Positions 1-51,015 of a stretch of DNA of 51,015 nucleotides are shown one piece after another. Made by a program: the position numbers and the translations under genes. Position 1 is the first letter of the stretch, and each line of letters begins with the position of its first letter. Location of the stretch: positions 1-51,015 of the forward strand of contig NJFT01000267.1 in assembly GCA_002221725.1 (NCBI GenBank), given 5' to 3'. The notes beneath the pieces are model-generated. The model saw nothing but the letters and a program-made list of their open reading frames with translations. It was not told the origin of the DNA and ran no database searches. Source of the DNA: Scedosporium boydii (Eukaryota; Ascomycota; Sordariomycetes; Microascales; Microascaceae).

Positions 1-33
1 TTTTTTTTTTTGCTAACACGCCATGCTTCGCAG

Positions 34-203
34 TATCCCTGGAGGAATTGGTCGCACAAACCAACATGGACCACCAATCTGTTTCCCGCCTCCGCGACGA
101 ACTTGTCAAGTTCACCACTTGGCTTGGAAAGAATGCTTCTAAATATTTTGTCCCTGAGTACGAGACGCCTTCTCAGGAATACATTGAGAAGACCAAGTTC
201 TAG
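34..203 (+). CDS. C-terminal exon of an unidentified protein (partial)
   Basis: This is the last exon of a gene that begins left of the window. The preceding bases carry a branch-like GCTAAC at about 12-17 and a CAG acceptor at 31-33. In the frame that reaches TAG at 201-203 the exon encodes about 55 residues, beginning SLEELVAQTNM and ending YIEKTKF. The peptide is hydrophilic, probably helical, and has no cysteine or membrane segment. I do not recognise the family. The two bases before the first full codon belong to a codon split by the intron. Confidence 0.55.
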
Positions 204-820
204 TCCTTGTCTCTTTTCTGTTTTTAGTCATGTTTCTTTATCACGGCGTAGGGGGATGGAAGGGAGGAGTGAATAGGGTTTTTACTTTGTTTGTCCATTC
301 GTCTATTTTTGCAGTTCACAAAAGTCCACGTTTCCCTGAACCGAGTATGAGGTTCTAGCTGGGGCAGTATTCAGTTCTGTCTTGGGTATGGTTGATTGTT
401 TGTGATGATGGAAAGAATCACCGAGATCCCAACGTTTGGCATGAGTGGTTGCTCTAGCAGGCAGCTCGAGCAGACAGAGTATGGATTGATGGAGCATATC
501 CACATAACCACATTCTTCTAGCAGAATACAAACTGTTCAAATGATGAAAACTCGGCTGTAGTCATCGAACTTACACACCTACTCCCCCAGGAAGGTACCA
601 CAACTCGATCTAAAGCATACATATATCAGGGGCGCTCTATATCAAAGATCCTCCCCTCGGTCTCAAAACCAGATCGATCCCACAAGAAACACAAATTGAT
701 GAAAGACCATTCAATCCAAGTCGAGAATATTATACCAGTCTATAATCATCAAACATACATCCCCTTTTTTGTCTCCTTCAATATATATACATATCATACA
801 ACCAAGTCCCTATTCCCCCC
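204..820. other. Intergenic: 3' flanks of convergent genes
   Basis: This stretch lies between the end of the unidentified + gene and the stop of the uL30m gene on the - strand, so it is 3' flank on both sides. I see only short chance ORFs and a pyrimidine-rich tract at about 800-960 that runs into the end of the uL30m gene. Confidence 0.5.
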
Positions 821-1093
821 TCACGCAACCTCCCCCCTCCTCACATTCCCCTCAACCACAAACCCCCTATCAGGCCTCCTCTCCTCCCTCACCTCCTTCT
901 TACTCAACGCCTTCTCCACCTCCTCCACCCTCACCAACTCCTTCACCTTCATAATCATACCCGCGAACTGCGCGCTCACGGGGTGGAACACCACCTGGCT
1001 GCGGCGTCGGAGGCCCAGGGCCGCGAGGACGCCGCGCGTGCGTTTGGGGAGGCCGATGGCCGAGCGGTGGAGGGTTATGCGGAAGAAGGACAT
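821..1093 (-). CDS. MRPL33: Mitochondrial large-subunit ribosomal protein uL30m (yeast Mrpl33 family)
   Basis: This single-exon gene encodes 90 residues, close to the length of yeast Mrpl33. The protein is a component of the large subunit of the mitochondrial ribosome. The N-terminus [19 protein letters not shown] matches the uL30 start, where a first beta strand is followed by the conserved R-S-x-I-G. The segment [14 protein letters not shown] matches the conserved V-K-E-L-V-x-V strand and helix. There is no long cleavable presequence, which is usual for this small mitoribosomal protein. The ATG at 1093 is the only start that gives the family N-terminus. The upstream region is an 800 bp interval shared as a 3'/5' flank with ACL1. 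Confidence 0.85.
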
Positions 1094-1897
1094 TTTTTTG
1101 TTCGCGGCTTTTGCTGTTTGTGAAGTCGGTTTTTGGGGGGCCCTTATTTGAAGGGGGGGTGGTTCCGCCGAGAAGAAGAGATCGAACGCTTTATTCGCGA
1201 GGGTAGGATGGAGGTGTTAAATTGAGGTCGGAGAGTAGAAAATCGTCGGGAATCGACCACGAACTTTGATGTCTCGCGTGATTTGGTGAAGCGGCTGGAA
1301 ACATGTGAGTAGAACAATCGTAAGCTGAGAAGGCGTTTGGGGGGTAGGGTCGTGCGTACGTTGGGATCGACCGCGATAAGTTTTCTTCGCGGTTGATTGA
1401 GAGATTTTGCCTTCCCAATGTCGCGAAATTCTAGTTCCCTATCAAAAGGTTGAAGATTCAATCCTCTCGAAGCCATCGTCGGTTAGAGATAGAGAAAATA
1501 TCAAATCACGTGATATGGCACATACAGATTATGTAATCACAAGTGGTCGCCGCAGCTGTGGGTTGCTTCAAATAAACTGTTCCTCGACAGTCTGGCTGTT
1601 AGGTCATGCTCGCTATTGATATACACTTTCACAGAGTCCAGAAATTCAGCATGTTGGAATTTGATAACTTCATATTACTGGGATTCTGATGTACGCTCCC
1701 TAAAACTATAGTCGTCATACAGCTTGCCCAAAATCATTGCAAAGCCCCTGCCTCTTTCTTCAAATCAGAAAACCAAAGAGCTGCCCGGCCGCTGCGAATC
1801 CCTGAACAGCGACTCCGGGCAGAAACAGCGACGCCGAGTCCCGGCTCTAACCCATCCGTTTCCTTTTATTCCACCGTTCCGGACATCAATTTCTAGT
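1094..1897. other. Intergenic: uL30m promoter side and ACL1 3' flank
   Basis: This holds the upstream region of uL30m and the 3' flank of ACL1. The ORFs here are short and do not resemble known proteins. A 10-bp CACGTG-centred palindrome at 1505-1514 is the only discrete site I can name. Confidence 0.5.
1505..1514. promoter_or_regulatory. CACGTG palindrome (possible bHLH/Cbf1-type site)
   Basis: The sequence ATCACGTGAT is a perfect 10-bp palindrome with an E-box CACGTG core. It lies about 410 bp upstream of the uL30m start. RTCACRTG is the known consensus of Cbf1-type bHLH factors, but one copy can arise by chance, so binding is only inferred. Confidence 0.3.
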
Positions 1898-3968
1898 CTA
1901 CATCTGGACTTCGACCCTACCCTCATTTCCAGGAGGACCAGACTTGAGGTTGGGGAGGAGGTAGGTGATGTCATCCCAAGGATGACGGTAGAGACCAGTG
2001 CGCAGCCTCTTCTGGTCGAGGTAGTGGGCAATGAGACCAATGCTGCGACCGAGAACGAAGAGACCGTTAAGGACACCCATGCGGAGGTAGTCCTCGGCCT
2101 CCTCGGCGGAGAAGGCACCGCAGTTCCTGAGTAGGTCAACGAAGCACACGGCAATGCAGCCGTCGACGTTGAGAATGAGGTTGTCCTTCTTAGATGTCGT
2201 TACCGTCTCTACGGCAAGAGCGTACTCGAGCATCTTGTGCGAAGGGAACTTAGCCTTGACGTACTCCTTGACGAGCTCCACGCGGAGATCGGGGTTGTTT
2301 CGAGACTTGACACGGTGGCCAATACCAGGGATGAGCTTGTTCTGCTTCCTCATGGTGTCGACGAACTCACGGGGGCTGAGACCCTTGTCGAAGGCCTTGG
2401 TGAACTCCTCGGCGGCACCGTCCAGCGCACCACCGAAGCGGGAACCAATGGTCAAGAGACCGCTGACGAGGGCGCTGATAAGGTCCTTGCCGGCACGAGT
2501 GGTGATGATGGTATTCATGGCACCGGACACGGCGGGACCGTGATCGGCGGTAAGCATGAGAACCATCTCAAGGAACTTGGAGGCGTAGTCGGGGAGGCGA
2601 CGCCTGAACCAGAGGAGCGACATGACACCTCCGATACCAATATCCTCCCTGAAAACATCCGAAATGGGCATGCCGGCATACAGGAGCTCCTGGCCACGGT
2701 CATCGGAAATAGTGGAGATGAAAGCGGCGGGCTTCCTGACAAGGCCGAGCTCCTGAGCCCACGAGTAGTCAATGGGAATCTTGGGAACAGCGGGTTCAGG
2801 CTGAGGAATGATGACCTTGTCCTTGACGAGCTTGTCGTACACGGACTTGAGGAGATCGGGAAGGTCCTCGAAGGTCTTGGGCACGTAAAATCCAGCTTCC
2901 TTCATCATTTTGTTCTTCGTTGCGGCGGTCTCGAGCTGGGAGTTGGCAAAGGCACCAGCGTGACCGAACTGAACCTCAGTCTTGAACATGCTCGCGCAGG
3001 TACCAATGGCCCAGGCGACAATGGGCTTGGTGATGATACCCTGCTCAACGGCATCAATGACCTTGTACTCCTCTACACCACCAACCTCACCGAGAAGGAG
3101 GAGGATCTTGCAATCGGGGTCGGCTTGGTAGCGGAGCATATGATCGATAAAAGTGGTACCGGGGTACCGATCGCCACCAATGGCAACACCCTCGTAGACA
3201 CCGTCGGTGTTTTGGGAGATGATGTTGTTCAGCTCGTTCGACATACCACCGGACTTGGAGACGTAGCCGACGGAGCCCCTGCGGTAAAGCTTGGAGGCAA
3301 CAATGTTGTCCATCATACCACCAGTGTTTCCGATCTTGAAGCAGCCAGGCTTGATACCACCGACGGTGGCAGGACCAATAATTGTGACACCCTTCTGTTG
3401 CGCAACATGAGCAATCTCACGGGCACGCTAGATCACCCAAATTAGTAACTTGTTCGTTCAGCGTAGGCAATGCATGCCCGGAAGATCCGAGATCTGTATA
3501 ATCACTTACGCGCTCAGGCACACCCTCCGCAATAATGGCGATAGTCTTAATCTGGGGGTACTCCATAAGCTCCATGGTGGAGCTGTATACACTCCTGGAG
3601 GAGGCAAAGTTGACTACGACATCGACCTCGGGGTGCTTGGCCATGGCCTTAGAGACCTCCTGGTAGACAGGAAGCAGAGTTTCGCTCGTTCCCCAGTACA
3701 TCTTGCTAACGAATTGACCACCGAAGGTGTAGATGATGCCCGCTACCGAGGGAGTCGATCGCTTGCAAATGAAGTCGAAATCGAGCATGCCCTGGACGGC
3801 ACGTGGTTGGAGACCGTAGACGAAGCATCGGGTCTTGTTGTGGAAGAGGGCGTGGGAGGGGAGAGGGCTCAAAGGTCGGCTAGGAGCAGCGAAGCGGCGG
3901 ATATTGTCGTTAGCAGACAACGTCGCCTGCTTGCCGTTGGCGCCATTGGGTGTGGAAGCGGTCGTCAT
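1898..3968 (-). CDS. ACL1: ATP-citrate lyase large subunit (citryl-CoA synthetase/lyase part)
   Basis: There are two exons, 3968-3510 and 3427-1898, encoding 662 residues. The 82-nt intron has a GTAAGT donor, an ACTAAT branch-like site and a TAG acceptor. Together with ACL2 the enzyme splits citrate with ATP and CoA to give cytosolic acetyl-CoA and oxaloacetate. The N-terminal half is the CoA-binding/ligase region, with [19 protein letters not shown] spanning the splice junction region, then the citrate-binding part. [10 protein letters not shown] holds the expected phosphohistidine at about His309. The C-terminal third is citrate-synthase-like citryl-CoA lyase, including [17 protein letters not shown] and the terminal WDDITYLLP. 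Fungi encode ACL as two polypeptides, and this one corresponds to the C-terminal two thirds of animal ACLY. It diverges from ACL2. A 402-codon ORF on the opposite strand is a shadow. Confidence 0.96.
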
Positions 3969-6900
3969 GATTTCTGGAGGGAGAGGCCGACGATACTAGA
4001 AGTGTCTCGAGAAAAGCGTAGAGAATGTATTACCCTGTCTATTGAAAAAGAAACAAATCGCGGCAAGTTAGCTGATGTGTGGAAGGTTCCGGCGTATTGT
4101 GGGGTTTGAGTAAGAAACTCGGAGTGGGAGGTGATGCTTCAGGAATTGGTGGGGGGAGGGAATAATGGCGAAATCTGGAGAGGGAAATGATGTCGCCAGG
4201 GACTCTGGGACTGATGGGTCTATTGAATCAAGCGCCTCGTCGATTCAGTCATCCAACAAATTTTTTTGGTTGGATAGATCAACGAGGCCGCTATCGCAAT
4301 GACCAAAGCCGGGTGGAGATGCGGTAGTGTACTCGGGAGAGCACGAGCACATGGGAGGAAGGGCGGGAAATAGGGAGCATACCTAATGAAGCTGTCTTAA
4401 GCTCGAAGACGATCGATCCGTCGGAAAAAGAGGTGATTCGGCTCCCGTCGAGAGATTATAGGAATAAAGAAGAGCGAAGAGCAAATTTGAGGTTGAGAAA
4501 GGAAATCTTGGTTCTCTCTTCGAAGGTGGGAAGGAGAAAGGAGAATCCAAAAGAGCTTCTTGAGATCGGACTCGAAGGGGGGGAACAATTTGGGTGAGTG
4601 GAGGCTGGACCTCGATGAGTTGACACACAACAATTGAATGGGATCAAATGTCAAGGAATCGTTGGCTGGGTTAGAACGGCGAGTGGACACTCAGGTACAA
4701 CCATTGAACGAATATTGCTTCGTATTTTGGGTGTGGACGTGGGAGCCAAGATCAGGTCCGGTGGGTGTGAATTTATGAAGTATCACAGGATTCACACCAG
4801 GTACACTGGACAGGGACGGGGAGCAACCTTCTCAATCAGTCGAGGTGCTTCACACTCCGCTCCTCCCTCTGCTGGCAGCGGCACACGTCAGCCCTGGGAC
4901 CAAATTGCGGTCTGGAATAAATCCAGAACGCGTGTGCAGCGCCAGATAAATAAGGCGAAAATCAAAAAATTGATTGAAACAGAGTGAATGACGAGTCCTG
5001 TGATTAATGAAGATTCGATTGAAGATTCGAGATCGCAGAGCATTTGTCGACCGGCCCAGGGGCCTGAGACCACTGGTTCGATTTCGATCTCAGAGCATGG
5101 CGCAAGTACTCAGGAGCTTGGTGCTTAGTGCGAAGTACGAAGTAAGCTTGAGTCTGCAAATGTCTTGGACCCTGAAACCTAGTGGCTGTTGAGGTACACC
5201 CAGCGGGCGGCTGAAGGTGCAGCGCAGCAGCCGATGCATTGGCGGCGCAGGCACAGGTCAACCGCCACTTGGGGGGTGTGAATTACCCATCGAGGTAGGT
5301 GTCAACTCAAGCTCCCCACCGCACCGTGCCCAGCCGTCCTTCTCAACTTTTTTGAGACCTGTTGAATTGCCCAGCAGTTTGGGTACCGGGATGATGTGTC
5401 GACAGGGGATGAAGCTTGTACCTAGCTCATGCCATGTACAGATACTTTCAAAATCGCCAAACCCCATTAACGTTCTAGACTCGAACCAAAATGGTCGCTG
5501 TCCTCTAGTTTTCAATCGTCGACATGCAATTGAAGATCGTCGGCCTTGTTCACATGCGACGTGAAAAGGATACCAAACAACTTGACGATAGCTTCATTAA
5601 TCACTTGATAATAAGCGCATAGTTGTAAGGAGGCCGTAAAGCAGACGGGCAATGGGGTGAGGTTTCAGCCGACTTCAGCTCGAAAAAGTTGATTGTGTAA
5701 TGTCCGGAGCCCGGAACCCGTACGATCAACGTTAAAATTCCCCCATCCACAAGGGTATTGCCATGTCCGTGGGGTGCCCCGGACCATCAATGTTGTCATC
5801 TCGTATTTTTGATATCCGAATCGATTCGAACCCCCGGGTTTCATCCCGCCAGTAAACCTCTCAGCCTCGCTCAGCCTCTGAGCTGACCTCCATCCATTTC
5901 GATGACTGGCGTAAGACGGTGGGGGAGGATTGGCCTCGGTATACACTGGACCAAAATACCCGCGGCAGGATGGCCAGGATTCCCTCGGTCATCTCACTCA
6001 GCCAGGCGTCTGACTGGGTGCGTGTCGTGTGCCGGATTCTCCCCGATTCCCCTTGATTCCCCTCACGACTCGACCATTATTCCACTAAGAATAGGCAGCC
6101 AGATTTAATTTCTCAACAAACGTTTGGGCACAACTTTCCTCGTTCGTATGTACTGGTACCTGACACCGCTAGTGTCAATGATTTCCATGCCGTACTGTCG
6201 TACCGTAGCTACCCCACCACACCCAAGGACTAGACCGCCCCAAATTTTTCAGGTGCAACCCCGACATTGCTAGCCTGAAGAGGGGCATTGGAGACTTGGT
6301 GACTTGGTGACTTGAGGGGTGAACTGAGCGCCATTCGTTGTTGACTTTTGGCATTTGTTGATGAGAATGAATGGCAGGCACTCTCATGAAGAAGCCCGAA
6401 GCTGCACTAGCAGCGTATGACTGGTCCAACATGGCCAAAAATATTGGGGAAACAGCAAAGGGCCGAGTCACTGTTGTTATCAATGAGGAACGAAAAAGGG
6501 AAAGGGAGCCCCAACTCACCAATTGACCTCTGCGAGTACCACGCTGGCGTACTCTTTTTGAGTGTTATTGACTCGCGCAAGTCCCCTCAACTTCCGACTC
6601 TTGCTTGCTTCCCAAGTTCCCACCGCCTTCAGGTTCCCGCCCTCTTTCCCTGGTTGGAGCTCCTTTTTGGTACCTTCGTACCTCCCGCCATTTTTTCCCC
6701 CAAGTCGCCCTTTTTGGAGGTTGACCTGACAATTCCTCCCCTCCCACCTCGAGCTCCGTTGTCCAACATTCTCAATCTTCCCTCCCACGACACCATTTTG
6801 CTTCCATCTTCAAGACTCCGTGTGCAAATCAAAGACTTGTAGTTCCCAAGTTTGAATTTGCAACTCATAGACTTGAAAAATATCCCGTCGCTGCATTCCC

Positions 6901-7108
6901 CTTTGTAGGTCTTGCTCCAGGATTCTCAACCCCGCTGTGCGAGGATTGCGTGGTGGATGTACTTGCGATATCGCTGCACTTGCTCACACACAAGTCGCAA
7001 TTGATCGAGGATTCCCAATTGAAGCCACCAGCCCAAGCCGCGGCGGCTTCGAAGACCAGTACTGACAAAATCGGATTTTCTGAGCAGATCTCTCATAATA
7101 AATCCATA
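3969..7108. other. 3.1 kb divergent intergenic region between ACL1 and ACL2
   Basis: This spacer carries the promoters and 5' leaders of both ATP-citrate lyase subunits. No ORF in it resembles a protein family. Minor features are a TCCAAC/GTTGGA inverted repeat near 4253-4275 and 2.5 tandem copies of GACTTGGT at 6293-6316. The frame of ACL2 stays open upstream to an ATG at 6950, but the family N-terminus begins at 7109. A transposon relic or a 5'-leader intron cannot be excluded by eye. Confidence 0.5.
6293..6316. repeat. Short tandem repeat, about 3 copies of an 8-mer
   Basis: Two exact copies of GACTTGGT at 6293-6308 are followed by a diverged third copy, GACTTGAG. It lies in the ACL1/ACL2 spacer about 800 bp upstream of the ACL2 start. 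No function is evident. Confidence 0.6.
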
Positions 7109-9210
7109 ATGTCCGCAAAGTCCATTCTTGAGGCCGATGGCAAGGCCATCCTCAACTACCACCTCACGCGCGCCCCAGTCATCAAGCCGAGCCCTCTTCC
7201 TCCCCCGACCAAGCACAACCCTCCTCCCAGGTTGGCGACTCTGAATTTCCCCGAAGATGCCGATGTCGAGGGCGTTCTCGACCAGGCCGAGGTCACCTAC
7301 CCGTGGTTGCTCCAACCCGGTGCCCGATTCGTAGCCAAGCCCGACATGCTGTGAGTAGAGCACCTCCCCACGATGCCGAGCACACACTGGAGGCATTCGG
7401 ACACGCAGAGACTCGGACCGTCTCATCGTACCGCGCGGAAGATGATCTGTCCACATGACAGGAGTGGTCAGAGGTTCTCAGTTTGCTAACTCACCTTCAG
7501 GATCAAGCGACGAGGAAAGAGCGGTCTTCTCGCTCTCAACAAGACGTGGGCTGAGGCGAGGGCCTGGGTTGCTGAGCGTGCTGGAAAGGAGCAGAAGGTT
7601 GAGCATGTCAGCGGTATCTTGAGGAACTTTTTGGGTGAGTCCCCCGAGGTCGAAGCGAGAGTATGAGATCAATGCTGACACACAAGTCTTCCAGTTGAGC
7701 CCTTCGTGAAGCACAGCCAGGACCAGGAGTACTACATTTGCATCAACTCCGTTCGCGATGTAAGTTGTCATCTCTCTCTCTCTCTCAGACAGCCCAGCCT
7801 ATTTGCAGGAACACACGAAAAAAAAGAACATCCACATGAGGTGGTGAAGTGAAGAAGAAAAGGGAAAATGGAATGAGATGGTCCCATGATTATACAGGTG
7901 AAGAATTTTTATTTCTTCACTGGTGGGCGAATCAGTTGCAACTGAAGATCCGTGAATTTCGGAAATCAAGTCCTTTTTAAATAGGCAGATTTTCTGTTAT
8001 TCGGCGGCTCCATGCGTTGTTTCTGGAAGTCCGCTGACTCGCTCACGGACGAACGGATGCCACCTTGCAGACACCTGCCGTGCTGGTCCGCCCAGCGCCC
8101 CACCATTTTCCCTTTAGTGTCTATTCGCAATCGTATAACTTGTGTCAATCATTGTTGCTAACTCGGCTCTCCTTCCGTTAGGGTGACTGGATTCTTTTCA
8201 CTCACGAGGGTGGTGTCGATGTTGGTGACGTCGATGAGAAGGCTGAGAAGCTTCTCATCCCCGTCGATCTCTCACAATATCCTTCCAACAGAGAGATTGC
8301 TGAGGCCCTCCTCAGCAACGTTCCCGAGGGTGTGCACAAGGTGTTGGTTGACTTCATCACCCGTCTCTACGCGGTGTATGTTGACTGCCAATTCACATAT
8401 CTCGAGATTAACCCTCTTGTGGTAATCCCCAACGCCGAGGGAACCTCTGCGGCCGTTCACTTCCTTGATCTTGCCGCAAAGCTCGATCAGACTGCCGATT
8501 TCGAATGTGGTGTCAAGTGGGCCATTGCGCGGTCACCCGCCGCCCTCGGCCTCACCAACGTCGCTCCTTCCGGCGGCGACAAGGTGAACATTGATGCCGG
8601 CCCCCCCATGGAGTTCCCCGCTCCCTTCGGTCGCGAACTTTCCAAGGAGGAGGCGTACATCGCTGAGCTCGATGCCAAGACTGGTGCTTCTCTCAAGCTG
8701 ACCGTTCTCAACCCCAACGGTCGCATCTGGACCCTTGTCGCTGGTGGTGGTGCTTCCGTCGTCTATGCCGACGCCATTGCGTCGGCTGGCTTCGCCGATG
8801 AGTTGGCCAACTATGGTGAATACTCTGGAGCGCCCACCGAATCCCAGACCTATCACTACGCCCGTACCGTACTCGACCTCATGCTCCGCGCTCCCCTATC
8901 GGACAAGGGCAAGGTCCTCTTCATCGGAGGTGGTATTGCCAACTTCACTAACGTCGCCAGCACATTCAAGGGTCTTATCCGTGCCCTCAGGGACTTTGCT
9001 CCCCAGCTCATCGAGCACAACGTCCAGATCTGGGTCCGCCGTGCCGGTCCCAACTACCAGGAGGGTCTCAAGAACCTCAAGGCGGCGACTCAAGAGCTTC
9101 GCCTCAACGCGAGGGTTTTCGGACCCGAGATGCACGTCTCTGGTATCGTCCCTCTTGCGCTCGTCCCCGGCAGGTGGGAGGAGAACAAGATTCCCGAGTT
9201 CCAGGCTTAA
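7109..9210 (+). CDS. ACL2: ATP-citrate lyase small subunit (ATP-grasp citrate/CoA part)
   Basis: There are four exons, 7109-7350, 7501-7634, 7695-7759 and 8182-9210, encoding 489 residues. All introns are GT-AG. The third intron is 422 nt, long for this window, and contains a (TC)8 microsatellite. The protein supplies the ATP-grasp half of ATP-citrate lyase, corresponding to the N-terminal part of animal ACLY. It starts [18 protein letters not shown], with a nucleotide-binding fold up to [11 protein letters not shown]. The C-terminal flavodoxin-like part includes [20 protein letters not shown]. The start at 7109 was chosen from the family N-terminus. An in-frame ATG at 6950 would add 53 residues that do not look like the family. 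It is the partner of the divergent ACL1. Confidence 0.96.
7771..7786 (+). repeat. (TC)8 microsatellite in ACL2 intron 3
   Basis: Eight TC dinucleotides lie just inside the 5' end of the long third intron of ACL2, 11 nt after the GT donor. This pyrimidine tract is probably neutral. Confidence 0.8.
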
Positions 9211-10061
9211 AGAAAACTTATTTTTTTTATAAATTAAAGAATCCTCCCGCACAGGGAAAAGGAATGGAGAAGATTTATTGATTTTGGAGACACGGCTAGG
9301 AGGGCAGCAATGGAAACGAAGGCGCGGGCTGGTACGACTACGTAAGGCAACGATGGTAATCGGACTTGGTGTGCCTGTAATTATTCTCTAGGTATAGGTT
9401 ATAGAGGAATAGGGCTACGCATTTGAAGAAGGGAACTTTGCAAAGTTACAAGTGTTTGTTCCAGTGATGTTTGAAGAGGGTAGATGGGGATGCTTTGAAC
9501 TCGAAAGCCTTCGTTATTTCTGTAAGCCTGGGCTAGGAAAACCCTTGACTCTGGTCCCGGCAACCATCCCGACGCGTCATCCAACATGGTCTCGCTGAAT
9601 GATATCCTCCCCCAGCATCGTTAAAGCGTCGTAAGCCAACGAATTCTTTGCTTTTATAAACACTCCACATGGTTCCATGGTCCACGTACCACCATCGAAC
9701 TAACACTGATTTGTAGTAAAGAGGTAAAACTTAATTCATGGTATGAAAGATTAACAGGATATATTGACACTGCAAACCCCCCAAACTCTTCTTCATCAGG
9801 ATTATTCCTCCTCCTCTTCTCTCTTGTCCACAGAAAGTACTCGGAAGTTCCGGGGGTTCATGATGCGGAAATCATCCATCTCCTCTTGGCTTTGTCTTTT
9901 TACAGAAAACCCCTATTTGACATAACGGCAAAACACGATACAATGAGAAGACAAAACGAACAAGCTGGAAGTATTAAACAAAAAAAAAAAAAAGCCATCA
10001 TCCTCACTAACAGCTTTCCAATTCCGGCCCCGAAGAAAAATCCATCCCCCCCCTTCAAAAC
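9211..10061. other. Intergenic: convergent 3' flanks of ACL2 and the GH72 gene
   Basis: This interval contains the 3' UTR of ACL2, with an A/T-rich ATAAATTAAAG about 20 nt after the stop, and the 3' flank of the GH72 gene on the other strand. An A-run at 9979-9994 is present. No protein-like ORF is seen. Confidence 0.5.
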
Positions 10062-11739
10062 TTAGACGAGGTAAGCAAGGAGAGGAAGAGCAAGAGCAAG
10101 GACGGTAGGTCGAAGGAAAGCACCAGCATCCTCCTTGCTAGTGCTGTTACCACCAGCTGCCGCGGCACCGATCTCGAAAGCGGTGTTGATACCGGGGCGG
10201 TTCCAGCCATTATCGGCAACGGCCTTGATCGCGACGCCAGAGAGCTCCTTGCCGTCGACATCAACAACCTTGTGAGGGGTAGCGAGGTCGGTGACGGGGA
10301 CGATCTTGCCCGACGGGGCGGGCTTGACACCAGCGCTAAGGATCTTCGCGGAGTTGTCGTGGGGCATCTCGGGGATGGTGAAGTTCTTGTCGAAGCCCTT
10401 CTGGGTGATGAGTTTGGCGTCGCAGGTGACCGGGTCGGGGGTGTCGCTCTTGGGCTTCTGGGAGTAGAGGGCGTCGAAGTCGAGGGCGGCGTACTGCTTG
10501 GCGAGGGTGTTGTAGTCCTGGAGGAGCTTGGCGTTGCCGTCGCTGTCGAGCTCGACGAGGCCGTAGTTGTTCTCCTCCTGGGTGTACTCGTAAACCATAC
10601 CGCCCGAGAAGACGCCGGTCATCTGGTCGCCGTAGATGGCGGCGATCTCGGTGAACAGACGAGGGGTGACCTCGTTGCAGCCGAACTCGGAGAAGAAGAT
10701 GGGGACGGAGGTGTCCTTGAAGCCGTCGACGAGGTCCTTGAAGGTGGACGACTCGAAGGTGGCGTCGCCGCACCAACTGTAAGAGTTGAGGCCGAAGACG
10801 TCGGCGCGCGACTCGTCGTCCTTCTCGCCCTTGATGCGGCAGGTGAAGTAGTTCCACGAATCCCAGAGGATGGAGCGGACGTCGGCGGCGGAGTAGCCGA
10901 CGGGGATGTAGCGCTGCGAGTGCTTCTTGATGTAGTTCTTCAGGTCGCGGGTGACGGCGCGGATGTAGCGGGGACCGAACTCGGCGGACTCGGGGCGGTC
11001 GATGACTTCGTTACCGGAGAAGAAGAGCAGGGTGTTGGGGTAGCTCTTGAAGGCCTCGACGATGGCGAAGGTGCGGTTGAGGTAGCCCTCGTGGTAGCTC
11101 TCCCAGGGGTTGTACGAGGTCAAGGCTTCGCCGACGAGGGGCGAGTTGACGTCGATGATCATGTACATACCCGCCTACAGGTTAAGTCGAGAGTTAGCAA
11201 GGCTGCCAATTCTTCTGACGAGACCGTGGGTGAGAGCCGGGACGCTCGGAATAATGGTGTTTAGTGCAGGACACTTACAGCATTGAAAATGCTAGCGCAG
11301 TCATCGTGGTTCAAGTTGGGGTCGAGGTTGTAGACTCGGATAGTGTTGACACCAAGGACCTGCATGAGGGCGGCATCGCGAAGACAGTGGTCCTTGTCGC
11401 TGAGGGGGTCCTTGCCCTTGGACGGGTCATAGCCAGCAGCACCACCGGGTTGGTAGTCAACACCAATGATCTGGAATCGGTTGCCGGTCTTGGGGTTGAC
11501 GAAGTATCGGCCTTGAACCTCAAGGGAGTCGACGGCAGCTGCCAGGGGGGCCGCGATGGCGGCGAGGAAGCCGAGGGTGCTGGGGAGCTGGATTCAGAAC
11601 GAGAAGCGCATGGTTAGTGATATGGTATAAGATGGAGACGAGCGATGGAAGTGAATTTGGAGGTCAGTGTCCCGCGCCAGAGAGCATTGTTTTCAATCCC
11701 TGCGGTTACCAGCTGAAGGAACTCGTCGCGCGGTATCAT
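10062..11739 (-). CDS. GPI-anchored GH72 beta-1,3-glucanosyltransferase (Gas/Gel family)
   Basis: Two exons are secure, 11587-11279 and 11174-10062, joined in phase by a GTAAGT..TAG intron. They encode 473 residues. The enzyme cuts and re-joins beta-1,3-glucan chains at the outer face of the plasma membrane during wall assembly. VQGRYFVNPKTGNRFQIIGV and NTIRVYNLDPNLNHDDC are GH72 landmarks. GNEVID carries the predicted acid/base Glu and FFSEFGCNE the nucleophile Glu. There is no cysteine-rich X8/CBM43 module, so it is the short Gel type. The C-terminus GGNSTSKEDAGAF plus a hydrophobic tail is a GPI signal. The N-terminus is unclear. The secure part begins with a hydrophobic signal core (LGFLAAIAAPLAAA). 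A short first exon at 11739-11710 joins in phase but has a weak GTAACC donor. An in-frame ATG at 11611 is followed by TGA. Confidence 0.9.
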
Positions 11740-14700
11740 GAGAGCCACAAGTGCCTCGGGAAAGGAGGAACAGGCCATCTGTAAGCGCGACCTGTCGTGG
11801 CGCGATAATTCGACTTATAGATGAAATTTCACTTGGGGGGCTTTTTAATCACCAAGATAACTCTGATGCCGATCGACTTACATGCATTGCTACAATATCT
11901 CTAGCTCCAACGTTTCAATGTTTCGTTTGTATTCGTGTGCCGTTTGTTGACCGATCTCACCGACGGGATCTACCGCGAAAAAGGCGAGCGTTGGCTGATG
12001 TCTCAAAAATCTCGAGGGAGCGACAGAGAAGGGATAATGAAGGAAGGGACGGACTACGCGGGTAATCACAAAGAATGGGGGAATTTTGAAATGACAGACA
12101 AAGAGTAAGGAGCGACTCGAATATTAAAAGGAAGGAGCGTCTAAAGTGGGCGAGGGAGGGAAAAACACAAAATCGTTACACAGAACGGACGGAAGGCACG
12201 ATAGTGATATTGGACAAAAAAGACACGACAGGACGGGAAAAATCAAGGATAAGGGGAAAAGCCCGGAAAGGGGAAACGGGGGGGCAGCCAAGCCGCCAGA
12301 GTGGTCAATGGAGCCAGGAACGGAGCCTGCCCCTCTGCTCGCTTCACCGTCATAGTACAGGAGAGACCTATAATATTCGATCATGCACTCTTTGGTTACT
12401 CTCGCCCAGAACGCAATTAGGCAGTTGGAACGCCAAGCAGCATGCAAGACCCCTGGGCAGTGCCGACACCCCAGTTCAACCAAGCACGAGAGCTACCGTT
12501 CAGGAGACGAGCGTTATTTCGGTCGCCAATTGCAGTCTCGCAAATGGGTTTTAGAGCACTTGATGCGACATTTGCTGCGGAACCTCCTATTATTTTCATG
12601 TTTCAACCCGCATCAGAGGAAATGATGGGCCGAACACCAAGACCAAGACACATTCTCCAATGCACACAAGGCATGGTCATGAAGACGATCTCGGGTCCAC
12701 CACGTGGATGGGATTTTCCCTAGGCCACACCAAAACTAGCATTTCACTTTTTGCAAAACTGAGAAGAACACGAGATTTCGATAACATCCTCGGCCGTGCT
12801 CCGGCCGTCAGATAATAATACGAGATTTCTGTGCCTCAAGACAGAGTTACTTTGCATATGTATGCGCCGCTAAGCTTAGAGCAAGGTACCCGTCATCATT
12901 TTAAATTGCACGCCAAATTAGCTGCACTATGCCCGCAGTGGCGGTGCAACCGTTGAGTGTCTGGTCGAACTGTCTGGGGAACTTTCAACGGCTGGCGGAC
13001 TTTATTCCATTTCCAACAATCTGGGTTCCAAAAACGTTCGATGTTGCTAACTTCGGCTGAATTGGCGAGTGGCTGAGATCTACGAAGGAAGACTTCATAG
13101 CAAACTGCGTATAATTTCATTTAAGAATGCGCTTCTCCGGCTGAAGACAATCAGAATTGTCACACAGAGAAGACATTTATCTGGTTATAATCCGTGGGTT
13201 CAGAATTGCGATAACACAGCCTGCCTAGGTCACCCTGTTGGTGTCTTGGCCGTGGTAATCCACCTTTTGTAAGCTCATCTCCCAGAGAACGATGCTCACA
13301 TACTCAATACTCATGTGCTGTTGCATCTAGGACGGATGTCTCTCGTGGCCATGCACTGTGTGGAAGGCTTACAATTCCACCAAAAAAACGAAAAGAATAT
13401 TTGAGAAGAATTCAAGTATTGGATTTATTCTAGATGGCCGTGTGGTTTGTCATCCGGCCAAAAGGGAGAGGAGGATGAGGTCCTTTGTTGTTGGCTTGGA
13501 TCAATGTGTGATGCCTTGCCGGGAATCATGCGGGACACAAGATATTGATGGGTTGTTGCTGCCGCCTGGTTCACCAAGCAATCGTCTGCTACCCACGTCG
13601 AGTTGACAAGCGGTTCCTAACAACGGCGTATTACTCCCGTTCTCACAAACAGTCTTTGACCCCGGGATCGCCCCTTGAAAGGCTCCTTCCCCTAGTTAGC
13701 CCTTACCCTCTCCATGGGACAGCAATGGCTTCAAGAAGCCGTCCAGCCAATGAAGGGTGTCGGCAGATCGATGATGAGTCGTGGCTTTTCGGTGACCAAA
13801 TCCTCATCTACCGAAAAACCTCGCCTCCACCCTACCGACCGTCTTAGGAAGACGGCACTGGATCATATTATGTTTCCGAGCCACCGTATCCTCTGCTTCC
13901 ATCCCGAGCGCTATCGTCAGTGAGTAAAACTCAGAAGGTTTACGGCGCGGGCGGCCTCTCCGCGGCATGGGAGACTTGGCCGGAATATATCTGATCTCTA
14001 TTTCACTTCTCTTAAGCGAAGTCCTCAAAACCTTCTCGCTAGGGGAAAAAGGAAAAAAGAGACATGCAACACCAGGGATTCGCTTGTCGTCACCGACCAA
14101 ACTACTAATCTGGCCCTCGCGGGCTTATCTAGGGAAGAGCGGACGGGGTTCCGAGTTCTCCTGCGGGTATGGTCGCATGTACTCGATTCTGGTGTCCGAT
14201 GGCTCTTATAAAGACCGAGCATTGCCCGTCGGGTGGGGAGCAGTTTCAGCTCTGCGCCCCGGCCCGACTGTCCTCGAGTCTGGCTAGTCAGACCTGGAGG
14301 TCGGGATGGGTTGTTCTACGTTTCTCCATTACCACTGTGATCATGGACTCCACGGAGTTGACAGGCACAATTTGTCCACTTCCCTCCCCCAATTCTTTGC
14401 ATGCTTATCTCTCTCCTTTATTCATCTTATCGGTCGTAGTAACGAAAGCCCAAATCATTCGATCCTCGACGCAGCCGCTCTGAAATTCTCATCAAGGGTG
14501 ATGTGTGGAAAAGCTGGTGCACCTGGTGTCTGCAAAACTCCTTCGGCTGCTGGAGGCTGAGCGCAGGCATTATTAGGTGGCATGGCATCGGGATTTTGCC
14601 CGAACAGACTCGCCACTATAGCTACTATAGAACTGGGATCATCCGGACTCATCATGCGAAGTATTTCCAGTGGGATTAAATGGCTTATTTGGAGTTTGCC

Positions 14701-15603
14701 GGGGTTGCGTAGAATGCATGTTTGATAGAGTTTGCTGCGTGGTCGAGCTGGCGCTGGTGTCGAGGGTCCTTCGCGATCCAGTATTGTGAGACTTTCCCTC
14801 ATCACTCTGCTGGGTATTGTTCTCGCACCGCATGATCGGCGTATGTTAAGTCTGCACTGATAATATAATGACTCCAAAAGGGTTGAACGGTTGCCTGCAC
14901 TAAGTTGGAGGAGCAGGACCAGAGTCAAATGCGTAAGAAGCGACTTAAGACGGGGAAGAGTTTGGAAGCTGGTGTTGCTCCCACCAGTCAATCACCATTG
15001 CAAAGGCAAAGTTTATTACACAGCTCCTAAACGTCAGTCTTAAGTCGACAGAATACAAAATAGACACATTCGCATGCCCCCTTATGGGTATGTTGTAATC
15101 ATAATCAAGAGTTGAGAATCAGATTTGTGGAAAATATGAACGCGGGATGGGATCTTTGATAGCTGAAGTTTATTCTCCATTTGCCATGCCACTAAGAGCA
15201 CTTCAGCTGCCAATTGACCCCCGAGAAACGCTGACAGGCACCAAGACTTGGCGTCTGTCGTCGAGAGAACTTGGACAAGACTCACCATCGAACCTGCCTT
15301 TCGTATGCTGATACATGAATATGGACATGTTGATTGGAGGAGAACAAAGGTCGCTCGTTCCATAAACTCTTTATTTCGGCTGCCTGCGACAAGTCCCTCC
15401 TTCCCCTAATAACATAACCTTAATTGAACCGTATCAGCAGCCGCGCCTTCTCCGCCAAATGTCAATTCACCTCTGAAGGTCTGCCTGAAGGTTCGAACTG
15501 TTGGTGTTACCTCAGAACTCTTTACATCATCGGTCTAACCCGCTCGCAAATCGCAAATCCCACCCACGCAACATCAAATCTCAAAACCCTCAACCCATCC
15601 TTT
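11740..15603. other. 3.9 kb region without a recognisable gene
   Basis: Between the GH72 gene and guanylate kinase I find only short ORFs with no family resemblance. The left end is the GH72 promoter side and the right end is the guanylate kinase promoter. The best coding candidate is a 178-codon ORF on the - strand at 14455-14991, listed separately with low confidence. No terminal inverted repeats, reverse transcriptase or transposase fragments were seen. Confidence 0.4.
14455..14991 (-). CDS. Doubtful hypothetical protein ORF
   Basis: This is an uninterrupted 178-codon frame. Its last 65 codons look most protein-like, with proline- and alanine-rich segments such as AQPPAAEGVLQTPGAPAFPH and an ending ENFRAAASRIE. 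The upstream half is compositionally unlike a fungal protein, and a different frame at 14639-14833 gives an equally plausible Ser/Thr/Gln-rich peptide, so the true exon structure, if any, is unclear. I do not recognise a family. Confidence 0.18.
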   Translation of the reverse strand: MTGGSNTSFQTLPRLKSLLTHLTLVLLLQLSAGNRSTLLESLYYQCRLNIRRSCGARTIPSRVMRESLTILDREGPSTPAPARPRSKLYQTCILRNPGKLQISHLIPLEILRMMSPDDPSSIVAIVASLFGQNPDAMPPNNACAQPPAAEGVLQTPGAPAFPHITLDENFRAAASRIE

Positions 15604-16519
15604 ATGCCCCTCCGCTCCTCTCGCCTTTTCCTCACCACCCTCTCCCGCGCCGGCTTGCAGACGACCCCCAAATCTTTAATCCGTCCCTTCTTCAGCATGT
15701 CGAGTAAGTTTTTCGAAGCCCCCCGCCACGATCCCACGAAACCGCCAACCACCCCAACCAAACCACCAAAGGAAGGCCATACCATTCCCCGCCAATTTCA
15801 ATGCTAACCACAAAACCGACAACCTCAGAACTCCCCACCGACACCCGCCCCATCGTCGTCTCCGGCCCCTCAGGCGTCGGCAAAGGCACCCTCCTCCAGC
15901 TCCTCTTCTCCCGCCACCCGGACGTCTTCGCCTTCTCCGTCTCCCACACCACGCGGGACCCCCGCTCCGGCGAGGTCCATGGCGTCCACTACCACTTCGT
16001 CCCCATGAAGGACTTTGAGGATCTCATCGACGCCAACGGCTTCGTCGAGCATGCCAAGTTTAGCGGGAACCGGTATGGGACGAGTAAGATGACCATTGAG
16101 GAGCAGAGCGCGAAGGGCAAGGTTGTGGTTTTGGATATTGAGATGGAGGTATGTTATTACAGCTTCTTTCCTTCTTCCTCCCCCCCACCCCCTCAGCTAC
16201 CATCTACGACTACGACATGATCCGTAGAAGAGAGGAAAAAACTAATAGTCACTCCACACAACAGGGCGTCAAGCAAATCAAAAACTCCGACATCCCCGCC
16301 CGCTACGTCTTCGTCGCGCCCCCCTCCGAAGAGATCCTCGAGAAGCGCCTCCGCGGCCGCGGCACCGAGACCGAGGAGAGCGTGCAGAAGCGCCTGACCC
16401 AGGCCAAGCGTGAGCTCGAGTACTCCAAGACTCCCGGCGTTCACGACATCATCATCGTTAACGACGATCTGGAGACCGCCTACAAGCAGCTTGACGACTT
16501 CATCTACAAGTCGGCGTAG
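15604..16519 (+). CDS. GUK1: Guanylate kinase, with a possible mitochondrial isoform
   Basis: There are three exons, 15604-15703, 15829-16148 and 16265-16519, with GTAAGT and GTATGT donors and a TGCTAAC branch site in intron 1. The enzyme phosphorylates GMP to GDP with ATP. RPIVVSGPSGVGKGTLLQL is the P-loop. SVSHTTRDPRSGEVHGVHYH and FVEHAKFSGNRYGTSK form the GMP-binding region. RLRGRGTETEESVQKRL is the lid. From the internal ATG at 15697 the protein is 193 residues (MSKLPTDTRPIV), the usual cytosolic length. From the upstream in-frame ATG at 15604 it is 224 residues, with an Arg/Ser/Leu-rich, acid-free N-terminus (MPLRSSRLFLTTLSRAGLQ) like a mitochondrial presequence. The upstream ATG has T at -3 (weak) and the internal one has A at -3 (strong). 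Confidence 0.94.
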
Positions 16520-17334
16520 GAAGGGCATATAAAGTAGACAAAAATGGTGGTCGAATTAAACGGATATGGGTTTTCGATTATATATTTGACAAAAGCGAGG
16601 CGATGTGGGAAAATAGAAGCGATAACACGAGAACGATGCTTACTGTGTCAAGACTCCTTCGGCTCAAAGCAGATAGACAGTCACTTTATAGAGAGCGCTT
16701 GCATATTCTTTTTAATAAAAACAAGGAAAAAAAGTTACTGCGTTGACTAGGTATCGAAGCGGACTCTGGATTAGAGCACGGGGGGGTAACCGAAATAATT
16801 AAAACATAAGAAAAATAGCGAGCAGCCTCTCCTTCATAACAAGGGACAGGAAAACCAAATAAGAAACAAAAAGAAGAAACGCGGAAGAACCTTGGGACTC
16901 GGGGGGGGATAACAAAGTAACAAAACAAGAGAGGGCGCGTGGGAGAGAGAAGCACCTGGTTCATTCGAAGCGCGAATCCAAAAAGAAAACCTTTAGACGC
17001 CCAACAAGAATGATCGAGGCCACAACTAGCTCCTCCAATTAGACTCTATACCCATTCGATACCTCACCAGCGCCAGGACATAAGACACCGGTGATCATCC
17101 TCAACTTTTGCCGTTTCCCAAAGTCTCTTCCACGGGTATGGTGAAATAAGGCGGCAGGTATATCGTAGAATCGATGAAATTTTTGTTCTCGGGAAGGGTT
17201 CGCTTCGCTATAAAAACCATGACAGCTGAATCAAGGGTTCATCAGGGCAGATGGCCGACATCAATGTAACCCTCAACTCCGGGGACCTCTCAAGGCCGGG
17301 AAGGAGTTGGTGAAAATCAAACTGTGCGTCGAAC
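16520..17334. other. Intergenic: convergent 3' flanks of GUK1 and CDC10
   Basis: This is 3' flank for both neighbours. An AATAAA lies at 16714-16719, about 195 nt after the GUK1 stop. A-rich tracts follow at 16800-16990. No ORF looks like a protein. Confidence 0.5.
16714..16719 (+). terminator. AATAAA polyadenylation signal candidate for GUK1
   Basis: The canonical hexamer AATAAA sits in an A/T-rich stretch about 195 nt downstream of the guanylate kinase stop codon. Fungal polyadenylation signals are loose, so this is only a candidate. Confidence 0.4.
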
Positions 17335-18560
17335 TTAGTACCCGTTCATTGTCATCCGTTGTGAGTTCCGGCTGAGCTCACGATCAGCCGCCGGGCTGAT
17401 TGGCCGGCTACCAGCGCTATGCGCCGAGTTCTCCTTGAGGGCAAGCAGCTGCTTGGCACGGAAGGTCTCGTAATGGATCTGAGAAGTGGTCTCGATGAGA
17501 TCTTGGAGGTGCGTGCGGAGGAGGAAGTTGCGGAGGTAGACGAATTCGCAGTGGTTCTCATCCTCGACGTTGATAACGCCCCATCGGTTCTGTCGGCCCC
17601 TAACCTGCTTGCCGTTGACAATAATGGACTTCTCGGAACCGACAACAGCGAAGGGGATAAGGCTCTGCAAAGGTGTCCGGTTAGAAATTGACCTCTTCAA
17701 CTCCTTATTCGGTGGGCTCGTTTGCGCCAACGATGTTTTGACCTACCTTGATCTGGGCGTTCATGGCACGCTCCTCATCATCAAACTCCTCGTTGTCATA
17801 GGGGTACATCTTCAGGTTGTGGAAGGCAAACTCCTCCTTGATGCGCTCCTTGAACTCCTGGCGCTCCTCGAGAGTCAAGCTGTCGGACTTGGCAATGACG
17901 GGGACGACGTTGACGACATCGGAGAGCTTCTTCAAGACAACGATATCAATGGGCTTGAGCGAGTGGCCAGAGGGCTGGATGAAGAAAAGGCAGCAGTGGA
18001 TACGGGTGTCCTGGATGTATCGTTCACGCTGGGCAGTGAGCTCCTTGCGGAGGTAGGCGGAGTGCTGGTCCTTGATATACTTGACAATGGGATCCCAGCA
18101 GCGGTCGTTGTTAACGAGATCGCCGTATCCGGGAGTGTCAACAATGTTCAGTCGGAGGCGCACACCGTTCTCCTCAATAATGTGGGACACGGAGTGGATC
18201 TCGGTGGTGGTTCGGACGGGCTCGTCGGGGAGCATGCGTCCCTTGGAGTCAATAAGGTGAGACGCGAACATGGTGTTGATGAGAGTGGACTTTCCGAGAC
18301 CAGTCTGGCCTAAACACAGAACAAAACAGTTAGCAACCTAATCGGTGAGGGCAGAATGATGACAGCTTGAGATAGGTCGATGATCGACGGCAACGCGAAC
18401 GTGGCTCGTCCACGACGCCGGGCAGAGACCAAGGGAGTGAGGCCATACCAACGCAGATGACGTTGAACTGGAAACCACGTTTCAAGAGCTTGCGCTCGAT
18501 CTGGGATGTGATGCTGTCAAAACCGACATGGCTCTTGGGGTAGATGGTTGTGGAGGCCAT
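17335..18560 (-). CDS. CDC10: Septin, Cdc10/AspD type
   Basis: There are three exons, 18560-18449, 18309-17747 and 17664-17335, encoding 334 residues. Introns have GTATGG and GTAGGT donors and AG acceptors. Septins are GTP-binding proteins that assemble into filaments at septation and branching sites. The N-terminus SHVGFDSITSQIERKLLKRG matches Cdc10, including the polybasic RKLLKRG expected to contact membrane lipid. The P-loop GQTGLGKS spans residues 38-45 and straddles exon 2. G3 is DTPGYGD at about 95 and G4 is AKSD. The septin unique element follows, with RGRQNRWGVINVEDENHCEF and RNFLLRTHLQDLIETT. It lacks a C-terminal coiled coil, as Cdc10 does, ending instead in a Ser/Arg-rich tail. 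It is divergent from bL32m. Confidence 0.95.
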
Positions 18561-19396
18561 TGTTGCTATTCGGGGTCCGTCCCGGTGCGAAACGAATTGA
18601 GAGAAGGGGGCGTGTTTGTCGGTCAGGGGAGATAAGGTTAACAGGTTCAGAGAGACGCGGGCTCGATATTACAGGAAGCTGACGATGAAGTTATCTTATG
18701 GCGAAAGGCTGCAATTGCCAAACAAATGTTACAGCAGTATGAACTGGAGATGGGCAGATACCGTGAGGACAGCAAAAAGAGGTAGATCAGATGGACGGGG
18801 GGCCGAGAGAGTTTGTTTCAACGGTTAGAAAATGATACTTTTTACTGCTGGTCCGTACGATTAGGAGATTCATTTAGCAGAGCGCACCTGCCACCTGCAA
18901 TAATTTTCCAGCCTGTTATTTGGGCTGGGGATTGGCAGCCCAGAGCCAGGGGGGCTAGGGAAGGGGAAAGGGGGAAATGGACCCAGTCGCAACTGCCAAT
19001 TGGTCTGCCTCTGGTCTGTGCGCATTCCGCTCGATGATTGGCTCCTTCTCCTGGACCGCAATTCTACGGAAAGTACTGAGGTACCTCAGAGAGGCACTAA
19101 GTATCAAGTACCCAGGTACCGTCGGATGAAGTTCGGGTGTGGAAATAATTTTGAGCCCATGGCGTGAAAAGTGAGGATGCTATGATCGAGCAGTATCAAG
19201 CTTGCCATCAAAGCCAGTGTCCTCGAGGTTACGACCGTCGTAGCGAGACCCTTCCTGCCAACCCGACGCCGAAGCCGAAAGAGCGGCTCATTCGAAGTTT
19301 ACTCGAGCGGTGCAACGAACACGACCCTCAGGTCCGCCGCAATTCTTCGCCTTCCATCGCCAGTTCGAACTTCGTCAAGGGCATATCTACACAACC
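18561..19396. other. Divergent intergenic region between CDC10 and bL32m
   Basis: This contains both promoters. A 14-bp perfect palindrome centred on GGTACC lies at 19076-19089, with a second GGTACC at about 19115. No gene-like ORF was seen. Confidence 0.5.
19076..19089. repeat. 14-bp perfect palindrome CTGAGGTACCTCAG
   Basis: The sequence is self-complementary over its whole length and lies in the CDC10/bL32m divergent promoter, about 310 bp upstream of bL32m. It could be a dimeric factor site or chance. Confidence 0.55.
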
Positions 19397-19871
19397 ATGG
19401 CTGTCGCAGCGGCGCATCAACTGCGGATGGCCCCGGGCCTCGCGTCCATGCTTCTCCCTCGGGTCTCGGCCCCGATAATACTCGCTTCCTCCCGATGGGC
19501 CACCGTCTACTCCCACGAGGTCACCCACCCTCTCCTCCCTTCCCTCTCTATCGGTATTCCTGGCATCCAGCTCAGCCTACCCTCGTTACTCGGCGACATA
19601 TGGGAGTCCATCCTTCGTGCCGTCCCCAAGAAGAAGACATCCCACTCGAAGAAGAGACACCGACAGATGGCCGGCAAGGCGTTGAAGGACGTCAATTCGC
19701 TGTGCAGGTGTCCGGGGTGTGGTCAGACGAAGCGTATGCATCGACTGTGCCCTCATTGCATGGAGAGTATGTGAATATTCCTTGGAATCTTCGTGCAGAA
19801 CAGCTAACTAACATATCCCAGGGATACATCAAGTATGGAAGGAAGATAACTCGTCTGGGAAGTTTGTTTGA
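19397..19871 (+). CDS. MRPL32: Mitochondrial large-subunit ribosomal protein bL32m
   Basis: There are two exons, 19397-19766 and 19822-19871, encoding 139 residues. The intron has a GTATGT donor, a CTAAC branch site and a CAG acceptor. The protein is part of the mitoribosomal large subunit. The mature domain AVPKKKTSHSKKRHRQM is the bacterial L32 signature. CRCPGCGQTKRMHRLCPHC gives the CxxC..CxxC zinc ribbon. The roughly 75 residues before it are a hydrophobic/basic presequence. In yeast the homologue is matured by the m-AAA protease, which is established for the family but not visible here. The second exon adds ERIHQVWKEDNSSGKFV, which fits the usual short tail. The ATG at 19397 sits in a good context (ACCATGG); an in-frame ATG at 19310 is less likely. 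Confidence 0.92.
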
Positions 19872-20744
19872 GGGTGTTATGTGGAGGATCTGAGCCCGCC
19901 GAAGCTCTCGTGTATAGATGTTGATCCCGCATCACTTCCCCATTGTAGACACTGGTGTACATCATTGGCGTTTTGGGCATATAATCAATGTAACACTATC
20001 TCTTTTGCCTCTCAGTATACTGTTCTATTGTGTCATGCATCGGTGCTTTTCCCGGCGTGGATGATATTGATGGTTTAAGAGCAGTTCGTCCGGTTACGCG
20101 CTATATTGACAAGAGGGACATACACGGTACGCCACTGTTTAAGAGATGTGGAAGTCATAAGTGGGATTGATGTGAAGGACGGTGTCGATATGTTGATATC
20201 ACGCCCAACTTGAGCGTCCATTCTGGATATATAAGTTTGAGCGTTGCCAAGAGACACAAGAGCCACCATGGGGTTGCCCTTTCCGCACTGCTCCGATGCG
20301 TGGGCCGTTTTTCCTCGTAGGTGCATTCTCTCGGACTCTAGAACAGACGTCTTCTCTAAGATTGATGACTGGTGCGGTGGGAACCGTATGAGTCGGATCG
20401 TTCTGTAGTCCTTGATGGGCTTCTCCACTGTTTGTGATTCGATCCGGCAGGAGGGTCGCAACAGAAGGCTTCCTTACCTGTTGTGCTCAATAATTACATT
20501 AATTGATACATCAAATACCCAGAAAGAAGAGAATAATCTGAACCGGGTGTGTGTTCGGAGGGGTCACAGAAGCTGGGGAAACGCGCCAGAACTACTGAGG
20601 TCGAGGTAAGTTTTTGGGGAGCCAGACCAATATTAACCCCACCATCAATGAATTGACATTTCAATTCACCTTAACACTCTCACACATCGCCAACTGCATC
20701 CTGTGCTCATCACCTTTGACGCACCCAGACGAATACGTGCAGTC
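19872..20744. other. Intergenic between bL32m and SKI8
   Basis: This is the 3' flank of bL32m followed by the SKI8 promoter. The ORFs on either strand are under 130 codons and unlike any family I know. Nothing else stands out. Confidence 0.5.
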
Positions 20745-21931
20745 ATGGTATTTATCCCCTGATCTTACGAAAGCGTTGGGATTAATAGTCGCTAATTTAT
20801 GTTCAGTCAAAACAATATCTCACCGTCCATACTGTGGACAACGGTAAGCATCAATGATCAGTCTAGCCCCCCACTCCACTACCTGAAGTGAAGCATAGCT
20901 GCCCTGCTCTTCATCTCATCGCTGACCATTCCCAGCCCACCTTACCGACATATTCGCCCTTGCGGCAACTCCCAAGGCCATCCTCTCAGCAAGCGGCTCC
21001 TCCAGCATCAACGTCCACGAAACCACCACACCTACCTTCTCACTCACCCAAACCATCAGCGCCGCCCACCCATTAGGCTGCCATCACCTCTGCACATCCC
21101 GCAACGGCAAAGTAGCCGCGAGCGCCGGTTTTGGTGGCGAGATTAAAGTATGGAGTCTCGACCCCGACTCTAGTGAGTGGGTCACACACTCCGAGATCCC
21201 TAAGGGCGCCGTGAAGGACGCATCGATATGGGCTATCGCTCTCAACGAGAATGGACAGTACTTGGCTACCACGACCAGGGATGGCAAGGTCATAGTCTGG
21301 GACGTATTTGATAAGAATAGCCCCAAGATTATTCGAGAGTACGAGACGGGTAGTGGGAACTCGGGTAGCTTTGGAATGTGTGTGGATTTGAGCGGCAATG
21401 GCAAGTACACTGCCAGTGGACATCAGAACGGCACCGTCTACGTTTTCAACAACGATACAGGAAGGCTTGTATATTCATTAACAGGTACGTCTCCTATCTC
21501 CCTTCGAATAGAGAGCTCTGTTTTCGGCGGTGTGTGTGCAGATTGGCTAACTTGGCCTAGGTCTGGCGAACGCGACCCGGGCCGTCGCCTTCTCACCTGG
21601 CTCTACAAGACTCGCAGCTGCGGGAGATTCCGCTGTCATAGCCCTCTACGACATGCAACACGGCGAACATGTTGGCAACCTCACGGGCCACTCCGCGTGG
21701 GTAACGTCCGTCGACTGGAATGACAGCGGCGAGTTTCTTCTCAGTGGCGCCATGGATGGCAAGGCCAAGGTCTGGTCTGTTGAACGGAAGGTCTGCGTCG
21801 CTACCCATAGTGAGACGGATAAGCCGCTGTGGTCTGTGAAGTGGTTGCCAAAAACGGGTAGGAGTGAGTTCTTTTGTACGGCGGGGTCCAACCGGAGCCT
21901 TTCGTTCTACAGGGAGGCTACAGGAATTTAG
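20745..21931 (+). CDS. SKI8: WD40 protein Ski8/Rec14 (superkiller complex and meiotic recombination)
   Basis: There are four coding exons, 20745-20747, 20807-20843, 20936-21484 and 21561-21931, encoding 319 residues. The first holds only the ATG, followed by a GTATTT donor; the next begins SKQYLTVHTVDNAHLTDIF, the usual Ski8 N-terminus. The protein is a seven-bladed WD40 propeller. It scaffolds the Ski complex, which feeds cytoplasmic mRNA to the exosome, and in several fungi also helps Spo11 make meiotic breaks. Blades are visible at GGEIKVWSLD, TTTRDGKVIVWDVF, SGHQNGTVYVFNNDTGRL and LTGHSAWVTSVDWN followed by SGAMDGKAKVWSVE. It ends FCTAGSNRSLSFYREATGI. The alternative of a start further upstream is not supported because no in-frame ATG joins exon 2 directly. 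Confidence 0.92.
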
Positions 21932-22344
21932 GTGATGATGCTGGAATGAGATATCCTGGTTTTTAATTCGGAATAGACAAAATTCTGCACATTTCATCCA
22001 TCCAGCCTTAGATGAAGCTGAACACTGCCTCGTCAAGATCAGTGAGATGGGTGGATTCACGTGACCTCGCTCCAGGCTCGCGTTGCCCCGCCAAAATTGC
22101 CTTGATATCATTTGTCCGTCTTACCACCATCTCCAAATCGAGGTGAACGAACTGAATTGAAACCTCAACCTTATCGAAATATCTGGGATATCCTCTAAGA
22201 ATTGAGCAGATTCCATACTTACGGAGCACTTCCCGGCCTAGAATATTGTGACATCACACACTCTTATTCTCGAATCATTAATACTCCTTCACTCAGCTGA
22301 TTTTCGCTACCCCTCTTCGTTGACATCATTCACATCAATTCACA
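21932..22344. other. Intergenic between SKI8 and the Pol delta subunit 4 gene
   Basis: This is the SKI8 3' flank and POLD4 promoter. A TCACGTGA palindrome lies at 22057-22064. No ORF is convincing. Confidence 0.5.
22057..22064. promoter_or_regulatory. CACGTG palindrome upstream of POLD4
   Basis: TCACGTGA is an E-box palindrome about 280 bp upstream of the POLD4 ATG. It is the second such site in the window located near a gene start. Binding is inferred from the bHLH consensus only. Confidence 0.3.
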
Positions 22345-23054
22345 ATGCCCGTCACCCGACGATCAACAGGCGGCAGTCGAGCCAGACCCGGCCCCGAAAA
22401 GGGCCAATCGACCATTAGCTTTGCCAGCCGCGTAACGAAGGCCGTCCCTAAGGATGTCAAGAAAGCTGCCGTCTCCGAACCCTCCGCCCCCAAGAAGGCG
22501 GAGGTGAGAACCCCCTCCAAGGAGGAAGAAGAGGAGGTCGAAGAGACTCCCGTCGAAGAGGAGGAGGAAGAGACCCCCAAGGAAGGCGAACACGTTCAAG
22601 TTAGTGCTGCTCCCGAACCGGCGGAAGCGGAGAGTGACGAGTTCGAGGTGTTGGCGGAGAAGATGACGGAGGCTGAGATTGAAAAGTATTGGTCTGGAAT
22701 TATGAGCGCTAGACTTGCGATGCCGGTACATCAGGAGGACTTGACTGTTCACGAGAAGATTTTGCGATATTTCGACGTTTCATCACAGTATGGAGTAAGT
22801 GATTGTTCTATTTCTTCTTTGTTTTTGTATTTGGCCGTTGCGCAAGTAGGCGTTGAATTTCAGGGGCTAACCTTCTCTAGCCGAGCATCGGCATAGACAG
22901 GACCAAGCGCTGGAAGCGGGCGGAAAGGCTTGGTCTTAACCCACCCATCGAGGTTCTTGCGGTCCTTATGAAGGAGCACAAGAAACATCCCAAGGCGAAC
23001 ACGGAGGTGTCTTCAATAGATGAAATCATGAGTCACACTGCCGCTGGAGCGTGA
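22345..23054 (+). CDS. DNA polymerase delta subunit 4 (Cdm1/POLD4 family)
   Basis: There are two exons, 22345-22794 and 22881-23054, encoding 207 residues, with a GTAAGT..CTAG intron in phase 0. The subunit stabilises replicative DNA polymerase delta in the nucleus. The family core is the C-terminal third: EIEKYWSGIMSARLAMPVH, then LRYFDVSSQYG joined across the intron to PSIGIDRTKRWKRAERLGLN and PPIEVLAVL, the signature of POLD4/Cdm1. The N-terminal region is disordered, basic at first, with GQSTISFASRVTK as a degenerate PCNA-interacting-like motif. It is followed by a long Glu-rich tract (about residues 55-85). It converges with QNG1, leaving 244 bp between stop codons. Confidence 0.9.
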
Positions 23055-23298
23055 GCCCCCTTTTTCTGCTTTACGGCAATCTCATTTTTTGTGATGATAG
23101 GTGGGAACGGTGTTATGGCGTCTGGCTTGAGGCATTCTCTGTTTTCGGACCCAAGTGGCACTGTTGAACTGTTTATTTCCTGCGGAGCGTTTGTTTTGCT
23201 TTTGAATCAATTCGCGATGTAATACTTGAAATGAAGAAAAAAATCGGTTCGCCTCTAGTCTGTCTATCTCTACATTGACTTTTCTGTATGCATGCACT

Positions 23299-24647
23299 CT
23301 AGTACCAGATGCTTCTAGTCCTGTGATGTGTCAAAAGCCCCTCTTCTCCCTTCTGTTCCCGCTCTTTGATGGTATCATATAAGAAAAAGTCGATCAAAAT
23401 TGCATTGACCTGGGCGTCGGGATGGTTCCTCAAGATCTCCCTCTTGATCAGCTCAACGCACCATATACTGCATCCTAAAAGAGAGTTAACACAGCACACG
23501 TTATTTCACAAATGCGTCTTGGAAGAGGGCCTTCTTAAACGTACCCCGAATTTGCAGCTCCCAATAGGTTCCAGAGCCAATCACCTTGCGCTGCTTGATG
23601 GACGAGACAAGAGAGGGACTGTAGTACAAGCAACCCATAGCGTTCAGGATCTGGGGCACTCTATAATCGGCAAACATTGTGATCTTGTCAATGTCATAAA
23701 AGTCGCCGTAATCCTGGCCGTCGAAGCAAGCCCACACATCGGCAACGAAGATTTGGGCGCGCTTGAGAAAGCGGACAGGGCGCCGTCGCCCCTCGAATGT
23801 GAACTCGTCGCGGAAGCAAGAGAAGTCACGGGCGAGGATGTTCACGAGGGCAGCGGCGGAGCCGTTTGCGGACCAGATGAGCTCTTCCAAGCTGCATCCG
23901 TAATTCTGCCAAATAACAAAATTAGTGACTCGCGTCGGGCGAACGTCCACGATCTCGGCCTTTTCAAAACAGAAACGCAAGTAAGTAGAGAATTCTATTA
24001 TACCTCGTATAGAACCTTCCCGGCTTCACGTAGACAAGTAAGGCGTTCCTCAATCATCGGCATCTCTTCTTCGGTGGCCGATCTAAAGACGTGCTTCAGA
24101 ACTTTGAGAGTGCACTCATCCTCACTTTGCCAAAAGTCCGAGCTCGTGATAGGAATTCCTGAGCGAAAGGGTTAGGATGCTTGCCCAAGATCCGGGAGAT
24201 AGTGAATCGTATTGATGTCGTTATGGAAGGCTGACCTTCTTCAAGAGCCCTCTGCAAAGATGCGACAAGACTCCAATATCCTGTCCAAGTCTGGCCGCGA
24301 TACTCAACCGCGAACCTCTCCTCTTCAGGTAGCTCAGACCAGAACGAGAAATTTAGGAGATCCATGGTAAAGATGAAAGCTAGGGTACTTTCATCCTTAG
24401 TTTTTGGATGAAGTTCATGCTCTGACCATGTCGACGTAGAGTACCCCTTTTGCTTCATCAAGTGGTAAATGGTGACGGCCGCTGCCTTGCTCGCCCTCAT
24501 ATCGATGGCAACATCAATTGAGTTGTCATAGACATGTTCGGCACCCTCCAGAACGCCGGTATCCGGTTCATCATCAACTTTTAATTTCCCCTGGATGTGC
24601 TGGCGGAGAAGTTCCAGGAGTTCGGGATCGGCCTCGTCGTCAGACAT
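23299..24647 (-). CDS. QNG1: Queuosine 5'-phosphate N-glycosylase/hydrolase (QNG1, DUF2419)
   Basis: There are four exons, 24647-24236, 24158-24004, 23905-23545 and 23474-23299, encoding 367 residues. Each junction restores the frame and intron 2 carries CACTAAT before GGCAG. Members of this family release queuine from queuosine (5'-phosphate) for reuse in tRNA modification; this role is established for homologues and inferred here. Landmarks are FIFTMDLLNFSFWSE, YRGQTWTGYWSLVASLQRAL, EEGIPITSSDFW across intron 1, then FRDEF, FLKRAQIFVADVW, DIDKITMFADYRVPQ with the conserved Asp, and EIxIRG-like ELQIRGCSIWCVE across the last intron, followed by ILIDFFLYD. Length matches the family. The start MSDDEADPELLELL was chosen because the 10 upstream in-frame residues are not family-like. 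Confidence 0.9.
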
Positions 24648-25632
24648 GGTTGGCTTGCAGGCTCGATGGGGCACCACGAAAGAACCGAAACAGAAGAGAG
24701 TCGTATGGGAGTTTTACAGGCCGACTTCTCCCCCTTATACGGGTCTATCGAGCACGGGAAAGGCAAACAGGAGACTCAGAGACAAACTTTTTCCCTCGAT
24801 TGTGTAGATAGTCGGTCAATATCTCCTTAGTTCGCTGGAATGGCAAACAAGTCTACCGCCTCCTTCCCCCAGAGCGCAATCTCGTCTTTACGTAAGCCTC
24901 CATCTTGCGGTACAAGTCTGTTTCATGATTGAATTGGACTGAGCAAACAAGGGTAGAATGATGGATAAGAGGGAATGAGATTGCGAGCGATCCTTTTAAT
25001 GGCATATTATCAATATTTTCTGGTTTAATTGTCGCCGTGAACGGGGATGGGCTGATGAAGAACCATTCTTGACACCAGACCACGGCTTCGCACCCGAGTC
25101 GTCGTTCAGGATTGATGCAGCTGGGAGAAGATGGAGGGTGTTACCAAATCGATTGGGTTGAGCCGCCTGGCATGAAAGACCAACACTAGTTGCACCTTGC
25201 ACTTTGATTCCTTGAATTATTGGTGTACATCAGTGTTGGAAACTTGAACCTTCTTCAGGGACTGTCTCCTACTTCATAAATGTACTGAGCGAGTGGATGG
25301 CAGACTGCGACAAGACCAGTACATTGTCTGTACTAAAATTCCCGCTTCAGCACCGAACCCAAAGCGCCCCACCAAAGTCACTTTGAGGTCACGCTCGAAT
25401 GTCGAAATCCATCGATCGACTTTTAAATCTTGCCTGCCCATCCTGACTGCAGCCTCGCCGCGTCGCACGTCCAACTGCAAACATTCTCGTTCACCTCTTT
25501 CCGCCCTTTCCCCCTCAATTCTCTCGCCTGCACACGACCAACCCCCACATCTGATTACGGCGCCCTTCACCACCGGATGGTCCTCTTCTCCTGACGTTGA
25601 CATCGATCGGCTCGCGCCAAATCGCGATCAAG
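24648..25632. other. Divergent intergenic region between QNG1 and UBA2
   Basis: This 985 bp contains the promoters of both genes. It becomes C/T-rich close to the UBA2 start (about 25470-25580), as is common in fungal promoters and leaders. No protein-like ORF was seen. Confidence 0.5.
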
Positions 25633-28121
25633 ATGGCTGTCACTCGTGATACTTACAATCAGCAAACGCTGGGCGCAAACCTTAACGATAAGCTCAATCA
25701 GGTATGCATGTCTGTGTTTGATCGATACTATTTTCGCCTGGACTCCAGACACGAGGGCGGCCACACCCGTGGAGTTGAGCGTGACAGGTCGTCATTCTCG
25801 CTCGCTCGCACCTCGCTGAGCATCCTACCGCTCGTCACTAGCGAACCCTCGTGCCTGGTCGCGCAGCTGTCTTAGGCCTCGGAGAGTGCTAACTTTCTGG
25901 TGAACAGTCCAAGATTCTCATGGTTGGAGCGGGAGGAATCGGATGCGAGCTCTTGAAGAACCTAGTCCTCAGCGGCTTCCGCGACGTCCACATCGTTGAC
26001 CTCGACACGATCGATCTCTCAAACCTTAACCGACAATTCCTCTTCCGACACGAACACATTAAGAAGTCGAAGTCTCTGGTACGCCTCCATGCGATCCGTA
26101 ATGGCCCCTGTCCATCTCGGAGTATTGACTTGGTTCATTTTACGTAGGTTGCGAAGGAAGTTGCACAAAAGTTCAACCCCGACGCCCAGATCACCGCATA
26201 TCACGCAAATATCAAAGACAGCCAATTCGGAGTCGAATGGTTTCGGGGATTCAACCTGGTGTTCAATGCGCTCGACAACCTCGATGCGCGACGCCACGTC
26301 AACAAGATGTGCCTCGCTGCGGACGTACCGCTGATCGAGAGCGGCACGACGGGCTTTAACGGGCAGGTTCAGGTAATTAAGAAGGGCGTGACTGCTTGCT
26401 ATGACTGTAGCCCCAAGGATACTCCAAAGTCGTTTCCTGTCTGCACCATTCGCAGTACACCAAGCCAGCCCATCCACTGCATTGTGTGGGGCAAGAGCTA
26501 TCTTCTGAAGTAAGTTTTTCGTCGGCGGCGGTAACCAGAAATTTTTGTGGAAATTTCTATTAACGCTTCTCGCCTATATAGTGAGATATTCGGCACCAGC
26601 GAGGACGAATCCGCATTCGACCACTCGGTGGACGCTGATAATGGTACGTTTATTAAGCCTTCTCGCTGCATACATGCGTTGTACCTAACAGAGCCGTCTA
26701 GCGCAAGAAATTGAAGAGTTGAGGAGGGAGTCGGCGGCTCTTCGAAAGATTCGAAATTCTGTCGGCACCCCGGAATTCCCCCAGATGCTCTTCGACAAGG
26801 TTTTCTACACAGACATCGAAAGGCTACGGTCCATGGAGGACATGTGGAAGTCACGAAAAGCCCCGGACGCGGTCAAGCACGACGATCTTATGAGCAAGGC
26901 CTCGGAGGCGCTCGCCGCGAAAGACTCGCTTCTCCACGATGGGCAAAAGGTGTGGACTCTGGAGGAGAGCTTGGTGGTATTCCGGGACAGTTTGGACCGG
27001 CTCAGCAAGCGAGTTCTAGGGATGAAGAAGAACAAAAAGCCCGAGGACCCCGAGCCCATCATCACCTTTGATAAGGATGATGTGGACACGCTTGATTTCG
27101 TGGCGGCGAGTGCCAATATACGGTCAACTCTCTTTGGCATTGACCGGAAATCGCGGTTCGATATCAAGCAGATGGCTGGAAATATCATTCCTGCTATTGC
27201 GACGACGAATGCCATCGTTGCTGGATTGTGTGTACTACAGGCGTTCAAGGTTCTCAAGGGAGAATATGACCAGGTCAAGGAGGTTAGTAGTACCAGCACC
27301 GTTGCTATTTTCCCTATTCCTCTCACTAACTAGTCGACTTTTAGGTCTTCTTAACGCCTTTCGCTTCCGCCCGACTCCTTGCGAGTGACAGATCTCGCGC
27401 GCCAAACCCCAACTGCCCGGTATGCGGCACCTATCAGACGAGCGCCTATGTCGACATGACGCGAGCTACCCTCAACGATCTTGTAGAGGACTTTGTGAGG
27501 CTCGGGTTGGGTTATGGTGACAAGGAATTCATCGTCAGTAGCGAAGTCGGCATCCTTTACGATGTTGACGAGACTGAAAACCTCAATAAGAAGTTGACTG
27601 AGCTCGGTATGTACTTCCTTTTCTCCCCTTTTTATTCTCTTTGGCGTGAGCTACTCGTCTAACTTAAACAGGCATCCACAAGGACTCCTTCCTGACCATT
27701 GTTGACGAGGACGACGATGACCCCTTCGTAAATGTCCTGGTCAATATCCAAGATTTGTACGTCCCCCCACTCATATCAGGGCACGATCCCTCTTGGCCCA
27801 CGACCTAATAACCGACTCTCTTGTAACAGGAAAGAACCCGATGAAAAGCCAATCAAGGGTATCGCCACGGACCAGGCTCCATCTATTCCCAGGAAACCCA
27901 AGGCGGAACCGCCTCCAGAAGCCGTAACAACTAACGGAAAGTCCGGCGCCAATGGAGTCCATGCGACGGAGCCCGATGCGGCGAAGTCGCTCAAGCGCGC
28001 CCGTCCCGACGATGACGACGATGTGCTAGAGGTTAAAAAGGCCAAGACGTCGCAAGTGGACGTACCAGACGACGATGTCGTCATCATCGAGGACGAGGGC
28101 GCGATCTTGATCGACGATTGA
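25633..28121 (+). CDS. UBA2: SUMO-activating enzyme E1 catalytic subunit Uba2
   Basis: There are eight exons, 25633-25701, 25908-26078, 26148-26509, 26582-26643, 26702-27282, 27345-27606, 27672-27756 and 27830-28121, encoding 547 residues. All introns are GT-AG and keep phase. With Aos1 it adenylates SUMO and carries it as a thioester before passing it to Ubc9. [19 protein letters not shown] is the adenylate-binding loop (about residues 26-44) and [18 protein letters not shown] the next conserved motif. [19 protein letters not shown] holds the predicted catalytic cysteine, about Cys179. CYDC and NCPVC (about 164-167 and 359-362) form the zinc site. The ubiquitin-fold domain follows. The tail, rich in Asp/Glu and Lys, contains [10 protein letters not shown], a likely nuclear signal, and ends with VVIIEDE, which resembles a SUMO-interacting motif. 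Confidence 0.96.
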
Positions 28122-28178
28122 TTGGAAAGAGACGCGCAAAATTTTGTCTTTTTTAAAAGAACGGCCTTGAGCCTGGGC

Positions 28179-29469
28179 TCACACAAGACCAACGCTCAAT
28201 CCGCCGTCAATGTTGAGGATACAGTTGTTTGCATAGCGGTTCGTCGCCAGGAATAGGGCGGCGTGTGCTACCTCACTAGGGTGGCCATATCTACCGAGAG
28301 GAATCTGCTCTGGCTTGATGGGGATGTTCCCTACAGCTAGATTTTTGTGGAATCATGTGTATATTAATAGACCTGTACAACAAGGAGGAGAAGGGCATTA
28401 AGAAGGGCGAGAAAGGGAAATGTGTACGGCATCGGTTTTGTTTTTCTATGGGGGATGCATACGGCAAGAGGCAAAGGGAGGGCTGATGTGTGAGGAGAAG
28501 AAATTGGGTCCACTTACATTCAGTCATTCCGGCTTGGATGTAACCGGGCACTAGGCAGTTGACCCGGATGCCGAGGGGACCTAGCTCTGCGGCCAGAGAT
28601 CTAGTTAGACCTGGAGAGTCAGAGGGCATGATTAGTGTGAGTCTTGACGGGCTGTGGCATGTTGATTCCGAGGTCTTCATAGAACTTGCCTATGATGCCA
28701 GCTTTGGAAGCGGCGTAGATGGAGGAACCGCGGCCGCCGTGGGTGCCGAGGACACTCGCCATGTTGATAATACAACCTGTTGTTTGAGATTGAGTTTAGT
28801 TTTTTTTTTTTTTTTCTACAATGTATTCAAAATTGCGTTGAATTTTTTTTCTCGCCGGTTCTTGACTTACAATCGGGTGCGGCTCGCATCAAGGGGCGAG
28901 TGGCCGCCTTGCAGGCTTTGATGGTTAGTGAGAGGTTAGATTCGAGGAGACGATCGATTTCATCGTAGTCTGTTTTGAAGAGGAGGCTGGACTGAGGTAT
29001 TCCAGCGGCGTTTACGAGGACATCGATCTTTCGTTCAGCCTATACAACAACATTAGAGGGGCTCAAGAATGGTCTTACTTGCTCCCAACTTAGGGCGGGC
29101 ATATCTATGAGAAGGACGGAGGTAACCTACAGCAATGATATCCTTAACCTCGCCTCCCTCACGACCTACGACAAGGTATCTATGGCTACTCTCACCGCTG
29201 GCCGTCCGATCTACGCTCTTACGGTTTCCAGCCGAGTCCGCTTCTAGATTTTCGGAGGTACTTGAGACCACGGCTTGCAAGGCCGCCCGGAGCTTGTCCT
29301 CGTTCCGGCCGAGTAACGTGACGCGAGCTCCGGCGCGAGCCATTTCGGCGGCTATGGAGGCGCCGAGGGCTCCGGAACCTCCGGTGATTAGGCAGTGGCG
29401 GCTATGGAGGGAGATTGTGGGCCGGAAGGCCTTTGACGCTAGAGAAGCGGCGGCACGGACGGAGGTCAT
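28179..29469 (-). CDS. Mitochondrial-type 3-oxoacyl-[ACP] reductase (SDR family, FabG/Oar1-like)
   Basis: There are five exons, 29469-29131, 29039-28871, 28776-28690, 28610-28518 and 28330-28179, encoding 279 residues. The third intron starts with GC, not GT. The protein is a short-chain dehydrogenase. HCLITGGSGALGASIAAEMA is the NAD(P)-binding glycine motif. VLVNAAG is the NAG motif. IINMASVLG and SSIYAASKAG give the catalytic Ser, Tyr and Lys. LTRSLAAELGPLGIRVNCLV and NIDGGLSVGLV are FabG-like. The first 25 residues (MTSVRAAASLASKAFRPTIS) are basic and acid-free, as in a mitochondrial presequence, which suggests the reductase of mitochondrial fatty acid synthesis; a general SDR role remains possible. 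Exon 1 ends at a GTAGGT donor in phase 0; this junction is the least certain. Confidence 0.85.
28611..28689 (-). other. GC-AG intron in the reductase gene
   Basis: The donor reads ATAG|GCAAGT and the acceptor CTCTCCAG|GT. Removing these 79 nt restores AGIIG-LTRSLAAELG in the expected SDR order. No GT donor nearby restores the frame. The flanking AG|GCAAGT fits the known GC-AG donor consensus. Confidence 0.8.
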
Positions 29470-30298
29470 GAGTATGAAGGTAATTGGGCGGACTGCGATT
29501 GGGTGAGAGGATTAACTTGTGATGAGCGAATGGAAAGGGGTACGCGGTGAGATGATGACGGTATTGAGGCGTGAGTTAATTGAATGAATGAAAGTATGTT
29601 GGTGGTTGTTCCGGGTCGTTTTCATATGACGTGCGGTGCTGTGATGAGCTGGAGTTTTGCAAGGAAGCGGAACTGTTGAACTTTCACAAGCTTCGATGCT
29701 ATGAACTTACTTCGTGGAAGGATCGAAGGGTTGATGGATCAATCAACCCATTCGCTCCATTCCAATTTGATTCGGGTGGATGCCAGCTCGAATGAGCTCG
29801 ACAGGTGGCGTCACAGGGCGGCGTTGAGTGGGCCAATTCACCTGGCGGGGCCGTTTTTCAGGGGTTCAGCACTTGACAAGACACTGCAACACACTATGGG
29901 AACGCTGGGCGTGGGCCGCAAACTGGTACTTGTCCACTAAGAATTAGCCCAAGATCAAATGAAGCCTCGGTGCCAAGCCGAGGGAACTTTGTTCTCTGTT
30001 CAATTGTTTCCTTGGTGGGAGCGAAGAGCGAAGCGAGAAACACGCGGAAAACATCGATTATTACGCAACAATACGATCTCTACCGTACAAATTGTACATG
30101 CAGAACCCTCTCAATCTCGACCTGCACAATTGATACTACTTCATAGAACGATTCCGCACCAACCCCTCTCCCCAATTCCCCTCGTTTCGACTCCGTCCGC
30201 GCCCTCGACCTCCTCGAATGCGATCCCCCGTTCTTCCTTCTGGCACGAACCGCTAGCTCTCCCGACGACGAACCGTGAATGTTATCGGCTCTCCACTC
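29470..30298. other. Divergent intergenic region between the reductase gene and LCB3
   Basis: This interval carries both promoters. The LCB3 side is C/T-rich (about 30120-30290). Only short, unrecognised ORFs were seen. Confidence 0.5.
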
Positions 30299-32265
30299 AT
30301 GACTCTCGCCGTCCCCGTCCCGCATTCAGCGCCGGGAGCGCTCGACAAGATTGCGACAATTGAGGATGTTGCCGCTGCGTCGAAGAAGGATGGCGACGTG
30401 CGCACGGCGCCGGATGCGGGATTGAGGAGTTTAGACCACTGTACGTCTTGTTAAAAAGGTCCTCACGGGACCTTGCTTCTTCGGAGAGAATTCGTAGAAT
30501 TCGTGTGTGGCAGGCAGGCTGTCACCTGAAGGAACGGATGCTCTGGGGGGGAGCGTCTTTTCCGTGTGCTCTTTCGCTGACAAGAATCGCGCAGACAAAA
30601 GAGCGCTTCCTACCTGGCGGTATGCCATTCGGCAGTTCCTCCTCCCCATCATCCGGTGGGAGACGCCGTACCTGGCCTATTTCCAGGGCGCAGTTCGGAC
30701 GCCGCTTCTCGATAGTTACTTTGCCATCACCGCGAACCTTGGTACCCATACTTTCTACATGGTCGGCCTTCCTCTACTCTTCTGGTGCGGTTATTCGTCG
30801 TACGGAAAGGCGTGAGTAAATGTTGGTCCGCATGCTGTCAGTGCTTATCTACTCTAACGTTACTTTTAGACTCGTCCATGTCCTCGCATCTGGCGTCTTC
30901 TTTACCGGTTTTATAAAAGATATGCTTTCGCTTCCCCGACCCTTATCTCCTCCCCTACACCGAATTACCATGACCGGATATGCCGCCTTAGAATACGGCT
31001 TCCCATCAACTCATAGCGCCAATGCCGTCTCAGTGGCGTCGTACGCGCTCCTCCTCCTTCGAGACCCCGAAAACCCCCTCTCCGAAGGCATGAAGACTGG
31101 CCTCGAGTACCTCGCCTACTTTTACGCGTTTTCCATCGTCATTGGTCGACTTTACTGCGGCATGCACGGGTTCCTAGACGTAATCTTCGGTTCGATCCTT
31201 GGCCTCTTCATTGGCGTCGTCGAGTTCTACTACGGCCCTGAATTAGATCTATATATGTACAATAGTTCGTGGTTCGCGCCACTCATCGCCACTCTCGTTA
31301 TCATTGCCCTGGTCCGCATACATCCCGAGCCTGCCGACGACTGTCCCTGCTTCGACGACAGCGTCGCCTTCGCCGGCGTCGTCATCGGTCTCGAGTGCGG
31401 CACGTGGACCTATGGCCGAACGGCCTGGGACCCTTTCATCGGCCACGCGCACGGCCTCCAATCCATGGACATCACGAAGCTCTCCTGGTACATCCTCCTC
31501 GCGCGGCTCGTCATTGGCGTCGCCATCATCTTCGTCTGGCGGGAGGTCACGAAGCCGGCGTTGCTCAAGTTCCTGCCGCACATCTTCCGCGTCATCACGC
31601 GCGCCGGCTGGATCCTGCCGAGACGCTTCTTCAAGCCCGCCTCGCAGTACCAGACGGTCTCGCCGAAGCTACGGCTCGATAACGTCTTCCCTGCTGTTTC
31701 GGACCTGCCCCGCGTGGTGGAGAGTATGCGCCACCCCAACAGCCGCGGCAGATCAGTGTCCGTCGGTCCGCAGAGCGCCGCTGATGCGTACGAGACCCTC
31801 GCGTACCGTGAGCGGAGGAGGAGGGAGAGCATCGGGAGCAATGGGAGCTTGAGGAGCAAATCGAGTCTTACGGACTTGAAGGAGAAGAGCGGCGGCCACG
31901 AGGAGGTAAATAAGCTGCACGAGACGAGGCAGAGTCTGCTGAAGCAGTACGAGAGCATGATGGGTGAGGGCGAGGTGCTCGTGTCGCGGACGGGCGAGAA
32001 TGGGAAGGTGGATGTGTATGCGGCAAGAGGGGATGGGCTTGATGAGACGGAGATGTTCTCGAGGTTAGTGAGGCCGCGAGTGAGGTATGATGTGGAAGTT
32101 GTGACCAAGTTGGTGGTCTATGCAGGTAAGAAACACTTTTGTGAAAGCTCCGTCGTGGGGGATTGAAGTTAACAGTGACTGTCCCTAGGCATCGGTTGGT
32201 TAGCCACGTCGATTATACCCGTGATCCTAGAGCTCATAGGCTTGGGCGAGAGCCACCTTCGATAA
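30299..32265 (+). CDS. LCB3: Long-chain-base-1-phosphate phosphatase (Lcb3/Ysr2 family)
   Basis: There are four exons, 30299-30440, 30595-30811, 30870-32125 and 32189-32265, encoding 563 residues. The enzyme removes phosphate from dihydrosphingosine- or phytosphingosine-1-phosphate at the endoplasmic reticulum. The type 2 phosphatidic-acid-phosphatase motifs are in order: KDMLSLPRP (Lys136..Arg143-Pro144), PSTHS at 165-169, and GRLYCGMHGFLD with His219 and Asp223. The expected Ser before that Arg is Gly. Membrane segments surround them and continue with FAPLIATLVIIALVRI, VAFAGVVIGLECGTW and WYILLARLVIGVAIIFVW. Residues of about 370-510 form a Ser/Arg/Glu-rich cytosolic stretch (RERRRRESIGSNGSLRSK), perhaps phosphorylated. 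The last exon adds a final hydrophobic segment, WLATSIIPVILELIGLG. Confidence 0.94.
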
Positions 32266-32454
32266 AGGCCCCAATCCTTGGTCAACTATCTTCTCGACGC
32301 TCCTTTCTCGACGCCCTTCTTCTCGCTAGTTCTTTTTCGGCGCACATTTATTTCCCTTCTTCTACTTCTTCTTCCTTTTCTTCTTCTTCTCTGTCGTCTA
32401 GTAATGACCAGGATTTGCGAGAGATATATAAGGAGACGACTTTTTAATCTCGAC

Positions 32455-32479
32455 TTTTTTTTTTTTTTTTTTTTTTTTT
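32455..32479 (+). repeat. T25 homopolymer downstream of LCB3
   Basis: This is a run of 25 T about 190 nt after the LCB3 stop. It follows a CTT-rich tract. It may be a polymerase-slippage tract, or the mark of an old poly(A) insertion on the opposite strand. No retroelement body is attached. Confidence 0.8.
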
Positions 32480-33051
32480 CCTTAAAACATTGATTCATAC
32501 AGCTTTTTATCTGTGATGAGATAGATGATGTTCCTGAGACGCTACGGTTTGCTTCGGCGGGGGTCTGGGATGAAACTGGATACTCTGGAACTTGATATGA
32601 TAATCGAAATCTACATGACATCTTGCATGGGTACGGGGTTCTTCTGATCAATGTGACACTGGGGATATCCAAGGGGGCCTTGGCTGAGCTGTGGCTGGTC
32701 GGTTCTGCCCATCGCTGGAGGTGTCCTGTGCTGTTGATCAAGATCTTGACGATTGGCAGCTGATGGAGCAGGATGACCTAAGCGGAATTCGGCAACCTGG
32801 ATGGTACAAACGAAACAAGATTCAAGCATCATCATCAATATTCTGGCGACGACAGGCCTTCCCTCGACAGTGATATGATTAATGCATCAAGAAGGGCGCC
32901 TCTCTTTCATAGCGATGACTTCAGCTTCGGCACTCGCGTTTATCATCACGGGAAACAAGAGGCTTACAAGCTGGGCAAGGAAGGACATGGGCTAGCCACA
33001 CTGACCGACCATTCACAATCGCTGCTCAGGGAAGGGTAGTGCCCTAATCGT

Positions 33052-33612
33052 ATGGTGCTCATTGCCAAGGCGACATCCTCGGTGGCCGTAGAACAAGTTG
33101 GAAGTTCTATCTCGTTCCTCTCTGGCAGAAATGAAAAAGAAGCCAATGTTGAAGATGCCGTTGAGAACTCTTCCACGATTATTCGCCTACGATATGATAT
33201 GCATACAAGTATACATGGGTACGAACGACCACAGTCTGAAGACCAAACGAATGGTGGCAAGGAGTCAGTCAGTAGCACAATGCATGTTTCCCCTGGCTGC
33301 GGCTCAGGTTCCGCGGCGGATCAGCGATGCCATGCGATCCTACTGGATGGGTCTTTGTCGGTGAGAGACTTGCGTGCGGGGGAGGATGAAAGGGGGTGGG
33401 AGATAAGGTGGCAGCAAGATCTTATCAATCAGTTCGATCTTTGCTGTTGTCGCCATTTTACAGGGGTCGCCGTCGATGATTGTTTGTCGACCTCTGTTAA
33501 GATGCGGTTTATCTACTTCATAGTAACTATTGTTCGAAGCTGTCGACCCGGACGTCGGTCTCTACCGAAGGGAAGAGATACTCGCAACAATGAAGCCCAT
33601 CGAATCCATTAA
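33052..33612 (+). CDS. Doubtful orphan ORF
   Basis: This 186-codon open frame lies in the LCB3-KDM4 interval. The predicted peptide has mixed composition, several cysteines in a cluster (LCCCRHFTG), one short hydrophobic stretch near the C-terminus, and no recognised domain. No intron signals extend it. A frame of this length can occur by chance in GC-balanced DNA. Confidence 0.15.
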   Translation: MVLIAKATSSVAVEQVGSSISFLSGRNEKEANVEDAVENSSTIIRLRYDMHTSIHGYERPQSEDQTNGGKESVSSTMHVSPGCGSGSAADQRCHAILLDGSLSVRDLRAGEDERGWEIRWQQDLINQFDLCCCRHFTGVAVDDCLSTSVKMRFIYFIVTIVRSCRPGRRSLPKGRDTRNNEAHRIH

Positions 33613-34188
33613 AACAACCAGTACTTCAGTACAGGCCACCTATTCCAACTACTTCTCTAACCGCCAGTGTATGTTCTAGCCTGGAGGTGTTTCTTCCTCC
33701 CAGGTTGGCCAGAGGTGTCCCTGCGAAGTAGGAATGAACAGCACCCATCAATTGATCAAGGTCAAGGCCACCATAAAATCCAGCCTGCTCTCTCCTTCTT
33801 TCCTGTCCTTTTCCTCGTGCTCGAGTCGAGAACTCCAAAGGGTCTTAGCGTGCGTCAGCATCTGCCCATGATCGGACCATTTTTTGGTCCCACCCCTCCA
33901 AACACGGTAAGGAACAGCAACCAACTTAAATCCGTTCTCCGCAAAACGATGAAGGAAGGAACAATTGAACAACCTGAATCCCAACGATTGAACATCAAAT
34001 GAACATGGACAATTGTTGACTCAGCATGAAGCCAGGAAAATACGCAGTAAAATAGGGTTCCTTTTGACAGGAACGATGCACAGATTTGAGCAATGGTATT
34101 CGAAAAGACCTATTGAAGACTAACGTCACTACTTCACTACTCCGATACTTCGCTGTTCTCGTCCTGGTGGCGGTTCAGTCGGCTCCGT

Positions 34189-34218
34189 ATACTGTGCTTT
34201 TAAGCTATGGCACAGTAT
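34189..34218. repeat. 9-bp perfect inverted repeat with 12-nt loop
   Basis: ATACTGTGC at 34189-34197 and GCACAGTAT at 34210-34218 are exact reverse complements separated by 12 nt. There is no T-run right after the hairpin, and it is far from the LCB3 stop, so a terminator role is unlikely. It lies about 580 bp upstream of the KDM4-like start. Confidence 0.6.
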
Positions 34219-34800
34219 GGTACAATTGTATACTCTCCAAACCCTTACAAACTAGGCAACATAATTGCTAGGAAGGGAGTATCGTCAGGGTATTATACAG
34301 TGCCGATTTCTACCCCATGCCCCATCCTTGGCAACTTGATTTCTCCGGCAATACTCCCCCCGACAGATCAATTAGTGGACTTCGTACACTGCACCCGACA
34401 TTGAAGCCTGCCGCTACACTATATTCCACTACTGCATTCTGTATTTGACTCCTGCAACTCCATTTTACTTCACTCCACCTACACTTCATCTCAAGTTCCA
34501 TTTGATCGTTTCAATTAATTCCTGCCAACAAAAAAAACTCCGAGGAACGGGAACACAGAAGGCTGAGGATTGTGCGCAGATGGACTGGCGATTCAAGTTC
34601 AGCTAACCTCACAGTCTAACACTGCCTTACGTCCCTCGTTTTACAATTCCGCCCTCGTCTTGGCTCCTGCTTCCCATCAATTACTAGAGTAAAAGGCGAC
34701 GAATATCGAACCACAACCCCCGTCTACCTCTCACCACCCTCCCCCCCGACAGCCGTCACATGCAGCGCCGGAGCTCATCCCATCGGCCTCTGTTCTAGAG

Positions 34801-37800
34801 ATGTCGCCCGAAGCAGATTTGGCGTCTCCACCAGCCGGCGGTGTCGTCGGATCCGACTCGGCGGCGACTGCCGTTGCCCCCCATGTTCGATTCGACGTTG
34901 ACCCGCAGCTCGTCGGCGATAAGATAGATCCAATGAACCACGATGGGGACCCCGAGGAGCTCCCTGAAATCCAATGCGCCAAACCGGAGCCGACTCCGCT
35001 TCCTTCCTCGCCGAAACCGAATGATGCGATCAAGATTGATGTTGAGGATTCGGAATTGAGCGACCTTGACGACGATGTCCTCGACGTCCCCATGTCCGAC
35101 GCTCCCCCTGCCGAGAATGCACCTCCACCTCCACCTGTTGATGATATCGGCGAAATCGTACCGGACCATTGGTCGGGGACTGTCCCTGTATTCAAGCCGA
35201 CCATGCACCAGTTCAAGGACTTCAAGCTCTTCGTACGACGGCCCGCCCCCTTCGCTCCAACGTATCGCTGTCCGTCGAAGGATGCATGGAAGTCGCTAAC
35301 ACTTTTTATGACACTAGATGACCAAGGTCGACTCTTACGGCATGAAATACGGCATCATTAAGATCATTCCCCCCCAAGAATGGAAGGACGCGCAACCCAG
35401 GCTCGACGAACTTATAAAACAGATCCGAGTCCGAGACCCCATCAAGCAGGAGATTATGGGCTCGAACGGTGCCTATCGCCAAGTCAACTTTATCCATGGC
35501 CGAACATATACCTTGCGACAGTGGAGGGAACTCTGCGAACAGAGCGAGCATCAGCCACCCGCCCGCCGGGGTGAGCGACGAATGAACCGCGAGCGCCCCA
35601 AAGCCGCACCTCGTCCCAAGCCGGCGCCCAAAGAGAAGGAGGATAATACTGGCTCGTCTACACCAAAGAAGCGCGGCCCCGGCAGGCCACCGAAGAGGAA
35701 GAAAGGTGCCGCCAATAAGCAAAAAGCGACGCAGAAAGAGACCCCGATCGAGGGCCGACCCATGACCCCAGTTTCAGATAAAGAGAATGTTGCTGGGAGC
35801 GAGAAATCGAAAGAGGTATCACCAACACCAGCAAAGACCGAAGATTCTCTAGAGGGCGCAAATGCCGACACGGCCATGTGTTCTATAGAGACTGAAGAGG
35901 ACCACCAATCTACGCCTATTCGGCGAACGAGCCGTGGCGATCAAAAGATCAAGTCGAAAATCCAATCTACATCGGCTCGCCGCAAGTATAGCCGGCGCGA
36001 GGGCTCTGTCATGATTGACGAGGAGCACTTTAAGGATTTCGACTACTGGATGGACGTTTCCGAGTTTACTCCCGAGCGGTGCGAAGAGCTTGAAAAGATC
36101 TACTGGAAGACGCTTACCTATGCGCCTCCCCTTTACGGCGCAGACTTGATGGGCACTCTGTTCGACGAGAAAACCGATATCTGGAATCTCAATAAACTCC
36201 CAAATCTGCTGGATGTCATGGGCACCAAGGTCCCCGGTGTTAACACAGCCTATCTCTACTTGGGCATGTGGAAGGCCACTTTTGCCTGGCATCTTGAGGA
36301 TGTTGATCTCTACAGCATCAACTATCTCCATTTTGGTGCTCCGAAGCAATGGTATAGCATTTCCCAGGCTGATGCTCGGCGCTTCGAGGCTGCGATGAAG
36401 AGCCTTTGGCCCACCGAAGCCAAGTCATGCAACCAGTTCCTACGACACAAATCTTTCTTAATCTCGCCCTCACACCTCCTCAAAGACTTCAACATTACCG
36501 TCAACAAATGCGTTTCTTATCCCGGTGAATTCGTCGTCACATATCCCTACGGTTATCATTCCGGATACAACCTTGGCTACAACTGCGCGGAGGCCGTCAA
36601 CTTTGCGCTAGACTCGTGGCTCCCCATGGGAAAGATTGCCAAGAAGTGCGAGTGCGCCCTTGCGCAAGACAGTGTCTGGGTCGACGTCTATGAGATTGAA
36701 AGGAAGCTCAGGGGCGAGTCAACGGAATACGAGACCGAGGATGAATATGGTGAAGAATGGGACGAGGAAGACCCTTCGACTCTCCCGACGCCACCCGATA
36801 CCACTTCCCCCATTGGCAAGGCGCCTGGTCGGAAGCGAAAGCGAGCTGCGGACGGCAAGGTACGAGAGCCGAAGCCCAAGAAGATCCGCCTGCGGCCCAA
36901 GTCTACCAAGGAGGAGCCTCCTTGCTGCCTCTGCCCCAACAGTATCCCTGGAGCGGAAACTCTGCCAACGGAGGATGGCCAAAAGGCACATCGAATGTGT
37001 GCGCTTTACCTGCCAGAGCCGTACATCGAGACAGTGGACGGCATAGAAACTGTCATGAACGTAGCTAGTGTCACCGCCAAGGAACGCAAGGACCTCAGAT
37101 GCCTCTTCTGTCGATCAAAGAGGGGCGGGTGCGTGAAATGTTCGCACAATATGTGCTCGAGGTCGTATCACGCGACTTGCGCCGCTGCGGCCGGCGTCTT
37201 CGTCGAGGAGGGCGAGGTGCCGGTCTTTGGTGACGATGGCACCGAGTACAAGGAGCAGGCGTTTGAATTTAGTTGTCGGTTCCACAGGACGAAGCGTGAT
37301 AGGCGCTTGGACGGCGATCAGCTTGAAAAGGATGATCGTGTTCGCAAGGCGGCCAAGGCGCTTAAAGCCGGAGATACTTGCCAGATCCAGTACTTCAAGG
37401 GGGATATTTTTGCTGGTGTGGTGGTTGAGAATCGGCAGGAAGAAGAGACGCTCTTGCTCGATGTCATTCCTAAAGGGTGCGTATTTGCTTTCGTTCGGTC
37501 TCCTTCTATTCTATTGTTAAATTTTCTGACGTTTTGATGATTATAGTGACCGTGTTGAAGCCGAATGGAAATGGCTGCTGCTTCCTGATCCCGGTGACTA
37601 CCGGCTTCCCAAGGCATCGGCGAATGCGCTTCCTCTACCGGCTTCCCAGAAGGCCAAGAAGGAACTCAACGCAAAGCGTGCGGCTGATGAGACGCCCCGC
37701 AAGGACGCCCCGTTCGCTCCCGGCTACACATGGGCCGAATTCAGTTCTCACGATCCCGTCAACCCTGTCCAGGCCAAGGTCAACATATCTAAGATGGAAA

Positions 37801-39242
37801 CACTGTGGCACTACCTGGGCGAAAATTCCACGGATGCTAAGGCTCAATATACCGACGACCTGGCCCGGCGCCAGCACAACCCCAAGAGCAATTTCCTGGA
37901 CACTATTCCCAAACCGCCGAAGCCGCCGAGGCCGGCACCGGCTGCAAATATGGTGGGACAGGAAGGAGGGGCATCTGTGCCACGACCATATACTTATAAA
38001 CCGAGACCTCCGTCCGGGGCCGCGATGCATAGCGGCGTGGTTCCCAATACACATCTCTCTGGATCCACCGCGACAGCCAGCGGTGGTGTTGGGATTGGAT
38101 CGGCGCTGCCATTTGGCACGGATCCCCGATTCCGGGTTTCTGGATATCAGCCTCAACATATTTTCAGCGCACATCAAGCACCGCAGCCAGCTACTGGTCC
38201 CAACCGCGTGGCAGCAGGTGGAGCTTACAGCAGTCTTGCCACCAGCCAACCTCCTCAACACATATTCCGGCCTCAATATCAGACCCCCTCGGCTCAAGCC
38301 CCCAGTCCTTATTACGGCCACTACAATAGTGTGCCACCATCCCCCGGCGGCCGAGGGTACTTCGAAATCTCCCAGTGGTTTCCTCCAGGTTATGACCCTG
38401 GTAGGGAGGCGCATCTTCAACTCCAGCGAGCTCAAGCAGCTAGGCTTCTCGCACAACAATACAGCAACCCGCCAGTCATGAAGAGTAATACCGCGACACC
38501 GAACGCTAGGCCAGCCGCATCGCCGCTGCTGTCGACGCCAACCTCTATGGGCGGTAAGCCGGGGTCTGCCGCCCAAGAGAAACCGCCCAAGCCTGGGACC
38601 GCGCAGGCAAAGGTGAAGCCTGAGAAGCAGCCAGTGGCTCCTGCAGTGCCTGCGAAGCAAACGCCCGTGCCCCTGCCTGCTAAGTATTTGGCGGCTATTG
38701 GAGCGTCACAATCGCCTCGGCAAGGGGGACAGGGGACGACGGCAACACCGACGCCACCACCACCTAAGCAGTCAAATCCCGCTGCGCAATCAGTACAGGC
38801 CAGACTAACTGCATCTGCAATGCCTAGCGTGCCTGAGATGAACGGCAGTCAGCCGAAGCCGCATGTACAGCAGCAGGAGGTAGAGCCTCAGACACAAGTA
38901 GCAGCACCTCTGGTTTCGACAACGCCGGTTCCTCTCCCGCCAATTCCTTCCATTTCTCGGCCGAGTTTCTCGGCTTCTCCTGCGGTGGGATCGAGCGGTG
39001 ACCCGAAGGTTGCTCTGCCTCCTGTCCCTGCTGGTGCCTCTAGCGTCGCGAGCCTGCCGGCTGAGCAACCTTCGTCGTCGAACATGCTGGCTGGGCCAGC
39101 GCCAGTACCGGAGGTGAAATGCAACAGTGGCACAAGTCCAGAACTGGCAGATGTTCCGGCGGACTCGTCGTCTTTTGTCGAGAAGATGATGGTGAATCTA
39201 CATTCGGCTAGTAGAACGGGCTCGGGCGAATCGTCTGCTTAG
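34801..39242 (+). CDS. JmjN/JmjC/PHD histone lysine demethylase, KDM4 (JMJD2) type
   Basis: There are three exons, 34801-35232, 35318-37476 and 37547-39242, encoding 1428 residues. The enzyme is expected to remove methyl groups from histone H3 lysines using Fe(II) and 2-oxoglutarate. JmjN (VPVFKPTMHQFKDF, then YGIIKIIPPQEW) crosses intron 1. A long basic linker holds an AT-hook-like core, RGPGRPPKRKK. JmjC carries the iron ligands His469, Glu471 (WHLED) and His558 (GYHSGYNLGYNCAEAVNFA), and Lys487 (GAPKQWY) for 2-oxoglutarate; the spacing matches KDM4. Then come an extended PHD/zinc region (CCLC..HRMCALYLPEPYIE, CLFC, CVKC, SYHATCA) and a Tudor-like segment (GDTCQIQYFKGDIFAGVVV). The last 560 residues are Pro/Gln/Ala-rich and probably disordered. 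All catalytic residues are present. Confidence 0.94.
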
Positions 39243-39933
39243 TTCCTTCGTCTCCTACATTGCCTATAATCAAACCCGCTCCACTCTTTCCCCCATCTTC
39301 CGACACCACTAGCTGTATTCATCTATCATCTATATATAGCCTTTGCTAGTTTTTCTCTGTTCGGAAGGGGGCTGGGGGGGAAGGGGGCTGTAAAACAAAC
39401 GAAGAGAAATGAGAAAGAAAGAAGTGAACTGGGAGGTTGCATGGCGTTTAGGGGATCCCGGGAGGGAAGGGATTCAGTGGAATGAACAGCATTATTAATG
39501 AGGGATATCATGTATCAGTATACCAACGGGGAGGAAAGGGATTTGTGGAATTATATTATCGTTTTCTGTTGTGTATTTCGTGACTTGTGTCTTTCTAACT
39601 TGAGTTGTTTTGATGGAGCGTCTCTTCCGCCTCCACCCGACTGGAGGAACATATCTGACGTGTTATGATATTGGCATTTCGATCCATTCCTACTAGCCTT
39701 TCATACAAGTAAGAGGGAATAAAGCAAACCGGAATATCAATCTTAAATTCAAATGCCTTATCCGCCTGTCCAAAACTATGCTACTATTATGCTGAAAAAG
39801 AAGAAAGAATAAAAAAAGAAAAAAAAACAGGAAGAGAAAAGTCCGCCCAGCTCCCCTACTATGCAAAAAATCAATCAATAAGTCCCCCAAAATCTCCGGA
39901 AACAAAAAGAGGAAAGGAAGGAAAAGGGAAAGT
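39243..39933. other. Intergenic: convergent 3' flanks of the KDM4-like and Hsp70-like genes
   Basis: This is 3' flank for both neighbours, with purine-rich tracts (about 39365-39430 and 39790-39930) that produce only low-complexity ORFs. Confidence 0.5.
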
Positions 39934-41941
39934 CTATTTCTTCTCGAGCGTGGCGGTTTGATATTTCTTGCCTGTAATCAAGATCAGTAAAGATGAAGAG
40001 TATGAAAAAGGAGAAGGGGTCTCGACTCACCCTTATACATCAAAGAAAAGGAGGTCATATCCTCCCGAGCAGAAACCTCGAGAGAAAAGGCAACATTAGA
40101 GTAATACCACTTTCCATCGAGGCCGATCCGGCGCGGGAGTTCAGTGGGAGGAGGAGGTGAGTTGGCGAGAGGGGCTGCGAGGCAGCAGAGGCGGCGGGTT
40201 TTGGCGTCGCGGAGGAGAGGGGGCGGGGAGGAAGATCTCACGTCTACGTAGATGGTTGTCGAGAGGGTCGGCGGCCGGATGAGGGAGTAGGGGAGGTTTG
40301 TTGTAAAGGGGATTGTTTGGGGGGATTCGGGGAGGAGCTGTCCCTGTTTTATGATGGTCGTCAGCCGAAAAGAAGAGTGTGTGGATGATGGTAGACAGGG
40401 AAGAAGAAGAACTTACACGTTTAAGGAACCAGTTCATAACGCGAATCTTGTACCGGCCTTCCCTCGCACACCAATACCGTCTCTCCCGAACATCCCCATG
40501 CGTCTTCTCGTCAAAAACGACCTCGCTCTCCACTCCGTAGCTAACCTTCGCTCTAACCCCCTCCTCCTCGTCTTCTTCCTCTTCTTCGTCTTCGCCGACC
40601 TGTTCCTTCCTTGCAATCTCCAAACCCCTCATAACGGCTCCCCTAGCAACAGCAGACCACCCATCCTCGGGCCTAAGCAGCTCCACGCCATCCCCAAGCG
40701 CAATCTTCACCCTCTCAAACAAATACGTCGAAGCAGCGAAGCCACCCACCAGAAGCACGGCGCTCACTGCCCCGCCCTTTGTAGCCGCCACCTGTTCCTT
40801 GACCAACTTGATAGTCTCCAACACGACCGGTTCGAAAAGCGTCTTTAGCTCCGAGACGCCTAGCGAATAAACCCCATCCACGACGCCCAGTCTCCGCGCC
40901 TCGTCGTCGTCCACCAGCCGTATGGGCACGGGATACGTCGTCGCGGGCGGCGTGTTCACCTCCAGTCCCCTCTTTGCCACCCTCTCGAAATAATCCATCG
41001 CCTCTGCGAACACGGCGTCTGTGAACCCCGGGTGTTCCCCGAACTTGAGCTTCGCGTACTTCCCGAAACGCATGTTCACGAACGCCGAGCCGCAGATCGC
41101 TCCGCATCCCGGCGCTGCCTCGACGAGCTCGAGGGGGTGGAGGTTGGCTATCGTGTAGCTTATCGCGTCGACGGTGCCGCCTCCTGCGTCTACGACCACC
41201 ACCGTGTCGTTTTTCTTCAGCGGGTGCGGTGCTTTGTTGCTGTTGCTGCTCAGGGAGGCGAGGGCGGCGGCCTCGGGTTCGGAGATGATGTGGATCGCGC
41301 TGGTGGGCGCGGAGGATGTGGAGGAGGAAGAGGGCCAGGGTGGCGAGGAGAGGACGGAGCGGAAGGCGATCGTTATGGCGGTTTTGGCTTCTTCGCTCCA
41401 TATTGCCGGTACGGTGACGACGAAGGAGAAGCGCGATGTGGAGAGGGTTTGGAGGCCGAGGGTGGAGGCGAGGTGGTTGAGGAGGGCGGTGAGGTAGTCT
41501 GTTACGAGGACGTCGGCGGAGCGGCCGCCGGTGATTTCAGCGCCGGTGGGTTGGCCGATGGTTGGGAGGTTGGGATCAAGGTCTCTGAAGATGGGGAATG
41601 AGTCGATGACAATAAGAAAAAATAAAATAGAATAATAAAACCTGGAGGAGGGACACGTACAGTTTGAACCATTCTAGGATTTCGTGTTGCGGAGCATCCA
41701 GCGGGATATTAAACCCCCATTGCGTCTGGCTCCCTTCGTATCTCAACCGCGTGGGGACCTTGGCCGAAGTGATTCCGCGCCCAAGCCCGAGCCCGGCGCC
41801 GGTTGGCCAGGCCGTGAGAGTTGAGATGCGCTCCGGGTCCGTGTGCCGGGCCCGATGGGGTGTTTCGGCCCAAGCGAGGCCGGAGAAGGTTGTGCCGAAG
41901 TCGACTCCGACAATTATGTTTTTCGTAATGGCGGAGGGCAT
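39934..41941 (-). CDS. Hsp70-like actin-fold ATPase (fungal divergent Hsp70/HSPA12-like)
   Basis: There are four exons, 41941-41661, 41584-40417, 40343-40031 and 39971-39934, encoding 599 residues. The protein has the Hsp70/actin ATPase fold: phosphate-1 motif IIVGVDFGTTFSGLAW near the N-terminus, FVVTVPAIWSEEAKTA, phosphate-2 motif VVVVDAGGGTVDAISY, and adenosine motif SAVLLVGGFAASTYLFERVK. SEPEAAALASL is also conserved. The C-terminal region after about residue 400 is short, has no recognisable beta-sandwich peptide-binding domain or EEVD end, and carries a run of acidic residues (GEDEEEEEDEEEG). Such proteins are numerous in filamentous fungi and their clients are mostly unknown. Start MPSAITKN was chosen because it directly precedes the first motif. 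The final exon encodes only 12 residues, ending ATLEKK. Confidence 0.88.
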
Positions 41942-43332
41942 AGTTTCTTGGCTGAGTGAGGAAGCAAGGTTAGTTTATTTGGGAAACGGAAAAGCAAGGA
42001 ATGGAATAGGTGAAGGAATGGGTTTGTGGCGGCTTCTTCTGTATCACAATCCGGGTCACATCGCAGCACCGAGGGCATTTGCCAGCACCCGGTTGGGATC
42101 TGATCGGTTCACATTCATGCAGGAGGTGTGGGTAGTGATTGATGAGATGTGAATGATGCATCTCGGCATGCAGGTGCCCAGCAACGTACATACACGGGGA
42201 AGGAGATCGATCTCTATGTTTCTCCTAGAGGCCGGTTAGTTGGATCAAGATCCGCCGTACGTCGAAGAATCAACGATATTAAATGGGGCCTATGCCCAGG
42301 GTGAATGAATATTTATATTTGTTCTCATCTTTATTGAAGGGATCAAGGCGGTCAGTACCAATTTAGCGGAGGGCGTAGAGCTTGGGAAAGCCTGGCTCTT
42401 TCAGATCTCTTTTTGGTGAGAGTTTGGTACGACGGCCTCAAGGTGAAAATCGGAGTGTGAAAATTATATAGATGGGATCAAGGATAGAAACAGAGAGAGA
42501 AAAGAGATGCGGGCTTGGAAGCGAAAATACTACATGCGGTGGCGTGTAAGGCGGCGACGGCCTCAGAATTAGGGTTCAGACGGCATTACTGAAGTCTCAA
42601 GAGTCGACAGTAGGAAAAAAAGAAAAAAACATATTGGCCAGGCCCTGTTTATCTGGTAGGCGTGGATGCTTCCCGGCCAGCGGTCAAAAACAGGCGGTGT
42701 GTTATGGTTCGTGGGACCGAGGCGGTCTTTTGGGTGTCGGGCAGCTAAGCCACGTTAATAGACATCGTGGAAACAAGCGGACGGATCTGGATAGGTCCAG
42801 CTGCAGGGTGGCCACGCTGGCAGTGGTGAGAGTGGAGATACTCTGCGTCTGTCTGGTCGTATGAAATCCGCGGCTGGTCCTCTCGAGTCTTGGGTATAAA
42901 TGGGCCATGGTAATGAGCCTGGGGACTTGCCCAGGGTTAGATTGATTCGCTCGGTGCACCGAGCTGGCGGAAGACGACGACACTGCATTAAACACAACAT
43001 CTCGGAGGAATAAGAATAACATGGCCGATTCCCTCGACCAGTGCAATCGGTCCTGGCGTGGAAATACTAGAAAACAACGAACTCCTCTCCCTGCAGTGTA
43101 ACAATGAACCGACCAAGACGCCTCAACAGCGATAATAACAGAGAAACCATCCCCAGAACTCTTTCTATCACATCTTGATCCGAACAAACAAAAGACAGTA
43201 ACACAATGCCGAGTCTATAAACAACCTCATCCTCACTCCGATCTCTCGCGGGGTCCCGGAAATATCAATCGGGAGCTTAAAAATACTGTTCTCTGCCAAC
43301 AACAAAATAAGAAATACTTCTCACACACCCTC
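41942..43332. other. Intergenic between the Hsp70-like gene and the RBR gene
   Basis: This 1.4 kb is the upstream region of the Hsp70-like gene and the 3' flank of the RBR ligase (both on the - strand). I see no convincing ORF on either strand. Confidence 0.5.
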
Positions 43333-43454
43333 TCATTTCTTCATATTGTCAGGATGCCACGGACAAAAGCCCCGGTGAACACTATTGTCCTTCGCTAGAA
43401 TCTCGCGGTGGTCGGCGCCGCACTCGTAGCAGAACTCAAACTTGCATTTGGTGC
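43333..43454 (-). other. Distal alternative terminal exon of the RBR ligase (isoform B)
   Basis: It is preceded by CAACTAAAAC and a CAACAACAG acceptor. It continues the codon T|GC in the same phase as the proximal exon. It encodes TKCKFEFCYECGADHREI and ends FCPWHPDNMKK with TGA. The Cys pair FCYEC and the later His/Cys/His residues fit a complete RING2 tail. Confidence 0.8.
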
Positions 43455-46213
43455 CTGTTGTTGTCGGAAGATAATGAATGTTTTAGTTGGTGCTTCATGG
43501 CCTCTGGTGTGAAATATGTTCCGGGGAAAAGAGAGGAAGGCATCCCGAAGTAGAAAAGAGTAAAAGATAAAAAAAACAAAAGAAAGAAAAAGAAAGAGTG
43601 AAGAAAAATGTAGTTCGTGAAAGCTCGACTCCGTAACGAGTGGTGGAATCGAACAGGCAAAAGGCCATCGGGAGGTGGGAAATAACGAATGAATGTGAAT
43701 GAAGGACTTGGTCAGTCCAATAAAACGGGTCGAATCGATATCGCCGGAGAAGGATAGACGAGTGAGCGTCGTTTTCGAAACGAAGAAAAACTACGCCTCG
43801 TCCTCTTCTTCCAGCCCTTTACACTTGTAGCTGTGGCCTTTATACCATGGGACTGCGCAGCCCCAGCAGAACTCGTAGGCACACTTGATGCCTGTCCCAA
43901 CAAATCCGTCAGTATAAACCTTTTTGTAGAAGGGGAAGAAGGAGATCCACCTCTCATACGTCGCCTCACAACACCTGCCGAATCTTCGTTTCATCCACAG
44001 ACTCCAAAAGAAAACCACAAGAGCACACAAAAGAAAGTTGAAAGGGGATGTGTGATAGTGAGACCCGAAGGAGAAGGGGGGAGAAACAGCTCAGACGAGG
44101 CCCCGAAGAAAAGATGTTTACTCACACTTCATATGAGAGCTATACCTCCAAGTTAGTACCAATCCATAGAAGAAGAAAAGAAGAGATGAACAGAAAACTC
44201 ACCAGCCGCGGTTCTTCTCAATCGCCCATCCACACCCAGGACAAGGCTTCGTCGTATTCCGAATCGTAACCTTACTTCTCTCCTCCTCCCTCTTCCTCCT
44301 CGCCGCCACCCGCCTCGCCACCTCCACCGCTTTCTCCGCCCTCCTCCTCTCCTCCCTCTCACTTTCCCTCCTGTCCCTCATCATCCTCCTCATCCGCGAC
44401 GCCGCCTGCTCACCGGCCACGAGGCCCTGCGCCACGGCGCGGTCGGCGTCGATCTGCCTTCGTCGGCGAACGTCGAGCGGCGCGTCGCTCTCGAGCCGCG
44501 ACTTGAAGTTCTCCGGGTCGGCGAGGAGCCGGTCGTATTCTTCGCACGTTAGGTTCTCGTGCCAGGTTACGTTGTGCTGGAAGCAGGAGCGGTGGCCGCA
44601 GTGCAGGCAGGTTACGATGGGGTGGTGGGTGCTCGATTCGTGGATTTGGCCGGAGCCGCAGCCGGACGTGCACCAGATGAAGTTGGTGGCTTCGGACATG
44701 GCCGAACGGAGGGCGAGTTCTTCGTATCTGGGAGATGTAGCGTCAGTAGCTGTGAAGGATAGAGGCAAAGAAAAGAAGAAGAAAAAAAGTAAGGAAAATG
44801 CAAAACGTACCGCGAGAACGTGCGCTCATCAGCATACTTCTGAATATCAACGTACTCAAGATGCTCGCCGCACTCGGGGCAGTTAATCTCCGTCCACAGC
44901 TTATTGCTCAAGTCGATGCGGATAGCTGTCTGGACGCACTCGAGGCAAGTGGTGGGCGCGTGCTTGCAGGTGGTCGTGATGGAAGTGTTGGGGAACTGGT
45001 CAGGACCCTTGACTTCGGCGCAAACGATGCATTCCTGCTCATCGCTGCGCTCCGGGGCGATCGTTCGAGAGTTGGAAATAACCACACTGCCGTTGACGGG
45101 CTTCGTGTAGCGTTGGCCAAAACTGCGCGAGGGAAGTTACAAAAATACGTTAACGAAAAGGAAAGTAAAAATGGTAGAGAGTCTAGCGACTTACCTGTAT
45201 TCTTCAGGATCGACCTCGGCTCGAACCTTTGGCATCGTACGGCCAATAGACATTGCCTCCAAATCAGCCCGGGTATCGAGATCCGCCAAAGCACGAGCAA
45301 ACTCGCTCTTGGGCGTCCTGACAAGCGGCACGCGGAACGGATTCTCCGCACCATCACCCGATGGCATGCGATCGGCGTCACGACCCCGAGCATCGGTTCT
45401 GGCCCAGAACATACCATCTCGAGATGGCGAGGGGTCACCGAGAGCACCGCCGCGAACATCGCGTCTAATCCGAAACGGATTCTCTGGAGCATTTCCCGAT
45501 GGCACGTTATCACTGCCACGGGCACGGGCGTTGCTGTTGGTTAGGAACTGATCGCTGGTGTCATCCCTCAACTCCAACACACGGTTACCGCCAGGAGGAC
45601 GAAATTCGACGCGGAACGGGTTCATCCTCTGACCGTGCTCGTTAAAGATTCTTCTCGGTCCGCCCTCCGTCACGGGCGAAGTCTGGTCATCGTCCTCCAC
45701 AACTGTGGTACCCTCCAGAACATGATCCTCGCGAGATCGGTGGGTGTCATCGGAAAAGATAAGAGAAGGCGGGACCATACTGGACGTTTCACTGGCCGCA
45801 CTTTGATTCTCGAGGTCCTGACCCTCGACAACAGTGCTAGACGCTCTCGTCGTTGCCACAGCGGTAGATGACTCTCCGGTCTTGGCCCTCTCGGAAGTAC
45901 TGGGGAAACGGGGCATAGCAGAAGAAAAATCACTAGTCAAGGGAGTCTCGGTCCTCGTCATGAGTGGATCCACATCCCAAATGCTCTTGTTAGGAGCCTT
46001 GTAGGCCGAACCCGTCGTGCTGTTGGTGGTGGCTGGTGATGGCTCCGGGGCACTGATAGGACGGGTTGCAGCTAGACCCTTACCCTTGTTTGCAGCGAGG
46101 GTACCGTTGGCCTCGCTGACCTTGACGATGGAGATGGAAGCATCTGCACTGTCAACTCTCGTGATGGTGAGAGGCGGAGGCGGAGCCTTGGTCTTGACAG
46201 ATGGAGACGCCAT
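43333..46213 (-). CDS. RBR (RING1-IBR-RING2) E3 ubiquitin ligase with two alternative last exons
   Basis: Common exons are 46213-45195, 45122-44811, 44727-44203 and a 14-nt microexon at 44139-44126. They can join a proximal last exon, 43891-43791 (656 residues), or a distal one, 43454-43333 (663 residues). RBR ligases take ubiquitin from an E2 onto a RING2 cysteine before transfer. RING1 starts at Cys371 (CIVCAEVKG..CKHAPTTCLECV..CPECGEHL). The IBR follows (WCTSGCGSGQIH..CLHCGHRSCFQHN). A charged Arg/Glu helix (about 520-595) precedes RING2 (CPGCGWAIEKNRGC) with predicted catalytic Cys619. The two last exons give different RING2 ends, KCIKCAYEFCWGC or KCTKCKFEFCYEC. The first 340 residues are disordered, with three NPFR repeats. 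Confidence 0.92.
43791..43891 (-). other. Proximal alternative terminal exon of the RBR ligase (isoform A)
   Basis: It is preceded by TACTGAC, a good branch site, and a GGGACAG acceptor, and joins T|GC after the microexon. It encodes IKCAYEFCWGCAVPWYKG and HSYKCKGLEEEDEA with TAG. It aligns residue for residue with the first 11 positions of the distal exon. Confidence 0.82.
44126..44139 (-). other. 14-nt microexon encoding the RING2 core C-SHMK-C
   Basis: The acceptor is TACTAACTTGGAGGTATAG and the donor GTGAGT. The 14 nt complete TG|C (predicted catalytic Cys619), encode Ser-His-Met-Lys, and start T|GC (Cys624). Skipping it would shift the frame and remove the active cysteine context. Confidence 0.85.
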
Positions 46214-47761
46214 GGCGGAAAAGGGGCAAAAGAAGGGATAAGGGGGAGAAGAGAAGAAGTCCTAAGCCAAACTGAGTCAGTTTCTCTTTCTCGTATGGCT
46301 ATAACGCCCAAGGAGAGCTTAGGAGATCGCAGCCGATGGACTCCATGCTGCGAGCGCTGCAGTGGATGGAAGTAAAAACATACCTTCGAGGCACTCGCCT
46401 TGGCTCTCTTTGTACAGAAACGTCCTTCAAATGCCGACTAGGGGGGTTACCTATCGAAGAACAGGTTAGAATCAATTCAAACTTCGAGTATCGTAAAACT
46501 CGATAGCAGCAATAGAGAAATGATGCGCCCTGCTTCCAGCGGGAAAAAAAGAAAACTCACTTTTTCGACTCCAGAAGGAGGGCTCAAGCCTTGACGCCGT
46601 CCTTTTACTCAAACTCACCACTCTCTCGCGTTCGATTGACCAATCTAGGCCTTGAGAAAAAAGCTTCGTCGCCAAGAAGGGAAAACCAGACTTGAGAGCC
46701 TTTGAGAGCCCAAGCTGCCGCGGTCGACGCTCGAAACGGGATGCGGATCGAGTAGAGAGGGTGAAGAAGAAAAGAAGAAAGGAGAGAAAGGGTGGAAAAA
46801 AAATCTCTTCTGAGTGGGCTCAAACTTTTTTGATTAGTCGTTATGCTTGTTAGAAATACAACTGTCGATGTTGCGCGATAGCAGGATGCTTTAACGATGT
46901 TGGAAGTGGTCTTGTTTGATGAGGTTTGGAGTCAGAGTCGTGATGGGATCAAAAGCATCGAGAGAGGTAAGCCACAATGTTGTATAAGTGATATCCACTG
47001 GAACAAAGGAAACTGCAATGAATTAGCTATAGTAACAATATCCAGCATACAATGAATCACCTCAATCCAGTAATTTTTTTTTTTTTCATTTAGCTGAGGA
47101 AAGAGAGTGGATGGTGCCTGCATTTGAGCTTTGAGCTTGCTCTTCCCCTCATCAGGCAACTTGACCTTAGATGCCCATTAACACGAAGCCATAGTGAATC
47201 CACCGCCACGCTGGTGCCACTCTGCCACAGCACAGGGGCAAGATAATGGCCCATTTTGGTCAAATTGATAGGCCTCGACCTTCTATCATTGTTGGATATC
47301 CGCCCAAGGACTGACTGGCGAACCCATCTCAGGATTGGGCGGCAGGCCACCTCGATGGGGCAGAATGGGCCTCCTGACATCCTCTGCAAGCCTGTACACG
47401 TGTATCCTTGTCAGTTCTCACCTCTTGATTCAGGGTGGAGATGCTGGAAACTCTCTGAACCTACCGATTGGATTAGCTGTGCTTCTTGCAGATAGATATG
47501 GGGACCATCTGCAGAAGAAGCAGAGACAGATTCAACTCGTTCTCCATGTATTCCTGTATCCATAATACCTCTCTAATGAGTCTACATACAACGAGGGACA
47601 TCCTCTACATCAACCGATCAACTATCTTCCCATATACAAAAAAGAACTCCCCCATAGGATAAATCATGGATAGCATACAGATGGGCAAAAGAGAAAAGAA
47701 GGACAAGAATCCCCCCCAAAAAAAATCACCACAAAATAAAGTAGCATCAACGCATCCGCCC
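46214..47761. other. Intergenic: RBR promoter side and ABC transporter 3' flank
   Basis: The left part is the upstream region of the RBR gene, with A/G-rich tracts around 46600-46800. A TACACGTGTA palindrome lies at 47395-47404. The right end is the 3' flank of the ABC transporter. No gene-like ORF was seen. Confidence 0.5.
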
Positions 47762-50147
47762 TCACGCAGAAGTCAACTCCTCCATCCTCCTCTCCAACTC
47801 CGGCACCTGCCTCAACAAAACCTCCAACTCCTCCTTCTCATCCTCCAACTTCAACCTCCTATCGGCATCCAGCTTCGTAAAAACATAGTTCCCCTGTCCA
47901 TCGAACTGCAGGATCCAACTATGGTACTTCCACAAGCTCCGGCGGTGGCTGACCGTCATGAGCGTAATGTTAAGCGCCTTGGCCCCATCATACATGGCCT
48001 TCTCGATCTCGAGCGTCACGCTACTGGTGCACTCATCGAGGATCGCATACCGAGGCTTATGGTAGAAGAGCCGCGCCATCGCCACGCGCTGCTGCAGACC
48101 GCCCGAGAGCACGTCGCGCCACTCGGCCTCGGCGTCCCATCCTTCCTCGTAGAGACCCACGAGGTGCTCGAGGCCCAGCGACGCGAGGATCTTGTAGAGG
48201 TCGGCGTCCGTGACGCCCTTGGCTCGCATGGCGCGCAGGCTGTCCGGGTAGATGATTTGCTGTCGGAGGGATCCGCGGCTGAGGTACGGTCGCTGCGGGA
48301 TGTAGAAGATGTCCGTGAAGGGGGGTTTGTATACCGTGCCGCCGTAGGCGGGCCATAGGCCGCCGAGGATGCGGAAGAGGGACGACTTGCCGCATCCGTT
48401 GGGGCCGACGACGAGAAGGTGGTCGCCCTGCTTGAGGGAGAAGGAGAGGGCCTTGACGAGGACGTCGCCGTTGGGGGAGATAATAGGGCTAGAAAATACC
48501 AGAGTTAGCATCGAGAACATGCCTGCTCAAAAAGGGAGAAATCGCAACTTACACATCGATAAACCGAATGTCCTTGCTCTCAACGACGGTTCCTCGTCCC
48601 TTGAGCACCGCCTCGTTGTTCTCAGTACCAGAGCTAGAGACGAGCTTCTTCTCAAAGTGGCCGGCCTGGATGTCATCCATGACCTCGAGTAGAGACGCAA
48701 CACGAGAGGTATAGCCCGCCAGCTCCATAATCTCCCTATAAGAGAACATGATGCGGCCAAACGCATCAGAGGCCGACAGCAACATGCGCCGGTTCGTAAC
48801 GAAGCTCTCGGTCCTGTCTCCCATGTTCATGGCAACTTGGCCGGGAAGCTTGATGAAGACGGGCATACTACAGAGGATGAGGCCCAGCGCGCCCCAGAAG
48901 TACTTGATGACAAAGTCTTCCATGAATCCGTGGTAGAAGCGCCGGCGGAGGATATAGTTTACGTGCTTGATGAGGGTGAAGTAGCCCTTGTCGAGCGTGT
49001 CCTTCTCGGCTTCGTGGCCCGCGTACAGGGCTACTTCTTCGCTGTAGTCGATTAGTCGCGAGTGCTGAAAGCGGAATTCTCCTTCGAGCCTGGCCTCGTC
49101 GGCGACGTATTTGCCGAAGGGCGGTGTTAGCGCTCGCATGACGTTGGCGGAGAGCTGGACGAGGAGTGACATGAAGACGACGCCCTCTCCTCCTACGCTG
49201 CGAGAGAGCGAGTACGTGTAGATAGTCTACGCATTGGGGAGTTAGCTGGTTAGCTGAACATGAACGATGGAGATGGGGGGAAAAAAAGGGTTGTTTATAC
49301 CATATCCAAGAGAGGTTTGGCCAGGTTGCTGTACAGCTCAGCCAAGCTGTTAGAGAACTTGGCGACATCGACAGCAATAAGTTGATCGGGGTTCTTTATC
49401 CGGTCATCCAGCGCCGATAGTCCGTAGAAGGTGAGCTGGGACAAGTACTTGTCGTGGATGAATTGCGTGAGTCTCGCCCTGTACTTTAGCGACAACTCGG
49501 CTTGGTGATAGGAGAGCTGCGACCGCAAATGTTAGCCAACCATCTTTTTAAACCGAAACCTCACGCCAGAGGGAGGGAAGTTCGGAAAGCTTGCTCACCA
49601 TGGAATTCGTAAACGTGGCTGGCACCGCAATAAGCATCCACCACACAATCCTCATCAAAAACTCCCTCCCATTCCCCTTCACCAAACTCTTCACAATCGC
49701 ACCATCCATAGCCGCCACCTTGACACTAATCAACGTCCTAACCACTAAGAAAAACGAATGGCTAATCAACAGCCTCGCCTCCTTACTCCTCCACCCAGGA
49801 ACAACAATCTTCAACAGCCTCAACAACGACCGGAAAAACTCGCGGTTCAGCTCCACCTTCTTGCGCTTCTTGCCGCCGCCGCCGTGCGCACCTTCAGCTG
49901 CAGGCTCGCCAGCGTCATCGATGATGGAGACGGTCCCCCGCCGGGCCGTACGCTGGGAGGCTTCGCGCTGGGAGGCGGCTTTCTGCTCAGATATCGCATT
50001 GCGCACGCGGTTGACGAGGGCGACGAAGAGCGTGATCCATACGGCTTTGGAGATGCGGCTTCGGTTGGCGAGGTAGAGCTTCGTGAGCGTGGTTATTAGG
50101 CCGCGGATCGTGCGGGCGTGGCCCGAGAGTTTGGATTGTACCGCCAT
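47762..50147 (-). CDS. Peroxisomal ABCD-type half-transporter (Pxa family, ALDP-like)
   Basis: There are four exons, 50147-49599, 49516-49301, 49226-48553 and 48488-47762, encoding 721 residues. Two such halves form a transporter that brings very-long- or long-chain acyl-CoA into peroxisomes for beta-oxidation. The N-terminal half is the membrane domain, beginning [20 protein letters not shown], with the EAA-like motif [20 protein letters not shown] and [11 protein letters not shown] before intron 2. The single ATPase domain has Walker [10 protein letters not shown] at 508-516, Q-loop PQRPYLS at 544-550, signature LSGGLQQR at 607-614, Walker [13 protein letters not shown] with Asp631-Glu632, and H-loop [12 protein letters not shown]. 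The C-terminal [19 protein letters not shown] is probably a coiled coil. Whether it is the Pxa1 or Pxa2 partner cannot be settled here. Confidence 0.94.
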
Positions 50148-50984
50148 GGCTGCCGCGCTGGCAGGGGGGCGTAAAGGAACTGTGATGTTATTTATGTGCG
50201 GGAAGAAGTCGAAGGTTTTACTTGATGCGATCTTTTTGCGCGATCACGATTCGGCATGCGTGGGAGCGGCAGACCCGAGGTTGCCAATTTGAGTCGTCTG
50301 AGTGTGACGCTGGTGGTTTCACGAGGGTGCTTTGGTCCGCCGGCGAAAGCTTGATTATTTCGTATAGCGGCCGCGTCCTTGTGGATTAGAATTAGATTAG
50401 ACCATTGGGGATGAAGGCATTCGGTCGAAGCTATTCATCTCCAAGCTTGAGGGTGGGCAGATGGATGTATGGATGTAGGGGAAAGATAGCCTCTGGCTTT
50501 CTGATTCACAGAGGGAAGAGACGGAACAGGTCAGCTTGTCGAAGCTTCAGGTTCCCATTACAATGTCGCCTTCACAAGCAAATGGATGTCAAGTCACAGG
50601 TTCTCTCATTCGTCAGTTTCGCCGTCGACCCCAGGAACGATCACGTTGAATTTGCGTCTTGGCTCGACCCGCCACTGTCCTCGGGCGATCTAAGCAAACG
50701 GGGAACCGAGCCACCCCAGATTCTATCCATTCTTCCAGCATGTGATTCAGCGCATACAAAGGCACACACCAACACACCACCTTCCAAGCTTGGAATCTGA
50801 CCGACCCGCCCGTGGTTTAACCGGCCAATGCGGGCTGCTTATTAACAAGCCGATGATATCCTTCAATTGTTGTTGCATGTGGCGGTAACCACGTTCAACG
50901 CCTCAAGTCCAAGCCACGAACGCGGGGTAGCACAGTGTCAGTTCTGGTTCTTGCACCTCCTTTTCTAGACGACTTTTTCCTTTT

Positions 50985-51015
<31 letters not shown>
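50148..51015. other. Upstream flank of the ABC transporter, ending in a T homopolymer
   Basis: This is the promoter side of the ABC transporter gene followed by unassigned sequence. No ORF resembles a protein. The last 29 bases (50987-51015) are all T, preceded by T/C-rich sequence. Confidence 0.5.
50987..51015 (+). repeat. T29 homopolymer at the window end
   Basis: There are at least 29 consecutive T up to the last base. The window also begins with 11 T, which is part of an intron's polypyrimidine tract. Confidence 0.85.

Follow-up and report, generated by a model that had tools for sequence, protein, structure and literature searches.

Two Homologous Terminal Exons Suggest Alternative RING2 Halves in an RBR Ubiquitin Ligase Gene of Scedosporium boydii

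Introduction

Parkin and ARIH1/HHARI are E3 ubiquitin ligases of the RBR type. The gene analyzed here resembles them in carrying Pfam IBR, in having the RING2 catalytic cysteine within a GCxHM motif, and in yielding models that match RBR structures. It differs from them in that the second half of RING2 lies on two alternative last exons. The arrangement recalls the mutually exclusive exons of animal genes such as Dscam, which stand in tandem, are homologous, have the same phase and are used one at a time. Unlike those, the exons described here are terminal, each has its own stop codon, and they are found in a fungus.

Among fungi, differential splicing provides Aspergillus nidulans PGK and the C-terminally extended Ustilago maydis GAPDH with a form for peroxisomes (Freitag et al. 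2012, as described in PMC3798809). These cases share with ours a single fungal gene from which splicing makes different C-termini; however, PGK and GAPDH gain a targeting signal, whereas here homologous exons would exchange half of a catalytic domain. A second parallel is Trichoderma Xlr2, whose gene model overlooked a 20-nt microexon that encodes a piece of an essential domain (PMC11121469). Our gene likewise has a very short exon within an essential domain that is absent from the gene model, but ours is 14 nt long and lies where the ligase has its catalytic Cys.

RBR ligases, fungal C-termini made by splicing (PMC3798809, excerpt) and a functional fungal microexon (PMC11121469, excerpt) are thus each already known separately. 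Among the top results of searches of open-licence PubMed Central, we found no description of a fungal RBR ligase with alternative RING2 halves. In a Cladosporium fulvum survey, intron retention made up about 71% of events (PMC11694984, excerpt); against that background, conserved last exons that swap part of a catalytic domain would be an uncommon finding in a fungus. Our preferred reading, to which we assign a probability of roughly 85%, is an RBR gene whose two last exons are homologous and mutually exclusive, derive from an old tandem duplication and have been kept in the Sordariomycetes.

Gene Structure

The RBR ligase gene occupies positions 46213-43333 on the minus strand of the window (the whole 51,015-base stretch of DNA that was analyzed) and consists of four exons followed by two possible ends. 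Exon 1 (45195..46213) holds the start codon and a long N-terminal region in which no listed Pfam family had its best stretch (E<=1), and its open frame extends to a GTAAGT donor. The reading frame runs across the 72-nt intron 1 into exon 2 (44811..45122), which encodes the RING1 region, including a cysteine-rich RING1-like stretch. Beyond the 83-nt intron 2, exon 3 (44203..44727) supplies the IBR domain, a long charged helix and the start of RING2, and ends at the TG of the catalytic Cys codon. Intron 3 (44202-44140, 63 nt) leads to exon 4 (44126..44139), a 14-nt microexon between a TATAG acceptor and a GTGAGT donor, all on the same strand. The microexon finishes the catalytic Cys codon with its third base, encodes Ser-His-Met-Lys, and provides the first base (T) of the next zinc-binding Cys. 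Retention of intron 3 would give the frame GGC TGG TGA, which ends in a stop.

Downstream of the microexon, still on the minus strand, an intron of 234 nt (43892..44125; donor GTGAGT, CTGAC at -21, acceptor GGGACAG) precedes the proximal terminal exon, exon A (43791..43891), which completes the Cys and continues with IKCAYEFCWGCAVPWYKGHSYKCKGLEEEDEA to a stop. The distal terminal exon, exon B (43333..43454), completes the same Cys and continues with TKCKFEFCYECGADHREILAKDNSVHRGFCPWHPDNMKK to its own stop; if exon A is skipped, the intron leading to it is 671 nt long. The 336-nt spacer between them (43455..43790) includes a long pyrimidine run and would be either the 3' part of the isoform A transcript or the end of the intron to exon B. 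Both exons begin with GC, either one completes the next Cys through the shared acceptor phase, and the spliced frames are open to the stop, giving 656 aa for isoform A and 663 aa for isoform B. One donor is therefore followed by two terminal exons, each with its own acceptor and stop, which is the layout of alternative last exons.

All of the exon coordinates, phases and lengths in the initial annotation of this DNA, together with its intron lengths of 234 and 671 nt and its 336-nt gap, held when the sequence was read again, and the spliced frames bear out its claim that the two exons share an acceptor phase and each end in a stop. It had also credited both exons with a good branch site. The branch-site consensus is CTRAY, and the CTGAC at -21 agrees with this claim for exon A, but not for exon B, where no CTRAY lies near the acceptor and the candidates, among them CTAAA and TTCAT, are weaker.

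We scanned both strands of the window for an AG acceptor followed by a phase-1 Cys and x2-C-x4-C-x2-C-x4-20-H-x2-4-C. The full pattern matched twice, exactly at exon A and exon B. In 60 simulated sequences totaling 3,060,900 bases (order-1 Markov, one strand each) there were no matches to the full pattern and one to its core without the H and last C. On this comparison we reject chance open frames as an explanation for the pair.

The Two RING2 Halves

The gene had been annotated as an RBR-type ligase, and matches to Pfam IBR, IBR_1 and IBR_2 in both isoforms agree with this. IBR (PF01485) matches in two stretches, with E-values of 9.2e-18 and 1.8e-18 for the two isoforms, and IBR_1 (PF22191) scores 45.3 bits in isoform A and 40.7 bits in isoform B. 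Toward the C-terminus, PF22191 (IBR_1) and PF22605 (IBR_2) lie over RING2 in both isoforms. The IBR thus lies between RING-type domains, of which RING1 is recognized by its cysteine pattern, there being no RING1 Pfam hit listed for either isoform. The GCSHMKC of both isoforms aligns with GCMHMKC of parkin, the GCxHM arrangement of the RING2 catalytic Cys and its following His, and the best solved relatives by sequence are, for both, parkin chains and then ARIH2 and others. None of the seven Pfam matches (E<=1) of either isoform was a Ubl, RING0 or Ariadne domain, and by its predicted domain content the protein belongs to neither the parkin nor the Ariadne subfamily.

RING2 zinc ligands follow a fixed order, which we used to place the two tails on the parkin pattern. 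In the parkin alignment, the catalytic Cys and its His fall at the junction of exon 3 and the microexon, in the part that the two isoforms share. From the alternative exons come two-thirds of the codon for the third ligand of zinc site 1, its complete fourth ligand, and the whole of zinc site 2 (C-x2-C, loop, H-x3-C). Exons A and B have the same phase-1 Cys and the same ligand order, with 54.5% identity over an 11-residue head. The initial annotation had them diverge completely after those 11 residues. This is incorrect; both tails keep the last zinc pair, H-x3-C, which had been overlooked. What does differ is the loop before that pair, which is twice as long in B (14 residues) as in A (7), and the C-terminal end.

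The folds were compared in AlphaFold models of two homologs from Colletotrichum, P0055 (type A) and P0005 (type B). RING2 has four short strands in both models, and the B model adds two short helices (659-664 and 668-673) in the loop and over H-x3-C. Mean confidence was low (50.0 for A and 56.8 for B), with RING2 blocks at 74-86 in A and 65-83 in B. Whole-model fold searches gave low global TM-scores and large whole-chain rmsd values because the models are mostly disordered. Locally, the A model matched the parkin catalytic domain 9c5e with an rmsd of 1.8 over 52 columns and 44% identity; since 9c5e is the catalytic domain alone, this suggests where in the A model the match would lie. The 50 listed matches of the B model were mostly to whole RBR proteins, and there was no RING2-only match among them.

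Proposed Splicing Choice

The gene anatomy, the open frames, the two tails at one locus in the window, the presence of both tails among many related proteins and the paralogous pair described below can all be read from sequence. Together they suggest that one gene gives two versions of an enzyme by a choice in splicing, and that both tails have been kept in related fungi. We infer the choice itself, the activity of both products as thioester-forming ligases, and an effect of the loop and C-terminus on the contacts of RING2. In this scheme, the donor after the microexon would reach acceptor A first, and joining to it would produce isoform A; skipping of exon A would let the same donor join exon B to produce isoform B. 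The isoform A message is not expected to undergo nonsense-mediated decay, because its stop would lie in the last exon wherever cleavage falls, before or after B. Given that A has the better branch site and B has a pyrimidine run upstream, a factor that represses A or favors cleavage after A could set the ratio of the two.

In either product, ubiquitin should be loaded on the one shared catalytic Cys. Contacts with acceptor, substrate or autoinhibitory surface could differ through the exchanged loop and C-terminus. A more far-reaching version, which we offer tentatively and rate at a little under even odds, is that this is a splice switch of the RING2 half older than the duplication behind the two Sordariomycete copies of the gene, that one and the same RING1, IBR and catalytic Cys receive either half, that the halves differ in chain type, substrate or autoinhibition, and that growth conditions select between them. 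If both forms are active, they would provide a natural comparison, in many species, between ligases that differ in half of RING2 and nothing else, and the role of its second zinc site and loop would be directly testable.

A Paralog with the Same Exon Pair

The window's own genome (42.9 Mb) contains a paralog, L008 (C219:60820-61344), with 42.7% identity over 248 residues. It appears by eye to share the place and phase of the intron after exon 2, and in it exon 3 and the microexon are joined into one. The phase-1 junction of the window gene recurs there and is followed by an A-like exon starting at position 2161 (SQCLHQFCWSCNLAWSAVSSGHSTAC) and a B exon starting at position 2305 (IKCNHQFCWDCRHDMRAILREGNQFHSRRCPWHSDN), both with bounds set by eye and in the order found in the window, A-like and then B. 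The same tandem pair in a second gene backs the initial proposal of an exon duplication. In L008 the loop of the A-like exon is 10 residues long, and no stop closes the frame of this exon, which remains open through the spacer into B (L008:2161-2441). It may be decaying, or may yield a double-tailed protein.

Ten public proteins were found with L008 as the query. P0104 (Thelonectria olida) has a B tail with a 14-residue loop and P0106 (F. keratoplasticum) has an A tail with a 7-residue loop; both were put in the L008 clade on the sequence they share before the tail rather than on a separate tree of the ten hits. P0107 and P0110 end in an out-of-frame A exon, with 18 of 18 and 18 of 24 residues recovered, against at most 11 and 14 in shuffles. 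Of the other six (P0105, P0108, P0109, P0111, P0112 and P0113), those examined for a tail had no complete one. The L008 branch is long and its place on the tree is unsure. Because L008 carries the same pair and its relatives display both tails, the A/B pair appears to be old, and the simplest reading would be that the duplication of the tail predates that of the gene.

Two further RBR-related loci in this genome each had one tail found after the same phase-1 junction. That of L009 (C44:53559-53768) is A-like with H-x2-C, and that of L010 (C361:7932-8153) is a C-x1-C variant. These single tails, like the fused microexon and the open, longer-looped A-like exon of L008, speak against the A/B pair being universal.

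Tails in Related Proteins

A protein search with the RBR part of isoform B returned 101 proteins and one with the isoform A tail returned 41, of which two were new, for a total of 103 that we take to span several orders. These relatives are predicted proteins; DNA loci were read in the window's own genome. By strict patterns, 14 of the 103 have an A tail, 50 have a B tail and 39 have neither. The patterns demand the ligands and a loop of 5-9 (A) or 14 (B) residues, so the retention of ligands in these 64 tails is by construction. A loop of exactly 7 residues in all 14 strict A tails was not imposed. For the models, alignment A1 comprised all 14 strict A rows plus 14 tail-less rows, and alignment A2 comprised 20 of the 50 strict B rows plus 8 tail-less rows.

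Fifteen of the 39 proteins with neither tail end exactly at GW. Since GW is the intron-3 read-through (GGC TGG TGA), the microexon was missed in these models, which explains why some public models of the gene are short (15/103). The catalytic Cys is absent from gene models that skip this exon. By eye, three of the 39 have an out-of-frame A exon at the end (P0044, P0059 and P0091) and three have an out-of-frame B exon there (P0087, P0096 and P0098). For the out-of-frame A exon, P0059, P0091 and P0044 recover 25, 26 and 18 of 26 residues, respectively, with shuffles at no more than 13.

Four more of the 39 (P0071, P0079, P0081 and P0095) have tails that look A-like by eye and depart from the ligand pattern. 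P0071 has a longer loop, P0079 and P0081 of the F. oxysporum group have H-x1-C, and P0095 from Gaeumannomyces has no H. The last two kinds of departure would fit a role for exon A as a regulatory decoy, one whose use cuts the mRNA short or yields a weak or dominant-negative ligase and so lowers isoform B. The proximal position and shorter length of exon A, and the lack of its own stop in L008, point the same way. However, the window's exon A retains the full zinc set and the RING2 of a type A homolog matches the parkin catalytic domain, and a decoy would have no need of a conserved RING2 half. We consider a decoy unlikely.

Over 25 residues, exon A of the window shows 48-64% identity with the 14 strict A tails; over 36 residues, exon B shows 41-67% with the 50 strict B tails. 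With the window included, the consensus is ikCrfeFCWgCxxxwxrgHnxxCrG for A and xkCkHeFCxeCgAdHrxIxxxDNsxHkxtCxxHPxn for B. The 11-residue head of window A is closer to A tails, at 74.7% identity vs. 52.0% to B tails; that of window B is slightly closer to its own type, at 63.8% to B tails vs. 57.1% to A tails.

These identities also bear on whether only one tail is made while the other persists in DNA as a silent relic. The weak branch site of exon B and the presence of at most one complete tail per public model would suit a relic. On the other hand, both window exons remain this similar to the strict tails (which were themselves picked by their ligands), and over such a span an unused exon would be expected to lose its frame or its cysteines. 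A silent relic is accordingly an improbable account. The initial annotation had named decay of one exon in relatives as evidence against its own proposal of two alternative tails. At the protein level decay is not the general picture, with 14 complete A and 50 complete B tails among the 103 proteins, and we reject it as a general rule on these counts and on the identity of both tails to their relatives; the four A-like tails that leave the ligand pattern are the part of that concern that stands.

One Locus, Two Tails

We hand-picked 25 upstream comparisons by the tails of the proteins, 20 of them between rows with different tails, which demonstrate that such pairs exist and not how frequent they are. 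Those 20 pairs were 79.5-99.7% identical upstream of the tail. The closest was F. oxysporum Fo47 (A) with F. oxysporum f. sp. radicis-lycopersici (B), at 99.7% over 314 aa. Others were a JGI metagenome protein (A) with F. sporotrichioides (B) at 99.5% over 196 residues, F. piperis (A) with F. keratoplasticum (B) at 97.1% over 208 residues, and Tolypocladium ophioglossoides (A) with T. paradoxum (B) at 95.5% over 200 residues. The F. oxysporum copy, represented by the best pair and by P0096, is divergent (54.0% identical to the window gene and 45.0% to the paralog) and sits on a long branch inside Fusarium. P0096, from F. oxysporum f. sp. vasinfectum, contains RKCNYQF, with which the local exon A begins, and further along carries exon B out of frame, 17 of 19 residues of the latter being recoverable in a shifted frame; shuffles reached at most 9 and none of 200 did as well.

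The tree of the shared part had 104 rows, one of 105 (P0100) having been left out for its 149-aa core, below the limit of 150. Its 32 unlabelled rows, P0087 and P0098 included, were not counted in the label test. Label A (18 rows) required 15 changes vs. a shuffled mean of 16.1, with 153 of 500 shuffles as low, and label B (50 rows) required 17 vs. 18.9, with 89 of 500 as low. All three label groups together gave 18 changes vs. 19.9 for shuffles (29 of 200 as low). The window gene groups with Cephalotrichum gorgonifer at 98/99 support, a placement that points to the Microascales. Tail type clusters little on the tree, as expected if both exons are at one locus and each model records one of them. 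The annotated tail in this RBR family reflects the gene model as much as the gene.

It has to be asked whether lineages simply exchanged one tail for the other, the window representing a species that has both. Some clades are of a single type, such as the four close Colletotrichum rows that are all strict A on the tree, and to that extent exon turnover is supported. It sits poorly with different tails on upstream parts up to 99.7% identical, within F. oxysporum as well, with pieces of both exons in the single F. oxysporum model P0096, and with the slight clustering of labels. We regard turnover as very improbable. Tails of two genes mixed through annotation or assembly are scarcely credible, for although a paralog clade exists and the F. 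oxysporum copy is divergent, both window exons follow one donor on one contig, which largely refutes a mixture, and a mis-assembly would have to recur in L008 and P0096; mixing with the paralog in particular is rejected, as it is 42.7% identical upstream and itself has both exons.

Two features of individual Fusarium models are of separate interest. P0081 and P0089 share one F. odoratissimum locus tag, FOIG_03643, and diverge just after the microexon; one model has the A-like tail and the other reads into the intron, so the pair does not display both tails. In P0003, P0028 and P0061, a similar insert (e.g., KLIPVVLDFLLVAPLRLNPALDG) stands between the microexon and tail A or B, hinting at another donor 3' of the microexon.
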